Positions 1 through 64,000 of a stretch of DNA of 64,000 bases are shown piece after piece. This DNA is from Melastoma dodecandrum. Lineage: Eukaryota > Streptophyta > Magnoliopsida > Myrtales > Melastomataceae. The translations under genes and the position numbers were made by a program. Position 1 is the stretch's first letter. Each line of letters begins with the position of its first letter. The DNA is taken from NCBI GenBank assembly GCA_029817715.1, contig JARUPY010000079.1, forward strand, positions 310,001 through 374,000, in the 5' to 3' direction. The notes under the pieces were generated by a model. The model searched no databases. It was given only the letters and a program-made list of their open reading frames with translations, and had not been told where the DNA came from.

Positions 1-159
1 TTCTGGATTACAATCTGAAATGAAAGGGACGTGGTCTTGATGACTAAATCTATATGCCTGAAAGCGCCTTACCGTGTATCAACGATATCAATCATAAGTT
101 ACTTTGAGTCTTATAAGAGTTTTTCGTGCTCCCACTCCGAGTCTTGTTTATTTCTTCTG

Positions 160-450
160 TTTCCATGCACCCAGCTACTACAAGGGGGACATTTCTTGTT
201 TCTCTAAGGACAACGACACTTGTTTGGTATCGTAACCAAAGGGTACAACGAGAGTAGACAAGGGTCGTTGCACATCATACGACACAAAGTCGTCAAACTT
301 GCTTGAAGGCTCACTAAATGGTCCTACAATCGGACTAACGAGATTGTACCTTTGTGGAAGAGAAAGGTCTTTTACCGTGACCATAAGTTTTGACTACAAA
401 TGAAAAATATTATCCTTCTCATACCAAGTTGAATAAACCCAGATTACTTC
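160..450 (-). pseudogene. Tat-type Ty3/gypsy polyprotein scrap
   Basis: The minus strand from about 430 to 178 encodes a segment containing KDLSLPQRYNL followed by VGPFSEPSSKFDDF. It lines up with KDLTLDQRYKL...VGPLGEPSGKFDF at about 36630-36720, in the stretch between protease and RT of the complete Tat-lineage element further along this window. It is therefore a fragment of a related retrotransposon polyprotein, not a host gene. No catalytic domain falls inside it, and stops occur upstream of the alignable part. The Athila-like element begins about 400 bp to the right and may have inserted into this older copy. The lineage assignment rests on this internal similarity alone. Confidence 0.6.
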
Positions 451-856
451 AAAACAACGATTGACACAGATTAATAGTTCCTTATGAAGTGTTGAGGGAA
501 TATTACCAGAGTTATGTAACTAATTTCTTCTAAAAAAGCATTAAATTCAGAAAACTAGGGGTCGTTTGTATCATATGGTTGGCCTGGTAACTTGGTCCTC
601 TCTAAGGCTATCTGGTTGTACCTTCTTGTGTGGTTTCTTCTTTGGTTTATTTGGTGAATCAGATAGGAACATAATTTGAGCCTCGATGCCTTCATGCCGT
701 GTTTGGGCGATAGAACTGTAGTGGGCGGGTTTTCTCTTGTATTTTCATTCAATCCTCTCCATTTCTTGCCATTGACATGCTATTGCTTCCAAGAGAGATG
801 ATCCTTTATTGATGCTTTGATGAGATGTTTCAAATTGCTTTCACATGAGTGGAGGT
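451..856. other. No recognisable gene; flank of the Athila-like insertion
   Basis: The minus strand has a 65-codon open stretch (555-752) with no recognisable motif. I see no promoter, RNA gene or clear repeat here. It is probably more of the old retroelement that the Athila-like LTR interrupted. Confidence 0.4.
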
Positions 857-1987
857 TGATAACTCTATGAAAGTAGAGTTATTTAGGGCAATTTCATACT
901 TAGATTTTGTTAGATTTGTGAAATATTGCGTTCATTGCATAATATTCCTGGCTATTTCACATTATTCCTGAGAAATGGATTACTGTCGAGTTTTTTGGTT
1001 TATTTAAGGATAAATATGGAAAAAAGAGGATCTTGGCGTAATTACGAAGACTCTGTGCAGAGGGAAGATCTTTGGAAGCTGGTGAAGGACCTGAAGCTGA
1101 CGATGGGGAGAAAAGAAAAGATTTCCTTTTCAGATTTTCTGAGATTTTCTAGGTTTATTTTTAGGATTATTAAAACACTTCATTCACCTTTAGAGGGGGA
1201 ACGGGGGAGGCTGCTTGTAACAAGGAGCCGTCGACGGAGACTTCGCCAATTATTTTTCTTTTAGTTTTTCTTTATGTCGTTTTCATTATTTAAATTTGAT
1301 TTGATGTTTTCGTTTACTTCTATTATGAACTAATTTTCTTTGCCTAGGGTTAAGATGGATCTTGACAATTAGTCAAGAGTTTATCTCTTTTGACACACTT
1401 GAATGATTTAGGTTAGATTATTCCTATTCGTTCTTAACGCTTTCTTATTGCTTGATCACAAATACGATTGAATAGTGAATTTAGGTGAACTCGGAAGGGG
1501 AATCCTAGATTAAGCACGGGAAGAGGAATTAGGAATATACCCAATCGTCCTAGGTAATCGAATTGGAATTGATTCTTAAGGGGCACTCGATGGTTAATCT
1601 ACCTAGGAATAGAGTGATTACTATTTACAGAGATGTACGTTCTTATGACCTCGGGAGGGGCGTAGGAAGAAACCGAATTTCAGATTATCAACCAGATCAT
1701 CTTAAGCTTGTTGATTGAGATATGACTTGCGATTAATTGTCCGATGAAATCATCGCCCTAGGTGCTTTTCTCATTTGAATTTTAATTCGGTTTACTTACT
1801 CATTTTCTTTAGCTTTGCACTTAGTTTTTGATTGTTTCTCAACTCGCTTAGTTGAATAATAGAGATTGGCGTATTTTAATAATTGAGAGAAGTTCAGATC
1901 AGTCATCGTGAGAACGATATCTTACTTACACTTTATTACTTATACGAACGTGTGCACTTGCGTGATGAATACGTTTTCGACGTGATT
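857..1987 (+). repeat. 5' LTR of the Athila-like element
   Basis: It starts TGATAACTC and matches the 3' copy (TGATTACTC at 11300) over nearly its whole length, ending near TTTTCGACGTGA. About 120 bp present here (roughly 1370-1530) are replaced in the 3' LTR by a shorter, unrelated-looking stretch. A possible TATA-like stretch (GATTATTAAAACAC) lies near 1165; its counterpart in the 3' LTR reads GGATTATAAAAACAC. Confidence 0.85.
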
Positions 1988-2021
1988 TTCGATCTATTTG
2001 TAGGAAAAATCTTAATGTTGC

Positions 2022-3700
2022 ATGCGTAGTAGAGAAGTGGTTCCTCTTGATCCTGAAATATTAAGAACCTTTCGGTTACGTCTAAGAGAGCAAAAGGAAG
2101 CCACACGCCAACAAACACTGGATAACCACAATCAAGAAGTTAAACCGAGAATCATGCGTGATTATGCCCAGCCCCATGTGCATGAACGGTCTAGCATAGT
2201 GAAGGTGACTATCCAAGCCAACACATTTGAAATCAAACGTGCAGTTATCACAATGCTACAAAATTCGAGTTTCGGGGGATCTCCATAGGAGGATCCACAT
2301 GGGCACATCACCAACTTTCTGGAAATTTGCGACACTTTCCGCTATAATGGAGTATCGAGCGAGGCCATTCGGATGAGACTCTTCCCATTCTCGTTGAGGG
2401 ACAAAGCATGAACATGGCTCTACTCTTTGCCAGAAGGGTCCATCACAAACCGGGAAGAGATGTCCGGAAAATTCCTATCAAAGTATTTCCCACCCAGCAA
2501 GACCATTAAGATGCGGAATGACATCACTTCGTTTCGACAACATGGAACATAGTCACTTTTTGAAGCGTGGGAGAGATTTAAGGATTTTCTATGAGTGTGC
2601 CCACATCACGAGATACCTCAACGGATGTTGGTGCAAATTTTTTATGATGGATTAACTGATGCACTTCGCTCAACGATAGATGCAGCTGCAGGGGGAACAA
2701 TATTAAACATGCAGCCGGAGGAAGCACTGGAGCTATTCGAGCAGATGGCTAATAACGGTCATGGAGTATCGCGTGCCCGAGGAGTAGCTGGAATACATTC
2801 AGTTGATGAAGTTGCTGCCCTCAATGCTAAAGTGGATGTGTTAACTCGGGAGCTGAATGCACTAAAGGGTCCTAGTCATCCCATTCATTATCCGTGTGAG
2901 AGGTGTGGAGAAAATCATGCTCGTGGTCGATGTTTCACTGGTACTGAGTCAGCCAACTACTTGGGAGCCAACTCGAGGAACAACCCCTTTTTGAATACTT
3001 ACAATCCGGAATGGAGGAACCACCCGAGCTTCTCGTGGGGAAATCAACAATCAGCAAAACCAACTCCTCCACCAGGACCTCATCAGCAAAAGCCACAACC
3101 GCAAGAAAAAATGTCAGGTATTGAAGAACTATTGGTCAAATACATTTCTAAAACCGACACTCTTTTGCAGAACCAATCGGCTTCACTTCGGAGTTTGGAA
3201 GCCCAAGTCGGACAATTGGCACAAGCAATTAATAATCGATCTCAAGGCACTCTTCCGAGCAATACAGAGGTGAATCCAAGGAATGAAGGGAATGTGCAAG
3301 TCCAAGCTATAACTTTACGGAATGGGAGAACACTTCCTGAAGCCTCAAAGTTCAAGCACGTCGTTGCAACTACACCAGAAGTTACGCACAAAGGCAACGA
3401 ACCTTCTGTCCAGCCTAGCCTGCAACTTTCTCAACCAAAAATAGGTATGGAAAATGCTTCTATTGGAAAAGATAAACTCATATATCCACCTCTTCCTTTT
3501 CCACAGCGAGCTAGTAAGCAGAATGATGAGAAGGACTTACTGAAATTCTTAGAAATCTTCAAAAAGCTACACATAAACATCCCTTTTGCTGAAGCATTGG
3601 AGAAGATGCTGAGCTACGTTAAATTCATGAAAGATATATTATCTAAAAAGAGACGCCTCGGTGAGTTTGAGACTGTTGCCTTAACTGAAGAATGTAGTGC
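2022..3700 (+). pseudogene. gag of the Athila-like element
   Basis: This is the capsid/nucleocapsid precursor. Reading starts at ATG 2022, only about 35 bp after the LTR. The frame stays the same through four stops (TAG 2286, TGA near 2409, TAG near 2550, TGA 2592) and opens into a long ORF from 2595. Retrotransposon-gag core motifs lie at about 2300-2640 (an HITNFLEICDTFR-type helix, then FYDGL). A zinc-knuckle-like CERCGENHARGRC sits at about 2905. A Pro/Gln-rich linker (3050-3110) and a coiled segment follow. At least two stops look like CAG or CGA turned into TAG or TGA, as expected from cytosine-methylation decay. It grades into the protease in the same frame. Confidence 0.82.
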
Positions 3701-4375
3701 TATTTTGCAGAAAAAGTTACCTACAAAGCTAAAAGATCCTGGTAGTTTCACTATACCCTGTTCTATTGGTTCAAATTTCAGCGGTAAGGCATTGTGTGAT
3801 CTTGGAGCGAGTGTTAATTTAATGCCTTTATCAATATTTTATGAATTGGGTTTGGGGGAAGCAAAACCTACATCGGTCACGTTGCAATTAGCCGACCGAT
3901 CTCTTGCTTTTCCAAGGGAAATCATTGAGGATATTTTGGTTAAGGTAGATAAATTTGTTTTCCCGCGGATTTTATCGTGCTTAATTTTGATGAGGACTGT
4001 GAAATACCAATCATCCTTGGAAGACCATTCCTAGCCACAGGTAGGACTTTAATTGACGTCCAAAAGGGTGAGCTAACAATGAGGGTTAATAACGAGGAGG
4101 TAACATTTAATATTCTTCATGTAATGAAATGTCCGAATGAACCTGATGATTGTTTTTCTGTTGACATCATTGACAGGATAACAGCCGAAGAAGTTACTAT
4201 TTTGAAGACGACCGATGTGCTTGAGCTAGCATTAACTTATGAGGAAGCAACTATCGATGAAGAAACTAAGGAAATGATTAGTTGGATGGAGTGCAAATCT
4301 TACGTACCTAGAGATCTGAGAGCTTTCGATCCATTGGAGATGTCAGAAAAGACCACAACCCATCCATCATAGGAA
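3700..4375 (+). pseudogene. Aspartic protease domain of the Athila-like element
   Basis: The retropepsin-type domain that would cleave the polyprotein. The active-site segment CDLGASVNLMPLSIF lies at about 3795-3840; DLGAS instead of DTGA is usual in Athila elements. The second half, with IPIILGRPFLATG, is in another frame (from 3977) because one G appears to be missing near 3965. The downstream linker ends at a stop at 4372, and RT continues in a third frame. The domain is recognisable but cannot be translated as one protein. Confidence 0.8.
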
Positions 4376-4410
4376 CACCAGAATTAGAGCTCAAAACCTT
4401 ACCCACACAT

Positions 4411-5935
4411 TTGAGGTATTCATTCCTCCAAAACACCAATCAACTCCCTGTGATTATTTCTATAGAATTGACGGAGTTGCAGGAGGAGAAATTACTTCGA
4501 ATCTTGAGGGATCACAAGAGGGCGATAGGATGGACTACTGCAGATATCAGAGGAATCAGCCCAGTAATTTGCATACATAAAATCCTCCTCGAGGACAATC
4601 ACAAACCATCGATAGAGAATCAACGGAGATTGAACCCAAGCATGAAAGATGTTGTAAAGAAGGAGATCATCAAGTGGCTCGATGCAGGTATCATCTATCC
4701 TATTTCTGACAGCACGTGGGTTAGTCCTATACAGTGTGTTCCCAAGAAAGGCGGAATGACAGTAGTAACAAATGAGAAGAATGAACTCATCCCTACTCGC
4801 ACTGTCACGGGATGGAGGGTATGTATGGACTACCGGAAGTTAAACAAAGCAACAAGAAAAGATCACTACCCGCTTCCATTTATCGATCAAATGTTGGACA
4901 GATTGGCAGGTAAAGAATATTATTGTTTTCTCGATGGTTACTTAGGATATAATCAGATTGCTATTGCACCAGAAGATCAGGAGAAAACGACTTTCACATG
5001 TCCATACGGTACGTTCGCCTTCCGTAGAATGCCATTTGGATTGTGTAATGCACCTGCTACATTCCAAAGGTGCATGACGTCCATTTTCACTGACATGGTA
5101 GAACGATCTTTAGAAATTTTTATGGATGACTTTTCCGTCTTTGGTGACTCATTTGATAATTGCTTATATAATCTTGCATGTGTACTCGAATGTCGTGAGA
5201 AGACTAATCTAATCCTAAATTGGGAAAAGTGTCACTTTATGGTTCGGGAAGGTATTGTCCGTGGTCACAGGGTGTCAAGTAAGGGCATTGAAGTTGACAG
5301 AGCAAAGACTGAGACCATCGAAAAGTTATCCCCACCAACATCGGTAAGAGCCATCCGAAGTTTTCTTGATCATGCTGGCTTTTACAGGCGATTCATTAAG
5401 AATTTCTCCAAAATATCGAAACCATTATGCAATCTTTTGGAGAAAGACATACCATTCAACTTTGATAAAGCATGCATGGAAGCATTTACAAAATTGAAAG
5501 AGAGGTTAGTTACACAGCACCTATCATTGTAGTGCCTGATTGGACATTACCTTTTGAATTGATGTGCGATGCGAGTGACTATGCCTTAGGAGCAGTGCTT
5601 GGGCAACGTAAGAATACGGTCTTTCATGTGATTTACTATGCTAGTAGAACTTTGGACGATGCACAGGTAAATTTCACGACCACTGAAAAGTATCTACTAG
5701 CTGTCGTATTTGCTTTCGATAAATTTCGATCTTACCTTGTGAGTTCGAAAGTCATAGTGTTCATAGATGACTCCGCGATCAAGTACTTGATTGAGAAAAA
5801 GGATGCAAAACCACGATTGATAAGATGGGCTCTCTTACTGTAAGAATTCGATCTCGAGATCAAGGACAGAAAAGGAATAGAGAATCAAGTAGCTGATCAC
5901 TTGTCAAGGCTAGATGGTCAAAGCGACACCAAGCT
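4411..5935 (+). pseudogene. Reverse transcriptase and RNase H of the Athila-like element
   Basis: RT occupies 4411-5532: fingers with VCMDYRKLNKATRKDHYPLP, palm with FLDGYLGYNQI, the YxDD-type site as FMDDFS (about 5119-5136), and thumb RRFIKNFSKISKPL. A 2-bp insertion near 5515 moves the frame, and RNase H continues at 5472-5843. Motifs there are [15 protein letters not shown] (first catalytic Asp), [12 protein letters not shown] (Glu) and [10 protein letters not shown], where the usual DHxAL has become DDSAI. A stop at 5841 is followed in frame by the RNase H end with VADHLSRL. The enzyme would copy element RNA into DNA; this copy is inactive. Confidence 0.88.
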
Positions 5936-5939
5936 CAAC

Positions 5940-7288
5940 CAGGTAGCTATAAATGAATCTTTTCCCGATGAACAGCCGCTCTCGGTTAGTCACATGCAAG
6001 TTCCGTAGTATGCAGATTTTGTTAATTTTCTTGTTTTGAATTTCATACCTACTGATTTGAATGCGCAACAAAAGAAGATGTTTTTACATGATGTTAAGAA
6101 TTATTTGTGGGATAAACCATTCTTGTTTAAGCAATGTGCAGATCAGGTTCTTAAAGATGCATACCTGAAGAAGAATGGGACCAAATTTTATGGCAATGTC
6201 ATTCATCACCTTACGGCGGACATTTTGGAGGAGATAAAACAGCTGCTCGGATTTTACAATCGGGTTTCTTTTGTCCTTCTTTATTTAAGTATGCTTACAA
6301 TTTTGTTGCTAAATGTGATAGTTGCCAACGAACGGGAAACATATCAAGGCGACACGAAATGCCCTTAAACAACATTTTGGAGGTAGAGATTTTCGACGTT
6401 TGGGGTATTGATTTTATGGGACCATTTGTTTCATCTTTCAAAAATTGTAATATTTTAGTTGCTGTGGATTACGTGTCTAAATGGGTTGAAGCGAAAGCTT
6501 TGCCCACTAACGAGGCTAAAACAGTGGTTAAGTTTTTGAAGAAGCAGGTGTTTACAAGGTTCGGTACCCTAAGAGCAATCATCAACGATGGGGGATCTTA
6601 CTTTTGCAATAAACAAGTCTCCAAATTGTTAAACAAGTATGGAATAAATCACAAGGTCGCTCTAGCATACCATCCTCAGACTAGTGGACAAGTGGAAGTA
6701 TCAAATCGAGAAATTAAGAGAATTCTCGAGAAAACAATAAACACATCACGGAAGGATTGGGCACTGAAGCTAGAGGACGTATTGTGGGCTTATCGAACAG
6801 CTTACAAAACGCCAATTGGAATGTCTCCGTTTAAGCTAGTTTATGGGAAAGCATGTCACTTGCCGGTGGAATTGGAGCACAAAGCATTATGGGCGATTAA
6901 GAAATTGAATTTTGATCTCGAGAAGGCTGGACAGAAGAGGTTGCTCCAATTGAACGAACTTGATGAATTTCACCTTCAAGCTTACGAAAACGCGAGGATC
7001 TATAAGGAGAAGACGAAACAGTGGCATGATAAGAGGATCATTGAGCGAAAGTTTGAACCTGGATAACAAGTGTTGTTGTTCAATTCCAGACTGAGGTTAT
7101 TCCCAGGAAAACTCAAATCGACGTGGTCTGGACCATTTCAGGCAGTTCAGGTATTCCCCTATGGTGCCGTGGAAATACAGAATCCAACTTCAGGACAGAC
7201 ATTCAAGGTCAATGGACAGAGGCTGAAACGCTATTGGGGAGGAAACGTTGAAAGGGCAGTTGCCACGGCAACATTCAGAGACACGTGA
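5940..7288 (+). pseudogene. Integrase of the Athila-like element
   Basis: The zinc-binding region (about 6200-6350) is frameshifted. It begins in the frame of 6036-6368 and resumes with CDSCQRTGN in another. The core at 6359-7066 keeps a D-D-E set: Asp in GIDFMGPF, Asp in NDGGSYFCN and Glu in [12 protein letters not shown], with [15 protein letters not shown] after it. A TAA at 7064, probably from CAA, separates it from the C-terminal DNA-binding part (7067-7288, LFPGKLKSTWSGPF), still in the same frame. The function would be joining cDNA to host DNA. Confidence 0.87.
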
Positions 7289-7877
7289 TTGATATCAAGA
7301 GTCGAGCCGTAGACTATAAACCAAGTGTTTTTTGGGAGGCAACCCAAGTTATTTTCTTTTATTATTTTTTATTTTATTTGTTTGTATTTATTTTTTTGTC
7401 TTATTAGGGGGGAAAGATAGCGTGGAATGCAAGAGCAAGTAGCAAGTTCGTGCAACTGCAAGGAATTTCATGCAACCGTACCGCAGATATAGAGGAGGCA
7501 CGGAAACTCTGTGCAGCTGCACGATAATTTCATGCAGCTGCATCAAAATTTCGTGTAGCTGCACCGCTTGGAACACAGAATGCACAGAAACTTTTTGCAG
7601 CTGCACCGGAAATTATATTTAAAAAAAATCAAAAAGCACAAACACTTCGGGCCATTTTGTCAGACAACCCTAATCCCCTTTTTCTTGTGACAGGGAAGAG
7701 CTGTAGCCGCAAAGCCGCCACCTCCATCGCCCTCCCGTGTCATAGCCACCGGCACCCACGCCGTCCCTGTGTACCCAAACCCACCCTTTTCGAACTTGTC
7801 GGTTGGAGAACTCCTCGCCAGTATCACCCACCACCCATAGCTCGACGTCCGGATTGTGTTTGTAGAAGTAAGTTGTG
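7289..7877 (+). other. Spacer between integrase and env-position ORF
   Basis: It contains GGGAGGCAACCC (about 7334), a conserved mark after integrase in Athila elements, then an A/T-rich run. At 7500-7610 lies a cluster of four copies of the palindrome GCAGCTGC or a one-base variant. Small overlapping ORFs on both strands at 7657-7948 show no known motif. Confidence 0.5.
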
Positions 7878-8927
7878 ATGGCACCCAAAAAGAAATTGGC
7901 CGTAAGGAGTACTTTTGGAGTTAGGAGAGGACGAGACTTGACGAACAAAGCTGCTAAAAACTATCGAGACTCTATGGTGCGTCGGATCTTAATTCCGGAG
8001 CGTGGATTTGAGGTACGCCATAGGTATATGGAAACTTATATGTTCCAAATTTCTCATATGGGCTGGACTCAATTTTGTACCCCTTTGGAAGCTGCGGTTC
8101 TGCCAATAGTAAGGGAATTCTACGCTAATACACACACCTATGATGAGAACAACAAAAGTATTCAAGTTCGAGGTATGAGTGTTGTGTTTAGCGCTCAAGC
8201 AATTGCCGAATTGTTTCATCTTCCTGTGTTTGAGCATGATGCGTTTACAAAATACCTGAATGAAGATTTTAATGCTGACGATGTACTTGAATGCTTAACT
8301 GGACCAGGATCCACATGGAAGAGGTCGCGCAAGAATGAACCGCTGGCGCGAAAATATGGGTTCGATTTGTCTCGGCAAGACTGATTCCGGGAAAAAAACA
8401 TTAGTAGCGTGACAATGGAAAAAGCGGCTTTAATTTTTTGCATATTAGAGGGCATGAAAATTGATGTGGGAAAACTTCTTAACCAGATGTTGCATAGAGC
8501 ATTAAAGGATACTCACCTTGGCTTGTGGTTCCCATCTTTAGTGTTTCAGTTATGCAGGAGGGCAGGGGTACATTGTGACCCTACAGAAGAGATTGCTCAC
8601 CCACAGAAACCAATCACTCATGCCACATGGCTGAAAATTCAACGGGAGGATGAGCACAAGGATGAAGCCCCTTCCGGCACATCTCATGGTAACCGCACAG
8701 AAGGTGACCCTGCCATTACCACAGCCAACACATCTATTGCCCGGGAAAACTGGACCAAGATCAACGAATTCATGGAGTATTCAATTGCATGCCATCGAAG
8801 GTCGGAGGAAATTCAAAGGCGAATCGCGTCAACATTACATGTGGATATATCATACCTTGGCAAGCAACCAACTCCACCGTCGATGGGTGGTTTTGTAGTG
8901 GGTATAGAATACTTCACCGGATGCTGA
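7878..8927 (+). pseudogene. Env-position ORF of the Athila-like element (putative plant transposon protein)
   Basis: The frame starts at ATG 7878 with MAPKKKLA and runs to 8927, broken only by TGA 8382. Around residues 30-110 it has PERGFEVRHRYMETYMF, FCTPLEAAVLPIVREFYAN and VRGMSVVFSAQAIAELFHLP. That pattern (a FYAN strand, then an RG..V.FS..AI..LF motif) is what I know from the plant retrotransposon domain often called 'putative plant transposon protein'. There is no signal peptide or evident transmembrane segment, so an envelope function is not supported. The 3' end is probably truncated by the caulimovirid insert that starts at about 8928. Confidence 0.65.
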
Positions 8928-9028
8928 GATGAATGATCTTTCATGGGGCACAAGGAATTCCTGAGGTGCGATCACAGGGTTGATCATACACTCTGCTGCA
9001 CCTGTATCAATAAAGGTGATGGCAGTCA
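8928..9028 (-). pseudogene. Caulimovirid aspartic protease start (truncated)
   Basis: In a different frame from the upstream coat frame, by a one-base shift, lies a short stretch with the retropepsin-like motif FIDTGA. It ends after about 30 codons at the fragment border, so no complete protease is present. Confidence 0.6.
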
Positions 9029-9745
9029 CGGGTCTGTGATATTAGAAAAGTATACCTGCACCTTTATATGTGGGGCTATGTGCGAAGCAGCTATTAGTGG
9101 AATTTCCTTGTCTGGCTGCGGTTGGGAACTCATCCCAATCTCAATTTCTTCAGTCTCTGATCCATTCGTGGATACTTTTCTTGAAGGTAAGGTTCTGAGA
9201 AAATCCTCTGGCCTAGGATAGGCACTAATTATGCAGATCCTTTTACTCTGTTCTTCCGAGGAGGAGGAGGATTGGCTATCTGCTTCTGAACCTGAATCTG
9301 TATCAAAATATCCTTCAAGACAACACACTGTTTGTGAAGAGGGTTCATCCTCTAAAGAGAAGAGTGATTCAACATCATCATCATGCAAAGAAACTCCAGA
9401 GTATTTTTCAATCTGGGCTACTAACTTCCTTTGTCCTTTGGGACAATTTCTTGCAAAGTGACCTGGCTTGTTGCAAATGAAGCACCTGGTCGATTTCCTC
9501 TGGGGACTTCTCTTTCTCTTAATCCTGAGGAATCGTTTCCATCTTCTTGGTGACCGTCGCGGTCTGTCTGGATTCTTCACGAACTTCCTCCGGTGTTTCT
9601 TTCTAAACTTTTGCCTGGTAGGCTTGGTACTTGGAGCACAAGTACACAAATCCCTAGAGGTACACTTAATTTTGTACCTGTTGGTTTTGCTCCTGCAGAC
9701 TTGGTCAAGCCTTTTATCCTGCTTCAAAAAGCCTTGGATAATCTC
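9026..9745 (-). pseudogene. Caulimovirid nucleocapsid zinc finger and acidic tail
   Basis: A 230-codon frame with a strongly basic Arg/Lys region (residues about 25-75), the zinc knuckle CFICNKPGHFARNC (CX2CX4HX4C), then an acidic, Ser-rich region with DDDVESLFSLED. This arrangement is the C-terminal part of caulimovirid coat proteins, which packages nucleic acid. The frame ends in a TGA at the junction with the protease. Confidence 0.78.
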
Positions 9746-10262
9746 CTTTCTCTAGCAAAGTTCATTAACTCCCAAGTGGATTTCTTGTTGGATTTGTCCA
9801 ACAGTTAGATCAGTAATCCTTAAATGTTTACTTGTCAGGCTTTTCTCTACCATAGATGAGATAGATGATGGAATCGAAGACATAAATACTGGCTTCAATG
9901 AATCATCACCACCAAGATGAATAAACCAATGTAAAAGCCTCTGATAGTGCTTATCTAGATTTCTGACCTTATATGAACAGCATCTACGCTGGAAGAACTC
10001 TGTCCTTTTTTCTTCCAAAATGTTGTTGGGATTCCCAATGAAGTGAGCGTAGAGATTGTTCATAAATTCTTGCAAATGAACACTCATCATCTGTATTTGG
10101 GTTGGCTCCGGAAATAAACTCCACCAAACCAAAAGGGTTCCTATAAACCTGGATAGGAAGATGAAGATGCGGATTCAGATGATACAATTTAGTCTTACAC
10201 CAAGGCAGTCGGGAGGTACACATCGGCTCATCCTGCTCACCGGCATATCTTGGTACTCCCAT
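9746..10262 (-). pseudogene. Caulimovirid coat-protein region fragment
   Basis: Two overlapping frames (9984-10262 and 9752-10132) together make one degraded capsid region; the switch lies somewhere in 9984-10132. Recognisable motifs are LDKHYQRLLHWFIHLGG and LTVGQIQQEIH, near the end of the capsid core. A TAG at about 9752 separates this from the zinc-finger part, which continues in the same frame. It is partial at its N-terminal end, where the fragment border lies. Confidence 0.68.
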
Positions 10263-10275
10263 TTCCTACTTGTAC

Positions 10276-11299
10276 GTTCTTAAGCACCGAGGACGTTGCT
10301 CTGATTAGGTTTGGGGGTGTGGTGTTGTGTGTTATTGACTTTGGAAGTGATGTTCACTTAGGGTGAGTCCTATCTAGGTCGTATTTTTCATCTTTTGGGT
10401 CGTTTTTCCTCAACGTAACATTAGGAAGTCGATGTGGAATGTCTTTATTCGATGATGAGCATATGGGTTGCATTCTTCAAGTGTGGAAAGAAGAAGTTCT
10501 TTGCTTAGTATGCTAAAATTTTCGTTTAATTTTGAAAAGATCTCCCAGTAGGAAGTGTGCTTAGCGGCAACAGGTTACATCTCCTTAGAATGCATGGTGA
10601 TTAGTGATGAGTAGAGTAGCTTGAATTATCTCTTGAAATGACGTCTTTGGTCAATGTGCTGAAAAAGGAAGGAAAAAAAAAGAAAATGAGGTTGCCAAGG
10701 CTTTGAGTACCAATGTTCAGGTTTAAAAAAAAAAGAAGAAGAGAGAAAAAGATATCACCTGAATATGTGTTTGTGGTGTGAGTCTTCCGTGCTAGCTAGA
10801 GTGATTGATCCGAGGGGTGCTTTATCACCTAATGCCTTGGTTCAACTGAATTGGGAGTCATTGGTCGAGAGCTTGCTACATAAGCTTTAGCTGGAATTAG
10901 ATGAACATTTAGAGTCGTGCAATCTGAAAAAAAAATCAATAAAAAAATAAAAAAATAAAGGTAATGAAGTTGTTAAAAAGTCGGAAAACCTTTGATGAGT
11001 GAATAGAGATGTTTGTGGTGATCTTTGCGAGTTACTGGTTGACATGAGCTATTTGGAGTGTATGCTTGTTAATGTTCAGTGTACAACCTGTTGGGACGAA
11101 GATATTGTGTTTTAAAGCCTTTAATTGAGCATGTTAGGTAGTGAATGGAATCTAGATACATGATGAGGATGCACCCATTTCTGAGAATGTTCTAAAAGAT
11201 GTTTCTACGTTTGAGTGACTTGGGTTTGCCGAGGAGAGTCTTTTAATTTTTATTTTCTTTATCTTTGCTCGGGACTAGCAAAATTTAGGTTTGGGGGTG
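10276..11299 (+). other. 3' non-coding region and polypurine tract of the Athila-like element
   Basis: There is no credible ORF. The region has oligo-A/G runs (10665-10755, 10925-10965). The 17-mer TTAGGTTTGGGGGTGTG occurs twice, at 10305 and 11285, exactly 980 bp apart. The second copy abuts the 3' LTR and is the expected plus-strand primer site. Confidence 0.7.
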
Positions 11300-12332
11300 T
11301 GATTACTCTATGAAAGTAGAGTTATTTAGGGCAATTTCATACTTAGATTTTGTTGGATTTGTAAAATATTACATTCATTGCATAATATTCCTGGCTATTT
11401 CACATTATTCCCGAGAAATGGATTACTGTCGAGTTTTTTGGTCTATTTCAGGATAAATACGGAAAAAGAGGATATCAGCATAATTACGAAGACTTTGTGT
11501 AGAGGGAAGATCTTTGGATGCTGGCGCAAGACGTGACGCTGACGATGGGGAGAAAAGAAAAGATTTTCTTTTCCGATTTTCTGAGATTCTCTAGGTTTAT
11601 TTTTAGGATTATAAAAACACTTCATTCACCTTTAGAGGGGGAAGGGGGAGGCTGCTGGTAACAAGAGCCGTCGACGGAGACTTCGCCAATTATTTTTCTT
11701 TTAGTTTTTCTTTATATCGTTTTCATTGTTTAAGATTGATTTGATATTTTTGTTTACTTCTGTTATGAACTAATTTTCTTTGCCTAGGGTTAAGATGGAT
11801 CTTGACAATTGTCAAGTTTAACCAAGTTTAAACTAGGTTAAACTTGGTCGGAAGACGGGATTATTAACGAGCGGCATAGGAATATACCCAATCGTCCTAG
11901 GTAATCGAATTGGAATTGATTCTTAAGGGGCACTCGATAGTTAATCTACCTAGGAATAGAGTGATTACTATTTACAGAGATGTACGTTCTTATGACCTCG
12001 GGAGGGACGTAGGAAGAAACCGAATTCCATATTATCAACCAGATCATCTTAAGCGTGTTGATTGAGATATGACTTGCGATTAATTGTCCGGTGAAATCGT
12101 CGCCTTAGGTGCTTCTCTCATTTGAATTTTAATTCAGTTTACTTACTCATTTTCTTTAGCTTTGCACTTAGTTTGATTGTTTCTCAACTCGCTTAGTTGA
12201 ATAATGGAGATTGGCGAATTTTAATAATTGAAAGAAGTTCAGATCAGTCCTCGTGGGAACGATATCTTACTTACACTTTATTACTTGTTCGATCACGTGC
12301 ACTTGCGTGGTGAATACGTTTTCGACGTGACA
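11300..12332 (+). repeat. 3' LTR of the Athila-like element
   Basis: It starts TGATTACTC right after the G-rich tract and ends GACGTGACA. It matches 857-1987 except for a replaced stretch at about 11818-11875, which holds a small inverted repeat (AAGTTTAAACTAGG followed by TTAAACTTGG). TAGGT follows it and resembles GAGGT before the 5' LTR. Confidence 0.85.
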
Positions 12333-12337
12333 TAGGT

Positions 12338-15300
12338 CAATCCCACTGGCACTACGGTGCATTCCTGGGTTATGAGAATCGAAGGAGTGTGGGGAAGTAG
12401 CACCACTCGTGGTTGTTACTTTCTTCAATTTTCGAGCGCTCTCGGAAGAGTGGGTGAGGATACACTGCAGTAATACTAGCACTTTGAGAAGGGTTGATAT
12501 AAAATGAGGGGTATGAGAGAGTCGATATGTATATTCTAGTTGTATGTAGCTTATTGGATGCGCATGTATATTTGTATTCGTATGGATTGTAACGATGGTC
12601 AATGGGGATGGCCCTGTGACACATATTCGATTGTGATTGTGGAGTCAACACATGAAACTTCTTTTTAAAACTTGCCCACTTCAGAATGAGTATAGGTTTC
12701 ACAATATTTTCATATGCGTGGACACGGGATGAGGTGTACTCGCCGATTATTCACTATCCTCGTTCGGTGACATTTTTTTATATGGTTAAATGTAGAAGTA
12801 AAGGCCGTGATGGGACAAAGTTCACTCGAGATGGTCGGAATTTTTTATAATTGACATTTTTTTTATATGATTGATTTTTCGCTTCCGATAAAAGTTGACT
12901 TGGTCGGAATTTCGTTATAATTGTATTTTAAAGGTTATCGGGATGGTTGTCTTTATAAGTTGGTATCCCAGCCTACGTTAGAAGGGAGTCAGAGGGTAGA
13001 GTTAATATCCAAGATGTGTGGGTAGTGATCAAGACATTTGCATAATGATTTGGTTTGTGTGATGTGGTTTTATTGCCTCGTTATACCTTATTTGATGTGT
13101 TGAATTGTGATATAGTGCAAGTTCCTAGTTGTGCTATTGGAGGTCCATAATTATTTAGGTGGGATATAAGTATAACTGGATATATACATATGAATCTTGA
13201 ATGTTTAAAGGTTGATAGACGACGATGGTAGTCACTCTAATGGTCACATGCCTGGACACGGGACAATGGTGAACAAAGCTCGTCGGTTGGAAATCGTGAC
13301 GGAGGTACAGAGGTGGAATCCTCCTTCTTTTAGGGGCACTGAAGCATAAGATGGAACACATATGTTTCTGTAAGATGGGAACAAAAGTTTTTAATTCTTA
13401 GCTAAATGAAGTAGAGAAACTAGTAATAACATAATATCATCTTTGAGAAGATGCCGGGTTATGGTGGTGCTCGACTCATGCTACGGCCGGAGTGCACTAT
13501 CATTATGACATGGGAGGAGCCAGGACCGGAAATAAGCCAAGTGGTAACATGAAAGGAAAGATGTGGACGACACTTTATGGTGTGAATTGTCGGAGTGGAC
13601 AATCGGGTACTAATGTGTCGCCTTATGGATGTGAGTGGCCAAAACGCCTAGGTCATAAGTACTCGGTATGTATGCTTGTGTGACGTTGTTGTCCTGCGTT
13701 AGTGCAAAAATGACTAGACTACATGTTGATTAAATTTCGTATGGTTTCGATGCAAGAATGACATGTGCATGTGTGATATGCATGCTGTTGTCCTGGCCAA
13801 ATGAGACATGTAAGAACTGGAATGTACATTGCTATGAGCTTGTTGTTGAGTACGAATCGTGAACGTTTAATGTGTTAAAACTTGTCTGAGGTTGAAGTGT
13901 CGAATGAATATCGTGGATAAAGAAACTTGTGAATACGATACGACAAGATTTATTCGATACTAGATATGTTCACAGGGAAGAAGGTATGTCAAAGGAAAGG
14001 AATGACGACACAACTGAGGGTTCGAACAAGGGTTCACGCCTTAAAGTGGGAACTTCATGGAGTTTCCCCCATGTTATTCACCATAGCGACAACGGGAGAG
14101 AAAATGAGGATCCATCGAAACTTGTCCCAAGAACATTGACCTCCTCATCGTCAGTCTGACTACGTAGGATCATGGCGGGTTCCTACGACACTCACTCCCC
14201 ATGATTGCGGCGCTGGCCAAAATTGAAATGGAACCCTGCCTTCTTATGCGAGCGGCCAAGGGCCTTGATCTGCGTCACCTGTTTGACCAGACCCTTAGTG
14301 TAGAAAAAATGGTGGACAATCGACACCGTGATATTTTAAGTACCGCATGATGTGAATTGCAACTGGCCAGTCTAAACCATGATCAGTTCTCTTGGTCAGC
14401 CTGACTATAACAGTGATGCTAGCAGTGCTAATGACAACATAGAGGGGGGCTTACGCAAGGGTGTTATCTAAGCTATTCTACCTGTAGTCATTACCTGTGA
14501 CTGAATGGTGATGGTTGTAGGTGTAATGTGTTGGAAACGATTTCGATGTCTTGGCTTATGTTGATCGAACTCTACTTAAGGGTCATTTAGGGTAATTAGT
14601 CGAGTAATATCCGGGTATCCCCATGCGGTTAGGCATACTGCCCTAATCTTGCTTGTGGTGCTTTTGAGTAATATGTGTGAGATTGAATGAGGTCTTCTCG
14701 AAATAGGTTTACCATAAAAGCCATGACGAGGCTTAGAGAGATGGTATGAGAAACGAGAGAGCATGATAGTCCATTTTTCGTTGAATATACGTATAAACTT
14801 ATGAATGGTGCCAATGCATGGTTGTGGCAGATACAAAAGGCTGAGGGACAGCCGCGTCAGGCTTGTTTTGTTGAGAGATTAAGCGAGGAAAAGGGCCGGA
14901 CATACATGCGAGAGGGACAACCTAGTGTTAAATTATGATGCCTTTCTTGCGAATGAAGCACGTGAATGCTTGTATGAATGCAAGGCGCATGCGTTTTAAC
15001 AATTGTACGTGTGCCATTACGTGTGTGCGCTCTGGAATTGAAACGTGATAAATGCGGGGCTACATGAGATGTTAAAACAATTCCAAGGTCGACATGAGCG
15101 AATTACTTCCTAAAGGGAACTCTCCATGATGATCTTTGTGTACATGAAGGTGCGAGAAGAATAGTCAAATGGGTAAAGCGAGTTTGTAGAACTACCCTAC
15201 ACACGAGTTGATGGAAATGTTTGTGGAATTGGATCATAAAATGCATGCAGTTTTGAGCAGTGTGTGAATAGCGAAACGTAATTGAGATTGTATCGTAAGT

Positions 15301-16311
15301 GTAATATACCCACACAATATCAAGAATTGATAGTGTATTGTGTTGCCATGTGGATTGAGAACGTACACTATTATGAGCTTATCGTTGGATGAGAATTGTG
15401 GTGGAACAAGGTGATCAGACTGGGATAAACACTCATGTATGTAATGTGTTGAAGAATGATGACTCTAACAGTGTTATCATTGTGAACAAAGGATGACTGT
15501 TGAAAGCATAGGCTCGAACGACCCCAGAATGCCCATCAAAGGCAAGGAGACTTACCTCGACGGGCAGATGGCTTTGAATGACCATCGTCGCGAGATTAAT
15601 TCGTTGATCTATAAGGCGAATGAAGGATTAGGCGGATCGAAGGGACATGTGAGCCTGTTAGGGAGGAACATCACCGATGTCGCAGACTTAAAAACAGGGT
15701 CGTCACAAATGCCCTTAGAATAATGATGGGGTCGCAAGCCAAGTGTCAACATGAGACATCCTTCACAATGAGTTTCGAAATACGAAAAGAGATGTGGGAT
15801 GAGCAATGTTGGATCTCCCTACTACTTAGGATGTGGAAGGCGTCACTAGGAAGATTGTGCGCAACAGAGTAGGTTTTAGCGAGCATGAAAGCATGTGCGC
15901 AACAATGATGATTGGCTTTGAACTTGTTGACTGGATTAGGAGGCGCGATCTGGATTAGGGAACAAAGGAAAACAGGAGGACGGACGATCTAGGTGGAAAG
16001 GAAGGAGGCGCGACACGAGGTCGAGGACGCGGGGTGAAGCATGGTTGACTGATCATAGTGCTGTGGGGTTCGGGAACTCGAGGTACGTTCTCATCCCCCA
16101 CCCCGTCCATCGTCCTCATAGGTCTTGGCATTGTTGTTTCTTAATCTGCCTCCCCAGAGTGCTAATGCTGCGCCCTGTTGTTTTTTTGGTAGTCTCAAAT
16201 TGTGGCAACCCGTAAAATGTTTGTCACTGCTGATTATGGGAAGATTTTATTTTGAGACTAGAAAGAAATCAAGCTTTACCTTGGAAAAGGATGAAATTCA
16301 TTTGCTGGGAT
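12338..16311. other. Unresolved repeat-like DNA without intact genes
   Basis: No ORF in this 4-kb stretch shows a domain I recognise, and open frames are at most 76 codons. The first part (12505-12965) is repeated at 24027-24480. Just after it, TTGGTATCCCAGCC (about 12958) looks like a decayed initiator-Met primer-binding site, which suggests an LTR boundary and a gutted LTR element behind it. A G/A-rich stretch encoding Arg/Gly-like peptides (15940-16030) could be old gag; this is not secure. Confidence 0.35.
12505..12965 (+). repeat. Repeat block A, homologous to 24027-24480
   Basis: Both blocks share TATTCTAGTTGTATGTAGC, TTCGATTGTGATTGTGGAGT, CGATAAAAGTTGACTTGGTC and other stretches in the same order, with about 15-20% mismatch by eye. 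A candidate PBS follows this copy, so it may be the 3' part of an old LTR. Confidence 0.65.
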
Positions 16312-17531
16312 TGTTGACGCCAAATTGTGTTTTGCATAACACGTATCAAACTTTTCAGATGGGGGGTTGTTTGTGTGTCGTCGTGCAAGAATTACACGAT
16401 AGTACGACACTTAAAACAAAAAAGGCAAATCATATTACAAAAATAGATTTTTTACAACACTTACAGCCGCGTTGAGAAGAAACAACAAAAGAACAAAAAG
16501 AAAAAGTAGTAGATGCTTTAGCCGGCGAAACCTAACGGTAACTACGATAGCATCCTTTACTAGGGACCACCTTGAGATGGATTGTGGATTGATGAAGTGG
16601 TGATAATGGACAAGAGTTTCTGGATGTAGGGGCGGTTTCTAGACGCTTTTAGGACACCGATGAAGGGAGTGGAAGCAATGAGACCAATCTGCTGAAGTTG
16701 GACTTAGAGATTGGTTGTCTTGTCTTCTTCTTTCTTTCTTCCTTTTATACCTGTAACAATTGGTAGCTACAAAATCAGAATTTGAGCGATGCTGATCGTG
16801 CACAGGATTGGACCCTATTTTGTAGGAGTGTGGAGATCATGTCTGAATACTTGATTGGAATTTCCCACGTGTATCTGGTTTTCTAGTTCTTTCAAAGTGC
16901 TTATAGTTCTTTTCATGAAATATCACATCTCGACATGAGTCATTGTCTCGAGAAGAACCTCCATGCATGTTTAGAATCATTTCCTTAGCTCTAACTTATG
17001 GAACGCTTCCCTTTTAAGGGTTGTCTCAGAGTGTAGTTTGGAAAGTAGCTTGGATTATGAAGATGATTTCGAGACAGAGTCAGCATCGGACGCCCATCTC
17101 TAGTACTGTTCTCGAGACTATTATTCTGAAACAAGGTCTGACCCTAAAGTTGCATCATTGTTTCTCTATATTTGACCTTGAAAAAACTTTAAGAGGGTCT
17201 TGACATTAACATATGTCCTTGGAGAGTCTTCTATAAATACTGAAGTGTGCCAAAATTTGGATGTCAATGATAACTAATGACCCATAGCCTTATAACTCTC
17301 TCCTATGACTCTTGACGCTTCGATAAATTCCAGTGGCTTGTCTCGAGATATGACCTCACGGGACGTGATTATCTCAAGTATTTTCTTGGGATACCCTACC
17401 CCGGGAACTTATGGGTCTCATCTTGGGAAAATGTTTGCTCCCCCCTTGGCATCTCCTGCCTCAAAACTAAATATTATCCTTAAAGGATGTTTTATACACA
17501 TGAAAATGGTACTCGTATTTGTGTGTCAACA
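16312..17531 (-). repeat. 3' LTR of the non-autonomous Tat-type element
   Basis: It begins (plus sense) TGTTGACGCC and ends GTGTCAACA, a perfect TGTTGA/TCAACA terminal pair. It aligns with 22893-24026 throughout, for example AAAAGGCAAATCATATTAC and ATGACCCATAGCCTTATAA. Confidence 0.8.
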
Positions 17532-17941
17532 TTAAACCCCTCCCCTTTCAGACATAATGTGGAGTGACACAACAACTCTGTGGTTATCATCTTGCAAGTG
17601 AAAGCATTTAAAATTTTCTGCTCCTTAATAAATGTGGGGTTTGAGAACATCCCATCGTGTACTTTAAACTCCAAAATGTCACATTCATCATTATATGTAA
17701 CTTGCTCTTCAAGACCGATCTCTCGCCAGAAGAATGCCAAATGTCTTTCCTCCTTCCAGAAGATCAAGAATCATCTTCTTAAAAGTAAACCTGTTACCTT
17801 TTCAGATTCACCCACATCTGTGATTTCATCTTCAAAGGTTCGATTTCCAAAATTCATCTTTTCTCTCTCCACGATCATTTCTTTCTTGCTGCGAGTAATG
17901 CTACCATCTTCCAAAAAAGTTTCCGTCCATGTACGGTCAAT

Positions 17942-18555
17942 ATGTTAATCTCGCTGACTAATACAGGCATCCCCCTGCTGGATTGTGATGATGATCTCAT
18001 GACGCTAGGGCCTCTCTTGCCCCCATCAATGTTCAGTCAGAACAAGGTGCCCCTATCTTACCTTTCCACTTAAAACCCTATTCCGAGGTGCCGTCCAGAT
18101 TTCCTGACACCGGTCAATTGGAACAACTTAAAGGAACATATCGGTTTTCCTTCTACTGATCGGACAATTGAAGAGTGGTTTACTCTATGGGAAGAGAAGT
18201 TGGCTAAGAGATTAAGGTGTTTAGGCTTGAGAAGCTTGATCTCACTCTTGAGGAAAATGAAGTTCTGTAATCCAAAGGTCTGTGCCAGTTTGTTTACATT
18301 TGGAACTCAACCCTTAATGTTTTCTTCTTTCTCGAGTGTCCTACAACTATTAGAGGACATCTGTCTGCCGACTAATTGTTCTACTTCGAGTATCAGTTCG
18401 TCTGCATGAAGTTGAGGAAGATGAATACAAGTGCAAGACCCATAGGATTCATAAAACCATTTTGTGACACATGGAAAAATATAAGGATGGAGGGCTTGAG
18501 AAATGGGGTCCAGAAGAAGAGTTCGAGTTTTATCTTGAATGGGTCAATAAATACA
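17942..18555 (+). pseudogene. Decayed PMD-like gene antisense to its host retroelement (5' part)
   Basis: From ATG 17942 the plus strand gives MTLGPLLPPSMF, VPLSYL, a stop, then NPIPRCRPDFLTPVNW. This matches VTLGPILPEHLF, VPLNYL and KPIPICHPDFIDPLNW in exon 1 of the antisense gene at 40544-43774. After a frameshift near 18290 it reads YIWNSTLNVFFFLECP, like FWNSAVNCFYFPEGP in the PMD domain there. EFYLEWVNKYI near 18510 corresponds to EFLSTWLSKFV. The gene breaks off near 18555, where antisense gag begins. It lies just inside the 3' LTR, as in the complete element, so this is shared ancestry rather than chance. Confidence 0.7.
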
Positions 18556-19241
18556 TAATTACTTTTGCTAAAGAAGGCACCGGGTCGAGTCTAACGAAAG
18601 CCTTGAGAAATTGGGTTTGCAGCTCAATCTAGCTTCGGATAGAATTCTGTGGGTGCCTCGGGTACCAACTAAATGCATCCCCAGTTAAGGAATTTGAGAA
18701 GAGCTTAAGTTTCAAAACATCGTTGGCTGACAATTTACCCATATGATGAATATGGGAATGTGATATCCTCTTGGTATCTGTATCTCTCGCTCTATATAAT
18801 TGGGAATCGGGCTCCTATAAAAGCTGAAGTCATCTCTTCTTGAGGCTCCTAGAACCATTTGGTCTATTACTTAGGCGATTTGGTTTCTTATGTCAAGCAT
18901 ATGCACAAGATAAGGGGTTGGTGCTAATCTCAAGATTCTCTCTACTACCTTAGGTTTATAGCAAAATATCTTGGGTTCCCTACGCTTGTGCGAAGGCGCA
19001 TATGTATGTGGTGTCTCATGTTACTTCCATAAATATAGGATTTTGTCTTATACTATGACTCGACATTGGGTTTCTCGAGGTCCGTACACCAACTGTGTTA
19101 CTTCCACTAAGGTATTTTAGATAAAACTCGGGATACTCACGATTGGTGTTCAGTCCCTAAAAAGTAATTTTCTATTTTCCCGCTCTCCTAGCATTACCCA
19201 TAATTTTTTTTCTCAAGGTGAATTATTTCTCTTGTCAATTC
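18540..19241 (-). pseudogene. gag of the non-autonomous Tat-type element (second part)
   Basis: The minus strand encodes RRDDFSFYRSPIPNYIER, LKLKLFSNSLTGDAFSWY and TQFLKAFVRLDPVPSLAKV. These match RRDDTCLYRPPYPAYIDR, LKLFPNSLTGDAFTWY and MFVKTFARLDTPMSMFEV of the gag at 33413-34312. Several stops and at least one frame change are present. The frame ends near 18555, where sequence of the opposite-strand PMD gene begins; this is a deletion junction that removed the rest of gag and all of pol. Confidence 0.75.
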
Positions 19242-19757
19242 TAGGGGTGAACAGGTTCCGGGTGGGTAGGTTCCGGACGTGGAACCTGGAACCTACCCTG
19301 TAATGGCCGGTTCCTTAATTTTAGAACCTAGAACTTACCCAGTAGTTTAAAGAACCACCCAGGAACCAATCTACCGGTTCCGGTTCCAGTACCGGTTCCG
19401 GTTCCAGTGCCTTCTATTAGAACTTTCAATTAGCATACCAAAGTAGCAGAGAATACAGAGATTCATCCCAATTATGTACCAATATGCCAAGTATCTACTA
19501 GCCAAACCAAAAGTCCTAAAAACATGCTAGATATCCACAAACCAAATCAATTGTCCCAAAATGAAGACCAACTCGACAAGTTCGCATAACAAAAATGAGC
19601 TACGAACAATCCGACAACGCCTCCAAAGCTCAATCCCGATCAACGTCTCCAAAGCTGCCTTCAAACATTCGTAATATCTGAATTAATTTCGGCAAAATCT
19701 ACATAAACAAGTCATGTAAACAAAACGTGAGCGAATGATACACAAAAACATCATGAC

Positions 19758-21853
19758 TCAAATTGAAATAATTAAGATACCTTGTTCATATCTTTCGGCA
19801 TTTTCCAGGTTCTCCTCTATATTAATAGGAGATAAAGGGGATCTTAGCCAATCTTGAACGCATATTAATACCTCAACAACTTTAGGAGTTAGTGAACTAC
19901 GGTAGCAATCCAACACACGGCCCGACGTACTAAAAGCAGATTCAGAAGCAACCGTTGATACGGGGATAGCTAAAATATCCCTCGCAATGCAAGGCAAAAT
20001 GGAATACTTTGTGGCATTACTTTTCCACCAACCTAAAACATCAAAATAAGCCTTACACTCTTCATATTTGTCTTCCAAGTATCGCTCCAATTCAGATTTA
20101 CCTCCTACATTCAACTCTTCCTCCATGTATCTCATGTAGCCATCTTGAAGATTCTCATACATCTCACAACTATCATCCAAAGCAGAACCACTACTTGATC
20201 CAATATGCTCCACAACTTTATTGCAAGAAAGCACATCATTTTTAAGCATATCTGTGGCAGAAGAATGCTCATAATACTCAAATAACCGTTGTAAAACAAA
20301 CTTCAGCCTTTCAACTATCAAGTTAATCACTTCCGAATCATTACGATACACTTTCTTGCAGCAAAACTTGACAAAATTCAACTTGTAGCGTGGATCCAAT
20401 ACAACAGCAATTAAGACCATCATATTACAATTCTCCATACTGCCAAAGTACTTGTCAAACTTTTCCCTCATCTTGCGTGACATAATTTGAAGTTGAACAT
20501 CCCTTTCTATCTTTGCCCAATCATTCAGAGCAGTCAATATACTAACTACTTCTTCGAAATAGGAATTTGATGTCACATACAAAGAACCCGACAACCTCTT
20601 AGTAGCATCATAAAACTTCTTCAGAAATTTAATTATCACTTCCAAGTTCGACCAATCTTCACTATTTGGCAAATCATATTGGAGCTCAACACTCATTGAC
20701 AAATTGTCTTCTTCTAAAATCTTTCAAATGCCTTCCTAAATTTCACAGCAGTCTCTAACATCAAGTAGGTTGAGTTCCATTTAGTTACAACATCAAGGCA
20801 AACTGAACCTTTATGTGGAATTGTTTCTTTCACGAAACACTTTTGAAAATGATCAAATCTAGATGAAGAGCTCCGGATATAACGAATCATCTTCTGTACT
20901 CGACTTATAGATTCACAAACATTACTCAAGCCATCCTTCACAATTAAATTCAAGATATGTGTAGTGCATCTCTAGTGAGAAAACTCACCTCCTAAGATCA
21001 AGGAGTCACTTTCAATGAGCTTATCTTTCAAGTATTTCACTGCAACATCATTAGAGCTTGCATTGTCAACTATCACAGTAGAAATACGATGTTGTATTCC
21101 CCAATCAATAATGCGCTTCTCAACCATTCTGCCAATTTCCTTCCCTTTATGGCCAGACATAACCACAAAACTCAATATGCGTTTATGCAACTTCCATTCA
21201 TTGTCAATAAAATGAGAAGTAAGACATAAATAGTTCAAGTTCTGATTGGAAGTCCATGTATCAGTTGTAAGTGCCACTCGAGAATTCAAAGAGCCAATAA
21301 AAGTTTTGAGCACTATCTTCTCACTTATGAAAATCTTCATGCAATCTCTAGCAACAATGAATCGAGAAACAGGCTTGAAAGCAAGCTATAGAACATTAAC
21401 AAATGCGTGAAAACCTTCATGCTCGATAAGTGAAAAAGGTTGTTCATCGACAATAATCATCCTAACAAGCATATCCCTGCAACGTTCTTGATCAAACACC
21501 CAAGTAGATATAACATTACGACTTGTGCATCCTTCCGATTTGCTGCTAGTAAATATCTTTTTTCGCTTATCCATATTATGAGGAAACTTCCGACAACTAT
21601 TAATATGCTTCCACATCGCTGAAGTGCCCCAATTAGGATTATACTTATACACATTGTTACAGTAAATGCACATCACATTCTCTGCCTTATGAGTCTTCTC
21701 ATTCAGAATTTTCCTTTAATGATCCCAAACGTTAGACATTATGTTTTGTTTGCCTATTACCTTAGGAGCATTAGGAAGATTGGCCACTGTTGAAGTTAAA
21801 GTTCGCTTGACACTAGTTGTTTGAGCCTCATTATTGTCAGAATCGGGATTCAT
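19758..21853 (-). pseudogene. hAT transposase, BED-type
   Basis: From ATG 21853 (MNPDSDNNEAQ) the frame meets a TAA after VWDH. It then shows a BED zinc finger (CIYCNNVYKYNP...WKHINSC, 21600-21680). Further left come the catalytic-domain motifs TTDTWTSNQNLNYL and VIVDNASSND with its conserved Asp. The C-terminal dimerisation domain includes FDVLGWWKSN and VSTVASESAFSTSGR (19890-20060). Open pieces are 21386-21676, 20972-21340, 20714-20953 and 19758-20702 (314 codons). If joined they would span about 700 residues, the usual size of RICESLEEPER/DAYSLEEPER proteins. At least three breaks make it inactive. Confidence 0.88.
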
Positions 21854-22239
21854 CTTCTAATTCGAACAACCTAACAAATCAAACAATAGATCATTAAACA
21901 GATGATCCATAGCACCAACGCCTCAAATTACATCAAAATCAAAATCTAAACCGCACAGAATCACCCCCTGACCGGCTATGTTCAGAAAAAAAGAATTTTT
22001 AAGAAAGTATTCTCATCACCCACGGCTCAATCAACCTAACCCATCCCTAAAATCCTCCAAAAAATCATAACCCAGAAAGAATTGTAAATAAAAATTGACA
22101 AGGCAAGGCGGGGAAGAAGGGAAAAAGCATATTAGGAGCTGACTTACCGTAAGAAACCGTAACCCCTGGAGCCGTTTGATGAAGACGTTGTGAAGAGGGG
22201 GGAGAGACTGGGAATAGAAAGGTTAGGAACCGGGACAAT

Positions 22240-22375
22240 TGTTTGGGGTAGGGTAAAGTTTAATTTAGGTTATTGGGTTGGGTAAAATTTAGGGTAGGTT
22301 ATTGGGTTGGGTAAAATTTAGGGTAGGATATTGGGTTGGGTAATATTTAGGTTAGGTTCCAGGTTCTCCGAGTTG
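22240..22375. repeat. Subterminal tandem repeat in the hAT element
   Basis: About three and a half copies of a ~33-bp unit containing GGTTATTGGGTTGGGTAA followed by AATTTAGGGTA. Subterminal repeats of this kind are typical transposase-binding regions of hAT elements. Confidence 0.7.
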
Positions 22376-22536
22376 GTTCCGGGGGGAGAACCTGGAACCG
22401 TACTTGGTACCGCCGGTTTTGTAAAATTTAGAACCTAGAACCTACCCGATCCATTCGAGAACCTGTACTGATACCGACCCTATGGTGCCGGTTCTAACAG
22501 GTTCCCGATTTTACCCGAAACCTATGCTCGCCCCTA

Positions 22537-22836
22537 GTCAATTCTATCAATCCGCTTAGATATTTCTTTAAGTATATCCTTAAGTGAATTGGCAGTTTCC
22601 TCCTTGATCACATACATATCCCTTTTTATTTCTCCTAAGGCGTCTTGAAATTCATGTATATACACAAAATAATGTGGGGCATATGCAGACCAAGGACGTT
22701 GGGATCCCGCAGGCATGTTTTGAATATGCCTATTAGCTCCATCCTCATTTCTTACCGAGTCATCTCTGGACTCAACATTATCAGAGTGTTCTTCCTCTAG
22801 AATATTGTCACTCCTAATTTGTGGGGGTGCCATCAT
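22537..22836 (-). pseudogene. gag N-terminus of the non-autonomous Tat-type element
   Basis: ATG 22836 lies 57 bp inside the right LTR, just after the PBS-like site. The 100-codon frame (MMAPPQIRSDN, then an acidic/polar region and a predicted helix ALGEIKRDMYVIKEE) is cut after RIDRID by the hAT element. The gag core continues at 19241 and below. No stop occurs in this piece. Confidence 0.65.
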
Positions 22837-22870
22837 TCTTAAATGGACTTAGAAAATTTTCATCTTATCT

Positions 22871-22892
22871 CTCACTATAGTCACCAAAAATG
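22871..22892 (-). promoter_or_regulatory. Primer-binding-site-like sequence of the Tat-type element
   Basis: Read on the minus strand directly after the LTR end GTCAACA: CATTTTTGGTGACTATAGTG. The complete element at 32361-44970 has CGTTTTTGGCGACCATAGTG in the same place. The match supports the boundary and the kinship of the two elements. Confidence 0.7.
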
Positions 22893-24026
22893 TGTTGACG
22901 CAAAATTACGTTTCGCATAACACGTATCGAACATGGGATTATTTTTGTGATCATCGTAGAAGAATTAAAGGACAGAACGATACTTAAAACAAACAAGGCA
23001 AATCATATTACACGAATAGATTTTTTACATCACTTACAGTCATGATGAAAGGAAACAACAAAAGAACAGAAAGAAACTGCAGCAGATGTTTTAGCCGATG
23101 AAACCTCGCATCAACTTCGGCGGCCTCCCTTACTGGGACTACACTAAGATGGATTGTGGACCGATGAAGCAGTGATGAAGGTGAAGTGTTTCTAGATGTA
23201 GGGGTGGTATCAAGACGCTTCCAAGACATTGGTGAAGGGAGTAAAAAGGTAATGAGATCAATCTATCGATGTTGAACTTAGTGATTGGTTGTCTTGTCTT
23301 CTTCTTTCTTTCTTCCTTTTATACCTACAACAACTGTCAGGTATAAAAGCAAAAATTGAGCGATACTGATCATACACAAGATTGGATCATTATTTTGTAA
23401 AAGTGAGGAAATCGAGTCTGAACACTTGATTGAAATCTGTCCCATGTCTCTGGTTTCCTAGTTCTTTCCAAGTGCTTATAGCCAGCCCTTTTCATGAAAT
23501 ATCGCATCTCGAGATGGGAGTCACTATCTCGAAAGAACCTCCATGTGTTTTTAGAATCCTTTACTTAATTCTAACTTCTGGAGATTTGATTTCAAGATAG
23601 AGTCAGCATCAAACGCCATCTCGAGTATTGTTCTCGAGACTATTTACTTCGAAACAAGGTCTGATCCTAAAGCAGTATCATTGTGTCTCTTTATTTGACC
23701 TTGAAAAAAGTATATGAGGGTCTTGACATTTAAGTTTGTCCTCGGAGAATCTTCTACAAATCCTAAGAGGGTGCCTGAATTTGTGTGTCAACGATAACCA
23801 ATGACCCAGAGCCTTATAAACTTCTTTTGTGACTCCTGACTCTCCAAGAAATTCCAGTGACCTGTCTCGATATACGACTTCTAGGAACGAGATTATCTCG
23901 AGTACTCTCTTGGGATACCTTACCCTGAGAACTTTTTGGGTGACATCTCGAGAGAATGTTTACGCCTCCCTTGACATCTCCTGCCTCAAAACGCAAGAAT
24001 ATCCTTAAAGGGTGTTTCATACCCAT
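22893..24026 (-). repeat. 5' LTR of the non-autonomous Tat-type element
   Basis: Plus-sense start TGTTGACGC; it aligns with 16312-17531. The far end stops at GTGTACA and lacks the TTTGTGTGTCAACA terminus seen in the other copy, so about 24 bp were lost. Confidence 0.78.
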
Positions 24027-24480
24027 GAAAAGTGTACAATGAGTCAATATGTTTATTCTAGTTGTATGTAGCCTGTTAGATGCGCATGTGTATTTGTAAT
24101 CGTATGTATTGCATTCACTTGTATTCGTACGATGGTCAATAGGAATGACCCTGTGACACATTTTCGATTGTGATTGTGGAGTCAATGCGTGAAAGTTCTT
24201 TTCAAAAACCTCACACTTTATAATGAATATAGGTTTCACACTGTTTTTCATATGCATAAGCACGACATGAGGTGTACCTGACAATTATTCGCTAACCTCG
24301 TTTAAAGACATTTTTTTACTAAACGGTTAAACGCTGACGTAAAGGTAGTGATGGGACATAGTTGACTTGAGATGGCCGAGTCAAAGGCATGAGTTGGATT
24401 TTCACTTCCGATAAAAGTTGACTTGGTCAGAATTTCGTTATAATCGTATTTTACAGATTATTGGGATGACATTCTTTACA
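24027..24480 (+). repeat. Repeat block B, homologous to 12505-12965
   Basis: It starts exactly where the truncated LTR ends and follows block A in order and orientation, up to GGATGACATTCTTTA. After that the two copies diverge. Confidence 0.65.
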
Positions 24481-24949
24481 CTCCGGATTCAGCCGTTTAC
24501 AAGGAAAGATAAATTTGAATATGTGGTAGAGGTTTAGTGTGCATCTTTTCAGAAGAATTTTGAGTTTCAACACTTCCATGAAAGCTTTAATGGGTTATAA
24601 ATAGTATTTTTTGTTGTTGTTGCATCTAATATGACGAAAATAAAATGATTGGATAAAGGATAATTTAAAAAAAAAAGAGAGATCATACATAAATACACAT
24701 TGGTGTTTTTTGTAAGATAAAAAACATTGTAAGGAGTCATTGGGCACATAATAAATTCATACGGATAGTATAAGGAGTCCCCGTGATAAATCTCGTTGTT
24801 GCTTTGTGAATTCTAAATTTCAATAAACCTAATTTGGCATTACTTTAAAATTTGATACTTCGTATTATTTGAAGAGGTGTTTAAATAAATACGTTGGAAA
24901 CCGACTTTTCTAAAAATCCAACTTCCCTCGAGTTTCATCAATTTTTATT
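24481..24949. other. AT-rich stretch, no feature recognised
   Basis: No ORF with a known domain and no clear repeat. A 60-codon minus-strand frame (24567-24749) has no recognisable motif. Confidence 0.4.
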
Positions 24950-25420
24950 TGCAAATTATAAAATATATTATAAACTCGGTAACTTCTTTTCCAATCTATT
25001 ATATATCATCAACTTTAGACGTGTTTATCCTTCGTCAGCCGCAAATACTAACGGAGTAATACGTGACATTAAGATGTCGCTAACTCTGTTTTTCTATTCT
25101 ATAGAGATAAAAAGTTTTGGGTCAAATTATCTCATATATCATGAACTTAGTAACTTTTTTATAATCAATTGTATACTTAAAAATTAGAAAAAGTTAATAA
25201 GTTCAAGATCTATTTAATAATTTGACCAAAAATTTTTTATCTATGTAAAACAAAGAAATGAAGTTATTGCCACGTAATACACCGTTAGCGTTTAAAGCTG
25301 ACGAACGTAATGTAAGGTTTAAAGGTGAACATACATGATAATATTTCTTTTTAAGTACAAAATAATTTAGGAAAAAGTTACTATTTTCAAGATATAATTA
25401 ATAATTTTACTCTTTTATTT
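24950..25420. mobile_element. Foldback MITE-like inverted repeat
   Basis: The left arm includes CTTCGTCAGCCGCAAATACT then AACGGAGTAATACGTGACAT. The right arm, reverse-complemented, gives GTTCGTCAGCTTTAAACGCT then AACGGTGTATTACGTGGCAA. The symmetry continues through AGATAAAAAG and GGTCAAATTAT towards a centre near 25170. The whole could fold into a hairpin with arms of about 150-230 bp. It is too short for a transposase and looks like a MITE. No target duplication was identified. Confidence 0.6.
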
Positions 25421-25890
25421 GTTCAAATTCATTTTTTTGTTTTTATTTTTTTATTTTGCCTTTGCAACGTGCCATTACGATAATCAAGATTCCTCACAGC
25501 AGCTTTATGCGATCCTTCACCCTAAACGACGAACTCTAACACGTAAAATTTTTCTCTCTGATTCGTTAAATCTTGTCTTATCAAAAGGGTGTCTGAATAA
25601 CTAATTGCCAGCCTAAAATTTGTCCTCTCTGATTCGAATATCCGAGCGTCGGGCAAGGATAGTTTGCCCTAAAATGAAGCATTCGTACATCATAGCTACT
25701 AACTTGAGCAATTTTTTTTTAATTATTCGTTTGAACGTCATCTCTAAAAAGAATGAAGCATTTAATAATAATAATAATAAACAATCTCAGTTGTCAAAAT
25801 AAAAGGGAAATTTAGGTATCGACCCTGGGATTTACTGAAATGACTTTAAATGGGTCGACACCGAAATTATATAAGAAAAGAAATTAATAT
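25421..25890. other. AT-rich stretch with a short AAT microsatellite
   Basis: An (AAT)n run lies at about 25762-25780. I see no domain-bearing ORF. The upstream part of the P450 gene, its N-terminal ~120 codons, is not here. Confidence 0.5.
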
Positions 25891-27204
25891 TTTATAACGT
25901 TCTGTCCGTACGGCCCCGAGTGGCGCACCCTAAGGAAAGTCTGCTCACTGAAGATGCTCAGCAACACCACGCTGAATTCGGTCTATCCCCTCCGCCGAGC
26001 CATGGTCCGACAATCTGTAAGACAGATATACGACCGGACCGGAGAGCCCGTAAACATTGGGGATCAGGTATTCACGACGGCATTTAACATCGTCACAAAC
26101 ATGATATGGGGGAGCACTATCCGAGGTCCGGAGTTGGGGAGACTCGGGGCTGAGTTCCGGGAGATTGTGTCAGAGATGTCGTTCCTGTCGATCAAGCCGA
26201 ATGTCTCAGATTTTTTCCCCAGGTTGGCCCCATTCGACTTGCATGGAATCGAGAAGAAAATGTGGAGCCTGCATGCCAAGTTCGACGCCCTGTTCAACTG
26301 GGTCATATGCAAGAGGCTCGAGTTGGACAAGGAAGGGAGTGGCAACAGCGATGACACCAGTGAATCGAGCTCAGATTTCCTTCAGTATTTGCTGAAGTTA
26401 AAGGAAGAAGGTGACGCCGATGTCCAGGAAACGCCTTTTACCATGAAACAACTCAAAGCATTGCTTCTGGTTTGTCGGACATATGATTCTCCTATGAATT
26501 TACAATCGCCAGGGGGGTCACTTTTGAATGTTCTGGCAGACTCTAACTAGCTATAGGTTTCTGGTGGCTTTGACAGGATATGATCGCAGGTGGGACCAAG
26601 ACAAGTTCAAACTCCGTCGAGTTCGCGATGGCCGAGATAATCAAGAACCCGGAGATCATGAAAAAGGTCCGGCAAGAACTGGATCTGGTGGTTGGAATGC
26701 ACCGCATCGTTGAGGAAGTGGACATTCATCGTCTACCCTACTTGAAAGCCGTCATGAAAGAAACTCTGAGGCTGCATCCTGCTTTGCCTCTGCTAGTTCC
26801 ACATCGCCCGAGCAAGACGTGCGTCATTGGAGGATACACCATTCCGGAGGGATGTCAAGTCATTATAAATGCTTGGGCCATTCAAAGAGACCCGACCAAG
26901 TGGGAAAAACCCGTTGAAGTTCGATCCCGGAAGGTTTCTGGGAAGCAAGAAGTGGGACTTCGCCGGGACCGATTTGAATTATCTGCCATTCGGGTCGGGC
27001 AGGAGGATTTGCCCTGGGGCAGCAATGGGTGAAAGGATGATTCTGTACTCCCTCGCGACCCTCCTACACTCCTTCGACTGGAAAATGCCCGATGATTCGG
27101 ATAAAATGGACGTCACCGAGAGGTTCGGGATCGTCCTGAGAAAGAAAGTCCCCCTGATTGCCATTCCGAGTCCGAGGTTGCATTCAGAGGAACTCTATGA
27201 GTAG
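25891..27204 (+). pseudogene. CYP706-like cytochrome P450, 5'-truncated and frameshifted
   Basis: Exon 1 (25891-26469) begins mid-protein with PYGPEWRTLRKVC, so the membrane anchor and about 120 residues are missing. It includes KPNVSDFFPRLAPFDLHGIE. A GT-AG intron (26470-26576, 107 bp, phase 0) sits at the usual P450 position. Exon 2 has the I-helix AGGTKTSSN, where the usual Asp before Thr is Lys, then KETLRLHP (ExxR) and FDPGRF. The haem loop FGSGRRICPG holds the cysteine ligand. One extra A in a run near 26905 shifts the frame; the C-terminal part runs at 26869-27204. The motifs recall CYP706, a plant family of ER-bound monooxygenases. It is the only host-type gene in the window and is dead. 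Confidence 0.85.
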
Positions 27205-27639
27205 AAACGTAAGGATATACTTCGCGGTCCGACGTAATCTGTGATGCTTGAACAACCGAACACGCTACTGTTACTAGTAATAGCCCGGTGGTTTCAGAGT
27301 GTAGTGGAATGGCCACCTTCCATCACACTTAGTCATTGAATCGGAAACTTTGGAACATCTTTTCCAAGTATCTCGGTCATTACTCTTAGTGTGTCTCAAC
27401 GCTTTGTATAATATATGCGAATAGTTAATAAAGGTACGTGTTTACTGTTTTATTAATTATTTATTACGAATTTACAGTAAAATATCATAAATTGATTAAA
27501 TTATTAGTTAATCTAAAATTATTCTTGATCGGATAGATGATTAGATGAGCCACAACGTGATATATAACGTGATATTGAGTTGTCTAAAGGAGTTGATATA
27601 TAACATTATTGATATTTATTTATCTAAAGGAGCTTTACT
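27205..27639. other. 3' flank of the P450 pseudogene, no gene seen
   Basis: The first ~200 bp after the P450 stop look like a degraded 3' UTR. The rest is AT-rich, with a short direct repeat of TTGAGTTGTC.AAAGGA near 27575 and 27650. No RNA gene or ORF was recognised. Confidence 0.4.
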
Positions 27640-29313
27640 TCTCGAGATTGAGTTGTCAAAAGGAAGTCTATGAACATTTTCATATTGGCATCCTTCGCAC
27701 ACACCAACTTCCTTGACCTTCAGACTTTAAGGCAGTCCATCTATAAGCTTCCTCCGAGATATAACACTTAACTTGGTCTTATTGAAATGACCGAGTCATG
27801 CCTGCCACAGTGACAAAGTGTTGTTGCTGCTCATGTTTTCAATATACGAATTTGATACCGATAAGATGAAGAGATCATTTACTCGAGCACCAGTGTGAAT
27901 GACATCTGCCTTGATCTGCTTCACGTTTCAAAGAAACTTCACATCCTTCGAACCAAACAACACGAAGTTCCCTGCATCCATCACATTCTCCACGTAGAAC
28001 AAATTTTTCTGTATCCCCAGAACATGATAGACATTCTTAAAGGTGATCGACTCCCCTTTGTCGTTGCCAATAACCGATCATTCCTTCTAGAATTTGTGAA
28101 TCGAGTTATCCGCTATGATGATGTCGTTACTGCCACAGTGAGCTCTAGTGGATGAAAAAATATAATCATTTCTCGTAATGTGATGTATGCATCCCGAATC
28201 GACATGGTTAATCATATTGAAATGGTAATCATTTCTGGTTAATCGTCTGAGTTGCCTGTCCAGCTGCTTGTTCACTTCTCGTGATCATCATATTGACATG
28301 GAAACACTTATCCTAGTCCTCCTCGACTTTCTGGTCAGACTTCGACGAAGTCGCGAAGTTTTCATCTAACATCACCCGACAATTTTTCCTGAAGTATCCA
28401 GGCTTGCCACACATGAAATACTTAAGAACCTTCTTGGGACCTTTTGAAGATTCCAGAGCCACTTCCTCCTTCTTCCACTTTCCCTTTTTCCGGCTCGATT
28501 TCTCAGAACAACGCACTGTTCGACTCCTCCTTAATACTCGTTCCAGCCATTTGGACAACCAAAGACTCTTGAGACGACAAAAGATTCTCAAGCTCCTCGA
28601 GTGAAGGTTGTTGTACCCAACCCTGAATCGAGGTGATAAATGGCGTATACTCTAGTCCAGTCCTCGAATAATATACCCTCTTCGTTCGAGCCTCCGATAT
28701 CTGCTCGTTTAGGTTCCATAAAGAAATTACTGAACACTAGTTCTTCACCTCAAGGAAAAACTATGAGATGGTTCAGGTTTGCTTCGCAGCTGCCAACTCG
28801 TTCTCGAGCATCTACAGACGAGCCTCGTTCTTCTTTTTGAAAAGATGACGGGCGTTTACTAGATCTCATGAACAAATCCACAGCCGATGATGTGCTCAAA
28901 CAAACCGTGGGAAATTAACATCTTTAACATGAACTCTACCTTCACGTTGAGTTGCTTCCACTTCTTCGACACTTTTGAATTTTCAGCGACGTCCTCCGGA
29001 GCTGCGACCCTGCCGTCCAGAAACGTCCCGCAACTTTTCCCCGACCAGGTATGATTCTAGACAACTCTTCCATGTCCGGTAGTTTGACTGGTTTAACAAC
29101 TCCAAGCCATGTTCGGCTACACAACCACCACCTTCCATATCTCCGAGTGTATTGACCTTCCTCGTGAACTTCACTTGAGTTCTTATACCATGTAGAGATA
29201 TGACATGATCTATAAACCATGTAGTCAAGGAGCACTCGAGAAGGATTTTTAATTGGAAGAAACTTACAACGTAAACTAATCTGATTTGTCTCGCTTAATA
29301 TTGTAAAGAACAT
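27640..29313 (-). pseudogene. Ty1/copia gag-protease-preintegrase fragment
   Basis: Reading leftwards on the minus strand: gag with SNYRTWKSCLESYL (about 29060-29110), then a defective zinc knuckle MCGKPGYFRKNC (near 28400) in which the first Cys and the His are replaced by Tyr. The protease end follows (IIADNSIHKF, KNVYHVLGIQKNLF). Last is a GAG-pre-integrase region with SLWQAWLGHFN and VCEGCQYENVHRLPFD, ending at 27640. Everything is broken by stops and frame changes. Integrase, RT, RNase H and both LTRs are absent. It is an old, doubly truncated insertion, distinct in sequence from the other copia pieces here. Confidence 0.78.
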
Positions 29314-30239
29314 TACAACGCCTTAAATGGGATAAACCTAATTAAGGTGCCTAGGAAAAGTAAATTGCACTTAAGGTGTCTAGGGAAAGTAAAACAGTAG
29401 GAGACAGAGAGTTCAGGGAGCTGGACAGTTGTAAACTTAAGTGTTTGAGCGAACCCACAATAAGTCTACAAGGGAAGCTTTCTGAGCAATGAGTCTATGA
29501 CCGAAGCTTTCTAGGAGAAATCTACGAGCAAATCTTCACTTTAAAATTGAACATATTTAAGTTATGCTTGGGGATGCCCGAGTTTAAAGAGTACATTGCA
29601 AATAACTAGTTTATAGAAAAAACCACATATTAAATGTTACTGGTCACTTCTCTTATTAAAATAGTGTAAAAAATCTTTCGACTTAACACCGTCATTTATT
29701 CTATGTATAGAGTTATGTAATTCAATGTCAATAAAAGCAGTCTTTAATCTGATTGTGAGTAATACGATTTATTAGGTATATAACGAAGCGTGGAGATGAC
29801 AGCGTTGAGTCAAAATATGATTTGTCATTCTCTTGGATTAGTGAGAGGACATTCTGGGAAGTTATGGATATATTAGTGATTTACAATCGTGGATGAATGT
29901 TTATCATTCAAGTTAAGAGTTATAATATTTTAGAAATCACGTAAAAAGATTAATGCAGTAATTGGATTGTAGATCCCCAAATTGGCCGTTAACCCAAAAG
30001 ACTCAACAATAATCAAGTTTTAATGACATGTGATTAGACTAAGATTAATCTTAACGGATGGTGCTATTTAAATTTTAAAGATTTTCAAACATGCTTATGG
30101 TTTCATAAAAATTGTTGAACATATTTAGCAATGTTTGATTAATGCTTATCGTCCCTAAACATGATTAAGTAATTAATTTCGAATTAAAAATTAGTTACAT
30201 AAAACTAATATCCTAGTTGCATTTTCATTTTCTTCTCCA
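29314..30239. other. AT-rich stretch, no gene seen
   Basis: A short imperfect direct repeat (AAGGTGCCTAGGAAAAGTAAA and AAGGTGTCTAGGGAAAGTAAA) lies at about 29344-29390. Otherwise I see no ORF, RNA gene or element boundary. Confidence 0.45.
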
Positions 30240-32240
30240 GCTCCATTCCCACGATTTCAACACTTCCATGACTACAAAGTTGTCACAGTGGCCTACTCGT
30301 CGACAAGCAATGGTGGCTCTCCTGATAGCGGCAACAGAACCGTCCGCCCAAGCTCAGCCGACAGTCGACCTCTGCCCTTGGTGAAATTAGGCGGGTGAGC
30401 TCCTCACAGCGACGGCCCTCTTCAACCGCAGCAGCTTTAACCTTCATAAGTCCTTCTGGAATCGACGAACGAAGATGGCTTCGCCGGCCGATCATGCAGC
30501 GGACTAGCATCCAGCTCCAATAATCTCAGCACCTCTTACGCCAGCGAAAGAGCATCTGGTCTGTATCAACATCAGTTCTCATATCATCGCAGTGGCGGTT
30601 TCCTTCTCCGGCTCTCGGCTCCTCTTGGCAGTAGCGACCCGGCGGCAAAGCCAACTCTAGTATCTCCCTCGAGGACTGCCAACACCAGCGGCAACAACTC
30701 TGTCCCGGTTCCGGTGTAAGCCTTTCAACCACAGCTTTTACAGCTACGTCAGCCTCGCTACTGCGATATCACTCGGAGCTACAATCAAGGCATATACCAG
30801 CAAACGGACATCCACACCAGCAACCCAAAAACTTCGGCAGCGAGTTCCGGCACCAACCAGGCTACCCATCCTCTGCCCAGCAGCGGTTCTCTCTAGTTTC
30901 GGCAAGCATCCCCAATCTCCAGTCACCAACTACGACTTGGAGCCCAAGGCGTTCCGGACTCCGACGATCAAGCTATTTCGATCTCCCAGAACCAACTCGA
31001 GCCTAGCCATCTAGCTACGATGAGAGAACATGTCAGAATACACGAAGCAACAACCTTCCCCCTGACCGAACGTCTCAGTGCCAGCACAAGGGACCGTGCC
31101 TCTCACCTCGGCAATGACACGCCCTCAAATTGTGATGAACAGTATCAATTGCCGCTATCGCCGCCCTCTCCTCTTCATCCCGGGTCCCGGGTCCCAAAGT
31201 GACACCCACTAGGTCCATCCTTTATTCCAGCAGAGGATCCTTTTCTCTTGCCGACTGCAGCAGCGACTCCCAGTCACAACACTCGCCTCTCCTGCCTTGG
31301 CACCGGATATGTCGACCTAGTCGCTCAAGGAAACCGTCCAATCTCCTCAACCTCGGGTGTTCTTGGTGTTTATGGTCCCATCCACCCCCTTCTCAAACTC
31401 ACCAACGATGCGGTCCCGGCTATGACAACACCCGGCGATGCAGGCGGGCCCTCTGTCGAAGCCTCCTAGACCATGCCCTTCCTCCCGGTTCCCAAGGTGT
31501 TCCCTGGCTCCCTGGCTTATCCCCATGCTTCCCAACAGCTGTTCCAGCCGACACCCCTCACCAAGGGTCGCCGGATCTGAGACCCGGCAGCTCCAAGTGG
31601 GTGGTCCAACGTAACAATAAAGGCGGTAGTTCCTCACATGGCAGGCGACCACTCCTTCCTCAGCCCCGTCATGCCGGAGACGGATCCCACATCCTCTGAC
31701 GACCAAAGAGCCAAATCTAGCCACGACTCTCACCCCGTCGTCGCCTTTGAGGCCGGTGAAAAAGGACCTAGAAGTCAACGCTGAAGCGACCCCAACCATG
31801 ATTAGACAAGCCCAACCTTCCTTCTTCGCCCACGATGCCGCAAATCCGGTCACCTCTTCAACTCCGGCTACAAGTCAAGGCGGTCTTCCCCCTTGCCGAT
31901 TTCAGTGACCTCTCACCAGATTTCCCCATTTCAATCCCGGTGCCTAGCCTTCAGCCTGCTCGCCTAAAATCTGAGCGTCGATGCCTCCCACACCGGATGC
32001 CACGCCGCCTTTGGCCAATCCATCTATACCATCGTCGCCGGACAAGTTCGCGCTCCGAAATTGACCTTCCACGAGCGCCTCGCCAGTCGCGCGCCCTCCT
32101 GTTCCTCTGCTCCTTACCATCAGTAGGCGCTCCATAGTTGCAGCTCGAAAAACAACCCACCATTGGCACCAATATCAACCAGGCTGCCTCTGTCGTTGAC
32201 ACTCGATGGAGATTAACCTGTTGCAAGGCGTGTTTTATCA
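30240..32240. other. GC-rich block of unknown origin
   Basis: Two kilobases of clearly higher G+C than both neighbours. Open frames of 60-168 codons occur on both strands, rich in Pro, Ser, Ala and Arg, with frequent stops. No enzyme motif, zinc finger or LTR end was recognised. It could be the 5' part of a LINE or the leader of an unfamiliar retroelement. The edges are sharp: AT-rich DNA ends near 30235 and resumes near 32240. Confidence 0.4.
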
Positions 32241-32360
32241 TATAGACAATTGATGTGTTATATGTTCTCTCGATCTAATTAAAACATGATTTTAATTTAT
32301 AATGCATTTTTTTATCCTTAATTAATTTAAGTGGCTTTTACACGGAATTAGTTTTGTCAC

Positions 32361-33343
32361 TGTTGACATGGCAAATAATTTTGGGCCTGGGCTTAGAACA
32401 GAGACCCAGTAATCCCTCAAGTCACACTCGTAGTCGGCCCAAGATACAGCCGTCTAGGCCGATCCATGACGAAGTCGACTATGTCGATTTACGACGAAGT
32501 CGACTAGGTCGACTTATGAACGAGGTCGATTAGGTCGACTCACAACAAAGGAGTATGGCGATCAAAGTCAACCAAGATGACTCAACAGTAGCTAGGCCTA
32601 CTAGTAGGGTCAAAGTCGACGGAATTCTGGATAAGTCGACCAAGTCGATCGTAGTCCGTACAGATCAGTCAAGTCGACGAGGTTAAAATAAATTTATTCA
32701 TTTTCAATCACGTTTGTTAAAGATCGTAACTGATCTTAAATATCCAGGAACGTGATCCCATATATCAAGGGGGTTGTTGAGACACTCCCACGATATTAGG
32801 GATCACGATCTATAACACGATCTGCAAAACGATCTATCTGTTACGTGTTAATCACGTACAAGTCCTCTATAAATAGCAGAGGAATTCTTCAAGATAAAGA
32901 CACGACCATACACAGCCAAGGCTCTGAAGTTTGTTCGTCAACCTTAGGAATTAGATACCCTGACCCGGTTTATAGGTCAACTATCCTTCCACCGACAGAG
33001 TGAGCTCGTAGGGCCTTTGCCGTCAATCCCCCGCCAGCGACACCACCGACGGAGTGAGCTCGTAGGGCCTTCGTCACAGCTTCCCGCCAGCGACCACCAC
33101 CGACGGAGCGAGCTTCCAAGGCCTTCGTCACAAGTTCTCCGCCGTCACAGGATTCCACATCGTTGACACCGTTTACCCTTTTCATTTTTGATGGCTGTAA
33201 GCCCTTGTTCTTAATTCGTTAGATTGTAAGACTTGCATTTTATTTTCAAATAAATTCGTGCATCTTCTTACTGGCGACCACAACTCGATTCCTGTGAGTC
33301 CTTTGCCAAATATTTCCGACGTGATCCGTTCTATAGACGAACA
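32361..33343 (+). repeat. 5' LTR of the Tat-lineage element
   Basis: 983 bp, TGTTGACATGG to GAACA. It contains three 25/26-bp units around ACGAAGTCGACTAGGTCG (32466-32545). A TATA box CTATAAATA lies at 32867-32875. Three ~60-bp units beginning ACCGAC.GAGTGAGCTCG follow at about 32990-33150. The TATA box defines U3/R; transcription would begin about 30 bp downstream. Confidence 0.92.
32867..32875 (+). promoter_or_regulatory. TATA box in the 5' LTR
   Basis: CTATAAATA within TCCTCTATAAATAGCAGAGG, present identically in the 3' LTR at 44494-44502. It is the obvious core promoter for the element's RNA. Confidence 0.7.
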
Positions 33344-33349
33344 CGTTTT

Positions 33350-33367
33350 TGGCGACCATAGTGGGAG
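33350..33367 (+). promoter_or_regulatory. Primer-binding site
   Basis: TGGCGACCATAGTGGGAG begins 6 bp after the LTR. It starts with TGG, as a site pairing with a tRNA CCA end must. It resembles the TGGCGACTCC type used by Tat elements, but the tRNA was not identified. A partial copy (CGTTTTTGGCGACCACG) recurs at 33392. Confidence 0.65.
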
Positions 33368-33412
33368 CACGTTGAGAAAAAACGTTGAGAACGTTTTTGG
33401 CGACCACGTAAC

Positions 33413-35458
33413 GTGACTTTTGAGCAATCTGAGATAAGGACGAATGCTCTCTTTGAACCCGGGAATCTGGTTTCCCCTGGTCAACCCTCTTCTTCACGTA
33501 CTCAACCAGCGAATACGTATTGGGATGAGGCAGATCACTTCCAAGAGGAAACAGATCGGGGGGAGGATTTTATTCCGGTTCGTCGCCCTGGAAAAGAGCC
33601 AATGGTCGACGCAGTTGGAGGTCCCTATGAGCCTGGACCCCGGAGTGGTAATCATCGTGAGGAGCCTTCATTTTATGTAAGGGATCCAACGAGCCAGGCA
33701 ATGGGAGAAAGGCCTCCGTATAGCCCGTCAAGGCCAACTCGACTCGCAGGGCAGGGGCCGATAGGCGGTGTACCCCCAGACTTAAGAGAGGCCATAACTC
33801 AGGTTATAGAGCAAGTCGTCCCCGGAATAGCTCGGCGAGATGACACCTGTTTATACAGGCCTCCTTATCCTGCGTACATTGACAGGGATTTCCCTTTACC
33901 TAGGGGTTATAAGGTGCCCGACTTCACTCGCTTCTCAGGCGAAGATGAAATGACTCCACTTGAGCATATTGCTCGCTTCACTCATCAACTTGGCGAGGCG
34001 GCCGGCAATGACTTCTGGAAACTAAAGCTCTTCCCGAATTCATTAACCGGGGATGCCTTTACCTGGTATGCAGGTTTGCCGTCGGGGTCAGTAGCTTCAT
34101 GGACTCAGATGCAGTCCATGTTTGTTAAAACCTTTGCTCGACTTGATACCCCCATGTCAATGTTTGAGGTTATGCGCCTTAGGCAGGCTAATGGGGAACA
34201 CCCGGGGCAGTTTTTAATGAAACTTAGAAATGTCCTATTACGGTGTAGGCCTCCCATACCGGAGAAAGATCAGTTGCTCCTCGCATTAAATGCGTTGTCC
34301 ATTCCTTTCTAGAAAAAGCTTCAAGGGGAGCGCTTTGCCGACTTATATGATTTGGCAAGGAGAGCCACTGAGTACAATCAGCTCCTAACAGAAGAGGCCA
34401 AGCTGACTCGAGCCTACCAAGTTGATACTTATGAAGTCGACGTGGCCGAGTTTGTTAAGGGAGAGTCAACTATATGTGACCTCTTGACTAGGAAAAATTC
34501 TAAAGCCAAAGCCTCCCAGAAAAATGCCGAGGAAAGGAAGTACTCCTTCGACACAGATAAAGTCGACGCCATTTTTGACTGGCTTTATCAAAAGAAAAGG
34601 ATCAGGCTTAAGCCTGGTCATCGAGTCCCTCAGACAGAAAGGGAAAAAAGTAGGAATTACTGCAAGTGGCATGGTTCCTTCACCCATACTACCAAGGACT
34701 GCCTGTCCTTTAGAAATATAATTCAGGATTTAATAGAGTCTAAAGAGCTCTGTTTTCCCGAAGTCGATGAAGTCGCCATGGTGGATGATAATCCATTTGA
34801 CGACGAAGTCGCCATTCATACATTTGATATATTTGACACTGAGGTTAACCTTGTAGAAGTCATTAACGACTCTGCTATACCCTCGCAGGATTTGCAAGCA
34901 ACCGGCGAGACCTTGGTAGCTAATGCCCTGCTGAAGCGACTGGCTGAGCGTGGGGTCGTCATCCTGCCAAAGGGAAGGGACAAGTGGCTTTGCCACTGGC
35001 ACCTGAACGACACTCACACGACGGACCAATGCCACACATTTAGGAAGTATCTGTTGGACAGTAAGATAGAAGACTGGTATGACCTGACTCCTTTCGAGGA
35101 AGCAGCAATGTCGTCGACTGCCCCCCGAGGACCTTCTCACGTCCTCAAAAGTCCTCCTAGTGTGGATCGCCGACTGGTTTCGCGAGGAGGACGAGGAGGT
35201 TCCCAGGGGCATAAGGGGAATGGAGAGCCAGCCGCCCGGGGTACGGAACGCCCGGCACGGCGACTTGAGTTTATGGACTCCTCTGGCCAGAGAGTCGTCA
35301 AGCAGGGGTACACTAGGACTACCCCTGTCAAGGAGATAAGACCTGTCGAAGAGCATAAGGGAGTGGACCGACCCCAACAGGCTGCAAGTCGCAGGCCTCG
35401 ATATGCGTCACAGACAGTCGACCCCCAGGAATTGCGGAGGGGACCTCCTATCGCCTAA
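33413..35458 (+). pseudogene. gag of the Tat-lineage element
   Basis: One frame from the leader to 35458, broken only by a TAG at 34310. The N-terminal 100 residues are polar and Pro-rich. The Retrotrans_gag core at about 33890-34310 has YIDRDFPLPRGYKVPDF, LKLFPNSLTGDAFTWYAG and FVKTFARLDTPMSMFEV. After the stop the frame continues with LARRATEYNQLL. Two Cys/His motifs follow: YCKWHGSFTHTTKDC (about 34660) and LCHWHLNDTHTTDQC (about 34990), which may act as zinc knuckles. An Arg/Gly-rich segment comes before a TAA at 35456, probably from CAA, because the same frame leads into the protease ORF. No ATG is evident near the 5' end of the frame; the first in-frame one is at 33602. Confidence 0.87.
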
Positions 35459-35461
35459 TTC

Positions 35462-36898
35462 TTGGATGAGAAGCTACTGTGCCAGAAGTGCAAGCTGATC
35501 GCCCACAATCGGATCCTTATTACCCAGCTCTGCACAGCATGCTGTGTCAGCTATTTCTTGCGGCTGGTCGACTTGTCCGCAAAAGGAGAGATGCTGGTAA
35601 AAGCGGTCCGCCCCGAGGGTACAGGTAATTCAAACCCCAGTAAACCCTCCTCGAATAAATCAGAAAATACTCCAGTGCAGGTGGGGTATGACCCAGTCGA
35701 CGACAGATTCATGGAGGTAAGCCGACTCCTTTTTGGTTCTAAGAAACCAAAATTCGTCAAAGCCCCTAACCCTTCGTCTCAATGGCAGAAGGTGGAAAGG
35801 AAGGTTGCGCCCCCTTTAAGGGCTCAGAAGAGAAAGGAAAGGCGTCTAAGTCACGCCCAAAAAAGACCTAGGATGACCCCTGCGGTGCCACCCTCGGAAG
35901 GGAACCAAGCCGCAGAGAAACAAGTCGCGGAGCCCGAACGGGTCGAGTCTACTGATTACTCGGAAAACCCGGGCTCAAGCTTCGACTACACTCCTCTACG
36001 AGGAGACAGGCCCTGCGACTTCAACGCAGAACAAGGGCCCCTCGTGAGTTGTAACGCTCTCACCTTTCCTGCGGAGTTCGCCTGCAACGACAAGTCGGAG
36101 GCGCCGAAAGGTAAAACCCTGGACTCTAAGGTCACTTCTTTTCCATCAGGCTTCCCTCTGCATTGGCTAAGGAAACCATCGGATCGCATGAAACAACACA
36201 TGCACTCGTTATACATCGCAGGCACCTTTGACGGTGTTTTGGTGGGTCGAGTCTTAATAGACAACGGCGCCACCGTCAACGTTCTCCCACTCACCAAGTT
36301 TAGACTACTTGGGTACAAGCCTAGCGAGTTGGTACGAACCGACGTGGCTGTAAGCGGCTTTAATGGGAGGAAGTCCGAATGCCTGGGGATATGCTCTGTG
36401 CATTTAGGCGTCGGAAGACACGAGCAGGAAACTACTTTCTTCGTAATTGACATAGCCCCTTCGTTTAATGCGCTTTTGGGACGCGATTGGCTTCATAAAG
36501 CCGCCGCGATCCCGTCGACTTTGCATAGGGAGTTGATTTTATGGCTTGACTCTGAAATAGAGACTATCGGGGCTGATGAATACTCCTGTTGTGACAAGGG
36601 CATTTTACATGCAGAAACATGCAAGACGATCAAGGACCTCACCTTGGATCAACGCTACAAGCTAGGAGACCCTACTGTCGGACCCCTAGGTGAACCCTCC
36701 GGGAAGTTCGACTTCATTGTGAGCTATGGCACCTCTCACCCTAAGCCTGACGAGGGACCAATCATGCCGACAGGATGGGGCCCCGACTTCACGGACAAGG
36801 ATATAGATGAAGTCCTGCAGGAAGTAGTCCCGACCAAGGATAGAGGCGAGACAGACAACAGTCCTAATGGCGACAAGGGGGAGGCGCCCAAGAGCTAG
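35462..36898 (+). CDS. Protease-bearing polyprotein section of the Tat-lineage element
   Basis: This 478-codon open frame, in phase with gag, starts after the TAA at 35456 with LDEKLLCQKCK. It has a basic linker (about residues 110-165). The aspartic protease at residues 250-360 has the active site LIDNGATVNVLPL (DNGA in place of DTGA) and the flap/hydrophobic motif FNALLGRDWLHKA. The tail has KDLTLDQRYKLGDPTVGPL, the segment also found at 178-384. It ends at TAG 36896 while RT begins in the next frame, so the junction is either a decayed frame or a frameshift site. The domain assignment is firm. Confidence 0.88.
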   Translation: MDEKLLCQKCKLIAHNRILITQLCTACCVSYFLRLVDLSAKGEMLVKAVRPEGTGNSNPSKPSSNKSENTPVQVGYDPVDDRFMEVSRLLFGSKKPKFVKAPNPSSQWQKVERKVAPPLRAQKRKERRLSHAQKRPRMTPAVPPSEGNQAAEKQVAEPERVESTDYSENPGSSFDYTPLRGDRPCDFNAEQGPLVSCNALTFPAEFACNDKSEAPKGKTLDSKVTSFPSGFPLHWLRKPSDRMKQHMHSLYIAGTFDGVLVGRVLIDNGATVNVLPLTKFRLLGYKPSELVRTDVAVSGFNGRKSECLGICSVHLGVGRHEQETTFFVIDIAPSFNALLGRDWLHKAAAIPSTLHRELILWLDSEIETIGADEYSCCDKGILHAETCKTIKDLTLDQRYKLGDPTVGPLGEPSGKFDFIVSYGTSHPKPDEGPIMPTGWGPDFTDKDIDEVLQEVVPTKDRGETDNSPNGDKGEAPKS

Positions 36899-37934
36899 GA
36901 AAGTGCTGCGACGGAGTTGGAGCCCGATAGACTCCTGCACGAAGGGTTGTATGGACAGTGACGAAGGAAGAGGCTATGCAGTCGCTGATCTCCTCCAGCG
37001 ACTTCAGGAGTATGCTAGGAAGTCTAGGAAATTAGGTTGCCAAATAAGCAATGTAAATGCTGAGGCTAACTTATCTAAGTCCATTGATACCGACTTAGGC
37101 GGTGTCCAGGGGCGCGAGTCACTCATGATGCCATGTGACCCGCTTGTAAGTATCAATTTAGGCGAGGAATCTAGCCCTCGGATCGCTTTCGTTAGTTCTT
37201 CAATGAATAAAGAACTTTTCAATTCTATTAAGGCTACTCTTGAAGAATTCAAGGACTGTTTCGCCTGGGACTATACTGAAATGCCTGGCCTAGATCGCCG
37301 ACTTGGAGAACATAAGTTGCCAATCAGAGCAGGATTTAAACCAGTCCAACAGGCACCAAGGAGAATGACTCATGAAGTCACTCAGGCAGTATTCGAAGAA
37401 GTCAAGAAGCTCTTTAAAGCTGGGTATATAAGAACATCGAGGTACACCGAGTGGATATCCAGCATAGTCCCCGTCATAAAAAAGAATGGCAAGATTAGAG
37501 TCTGCATCGACTTCAGAGACCTAAATCGTGCTACTCCAAAAGATGAATATCCCATGCCCATTGCAGACGACTTAGTTGATAAGACTGCAGGGCACCAAAT
37601 TATGTCATTCATGGATGGTTTCTCAGGATATAACCAAATTTTCTTGGCTGAGGAAGATATCCATAAAACCGCGTTCAGATGTCCCTTAGGCATTTTCGAG
37701 TGGGTAGTCATGCCGTTTGGGCTTAAAAACGCTGGTGCAACTTACCAACGAGCCATGAACGCCATTTTTGATGCTTCGATTGCCAAAACAGTCGAGGTAT
37801 ACATAGATGATATAGTGGTCAAATCAAAAGACGAGAGGTCGCATGTTAATGATCTTAGGAATGCTTTCCTCCAAATGAGAAAACACCAGCTCAAACTAAA
37901 TCCTCTCAAATGTGCTTTTGGAGTAAGAGCATGA
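36867..37934 (+). CDS. Reverse transcriptase of the Tat-lineage element
   Basis: ATG 36867 overlaps the protease frame by 32 bp, in the +1 frame. The RT domain runs from about residue 150: VPVIKKNGKIRVCIDFRDLN, FMDGFSGYNQIFLAEEDIHK, MPFGLKNAGATYQRAMN and the YxDD site YIDDIVVKS (about 37800). All palm residues expected for activity are visible. A TGA at 37932, probably from GGA before HFLGFLVHQRG, separates it from the thumb and RNase H in the same frame. The enzyme copies element RNA and would act inside the capsid with the downstream RNase H. Confidence 0.9.
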   Translation: MATRGRRPRARKVLRRSWSPIDSCTKGCMDSDEGRGYAVADLLQRLQEYARKSRKLGCQISNVNAEANLSKSIDTDLGGVQGRESLMMPCDPLVSINLGEESSPRIAFVSSSMNKELFNSIKATLEEFKDCFAWDYTEMPGLDRRLGEHKLPIRAGFKPVQQAPRRMTHEVTQAVFEEVKKLFKAGYIRTSRYTEWISSIVPVIKKNGKIRVCIDFRDLNRATPKDEYPMPIADDLVDKTAGHQIMSFMDGFSGYNQIFLAEEDIHKTAFRCPLGIFEWVVMPFGLKNAGATYQRAMNAIFDASIAKTVEVYIDDIVVKSKDERSHVNDLRNAFLQMRKHQLKLNPLKCAFGVRA

Positions 37935-37988
37935 CATTTCCTAGGGTTCCTAGTCCATCAACGTGGCATAGAAGTCGACCAGAACAAA

Positions 37989-40412
37989 GTGAATGCCATT
38001 CAAAGATTGAACCCTCCGAGTAATAAGAAGCAGTTACAGGCTTTCTTAGGAAGGGTCAATTATCTAAGGCGATTTATTGGTAACGTCGCTGGACGAACAG
38101 AAGTCTTCTCGACTTTACTAAAAGCAAAGGGAAACTTTGTGTGGGGCGACGAGCACCAGAAAGCATTTGAAGGCTTAAAGGAGTATTTAATGAATCCGCC
38201 TGTACTTGCCCCTCCTCGGGTAGGAAAGCCTTATCTGCTTTATGTGGCAGCAACCGAATCAGTCATCGGAGCCATGTTAGCCCAAGAGGCGGAGGACAAA
38301 ACCGAAAGAGCGGTCTACTATTTGTCAAGACAATTAACCGCTACAGAAAAGCGCTATACAATTAAGGAGAAGTTATGCCTGTCAGTCTTTTATACTGTTA
38401 CTAAGCTAAGACATTATATTGGATCCCAAGAGGTTCATGTCATTACCAAGTCTCCCGTCATAAAATATTTTTTCGAAAGTCCCCTACTGACTGGGAGAAC
38501 TAGTAAATGGAGCTTAGTGCTGTCCGCATATGATCTACGTTTCAAGTCCCAACAGTCGGTAAAAGGACAGGCTCTAGCCGACTTCTTGGTGAGTCACGAT
38601 CCATCCGTATCAATCGACCAAGAAGAATCCCTTGAGGACATCTGGCAGGGTTGGTTTGATGGATCTTCGGCGAAATCCGGCGTAGGTATAGGCCTTCGTA
38701 TACTTTCGCCACTAGGGAAAGATGTTCGTCTAGCGTATCGCTTGACGGCAGATCACACCAACAATGCGACTGAATATGAAGCTTTGATCACGCTCCTGAA
38801 GGAACTATTAACCTTGGGAGCCAAGAAAGCCACAATAATGGGGGATTCTCAACTGGTGATTAACCAGATGAATGGTACTTCTATATGCCAGGAGAAACTC
38901 ACACCCTATCATCAAGTCGCCCGTAAACTGGTCGAGCGATTTGAAGCGATCACTTTCTTCTTTGTAGGTCGAGGGGAAAATACCATCGCTAATGACTTAG
39001 CCCAAAAGGCTTCAGGATACAAGGCCAAAAGAGGAAGCGATTGTATCCCAGAAATAGTTTCCCACCTAGCTCCCCAAAGCGACGCGTTCACCCTGGACAT
39101 AATGACAAGCGATAAGGATTGGAGGAGGCCAATCACCGACTTCCTTTCCGACCCAACACAAAAGGCGAGCCAAAGAATCAAGACTCAGGCTTTGTCATAC
39201 ACCCTTATATATGGGGTACTTTACAGAAAGACCAAGGAAGGAGTCCTACTAAGGTGCGTCGACTTAGACGAAGCGACCCCAATTATGTTAGAGACTCATC
39301 AGGGTTTATGCGGGTCTCACCAATCTGGCACCAAAATGTCTTGGACTATCCAAAGACATGGTTTTTACTGGCCATCAATGCTAAAGAACTGCATAGAAAT
39401 GGCTAGGGGATGCCAAGAGTGTCAAAAACATGGTCCGGTGACAAGGGCCCCAGCGTCCGACTTAGTCTCAGTCGTCAAGCCTTGGCCATTTAGGTCTTGG
39501 GCTTTAGATATAATCGGGGAAATCCATCCGCACTCAAGTAAAGGTGACGCCTATATTCTAGTCGCCACCGATTATTTTACTAAATGGGTCGAGGCTCAGG
39601 TATATAAGAAGATCGATCACAAAGAAGTGATCGATTTTCTCAAATCATCCATCGTCTATAGATTTGGAATTCCCCAGAATATCGTAGTGGACAATGGCAC
39701 CGCTTTCAATAATGAGAAAATGCGAGAATTCGCTATGGAGTTTGGTTTCTCAATCACCAACTCAACACCTTATTATCCTCAGGCGAATGGACAGGCTGAA
39801 GCTACCAATAAACTCATAAAGAACAATATTCAGAAAATGGTTGGCGCAAATCCAAGAGAATGGCACCAATTATTACAAGACACTTTGTGGGCTTTGAGAG
39901 TTACTAAGAGAGAAAGCACAGGGGAAACCCCTTTTTCACTAGTATATGGGCAAGACGCCGTCCTACCTATTGAGGTTCGATACAAGTCGCTCAGGGTGAC
40001 TCATCCTGATTTACAAGACGAGGCAATGTACCTCGCTTTGGACGAATTAGAGAAGAAGCGACTTGATGTAATAGACCGACTCGAGGTGCATAAACAAAGT
40101 ATTGCTAGGCATTATAACAAAAGGGTTGTCCATAAGCACTTTAAAGTGGGCGACTTGGTTTGGAAGATGGTGCTACCCCTTAAATCGAAAGACCAAGTTT
40201 TGGGTAAATGGTCCCCTAATTGGGAAGGTCCACATGAGGTATGTGAAGCATACTCATCTAATAGCTATCGGCTTATGACGAGAAGTGGGGTCAGACATCC
40301 ATTAAAGGTTAATGGTAAATATCTCAAACCCTATCGCGCGACTATCTGGGAAGCTCACCATAAAATCCTAAGACAAAGGACTCCATTAATTTGGGAAGCG
40401 CTTAATTCCTAA
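37989..40412 (+). CDS. RT thumb, RNase H, archaeal-type RNase H and integrase of the Tat-lineage element
   Basis: An 807-codon intact frame continuous with RT. Residues 1-70 are the RT connection. Residues 75-200 are the Ty3-type RNase H, whose first catalytic Asp is lost (YVAATESVIGAM), as is common in Tat. Residues 213-345 are a second, archaeal-type RNase H with all four acids in WFDGSSAKSG, TEYEALI, MGDSQLVINQM and NTIANDLA. Integrase follows: an HHCC finger (HQGLCGSH...CQECQKHG), core Asp in ALDIIGEI, Asp in VDNGTAFNN and Glu in YPQANGQAEATNK, then a C-terminal SH3-like part with FKVGDLVWK. The N-terminal limit is arbitrary, since the polyprotein starts upstream. It stops 131 bp before the tail-to-tail antisense gene. 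Confidence 0.93.
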   Translation: MNAIQRLNPPSNKKQLQAFLGRVNYLRRFIGNVAGRTEVFSTLLKAKGNFVWGDEHQKAFEGLKEYLMNPPVLAPPRVGKPYLLYVAATESVIGAMLAQEAEDKTERAVYYLSRQLTATEKRYTIKEKLCLSVFYTVTKLRHYIGSQEVHVITKSPVIKYFFESPLLTGRTSKWSLVLSAYDLRFKSQQSVKGQALADFLVSHDPSVSIDQEESLEDIWQGWFDGSSAKSGVGIGLRILSPLGKDVRLAYRLTADHTNNATEYEALITLLKELLTLGAKKATIMGDSQLVINQMNGTSICQEKLTPYHQVARKLVERFEAITFFFVGRGENTIANDLAQKASGYKAKRGSDCIPEIVSHLAPQSDAFTLDIMTSDKDWRRPITDFLSDPTQKASQRIKTQALSYTLIYGVLYRKTKEGVLLRCVDLDEATPIMLETHQGLCGSHQSGTKMSWTIQRHGFYWPSMLKNCIEMARGCQECQKHGPVTRAPASDLVSVVKPWPFRSWALDIIGEIHPHSSKGDAYILVATDYFTKWVEAQVYKKIDHKEVIDFLKSSIVYRFGIPQNIVVDNGTAFNNEKMREFAMEFGFSITNSTPYYPQANGQAEATNKLIKNNIQKMVGANPREWHQLLQDTLWALRVTKRESTGETPFSLVYGQDAVLPIEVRYKSLRVTHPDLQDEAMYLALDELEKKRLDVIDRLEVHKQSIARHYNKRVVHKHFKVGDLVWKMVLPLKSKDQVLGKWSPNWEGPHEVCEAYSSNSYRLMTRSGVRHPLKVNGKYLKPYRATIWEAHHKILRQRTPLIWEALNS

Positions 40413-40499
40413 GAAATCGCGCTAGGCTTCAGTAACGCTGTCTGGAAGAATGAATCGAGCGTAGTGGGCAGAAATTCATTTGAGACACAAGTCACTTGA

Positions 40500-40505
40500 T
40501 TTATT
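40500..40505 (-). terminator. Poly(A) signal of the antisense gene
   Basis: AATAAA on the minus strand, about 40 nt past the TAA stop of the antisense gene at 40544. It falls in the 131-bp gap between the two convergent genes. Confidence 0.55.
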
Positions 40506-40543
40506 CAGTAAAACAAAAACAATGGAATTGCATTGTTCTTTGG

Positions 40544-43500
40544 TTACGAATCTAATTTCCATAACCCGCCAACTTCTTTGAAATCGAGGACAAGGGATTT
40601 ACGAGCTCGTCGCTTCGCGTTCATCTTGTTTCGCTGGGCATAAAGGTCGACGACCTTTTCTCTATCCTTCTCAGCATTGGCCTCCAGCTCCTCGATTTCT
40701 TGAGTATTGATCGATGCAAGCTGCCGAGTCAGGTCATTCTTGAGGTTCGTGTAGAACTCTATCTGTCTCTCTGCCTCGGTCAGCTTCTCTTGCACATCGA
40801 CCAAACGTTGGCGGGCGTCCTGTGCGGCTTTAGAGGCCTGCCCTCGAGCTTCATTGATCGACTGAATCTTCGAGTCAGTCGAGTCCAAGGTGAGCAGGTC
40901 GGCGTAGTAATCCCTCCAGCGGGTCCAGTACGTCGACCTGAAGCTCTTGCAGGCCCCCAATATTTCGTCCGTGACCCGAGGGGATGTCTCGATCCTCTTC
41001 AACAGCTTCTGCATCCTCCTAAATTCGTTGACGCTTAAGGGGTCGATGAGCAGAAGTTGGCAAAGTTCTTCGATATCCTCGTGAAGCTTCACCCACGGGT
41101 CTTTGGTCGACCTAGAAGTCGCCACAGCAAGATCCTGAAGAATAAGAGGCAAAATGTTATTAGATAATACCCTAAAAAAGGCCAACGATGTCGTGCGATC
41201 GAATACTTACCTCTGGAGGCGATCTATCCCCAGAGCTCTCATCCGAAGAAGAAGGAGGAGTGGAAATCTTCTGTCGGCAAGCAGTCACCTTCACCCTCTT
41301 CGGACGGGCCTATAATGAAGGATATAAATACCTCAATCAAGATCGCAATGATAATACTATGATCTGTTTAAGGACACATACCATCCCTGGTGTAGGAGTT
41401 TGAACTGGAGAAGAAGGAATAGTTTGGTCTTCCTCCTCACGAGTCGACCGAGTCGGTGGCTCGACCGGGATCGTGACAGCCTGTTCTTCTTGAACCAAGG
41501 CCTCAGGGATTTGCTGTTCCTGAAACAGAGTATGACGCAGAACCAAAAGTTCATGTATGAACTAAGGTAAGGATGCACCAGCTGAGAATTAAACTTACCT
41601 TGGCGATCGAAGCCTTTGAACTTTGGCCCAAGTTGTGGGAGATAAGCTGTTGGTCACCCTTATCTGAAGCCTTTCCCTAAACAATATGGTATGGGTCAGA
41701 TGTGAAAACTCAAAATAAAACTGGAGTCATCAGAGTCTCACATCGACTACAGCTGAAGACACTGGCGCCGCAGCTGGTGCCTTAGTAGATGAGGTCGCCG
41801 CTGCTGCAGTTGGCGACCTGGATGGGGTCGCCGCTGCTGCAGTTGGCGACCTGGATGGGGTCGCCGCTGCTACAGTTGGCGACTTGGACGGGGTCGCCGT
41901 TGCAACAGCTGGCGACCTGGATGGGGTCGCCGCTGCAATATTTGGCGACCTACGAGAGGAAGTCGCCACCTTCACCATTCTTTTCCTCTGGGATAGAGGC
42001 ATCTCCTCAAGATCTTCTTCCTCGGCCGCCTTGCGCTTTGGAGCGCTTTTAGGTCGAGCCTTAGAGGGATCACCTGCGGCTATTTCCCTGGGGCTCGCAA
42101 CTTTAGCCTTCCCCTTGCTAGTCGACTTGAGTCTAGAAGGAGCAGGGGCAAGGGGGGCTTTAGGCTTGGATTTTCCAGAGCCCTGAGGAAGCATTGATCC
42201 TGAAAGGGAGGAAGCTTATGATTAATATTAAGAAACCAATACTCTTAAAGTAAAGCTAAGTCTTTACCTTTGGCTTTAATGTGCGCGTCATCGGTGTAAA
42301 AATCAGGTTCCTTGGAAACATCCAAGAAGTGCATCAGGGCCCGCAGCTCTTCATAGGTAGTCGACCACAGCACAGTGAAGAACTGTGTGGCGAAACAGGC
42401 AGAAGTGTCAGATGGGAATTCCATCTGGGAGAGCTGCGTCTTGTGATTGAGCAAGTCGAGGGTCGTCGAGTTAATCGACTTGCACGCAATCCTCTTCGCC
42501 CTATCCCCATATAAGCCGCCGGCAGGGTCAGCAAGTGGAACTGCTACACTTTGGATAAACCCAAACTGCCTTGCACACAGTTGAGGGTTATAGACTTCAA
42601 AGGTCAGGTAGCCGTCGAAGATAACTGGCAGATCTCTGCGGGTCAATACCCCATTCCAGAAGCCACGAGCAGCTTGAGGATTGATTTCCTGAGCAAGTGT
42701 CTTGCCGCCTGGAAAGGGTGCCCAGTTGCGTCGATCTACCCTGCCGAAGTCGACTATATGCTTTAAGTGGCCAGTGATCGATGTCATAAGCCATTGATCC
42801 TTACACTAGCAGCACTGATCCAGGATGGTCTCCCCATAATAGGAGGATTCGAGGGGCGAAGAAGGGCCCTTGAACCCAGTCAATCCTGGCATCCACATGG
42901 CCGACCAGAGATGAACTAACCAGAGCAACCCTCCTGCTGGATGTTTTGGAAATGGCTTGATTTGAGACGTTGCTCTGTCCAGATCATGGTAAAGAAGACC
43001 CAAAACGAAGGGGCCCCAGGAGATTTCTTCATTGGTCTCCCTCAGAAAATTGGCCACCGCATAAGAAGTGTGGCTAACCTTCTTCCCAGGGAAGCAATAA
43101 ACAAATTTGCTCAACCAGGTGCTGAGGAACTCGACCTCTTCCCGGGCGCCAAAACCTTCAGTCGACAACTTCTCATCTGACCTCTTGCCTGCTGAGGCCA
43201 TTTTCAGATGCCTGCTCAACACCTCCATGTACTGAAGGGCGCCTTTGGGATTAATATCATCTGCCTGAGAGTACTGCCGAACAGGGCAGCCGTTGATTTT
43301 GCACCTGGTCAAAATCTTCACATCTGCCAATGTAACAGACATAGGACCTTCCGGGAAATAGAAGCAGTTGACAGCAGAGTTCCAGAAAGGCAGCATGGCC
43401 GAACAAACCCTAGGATCACAGTTCTTGTCTGCCATGGACATTCTAAAGAATCTCAAGATCTTCTGATTCCTAAACCTCTCTGTGAAATGCTCCTCCCACA

Positions 43501-43774
43501 TCTCGAGCTATTCTACCATCTCAGACTTAGATGCATAAGGAAAACACAGGAAAGATCCCTGACCTTCCCAGTTGAGGGGATCGATGAAGTCGGGATGACA
43601 AATCGGGATGGGCTTCTCGGTGATGAGATAGTTGAGCGGCACCGTCTCCGGGAAAAGATGCTCCGGCAAGATGGGTCCAAGAGTGACGCCCGACCCCTGA
43701 TCCTCTGCGACCGGAACGGGTCCGGTTAGCCCCGCACGCAGATTATGGAACTCAAAACACTTAAAAGTTGACAT
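40544..43774 (-). pseudogene. Six-exon plant-mobile-domain (PMD) gene, antisense in the retrotransposon
   Basis: Exons on the minus strand: 43774-42268, 42199-41742, 41676-41599, 41519-41382, 41309-41211, 41134-40544. Introns of 65-79 bp have GT...AG ends; examples are AAAG/GTAAAG with CCTTTCAG/GA, and GCCAAG/GTAAGT. Exon lengths 1507+458, 78, 138, 99 and 591 keep one frame and give about 956 codons. Residues 1-430 hold the PMD: FWNSAVNCFYFPEGPMSVTL, EVEFLSTWLSKFVYCFPG and PAGGLLWLVHLWSAMW. Exon 2 encodes Ser/Pro/Ala repeats and a basic stretch, exon 5 a basic PKRVKV-type segment, and exon 6 a coiled coil. Two in-frame TAGs (43508-43510, 42806-42808) interrupt exon 1. PMD proteins occur in host silencing factors (MAIN/MAIL) and in transposons; the role here is unknown. 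Confidence 0.82.
41780..41955 (-). repeat. 33-bp tandem repeat coding for SPTAAAATPSR units
   Basis: Five imperfect units of GTCGCCGCTGCTGCAGTTGG plus 13 bp (plus sense) lie in exon 2 of the antisense gene. Each adds eleven residues, so the frame is kept. The product is a low-complexity Ser/Pro/Ala hinge between the PMD and the coiled coil. Confidence 0.85.
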
Positions 43775-43900
43775 CTTTTTAAGGATCAAAAGAGTTTTGA
43801 CAAGGGAGACGAAGGGTTTTCTGAGAAACAAGGGTTTCTTGGAAAGACGGAGAAGTGTTGAGCAAGGAAGAAAAGTGCGGGAAAAGGATGATGACTCTCC

Positions 43901-43910
43901 TTTATATAGG
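43901..43910 (-). promoter_or_regulatory. TATA box of the antisense gene
   Basis: CCTATATAAA on the minus strand, about 130 nt upstream of ATG 43774 and about 55 bp inside the 3' LTR. Spacing suits a plant RNA polymerase II promoter with a ~100-nt 5' UTR. It is separate from the LTR promoter and points the opposite way. Confidence 0.6.
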
Positions 43911-43949
43911 GTATGATTTCTGCTGAGTCGGCACAGCCAACCCAGCATA

Positions 43950-43962
43950 AAAGGGGGGCTTA
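43950..43962 (+). promoter_or_regulatory. Polypurine tract of the Tat-lineage element
   Basis: AAAAGGGGGG followed by CTTA and the LTR start TGTTGACA. This is the expected plus-strand priming site. Confidence 0.75.
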
Positions 43963-44970
43963 TGTTGACATGGCAAATAATTTCGGGCCTGGGCCTAGAA
44001 CAGAGACCCAGTAATCCCTCAAGTCACACTCCTAGTCGGCCCAAGATACTGCCGTCTAGGCCGATCCATGACGAAGTCGACTAGGTCGATTTATGACGAA
44101 GTCGATTAGGTCGATTTACGACGAAGTCGACTAGGTCGACTTATGAACGAGGTCGACTAGGTCGACTCACAACAAAGGAGTATGGCGATCAAAGTCAACC
44201 AAGATGACTCAACAGTAGCTAGGCCTACTAGTGGGGTCAAAGTCGACGGAACTCTGGATAAGTCGACCAAGTCGATCGTAGTCCGTACAGATCAGTCAAG
44301 TCGACGAGGTTAAAATAAATTTATTCATTTTCAATCACGTTTGTTAAAGATCGTAACTGATCTTAAATACCCAGGAACGTGATCCCATATATCAAGGGGG
44401 TTGTTGAGACACTCCCACGATATTAGGGATCACGATCTATAACACGATCTGCAAAACGATCTATCTGTTACGTGTTAATCACGTACAAGTCCTCTATAAA
44501 TAGCAGAGGAATTCTTCAAGATAAAGACACGACCATACACAGCCAAAACTCTGAAGTTTGTTCGTCAACCTTAGGAATTAGATACCCTGACCTGGCTTAT
44601 AGGTCAACTATCCTTCCACCGACAGAGTGAGCTCGTAGGGCCTTTGCCGTCAATCCCCCGCCAGCGACACCACCGATGGAGTGAGCTCGTAGGGCCTTCG
44701 TCACAGCTTCCCGCCAGCGACCACCACCGACGGAGCGAGCTTCCAAGGCCTTCGTCACAAGTTCTCCGCTGTCACAGGATTCCACATCGTTGACACCGTT
44801 TACCCTTTTCATTTTTGATGGCTGTAAGCCCTTGTTCTTAATTCGTTAGATTGTAAGACTTGCATTTTATTTTCAAATAAATTCGTGCATCTTCTTACTG
44901 GCGACCAAAACTCGATTCCGGTGAGTCCTTTGCCAAATATTTCCGACGTGATCCGTTCTATAGGCGAACA
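43963..44970 (+). repeat. 3' LTR of the Tat-lineage element
   Basis: 1008 bp. It is nearly identical to 32361-33343 but holds four instead of three of the 25/26-bp ACGAAGTCGACTAGGTCG units, which accounts for the length difference. TATA box at 44494-44502. The GTCAC duplication follows at 44971. Confidence 0.92.
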
Positions 44971-44975
44971 GTCAC

Positions 44976-46254
44976 ACTTGTGATTGTGCTTCTTGAAATT
45001 TTAGAGCGTTAAATATCTATTCTCTTGTTGTTTGCGGCACATGAACATACTATGGGAGAACCGGCTACATCCTGTCCAACTTCTGGACGCCACGCACAAT
45101 CGCTGTCGTTGATAGACTTTGACATACTCAAAGCACGAATGCTAAGCGGATGGACCCGAAGTGACCAACGCTCAATTTCACCTTCTCGTACGATTTCTCA
45201 AGGGCGCGTGTATTAAACCGCGTCGGAGGATCGACATTAACGGGCTCACAACGTCCCGTAAGTATCGCTCGTACTCAATTAAGTTCTAATCATTCACTTC
45301 GATTTAAATTAGGACTTTCTAACCACCTTCTTGTTTGGTCGGCATGAACACCGATCGAGGGATGTGAGAATCCGACAAGACGTATGTCAAAGACTCCGGG
45401 TTTCGAAGATTACTCGAATGCGCGTGTATCAAACTGCGTGTGTAAAAACCACGACATCAAGACGATAAAGCGGTCCCAACCTTCATCAAAGTTATAAAGG
45501 GGAGGTACGTGCCTTCCTGAATTATTTTTTAGTCCACCTATAACGGACTACGGGCCCAAGTGCATAGGCCCGCACTCACCATCCTTCCCTTTTATCTAAA
45601 TAATTGGATGTGGATGAGTGTGTGTCTGATGGTTTTCCTAAAAAACCAACTTGAGTTCGGGTTCAAAGCTCGAATCGGGTCCAACGCCCATAAAACGTCA
45701 TATGAGTCCGGCCCAACTCTCGGATCGGGTCCAACACCCGTTAAACAATAGCAAACTTTTTGGAGCAAACGCCACCTCCTTCTTGCATGTTAGAACGTAA
45801 GTGTTCGTATATAGGAATCTCCGAACTCACTCTGATTTTCCGACTTAAACCAGTTTTCAAACTTAAGTCGGTGGCGACTCCGTATAGTTTATCTAGGTTA
45901 AATAACAACATTTTTTATGGAGCCATTTTGAATGGGTAACGGCGACACGAGCCGCTCCTTGAGTCCTTCCAAAAGCTCTTAAATGAGGCCTTAACGCAGG
46001 CTTTCGCCTGTCACTTCTAAGGAGGGCGAAACACCCCGCAGGCTCATTCGGGAATCAAAGGAGTGCCCAACCCGATTCCCTTCCGTAGAGTCCGACGCTC
46101 GAGTCGCGACGCTGACCGGATTGGGCCTTGGGGAAGAGGGCCCGGATCGTCGGGTCGTCCGAACCTCCACGCGCGTGCTAGGTCGGAGGGCGCGCGTACA
46201 TGGATCATAATGCATTGAATTAATTGAGGTATCGAAGACTTAACTCAAAATATT
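44976..46254. other. Probable LTR and leader remnant of another Ty3/gypsy element
   Basis: GTGGCGACTCCGTATAG at about 45871 is the TGGCGACTCC primer-binding type used by Tat elements. GGCGACACGAGCCGC about 80 bp later also looks like a retroelement leader. The upstream 600 bp could be its LTR. No coding domain follows; the region ends at the copia fragment. A 74-codon minus frame (45991-46215) has no known motif. Confidence 0.35.
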
Positions 46255-49200
46255 CAAGCCTAATAGCCCCTCCTCAAACACTAGAGTGGAATGGTGTTTT
46301 ATAAAGGAGAAATCAGACACTCATTGATATGGTTTGATTAAGGATGAGTTGTGCAAGTCTTCCATTATCATCTTAGGGTTATGCCTTAGAAATGACAGCA
46401 TATATGCTTAACCAAGTTCCAACCAAAGTTGTATATAAAACACCGTCTGAACTATGGTATGGTAAGAAACTAAATTTTTCTTATTTCAAGGTATGGGATT
46501 ACGATGGTTATGTGAAAAACGGAAGTTCTGATAAGTTTGCAATAAGGTCCATCAAGTGTTGTTTGTAGTTTATCCCAAAGAAATAAATGGTTATTATTTT
46601 TATCTTTCAAATGAGCTTAAAGTTATTGTGGTTTGATATGCTTCCTTCTTGGAAGAGAATTTATTTCTAAAGAGGATAGTGAGAATATAATAAGTCTATA
46701 AGAAATTTTAGATTCTACAAGCAAGTTAGAAGATTAATAGTTGGATGTGGAGCTAGTATCACATGTACAAGTAACTCCACATGTTGAGTGGATTCGGGAA
46801 GCGCAAGATCTACGCATGTCTATAAGAGTACATCAAAAACCAGATAAATATAGGTGGATTGTAACCCAATACATGGATGTAGTACTTATCAAGAATGATG
46901 AACTTTTGACTTATTATGAACCCATTACTTCAATAAATTCTTATAAATGGCGAGAAACCATGTATATTGAAATGGACTTCATATACACCAACCAAGTTGG
47001 AAGTTCAAAAATATACCAGTTGGGTAAAACCTATTGGGTGTAAGTGGGTCTTCAAGAAAAGATCGACATGGAAGGGAATGTTAGTACATATAAAGCAAGG
47101 CTAGTGGCAAAAAGTTTCACTTAGCATCATGAGATCAATTATGATGAGACATTTTTTCCACTTACGATGGTAAAGTCTATTTATATAGTGCTTGCTATTA
47201 TAACTTACATGAATTATGAAATCTGGCATATGGATGTAAAAACCGCCTTATTAAATGGAAGGTTAGCGGAGAAAGTGTATATGCTACAACATTCGGGTTT
47301 TATAACATCCGAGAATATGGATAAAGTATTTAAGTCAAAGATATTCATTTATGGTTTGAAGCAAAACATATTGGAGCAAGAACATAAGATTTGATGAATC
47401 AGTTAAAGATTTTGGCTACTTCAAGAATCTATATGGGACTAACGTTTATAAGAAGGGTTAGTGGGAGCAATATTATCTTCCCAGTATTGTATGTCAATAG
47501 TATACTTCTCATTGACAATGACAAGTTTAGTCTAGAATCTACCAAAAATTGACTGAATAAATGTTTTGCAACGAAAGATCTTGGGAAAGCAACTTCGATC
47601 TTATGTATTAAAATATAGGCCAAATTATCAAATATATCATAAAATTTGGCACATTCTTTCCGATTTAGCCTAAAATTTGAAAGATATCACCTTACATCAC
47701 AATGTTCAGATGTTATCTCAATTATATCATCCGTTTTCCCCCGCTAGCGGAGGCCTATGTGGCGCAGATATGACAACTAACATTGTCGACGCCACATTTA
47801 ATAAAGGCCAAATTATTAAATATGTCCTAAAATTTCTCAAATTTTTCCGATTTATCCTAACATTTGGAAAACATTTTTGTATAACCTAATGTTAAGACAT
47901 TATCTCAAAATTATCATCTGTTAGACCCGACCTATAACGACGTCCGACTCGGAGCTATCATGTACCTTAGCTGTCGTTGAACGCCATTTAGATCCAACTG
48001 CCATTTATGTTTTCCCAAATCGCACCCAGACTAAAATCATTCAACAAACTCAAACTCATCCCCATCTCTTCCCTTCCCTACATAGCTACTTAGGAGGATT
48101 GTATTGAAGTTTTGTCAATTATGATTATTATGCTCTGTTATAAGAAGAATTTGAATTGTGTTGAAATACTTATTAACAAAATATTGTACTCATGGAAACA
48201 ACACCCATAAAGTCACATAATTCCATTATCAGACAAGTGACATTACAACTCCTAATTGAGGGTCCATGCTGATACACAACATACTTATATCGCCACTAAT
48301 TATTAACTACACAATGCAACATATTTTTGGTTGTGTAAGGTCTTATAACCTCTCTTGTCATGAACATATAATTTGCAACTACTATACATAATCTTCTATC
48401 TTCTTTTGAAAGTTCGTGTACATTCTTTTGCTCTTATTCTACTTCTCTCTTTCTATTCTTCTTTGGTTGGCATCGGGGTCGAGATTGGGGTGGGAAGGAA
48501 CGGGAATGGGTTATTGTTTTTTGATTGATCTTAGTCTGTATACAATTTGGGAGAAACCTAATTGTCCTTTGGATCTAAAAGACGTTAAACAACAACTAAG
48601 GTACACATCATCGCCAAATCGGAAGTCGTTAAGGGTCAGGCCAGATGGAAGATAATTTTGAGATAATGTCTTAACGTTGTGCGTGAAGATATTTACCAAA
48701 TTTTAGAATAAATAAAAAAAGTGGAGAAATGTTTATGATATTGATAATTTAGCCTAGATTAAACATGGCGCTAATGACGGTAGTTACTATACTATGTCAG
48801 TGTCGCGTAGGCCTCCGTTAGCTGGGACAACTAACAGAGGATATAATTGAAATAACGTCCCAACATTGGGATGTAAGGTGATATATTTCAAATGTTATGT
48901 CACATAGAAAAAAATGTCAAATTTTAGGATATTTGATAATTAGGCATAAAATATTGATATAGACAAAAACAGACTTGGGATTTAGCGTGCATATGTTAAC
49001 ACAGTAATAAAGTGATTTAGTATGCAAGATTCTAATAGATAATTCTTGCCAATATCACAAGATATACAACTTTCCATGGCAATGTGTCCACAGAGACTAG
49101 AGGAGAGAAAAAAGTGGGGATGATATCATATGCATTGGTTATTGGATACATCATATATGTAATGATTTGTACACGACCCAACGTCTTGAATGTTTTAAGC

Positions 49201-49745
49201 ATGACAAGTAGATATCAAGGTGATTCAGGAGAGGATCATTAGACGACATTCAAAACTATCCTCAAGTATTTGAGAAGAACAAAAGATATGTTCTTGTTCA
49301 ATGAAGGAGATGATGAATTGGTGGTTAGATGATATATTGATGCTAGTTTTCAGATAAATCGAGACGATCTAAAATTGTATCTAGTTTACGTGTTCTGTCT
49401 AAATGGAGCATTTTTTGTTGGAAAATTTACCAAAGAAAGGAATAGTTGCAAATTCTACAATAGAATCTGAGTACATAACAGCTTCAAAAGCCGCAAAAGT
49501 AATTTGGATCAAGAACTTTATAAATGAACTTGAAGTAGTTCATAGTATTAATTGCCCGATTTTGTTATACTATCGCAACAATATTGTTATAGCGCAAAGA
49601 AAAGAAGCCAATGTCCCACCAGTGATCCAAAAAAGGGCAATGTTTGGCTTAAGCAAGCACAACGTAAGGGAAATATTATATTTTTTAGCACTGGAAGCTC
49701 CTTGCAGAGGTGAACCTTGTCATGATCTATCTTGTTTCAAAGAAT
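46255..49745 (+). pseudogene. Ty1/copia pol fragment (integrase end, RT, RNase H)
   Basis: It starts in the integrase core C-terminus (46255-46470; TAYMLNQVPTKVVYKTPSELW), then the integrase C-terminal part with KNGSSDKFAIRSIKCC. RT runs from about 46900 to 47608: WHMDVKTALLNGRLAEKVYM, YGLKQ and the catalytic site mutated from YVDD to YVNS (about 47487). Sequence resumes at 48955 and ends in RNase H with STIESEYITASKAAKVIWIK (about 49455) and LYYRNNIVIAQRKEA. Stops and frame changes abound. A long-TIR MITE interrupts it at 47617-48946. Gag, protease and LTRs are missing. Confidence 0.85.
47617..48946. mobile_element. Long-TIR MITE (MULE-like), non-autonomous
   Basis: Terminal inverted repeats of about 330 bp: the left arm starts GGCCAAATTATCAAATAT, the right arm read in reverse GCCTAATTATCAAATAT. 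Match is about 70-75% by eye and extends through CTAGCGGAGGCCTA/CTAACGGAGGCCTA and TTAAGACATTATCTCAAAAT. An 8-bp duplication TAAAATAT flanks it (47609-47616, 48947-48954). The core (about 47950-48640) has no transposase. Long TIRs with an 8-9-bp duplication fit Mutator-like MITEs. The insertion site is within the copia codons for a KIY-type motif after RT, and the reading resumes on the other side. Confidence 0.8.
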
Positions 49746-49899
49746 GCCATCATTAATATAGTTATACTTTATGAGTAACATTCTGTATGGAAGAATTTTA
49801 TGCTCGTTCCTCTTCACATTTGTCATGTATCGATGAATCCAATCACCTATAGATGGATGTAGTTGTTACTGTAAATATTACAGCTACACATGATCTTTT
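49746..49899. other. No feature seen
   Basis: Short stretch between the copia RNase H end and the next fragment; no ORF or repeat recognised. Confidence 0.4.
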
Positions 49900-50245
49900 G
49901 TTATCGTATCGCGATGCCCACCGATCGGGAAATTATTGAAGGTCACGATTGTATCTACTAACACCCAACACACTCATGGCCTCACTCCAATTATAAGCAT
50001 GCCTTTGAAACTTTCCTTCCTCGCCTATCCGTAAAGCAGTCTTAATAGAATATGCCCATTAAACATAAACAAAGTTCCATTGACGTACGAACGAAGTGAA
50101 CCACATGGAATTTCCTCCAAGTAACAGTAGAACTATTTAACCTCATCATAGCAAATTATACGCTCTTCCGATGCAAATTCAACTAGTCCAGACATATTCA
50201 ACTTCTCAAGCATGCTCATCACAAGGAAGTTGTTTTTAATTCTGA
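49900..50245 (-). pseudogene. Fragment of a plant transposon-associated protein
   Basis: The minus strand reads MSMLEKLNMSGLVEFASEER, a stop, then FYCYLEEIPCGSLRSYVNGT and LFMFNGHIL. After a frame change it gives AYNWSEAMSVLGVSRYNRD. The order (a FY strand, a G-S-L-x-S-x-V-N-G-x turn, LF-FN) recalls the retroelement domain seen in the env-position ORF at 7878-8927, but overall similarity is weak. It could be the remains of another Athila-type ORF or of a transposon-captured gene. Two or more breaks are present. Confidence 0.4.
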
Positions 50246-51800
50246 AAAAAAAAAATCCAAGTCTACAATTCATCATGTCTTGATTCGTCGCAGGTATGTC
50301 TATTTACAAATGTCCTTCCATCTGACTCCTCACTACCAACTACTAGATGACCACTACGAGGAACTGTTGAACTAGAGGAAACTTCTTACATTTGTCTTTG
50401 CGATGAATTGGATTCATTGTTCTCCAACTACGTCGCATAGCGTAGTGGGAGACTTGAGAATACGACCATTCGACCCAAGGAGGCTGGATAGATGTGGATG
50501 TTCAATGTCACGAGAGACAATGGTATGCTAGACAGACGAGGGTGTTCAGTGTCGTTGTAGAGATGAGAAAGTCATCCTTGTGGGAGAATAGCTATCAAGC
50601 ATTGTGGGGGAGGGGTGTCGAGGAGATGAAGCCGATGAATGGGGTGGGAGGGAGGGATTTCAAATTTCAAATCCTGAAAATAACTTAAAACCAAATCGCC
50701 CGATTATCTACGAAGCCCTAGCATAGATTCCCTCGATACCGCCTTTCTCGATTACATATTTTAAAAAATACAAGTAAACTAAATGAAACCAGATCGCCGG
50801 ATAATCCGCTCTTTGTCTGCAATCAACTGATTTGAGACCATTTGGTAAATCAAATAAATACGGATTGCCTCGTTGTTACCTTTATTACTTTCATCAAATA
50901 TTGCGTACCCTAAATATAAAAGAAGAAATTTTCAACAAATATGTTAGAAAAGCTTTTAGAAAATGCTTTGATGGTGATGTGATGATTTCCTAACCGTATT
51001 TCATGGAAAAATTGTATACTTTTACGAGAAAAATAAGCAGAAAATACCGCTTCTCAATCCTAAACTAAATTTAAAAAATAGTTGACAACTTTTCTACTAG
51101 CTAAAACAAAAATTCCGTATTGAATTTCATTTACGTACAAGATATTTGGATTTTTTAGGAAACAAACGTCGAAAAGTACTAGGAGGTTTGTTCTGTTAGA
51201 TTAAAAGAAATTTTGCGAAATAAGTCGATAAAACTTAAAATTCATCAACTAGAGTCGATAAATTGGAGTTACTTATTCCGATTTTGATTTAAAAAAATTG
51301 GAGATAAAGATTCTGATTTGGGCTTTTGAAACCAAAATCGGAGTCATCGACTTCGAATTTATGCTACATGTAAACCGCCCATTAAGTCGGAGTCAAGGAA
51401 TTCAATTTTATTTCTAATTCTTCAATATCGGAGTCATGTACTCCGATTTTACTCGGAGGAAGGCAGCAGACCAAAATCGAACTCCTTCACTCTGAGTTTG
51501 GCTTAGGGCTCGAATAAAAGTGAAGTGAAAGAGATGAGTAAAGGTTCAAAAGAAAATTGAGAGAAAGAGGAAGAGAGGAGGAAGGAGGAAGCGAGGAGAG
51601 AAAATAAATTTAAACTATATTTTTTGTTTGTATATACATATGTATACATATACTAATTCTTTTTACTTTGGAAAATGTTGTCTAATTTAATGCTAAGTGA
51701 ACAACTTATTACAAGTATCCGTTAGTCACTAGCAATTAGTAATAAAACTTAGTAGCTATTTGTTGATAATTATAGTCTAATACTCTCCCACAAACAAAGG
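50246..51800. other. AT-rich stretch without recognised genes
   Basis: Only short open frames without motifs. CGGAGTCA-type words recur loosely at 51330-51480. Near 51790 the minus strand reads TGTGGGAGAGTATTAGAC, which could be the start of a copia 3' LTR for the element to the right; no second copy is in the window to test this. Confidence 0.35.
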
Positions 51801-52205
51801 TCATCTTTCTTCTCGCCTCCATTTTTTTCACCTCTTTTTTTTTAGGGGGCCCAAGTAATAGTCAAATGGGGAACCCATTAAGATTGCTTGTTGAGGGTTT
51901 TTTCTACATTTCTTATTGCTTCTTTTCTTCTTCCTCAATATCCCATCTCTTTTCTCGAAGGGAAAAACCCGTCTCTTTATCAGAGGTGGGTTTGGCTTAT
52001 CATGGTTATTTTGTACAGTTTTGTCTTCTTGCGTCATGGCCTCCTTCGACCTTGTTGCTGCTAAGGTTGGCTTCTTTATCTCGTTCATGTGCTTTATGTG
52101 CTGAAATTCCTCCTACGATTTGATTGGGTTGTATTTTTTTATCTGCCTTTCAATTTCAATTGAATTGATCACTCTTGCATCGTCCATGTATGATTTAGGT
52201 TGTCC

Positions 52206-53843
52206 CTAGATTGTGAGTTTGGTTCTGCAACTAATGAGTCTTTGGGCCGATATAGCCTTCGTTAAAGGGTCGGTTAGTTGTTCATCCAATCCCACGTGAT
52301 ATATCTCCAATGTTCCATACATCATTTTTTTCCGCACAAAATGATAATCGATTTCTACATGCTTTGTGTGTGCATGCATGATTGGATCTGCTGCCAACTG
52401 AATTGTACTCATGTTATTGCAGTATAATATAGGAGACGATGTGGTAACAATTTGAAGTTCTCGTAGCATTCTTGTGATCTAGGTAACTTCCGCACCTATG
52501 TCTGCCAGTGCCCTATATTCCGCCTCTGTACTCGAGTGTGAAACCACTTTTTGTTTGTGTGAAGCTCAGGATATTAAGTTTGACCCTAAGAATTTACAGT
52601 AACCACCTATACTTTTCCTGTCATCAGCACAACTAGCCTAATCTCTAATCTGCATCCGTGTAGTACCTGTTAAAACTGATAATCCATTTGTGATTGTCCC
52701 ATTTAATACCGAAGAATCCTTTTGACTGCTTGGAGATGCACATTTGTTGGTCTATGTAAGAATTGACATGCCTTGTTCACCGAGAAGCTTATATATGGTC
52801 TGGTGTTGGTATAATATTGTAGGGCTCCGACAAGACTTCTATATGTTGTGGGACCAAGAAGAGGGTCCTCTTCATATCAAGACAACCGGCTTGTCGTGGC
52901 CATGGTGGTATTGGCGGGTATACAACCTTCCATCCCTGCTATAACAAGTAAATTTTTACATACCTGGCCTGGCATAAATGTAAGGAATGTTCATATCGCG
53001 TGACCTGCATTCCTATGAAGTAGGATAATTCTCCCAAGTCTTTTATGGCAAAGTGATGTTGTAGGGAGGTTACTAGTATTGAGATCTGCTCATTGTCAAA
53101 GCCTGTAATTATGATATCATCGACATAGACTAGCACAATAGTTAGTGTGTCAACAACATGTTTGTAAAACATAGATGCATCTGACCGAGCATTCATGAAC
53201 CCCCATTTTTTTAGGCTACTGCTCAGTTTAAGGTACCATGCTCTAGGCTCTGTTTGAGACCACAGATAAATTTCTTTTGATGGCATACATGATCTGGGTA
53301 ATTTGGTCGGCACACCCGGGAGGTTGTGTCATAAACACTTCCTCTTCTGGCTCACCATTAAGAAATGCATTGTCGATATCTAGTTGTCATAGCTTCCATC
53401 TTCTTGTGATAGCTAGAGTAAGAACTATTCTTATTGTTTGATGTTTGACTACCGGACTAAAAGTTTCTATGTAGTCTATACCATGTGTTTGACTGAAACC
53501 TTTTATGACTAGGTGAGCTTTACATCTCTCTAAAGTACCACATGATTTTAGTTTTACTTTGAATACCCATTTACTACCTATTACTTTATATTTTCCTATA
53601 TAAGGTACTAAATGCCAAGTTTCGTTTTTAGTCAGGGCTTCCAATTCCTTTGCCATGGCATCTTGCCATTCTGGCGTACTTAAAGCTTCTTCTAGACTAG
53701 CAGGTTCAGACGGAATGACCGATGTGTTTTCTGATTTTGTATGGCAATGTTTGGCTTTATATATTCCTAATTTGGCTCTAGTGATCATGGGATGGTAGTT
53801 CTGGGCTGGAGTTGGACCTGGAGGAATATTAAGGGTTGGTATA
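52206..53843 (-). pseudogene. Ty1/copia RT-RNase H, 3' half of a split element
   Basis: Read leftwards: GPTPAQNYHPMITRAKLGI, then the RT start with PEWQDAMAKELEAL and SKWVFKVKLKSCGTLERCKA (53387-53843). The palm with VLVYVDDIIITGFDNEQ is intact at 53090-53140. The RNase H end holds SSPILYCNNMSTIQLAADP and HTKHVEIDYHFVR (52206-52469). Stops and frameshifts lie between these pieces. The element continues at 62451 to the window edge; the Sirevirus-like element is inserted between. The motifs are of the RE1-like copia type; I do not assign a named lineage. Confidence 0.85.
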
Positions 53844-55626
53844 TGTTACACTAAGAGGGGGTGAATTAGTGTTAATATCCAAATTCGGATTTTAACGCTT
53901 TTTCGTTTTACCCCACAGCGGAAGGAAGTTTCTATAACACAGAACCTTAGATAGGTTTTTGTACAACAGAAACGTTTGATTGTGTTCGCAAATTGTTTGA
54001 TTGGACACAAAGCTTTTTATAGTGGTTCGGCAAATTGCCTATTCCACTCTTCATCCAAAATATTGGATGGTTATCACTCAAACTTAATGCAGTAACGAAT
54101 ACAATACTTGTAACGAAAACAACTTTCTGTAGTATAGACCAATAGGTTCTATGCAACAGAATACTGAGTGATAAAGCACAGACCAGAAGGTTCTGTACAA
54201 TATAATGTTACGTAGCACAAACTCGAAGGTTCTGTACTATAGTAACTTAGGCTCAGTACAGACCAGAAGGTTTTGTATCGTAGAAGGTTTGGCACAACAC
54301 AGACCAGAGGGTTCTCTGTCGAAGAGAATTAGGGACAACACAGACCGAAAGTTCTGTGTCGAAGAAGGTAAGGCACAATACTGACCAGAAGGTTCTGTGT
54401 CAGACGTGTTAACCTTCTATAGCACAGATCAAGAGATTCTGTATTGTAAGCGTCAACCTTCTATAGAATAGATCCAAGGATTCTGTATCACAGAAGGTAT
54501 AACACAGATCGTAAGGTTCGGTACCAAGAATGTGTCAATCTTTAACAAACCAAAATGGTTCGTATTAGAAGTGACTTGAGATGTGTACAGAACGTAAGGT
54601 TCTGCACTAAAGTAGATTCAGACCTTAAGGTTCTGCTCTACAGGAGGTTGTACAGACCCGAAGGTTCTGCACTACAGTAGCTGATTGCACGCGTTAACGT
54701 GACTAACAAAGTAACCAATGTAACCAATGCGCAATCCCTAAGGATAACAACTTCGTGGCAAACCCCAAGTGAGCACGTAGTGAACCCTACGCAGGCAGAC
54801 AACGACCTCTGTCCAAGGATGGATTTTCTCTCCGGCGGCTCCACACAACCTGCACGATCTCCTCGAGATAGCGACTACGTGGCGTACCCCACACAAGCAC
54901 GTAGCATACCCTACGCAAGCACGCAGCAAACCCTGCGCAAGCACACGGCAAACCCCACGCAAGCAGACGGCAGCCTCCGTCCTAGGTTCCTGCACACAGA
55001 GCTCTACACAACAGAAGCTGGTCAGTCCCTCACCTTCTGTGCTCCCGAGGTTCAGCCCTTCTCTCCGGCCCACTGCACGTTGCTCACGTCGACACGCTTC
55101 CAACAACGTCTCCTGCAGCTTCCAACCGAGTCCCTCGAGCCCCCGAGTCACTTTCCCAGAAGGCTTCACCAACGATGCAGCCGTCCGTCGCTAGTGCTCC
55201 TTGTGTGACTAACTCAAACGAACAAAAAGAATTAAAGAACTAAAAAAAAACTACAGCTTACGCTCTCTCTGGACAGAATGGGATGAATGTTTTGCAATCA
55301 AATAATGTTCGTATGTTGATCAAGTAAGCTTACAGAAGCCTGTAGACCATCTAGTATAACCTTTCCATATATAGAGAGATACATTTCCTTCTATAAGAAA
55401 TATTATCTCTAATATAATTATTTGGAAACTAAATCGTGGTAATCTGATTAGGCGAATATCTTAATCAGATAATATATATTTCGTAATTAAATAATTGATA
55501 ACTAATTATTTAATTACAACAATGATTTTTACAAAAAGATCATCATTATGAGAAGCTTCTGTAGAATAGAATGTTCGACCTTCTGTAGTACAGAGGGTCC
55601 GGTTCATCATCAAAATCGTCCCAACA
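53844..55626 (-). repeat. 3' LTR of the Sirevirus-like element
   Basis: 1783 bp with TGTTACA...CCAACA ends (plus sense). It contains many AGAAGGTTCTGT-type words (54180-54660), 22-bp minisatellite clusters (54755-54814, 54879-54980), a GC-rich segment to about 55200 and a TATATA box at 55367. Confidence 0.9.
54755..54980. repeat. 22-bp minisatellite in the Sirevirus LTR
   Basis: Two clusters of the unit GTAGCATACCCTACGCAAGC plus AC. The unit length of 22 bp is not a multiple of three, so the overlapping open frames here are unlikely to be real genes. The other LTR has the same clusters at 61580-61640 and 61703-61805. Confidence 0.75.
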
Positions 55627-55627
55627 A

Positions 55628-55640
55628 TCTCCCCCTTTTT
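55628..55640 (-). promoter_or_regulatory. Polypurine tract of the Sirevirus-like element
   Basis: AAAAAGGGGGAGA on the minus strand directly before the 3' LTR. Further purine tracts of the same type lie at about 55687-55696, 56055-56063 and 56074-56086, as Sireviruses often show. Confidence 0.75.
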
Positions 55641-57234
55641 GATGATGACAAAACATTCATCGTTGAGGGAAATGTTTTTGCAAGAACTCCCCCTTACTCC
55701 CTCTAAATAGATGAGAGTATGAGTCTCGCGTTTTTACAGAACCATAAGGTTTCTGTGAAACAGAGCATAGAAGCTTCTGTTATAAAGAAGGTTGTTTACA
55801 TAGCACAAAGGCTTCTGTGATTTATACATAGTGTGGAGCTTCTGTATTTAGCCCGACAAAAATGATGGTATTTCATTTCTGTACTCCCAGCAATAGTGAC
55901 TTTAAAAAGATCACGAATCGCATTCCCTGCAGAAGGTGTGATTATGAGCTGTATCAGTCTCATAAGCTTCTACACCGTAGACGGTATAGCCTTCTACGAC
56001 CCATAGAGTTATAGAAAATCAAGGATTTTTCTATAACCAATATAGAGCTAAGTACTCCCCCTTAACACAATTTTCTCCCCCTTTTTGTCATATCAAAAAG
56101 AAGATGAATGTAGGTTGAAAAATAAGAGTAAGTTTCTTGCAGAAGGTATGACATAACATTCATAACCAACGTGCAGAAGATAGTTTTAATTATTGCAGAG
56201 GGTAGAACAGAATGTTCAAAACCATCATACAGAATATAGCGTAGAAGGTGTGACAGAAAGTTCAATACCATACTGCAAAAGAAATATGTCCACAAGTGCC
56301 ACTTATTTCATCAAAACCTTTAGACCATGAAGATCAGTTCTTGGTCTAAGGAAACAAAAAAGTCAGGCAACACATGAGATCACTCTGCATCATCAGAAGA
56401 GACCTCTTTTATGTATTCGCCAAGAACCTTTTCTTAGCGTTCCATCAAGCGAGTAAGGTCCATGACCAATCGCTGGAGGACGTGAATGTCTTCCTCATTG
56501 ACTACAGCTCGTTGCTGAATATCTTTGAGGAGAACGGTTCATGTTTGAATGGAGAGACCTTTTATTAGGTGATTTTGGTCGTCTCTATACTGTAGATGCT
56601 TTTGCTGCAGAGGGTCGAGCAGAAGGTGCATTAGCATCTTTTCAGGTGTAAGCTTCTCCTAAATAGAGGATAACGACAATGAAGTTGTAGAAGGTTCATT
56701 CATAACCTTCTGTTACAAGCTTCTTCTACATAGAAGAGCGAGATATAATGGATAATTATATCCAAATATAAATTATTAGGATTATAAAATTCCTAATAAA
56801 GATGATCTTAATCAGAACAAAGATTCGTTCCTGATCAAAATACTTTATTGGATGATATATCATATCTCCAGATGTAATCTTTCAAATGAATGAAAGTTAC
56901 CGAACTTAGAGTTGAGGTATACATTTCGTTATACCTTCTATAGAGTAGAAGATTGATTTCAACCCTCTATTGAAGTGTACCAAAGATTGTACCTTCTATA
57001 TGGCAGAGTGTAGATAATTCTACCCTCTATGATGAAGTGTACGAAATGTGTACCTTCTGTCGTGAGGAGTACAAATGTTTGTACCTTTTGTAGTGTAGAA
57101 ACAGAGAATTATATCTTCTGTAATGAAGTGTACAAGTATGTACCTTCTGTAGTAGTATACTAAGTATTCTACCTTCTACAGTGAAGTGTACAAAGGATTG
57201 TACCTTCTGTAGTTAATTTCTATATTGACGGATT
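55641..57234 (-). other. Non-coding region replacing RT-RNase H, with a possible ORF remnant
   Basis: Most of it consists of TACCTTCTGTAGT-type words (56900-57230). At 56370-56570 the minus strand keeps a loosely coherent frame, DIQQRAVVNEEDIHVLQRL and RLMER, a stop, then VLGEYIKEVSSDD. It could be the rest of an env-position coiled-coil ORF or of the polyprotein. RT and RNase H motifs are absent. Confidence 0.5.
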
Positions 57235-59109
57235 CTAATCAGGAGAACCGTATTGAAGAAAACATCTATTGACATCTTCTAAGACTTGGTTACTAGGATG
57301 TATTGTCTGTACACTACTATTAATAACCGAACGTCTTGTTTGTACACCACTACTGATGTCACCAATGACTTGATCAATAGGATGTCGTTTTTTATATAGA
57401 GCAGGTACTCTAAAATCATTTTGATTATTCTGAGATGATTCTTCAGAATTATCATTTGTTTGTTCAAGATCATTTTTAGATTCATGAACAGAGGGTTCAC
57501 CCATCTCTTTCGTAGAGGGTAGATGTTCTGAAAAACCTTCTGTAGGTTCAAAAAAAATTTCTATAGGTTCAAAAGATATTACAGGTTTTGTAGTATCTTC
57601 TGTAGGTTCTAGAGATATAACATCTCTTGTATTGATAGTAGGTAAGTCATTAATTTTTACATTAATAGACTCCTCTATAGTAGAAGTTCTTTTGTTTAGA
57701 ACTCTGTAAGCTTTGCTAGATAAAGAGTATCCAAGAAAGATGCCCTCATATGTCTTAGCTTCGAACTTTCCTAAATTGTCCTTAGAAGGTCTCAAGATAA
57801 AACATGGACTTCCAAAGGAGTGGAAATAGGAGATGTTCGGTTTTCTCCCCCTGTATAGTTGATAGGGAGTTTTCTCAAGTATGGGTCTGAGTAGAACCCT
57901 ATTTGATATGTAGCAGGCTGTATTAACAGCTTCTGCCCATAGGTTTTGCGGAGCAGAGCTCTCACACATCATGGTTCTAGCCATGTCTATTAGAGTTCTA
58001 TTTTTCCGTTCTGCTACTCCATTCTGTTGAGGAGTATAAGGAGCAGAAAAATTGTGATCGATACCATGTTCGTCACAGAAAGTAGCGAAGTCATGGTTTT
58101 CAAACTCAGTACCATGATCCGTTCTTATAGCTTTTACAGAAGATCCAGTTTCTTTCTGTAATTTCTTAGCTAGCTTAATGAAAGTTTCAAAAGCATCGCT
58201 CTTGTGAGTTAGAAATTTAACCCACGTGTATCTAGAGTAGTCATCAACCACAACTAGACAATACCTTCTACCGCCGACACTCTGAACTCTAGTAGGTCCG
58301 AATAGATCCATATGTAGAAGTTCAAGAGGTTGAGAAGTAGAAACTTCATTCTTGGATTTGAATGAAGATTTAGTTTGTTTTCCAAGTGAACATGCTTCAC
58401 AGAAGCTGTCATGCTCGAAACGGATGTTAGGTAAACCCTTAACTAAATCCTTTCTCACAAGCTTGGATAGCAGTTTGAAGTTGGAGTGTCCCAACCTTCT
58501 ATGCCATAGTAGGCTTTCATCTTTGACTGTCAGAAGGCAATTTTCTGTAGTACAGAAGCTATTCTGAGTCAAGGTATAGATGTTCCTCTTACGGGTCCCA
58601 ATGAAGCGAACTTCATTGTTCAGGATTCCGGAACATTTGTCTTGATCAAAAGTTATTTTGTGACCATTGTCACAAAGCTGGCTAATGCTCAGCAAGTTAT
58701 GTTTGAGTTCTGTAACCAACAGAACCTCATCGATGACCATGGAGTCAGAACTTCCAATGGTACCTTTGCCGATGACAGAGCCTTTGCTATTGTCACCGAA
58801 TTTAACCGACCCTCCACATTGTAGAGTCAGTTGAGAAAATTTGGATGGGTCTCCGGTCATGTGCCTGGAGCATCCACTATCCAGATACCATTCACTTTCA
58901 ACAGTTTCTGTTTGAAAGCAAGTATGAAGTTCATTTTGAGTTTCTGTGTGAGTTGTGAGGCACATTTGTGCTTCCTCATCATCAGAATCATCAAGTTCTG
59001 CCCAAGTAGCCATTGCTTTCTTGGACTTGTATTTTGGAGAAGGTTTCTCCTTTTCTTTAAGTAAAGGAATGACATTCTGTTTTGAAGTGTCCTTTCTTTT
59101 TGCATTCAA
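57235..59109 (-). CDS. Protease-integrase section of the Sirevirus-like polyprotein
   Basis: An intact 624-codon frame. It starts in the nucleocapsid-protease linker (KKAMATWAELDDSDDEE, as in Sirevirus gag-pol). The protease has DSGCSRHMTGD with Asp 77. The GAG-pre-integrase finger has H203, H208, C237 and C240. The integrase core has D268 (HMDLFGPT), D331 (RTDHGTEF) and E367 (NGVAERKN), the D-D(35)-E spacing of copia integrases. The C-terminal part has GKFEAKTYEGIFLGYS followed by an acidic linker with GDISSGVQTRR, where RT would normally follow. Instead the frame ends after QYGSPD at 57235. The first codon given is an internal TTG; the true start is in gag. Confidence 0.9.
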   Translation of the reverse strand: MNAKRKDTSKQNVIPLLKEKEKPSPKYKSKKAMATWAELDDSDDEEAQMCLTTHTETQNELHTCFQTETVESEWYLDSGCSRHMTGDPSKFSQLTLQCGGSVKFGDNSKGSVIGKGTIGSSDSMVIDEVLLVTELKHNLLSISQLCDNGHKITFDQDKCSGILNNEVRFIGTRKRNIYTLTQNSFCTTENCLLTVKDESLLWHRRLGHSNFKLLSKLVRKDLVKGLPNIRFEHDSFCEACSLGKQTKSSFKSKNEVSTSQPLELLHMDLFGPTRVQSVGGRRYCLVVVDDYSRYTWVKFLTHKSDAFETFIKLAKKLQKETGSSVKAIRTDHGTEFENHDFATFCDEHGIDHNFSAPYTPQQNGVAERKNRTLIDMARTMMCESSAPQNLWAEAVNTACYISNRVLLRPILEKTPYQLYRGRKPNISYFHSFGSPCFILRPSKDNLGKFEAKTYEGIFLGYSLSSKAYRVLNKRTSTIEESINVKINDLPTINTRDVISLEPTEDTTKPVISFEPIEIFFEPTEGFSEHLPSTKEMGEPSVHESKNDLEQTNDNSEESSQNNQNDFRVPALYKKRHPIDQVIGDISSGVQTRRSVINSSVQTIHPSNQVLEDVNRCFLQYGSPD

Positions 59110-59937
59110 AGCATGTGACCGACTTTGGGTCTATGTGATTTTGGCTTCTCTTATTGATGCGCTTTTTGGAGGCGAACCGCAAAAGGCGTTTAGCTATCAT
59201 TGCGAGTTCATCATCCGAATCAGCTTCTGCTTCATCATCTGAACCTTCTGTAGGTTCTTCTGATGCTTTGAAAGCTACAGGTGCTCTCTTTATATCAGGT
59301 TGAGTGGATCTTTCCATCTCATACGAGATTAAGGAGCTCATCAACTGATCTAGTCGAAGAGTAGAGAGGTCTTTAGCTTCCTCTATAGCCGTTTTCTTGG
59401 CTTCCCATGATTTGGGTAGAGTACCAGAACCTTTCGAACTAGTTCAGAATTTTGATAGGTTTTGCCCAAATGAGTTAGGGCATCAACTAGAAGGTTGAGT
59501 CTTTGGAACATCTGTTCTACAGATTCATCAGCCTTCATAGTGAAGTTCTCGTATTGGTGAATTAAAAAATTCACCTTAGTTTATCTTATCTGGTCTGTCC
59601 CAATGTACATGGTGACAAGTTTATCTCAGATTTCCTTGTCTGAAGTGCAAGTTGAAACTTTGACGAATTCACCTTCTGACATAGCATTGAACATCAAATA
59701 CTTTGTCGTTTTAGTGAGTCATCTGATCTTAAGGTATTCCCGTGTAGGATGACCTTCTCGATCAAATCGTTGGTTCTCTATTATAGAAGGTGGACCATCT
59801 TCTATATAGGACCATAAGTCTTCGTCAATAGTATCAATGAATGCGCTCATTCGAATTTTCCAATAGGCAAAATTCTTACCATAAAAAATGGGAGGATTCC
59901 AAACATGTGGTTTAGGCACATTATAGTTTTCAGCCAT
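59057..59937 (-). pseudogene. gag of the Sirevirus-like element
   Basis: ATG 59937 gives MAENYNVPKPHVWNPPIFYG, then FAYWKIRMSAFI, the copia gag start. The frame stops at 59719 and again near 59580, then resumes with INFLIHQYENF-like coding (59383-59574). A frame change leads to the acidic stretch and the zinc knuckle CFECKKKGHFKTEC (about 59065-59110). The knuckle frame ends 52 bp inside the protease-integrase ORF, in another phase. It is not translatable as one protein. Confidence 0.82.
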
Positions 59938-60666
59938 GTGTTCGATTCGTATAGAGTATTACACTTTTGTAGAACAAAACGTTGACGAATAGAACCTCAA
60001 CAAAGAAGCAAGCTTCTGTTGGGTAGAAATCAGTCGTCAAGTCAACAATCAAGCTTCTGTTAAACAGAGCACGAGTGTCAATATGACAGAACTGAGAATT
60101 TGCTTTCAGGTGGCAGTTGTTGAATTCTCGTAGGGCAGCAAGCTTCTGCAGAACAGAAACAAAATGCCAAATGTGATATTCACAGAGCGTACGCTTCTGT
60201 TGAATAGATTCTGATAGAATGCAGAGTTCTACATAATATTACAATTTAATACTCACAGAGCTTGAAGCTTCTGGAGGATGGAAAAGTTTAGTTCAGTCTC
60301 TGTTGAGTAGAACACTAATTCCAGATGTTGTTTTGAAATAGAGCGCAAGCTTCTGTTGAATAGAAAGTAACTTCTAATAGAGCGTAAGCTTCTATAGAAA
60401 AGATACAAATAGTTTTTCACAGATCAAGATTCTTCGGTGGAATAAGGGTTAAATTCTGATAAAACACTAGCTTCTACAGAATAGAAACAGGTAGAGTTTC
60501 ACAGAGCGTAAAGCTTCTGTGGAGTAGCGGGTTGATTCTGATAGAGCGTAGGCTTCTACAAAATAGCAACAATCACAGAGCTACGAGCTTCTGTGGAGAA
60601 GAACGTGTAGCTGGTAAGAGCTTTTCAAGGATCTACAACAAGCTGTTAAGCCTCTGTTGATTCCCG
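59938..60666 (-). other. Leader region of the Sirevirus-like element
   Basis: Untranslated DNA between PBS and gag ATG. It is filled with GCTTCTGTAGAATAGAA-type words on the plus strand at irregular 40-60-bp spacing. No ORF. Confidence 0.6.
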
Positions 60667-60679
60667 CTCAGATACCAAT
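60667..60679 (-). promoter_or_regulatory. Initiator-Met primer-binding site
   Basis: Minus-strand TTGGTATCTGAGC directly follows the LTR end TGTAACA. It differs by one base from the TGGTATCAGAGC site used by most plant copia elements. Confidence 0.8.
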
Positions 60680-62450
60680 TGTTACATTAAAAGGGGGGTG
60701 AATTAGTGTTAATCTCCAAATTTGGATTTTAACGCTTCTCGTTTTACCCCGTAGCGGAAGGAAGTTTCTGTAACACATAACCTTAGATAGGTTTCTGTAC
60801 AACAGAACGTTTGATTGTGTTCGCAAATTGTTTGATTGGACACAAAGCTTTTTATAGTGGTTCGGCAAATTGCCTACTCCAATCTTCACCCAAAATACTG
60901 GATGGTTATCACTCAAACTCAATGTAGTAACGAATACAATACTTGTAACGAAAACAACTTTCTGTAGTATAGACCAATAGGTTCTATGCAACAGAAGACT
61001 GAGTGATAAAGCACAGACCAGAAGGTTCTGTACAATAGTATGTTACGTAGCACAAATCCGAAGGTTCTGTACTATTGTAACTTAGGCTCAATACAGACCA
61101 GAAGGTTTTGTATCGTAGAAAGTTTGGCACAACACAGACCAGAGGATTCTGTGTCGAAGAGGCTTAGGCACAACACAGACCGAAGATTCTGTGTCGAAGA
61201 AGGTAAGGCACAATACTGACCAGAAGGTTCTGTATCAGACGTGTTAACCTTCTATAGCACAGATCAAGAGATTCTGTACTATAAGCGTCAACCTTCTATA
61301 GAATAGATCCAAGGATTCTGTATCACAGAAGGTATAGAACAGACCGTAAGGTTCTGTACCAATAATGTGTCAATCTTTAACAAACCAAAATGGTTCGTAT
61401 TAGAAGTGACTTCAGATGTGTACAGACCGTAAGGTTCTGCACTGAAGTAGATTCAGACTCGAAGGTTTTGCTCTACAGGAAGTTATACAGATCCGAAGAT
61501 TCTGCACAACAGTAGATTGCACGCGTTAACGTGACTAACAAGGTAGCAAATGCGCAATCCTCTCAAGGACAACGACTTCGTGGCGTACCCCACGCGAGCA
61601 CGTAGCGAACCCTACGCAGGCAGACAGCGACCTCTGTCCAATGATGGATTTTCTCTCCGGCGGCTCCACACGACCTGCACGATCTCCTCGAGATAGCGAC
61701 TATGTGGCGTACCCCACACAAGCACGTAGCATACCCTACGCAAGCACGCGGCAGACCCTGCGCAAGCACGCGGCCAACCCCACACAAGCAGACGGCAGCC
61801 TCCGTCCTAGGTTCCTGCACATAGAGCTCTACACAACAGAAGCTGGTCAGTCCCTCACTTTCTATTCTCCCGGGGTTCAGCCCTTCTCTCCGGCCCACTG
61901 CACGTTGCCCACGTCGACACGCTTCCAACAACGTCTCCTGCAGCTTCCAACCGAGTCCCTCGAGCCCCCGAGTCACTCTCCGAGAAGGCTTCACCAACGA
62001 TGCAGCCGTCCGTCGCTAGTGCTCCTCGTATGACTAACTCAAATGAACAAAAAGAGTTAAAGAACTAAAAAAAAACTACAGCTCACGCTCTCTCTGGACA
62101 GAATGGGATGGATGTTTTGCAATCAAATATTGTTCGTATGTTGATCAAGTAAGCTTACAGAAGCCTGTAGACCAAATAATGGAACCTTTCTATATATAGA
62201 AGATACATTTCCTTCAACAAGAAATATTATCTCCAATATGATTATTTGAAAATCAAATCATGGTAATCTGATTAGACGAATATCTTAATCAGATAATATA
62301 TATTTCGTAATTAAATAATTGATAACTAATTATTTAATTACAACAATGATTCTTACAAAAAGATCCTCATTATGAGAAGCTTCTGTAGAATAGAATGTTC
62401 GACCTTCTGTAGTATAGAGGGTCCGGTTCATCATCAAAACCGTCCCAACA
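60680..62450 (-). repeat. 5' LTR of the Sirevirus-like element
   Basis: 1771 bp, aligned throughout with 53844-55626, with scattered substitutions and small indels. TATATATA lies at 62191-62198. GTATA follows it. Confidence 0.9.
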
Positions 62451-64000
62451 GTATAAAGTCTAAAAAGGATGGTGTTATATGGGGACATAATTGGATAGAT
62501 GTTGATGTAGGTGGGGTTGATGTGGTTGTTGGTGTGTTTTGCTCATTATTACCTATTATATGGTTGAGTTTAGACAAACAAGGGCTATTGGGTAAGGTTC
62601 CCTTGGTGACAGTAGGGCTGAATATTAAGGGGGCACTAAGTACTGGAATCGGTAGAATGGGGTTAGTATGAGAGAATTGTTGATCAAGGAAAGTAGAGGT
62701 GGGTATATTTTTATATGGAATTGTACTCTCATCAAATAAGACATCCCTAGAGACAAAAATTTTTCTTGTGTTAAGTTCAAGATAAATATAACCCTTATGA
62801 GATGCATTATGTCTTAGATAAATGCGGGTAATCGATTTGTTTTGCAGATTGTGATGATTATATGGTATGAGGCAAGGATAACAGGTGCAACCTAATGTCT
62901 TGAGGTTAGTATAGATGGGTATATCTCTTATTTTGACGGGGATTTATTCTTAAGATGTTTGGTTGGAAGAATATTGATCAGATTCACAGAGTGATGAAAT
63001 GCAAAGTGCCAAAACGATTTGGGTATTAAACCGTGATTTAAGAGAGTGAGGTCAACTTCTACTACATGTTTGTACTTTCGCTCAACTCTTCCATTTTGTT
63101 GAGGATTGTAGGGCCAAGACAACTGATGGGTTATACCTTGTTATAAGAGATAAGTATGTAGAGATCGGAATTCACCACCCCAATCCAACCGAACAATTTT
63201 GATGACTGAATTTTACTGGGTGTGTATGAATTTTTGAAATTATGTAAAGGCTATGAGTGCTTGGAATATGGAAGATAGGAAGTAGATCCAAGTAAACCTA
63301 GTATAATAATCTACGATAAGCATAAAATAATTTGCCCCCATAATGGATTTGATTGACGCAGGTCCCCAAAGATCGGTGCGAATAAGCTGGAAAGGGAAGG
63401 AAGATCTAGATAATGCTAGTTGAAAAGGTAAACGATGATGCTTACTAATTACATGAGGAACAAAATGAAAACTTATTTAACTGAAATAGTTGATTACATA
63501 ACGATAGAACTTTGTTGAGAACTTCTACACTCGAATGACCTAGCCTAGAGTGCCATTGTTCGATATCTGATGAAGATGATGAGATAAGCTGGATGATGAT
63601 TAAGACTTCTGGGGATATGACGACATAGAGGATTGACTACGGCGGGGGGGGGGAGAGGGAAACTTGAAGCTTGTAAAGTCCTCGGAGAGTTGGGCTGCTT
63701 AGTAGAGTTTTCTAGGTGACGTGTCCTTTATAGAGAAATGATTAGCATGAAACTCGACAAAGACATGATTATCTTGACACAGTTTAGAAACACTAATTAG
63801 ATGTTGGAAAAGTTGAGTATGAAAAGTGTTTAGGAGATTAAGAAGAGTTAGATAAGATGATAGTTTAACAGTTTTGTTGCCTATATGTAAAATTTGTGTT
63901 GTATTTTTATTTCCTAACATAATAGATTGTGTACCTAAACATAGAAGAACTTCTTGAAGATCTGCAACATCTAGGGTGACGTGATGAGTTGCTCCCGAGT
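62451..64000 (-). pseudogene. Ty1/copia protease-integrase, 5' half of the split element (partial)
   Basis: At the window edge the minus strand shows the protease start SGATHHVTLDVADL (near 63970-64000), then LGNKNTTQILHIGNKTVKL and FQHLISVSKLCQDN (63699-63920). Integrase has YNPQQNGRVERKYKHVVE with its Glu and SFWHFAFHHSVNLIN (62928-63122). The C-terminal part has HNASHKGYIYLELNTRKI and SRDVLFDESTIPY (about 62700-62820). Multiple stops are present. A run of ten Gs lies at about 63644. The frame resumes beyond the Sirevirus insertion at 53843. The 5' LTR and gag lie outside the window. Confidence 0.82.

Follow-up and report, generated by a model that had tools for sequence, protein, structure and literature searches.

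A five-intron gene for a plant mobile domain protein lies antisense to gag-pol in a Tat-lineage retrotransposon of Melastoma dodecandrum and is under purifying selection

Results

Organization of the element and its antisense gene

The window analyzed here, a 64,000-nucleotide stretch of Melastoma dodecandrum DNA, contains a Ty3/gypsy LTR retrotransposon on the plus strand and, between the end of pol and the 3′ LTR, a gene with five introns on the opposite strand. The features and their window coordinates are as follows.

32361–33343, plus strand: 5′ LTR; 964 of 1008 aligned positions identical to the 3′ LTR, one 25-bp gap counted; target site duplication GTCAC
33389–40412, plus strand: gag-pol, in several frames in the window copy; Pfam matches to gag, protease, RVT_1, RT_RNaseH, RVT_3, H2C2 and rve, and open reading frames
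43963–44970, plus strand: 3′ LTR, from the alignment with the 5′ LTR
43900–43908, minus strand: TATA box TATATAAAG of the antisense gene, the same in 21 of 21 copies
42268–43774, minus strand: exon 1, with the ATG (43774) and the plant mobile domain (PMD; PF10536), from the gene model and Pfam; dN/dS 0.122
42200–42267, minus strand: intron 1, 68 bp, GT-AG, retained in L078
41742–42199, minus strand: exon 2, basic linker and 33-bp (11-residue) repeats, from the gene model and repeat analysis
41677–41741, minus strand: intron 2, 65 bp, GT-AG, retained in L078
41599–41676, minus strand: exon 3, the least certain exon of the gene model
41520–41598, minus strand: intron 3, 79 bp, GT-AG, retained in L078
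41382–41519, minus strand: exon 4, from the gene model
41310–41381, minus strand: intron 4, 72 bp, GT-AG, retained in L078
41211–41309, minus strand: exon 5, from the gene model
41135–41210, minus strand: intron 5, 76 bp, GT-AG, retained in L078
40544–41134, minus strand: exon 6, predicted helical C-terminus and stop, from the gene model and Pfam; dN/dS 0.265
40500–40505, minus strand: AATAAA poly(A) signal, exact in 16 of 21 copies

The LTRs are bounded by TG...CA. The pair differs by 19 substitutions in 983 bp (~2%), and 25 of the non-identical positions are gaps. Substitution rates in plants are 0.7–1.3 × 10⁻⁸ per site and year, at which the divergence corresponds to an insertion age of roughly 0.7–1.4 million years. 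U3 harbors a 25-bp tandem array (44056–44165 and 32468–32540), and the 25-bp gap between the LTRs falls there. A further ORF at 49403–49756 lies in the window outside the element and, judged by eye, resembles the end of a Ty1/copia polyprotein.

The Pfam matches on the plus strand follow the order gag, protease, reverse transcriptase (RT), RNase H, second RNase H and integrase. The second RNase H (RVT_3, ORF residues 268–359) is situated between RT_RNaseH (97–199) and H2C2/rve (446–615), which is the arrangement described for the angiosperm Tat clades Ogre and Retand (PMC6317226). The position of RVT_3 between RNase H and integrase therefore assigns the element to the Tat lineage (Ogre or Retand alike), in agreement with the carrier named in a first-pass annotation made from the sequence by eye.

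The antisense unit occupies the gap from the pol stop at 40412 to the 3′ LTR. The gene model of the first-pass annotation, comprising a TATA box, an ATG, six exons, five GT-AG introns, a stop and AATAAA, was reproduced to the base. The spliced model forms a single frame of 956 codons, in which the two TAG triplets reported for exon 1 of the window copy were recovered in frame at codons 89 and 323; the window copy itself is dead.

The encoded protein

The PMD assigned previously to the antisense protein was recovered as a match to the PF10536 profile at residues 109–414 (E 5.7e-26; 91.9 bits vs. a cut-off of 34.9). The domain is followed by a basic linker with a nuclear localization signal (NLS)-like stretch and 11-residue repeats, and then by a tail that is predicted with modest confidence to be helical. 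With regard to the C-terminal coiled coil proposed earlier, matches of the last exon to coiled-coil families were weak and each fell under its Pfam cut-off. The repeats are encoded in exon 2 by an in-frame 33-bp tandem repeat (41788–41951) whose copy number differs among copies of the gene. AlphaFold2 modeling of eight relatives from Melastoma candidum gave a mean pLDDT of 34.5.

The antisense protein produced no Pfam match to TRP28 (PF04195) at E 10, and none to domains suggestive of a role in particle, import or integration steps. TRP28 also was unmatched in the genome, a weak negative as 14 control genomes likewise gave none. Among the five other genomic PMD loci compared with it, the best reached ~25% identity over 191 residues. 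The PMD is very abundant in the genome, with 2690 first-look PF10536 candidates of which 117 were scored. One of these loci (L011) joins the domain with MULE transposase and SWIM domains, and the top-scoring one (L009) is a 759-residue open frame with a PMD (one frame scanned). Compared with L009, to which its identity is ~25% at best, the antisense protein has in addition the linker and the helical tail.

Conservation among copies in the same genome

The genome assembly scanned comprises 373 Mb in 607 contigs. A DNA search with exon 1 returned 475 first-look candidates of which 40, the window copy among them, were scored, and these share at least 95% identity. The set of 21 copies analyzed consists of the window copy and 20 of the 39 other scored copies; as the antisense gene was the query, the set is made of gene-bearing elements.

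The TATA box placed ahead of the gene in the first-pass annotation and the ATG were invariant in all 21 copies, and the AATAAA was exact in 16. In the 20 other copies, 195 of the 200 splice dinucleotides were comparable (five were deleted), and 193 of these were unchanged; the two changes compare with ~34 expected at the intron rate. Indels were multiples of three in 42 of 57 cases in exons vs. 6 of 35 in introns, but common descent of the copies, together with the 33-bp repeat units that make up many exon indels, leaves the splice-site and indel contrasts less independent than they appear, and the probabilities calculated for them are overstated. Exon 3 lacked constraint by codon position, although its length was a multiple of three and it was stop-free in all 21 copies.

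Fourteen codons bear a stop in at least one of the 21 copies, ten of them in a single copy. The exons are free of stops and frameshifts in five copies and broken in the remaining 16, including the window copy. Copies without the window TAGs were sought, and each TAG proved to be confined to one of the 21 copies.

Selection on the antisense gene

Across the 21 copies, codon positions 1, 2 and 3 had nucleotide diversities of 0.040, 0.034 and 0.090, respectively; the figure was 0.085 for introns, and 0.079 and 0.099 for the 5′ and 3′ UTRs. Mean pairwise dN/dS was 0.122 for exon 1, which is not near 1, 0.107 for the PMD match and 0.265 for exon 6; the linker is weakly constrained (0.57). Exon-1 variants present in two or more copies had a pN/pS of 0.126, compared to 0.321 for singletons, the pattern predicted when selection operates during spread and is relaxed later. 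The conservation of the protein, greatest in the variants that spread, means that copies in which the gene worked had more descendants.

RT was used as a yardstick for this constraint. RT stretches were sought for ten copies and nine matched, which with the window copy again made ten. Within these same ten copies dN/dS was 0.117 for RT, 0.118 for antisense exon 1 and 0.233 for exon 6. Purifying selection on antisense exon 1 is as strong as that on RT.

A second family and annotated relatives

A protein search with P0004 yielded 2561 candidate places of which 81 were scored: 39 with 91–99% identity to P0004 and 42 with 77–79%. Two of the 91–99% group (L077 and L078), both loci of a second family, were examined. 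L078 aligns along the entire antisense gene, with exon 1 being 76% identical, and possesses five GT-AG introns at the same positions with lengths of 82, 64, 75, 66 and 77 bp. Exons 1–5 differ only by multiples of three and the frame is open up to the end. The introns thus are present in many copies and in two families, which substantiates the earlier proposal that they came through retrotransposition. Between-family dN/dS was 0.09–0.11 for exon 1 and 0.26–0.27 for exon 6. The dS of exon 6 was ~0.5 between families vs. 1.3–1.5 for exon 1, whereas the two exons were alike within the family; a mosaic origin or extra constraint may account for the low exon 6 value. L077 has exons 1 and 2 and a peptide similar to exon 3, and the C-terminal part was unmatched within 3751 bases. 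Some antisense genes may therefore encode a PMD without the helical tail.

Protein relatives numbered ten, all from M. candidum, and none from outside Melastoma was among the matches listed in searches that needed shared five-residue words. The junction of exons 1 and 2 was reached and present in eight of the ten proteins when inspected by eye. P0010 (918 residues) matches almost end to end with 87% identity and is without a counterpart of exon 3. The M. candidum annotation combines RNA-seq, homology and Augustus predictions, and sequencing reads of this species are available as SRR22574044–SRR22574048 (PMC9911893). Element genes of this type thus get into plant annotations as ordinary proteins.

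A short motif enriched across the element

The motif AAGTCGAC/AAGTCGCC is enriched throughout the element (32361–44970), in the LTRs, gag-pol and the antisense gene, and in gag-pol the enrichment goes beyond codon and protein constraint. Out of 512 five-letter words, GTCGA ranked first to third in each of the 5′ LTR, gag-pol, the antisense gene and the 3′ LTR, vs. 47th and 100th in the flanks. In gag-pol, AAGTCG occurred 33 times compared to 8.7 (sd 2.6) in synonymous-codon shuffles, GTCGA reached a z of 1.9 in codon shuffles, and AGTCG was found on both strands and unevenly across frames. AAGTC was not enriched in the antisense coding sequence (10 vs. 11.0). AGTCG sites numbered 20 and 25 in the two families, of which 3 were shared, so positions mostly are not common. 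Third positions within motifs showed no extra conservation in the antisense gene (p 0.29), and those in RT were more diverse (0.109 vs. 0.070); ranked by third-position diversity, GTCGA came 36th among 129 words. A CpG test gave p 0.002, but is small (9 sites) and is not relied on. In the LTR part, compared at 27 loci (20 places and 7 overlapping ones), 14–24 or 26 GTCGA sites were kept despite divergence.

The triple array pattern occurred 350 times in the genome vs. 0 in the reversed control. A further gypsy element (L079) with identical LTR parts (269 bp), and without blastn similarity to the window, carries its own 29-bp tandem array of the AAGTCGAC motif at 80–155 and 5159–5234. As a candidate for a self-specific binding site, the motif is enriched across the window element but is found also in this unrelated one and is not conserved site by site. 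A shared site for a transcription factor or a mutational bias may explain the motif, and its enrichment alone does not make the PMD protein the binder.

Discussion

Antisense ORFs between pol and the 3′ LTR, termed aORF-3R, are described in the Tat elements Grande (gene23), RIRE2 and Retand; gene23 is driven by a promoter of its own and its product is nuclear, and the conservation of aORF-3R is similar to that of other element proteins (PMC7264820). In Retand, antisense ORFs for TRP28 are present in 97% of clusters (PMC11963269). The window gene resembles these as a conserved ORF in the same antisense location, but the aORF-3R described carry TRP28 or no known domain, whereas the window gene carries a PMD and has no TRP28 match. 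By term counts, PMD and introns are unmentioned for aORF-3R in the text available from PMC7264820 and PMC11963269, and the former review, from 2020, calls for a search for antisense and spliced transcripts (PMC7264820). PMDs themselves are known in gypsy elements (PMC5418596, PMC6317226, PMC9289625), where they form the clades PMD-A1/A2 and are found in 57% of Ogre elements (PMC5418596, PMC6317226). The PMD of the window gene likewise sits in a Tat-group Ty3/gypsy element; the text available on the gypsy PMDs gives neither their strand nor introns or constraint. The Pfam PMD domain is shared also with host MAIN/MAIL proteins. Intron-bearing antisense genes in mobile elements have a parallel in antisense homing endonuclease genes with spliceosomal introns in mobile group I introns (PMC9548176), although that case involves another element, enzyme and copying route. 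Neither a multi-intron antisense PMD gene nor a measure of its constraint was found in the literature searched, the scope of which is without Steinbauerova 2011 and Gomez-Orte 2013. Thus, Tat antisense ORFs and gypsy-borne PMDs were known already; relative to the literature searched, the five-intron antisense PMD gene and its measured constraint are new.

The conserved structure and the constraint on the protein suggest that the antisense gene is a third gene of the element family, with an mRNA that would be made and spliced and a nuclear protein that would act for the element (probability ~0.6). It is a conserved accessory gene, probably part of the element life cycle and not a passenger. The conserved TATA box, from which transcription would start, lies just inside the 3′ LTR, and the unit ends just beyond the pol stop. 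The introns are kept in a reverse-transcribed copy because they are of the wrong sense for the genomic RNA: they would stay unspliced in the transposition template and be copied with the element. The antisense mRNA would be spliceable, and a plant gene structure could be kept as long as the element moves. The element likely depends on the protein, the activity of which is a more tentative matter. An anti-silencing role at chromatin, in which it would relieve or tune host transcriptional silencing, is the preferred proposal, being consistent with the PMD, the NLS-like stretch and the VANC parallel, but should be regarded as no more than a working possibility. VANC of VANDAL21 is an anti-silencing protein with a conserved core and a fast variable part with tandem peptide repeats, and the element holds tandem DNA arrays (PMC5735166). 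The antisense protein similarly is element-encoded, with a conserved core and a fast-evolving linker with tandem peptide repeats, and tandem DNA arrays occur in its element. However, VANDAL21 is a DNA transposon and the window element a retrotransposon, and the DNA motif here is shared with an unrelated gypsy element.

In the host, the PMD proteins MAIN and MAIL1 have a part in silencing, together with PP7L (PMC5418596, PMC7156037). As these proteins promote silencing, the element's PMD protein, alone or with antisense RNA, might instead repress its carrier through the host machinery and so limit harm to the host. A gene constrained like RT, and a transcript that would run antisense to the 3′ portion of the genomic RNA, are compatible with copy-number control of this kind. 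It nevertheless is unlikely: a self-repressor is expected to be lost readily in escaping copies, yet two families retain the gene and the spreading variants are the most constrained. The convergent layout with gag-pol recalls a general proposal for such elements (PMC7264820), under which the antisense RNA would pair with the genomic RNA into double-stranded RNA, the protein being incidental. The codon-position pattern, the in-frame indels and the dN/dS of 0.12 require selection on the protein, which disfavors RNA as the sole function and renders this explanation quite improbable.

Plant elements do capture genes (PMC7264820) and the window copy has stops, so one could envisage a relic, or a gene taken from the host that rides along with no benefit to the element. 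Against the 475 first-look candidates, the two diverged families and the best identity of ~25% over 191 residues to the other PMD loci of the genome, this is highly improbable; the families and the low identity exclude recent capture, and recent capture only. An accessory role at the particle, import or integration stage, comparable to that of some retroviral factors, has been suggested generally for antisense ORFs (PMC7264820), and the NLS-like stretch and predicted helical tail would suit a protein of this type. Such a role is improbable, as PMD relatives of known role act in silencing and no domain of that kind was found. As an extension of the anti-silencing proposal, the element's own spliced PMD factor could block or redirect MAIN/MAIL1-PP7L silencing through AAGTCGAC-type sites that are spread across the element, arrayed in U3 and gathered also by an unrelated gypsy family, such that several families would live off one anti-silencing factor. 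This scheme is a long shot.

No function has been attached to the antisense ORFs of Tat elements in the years since they were recognized. In the antisense gene described here, the complete exon-intron structure is open to verification with reads, the constraint is calibrated with RT, and the domain is common to host silencing factors. It shows a simple route by which a retrotransposon can retain introns, and provides a concrete system in which to ask whether the PMD was first a tool of an element or of the host.
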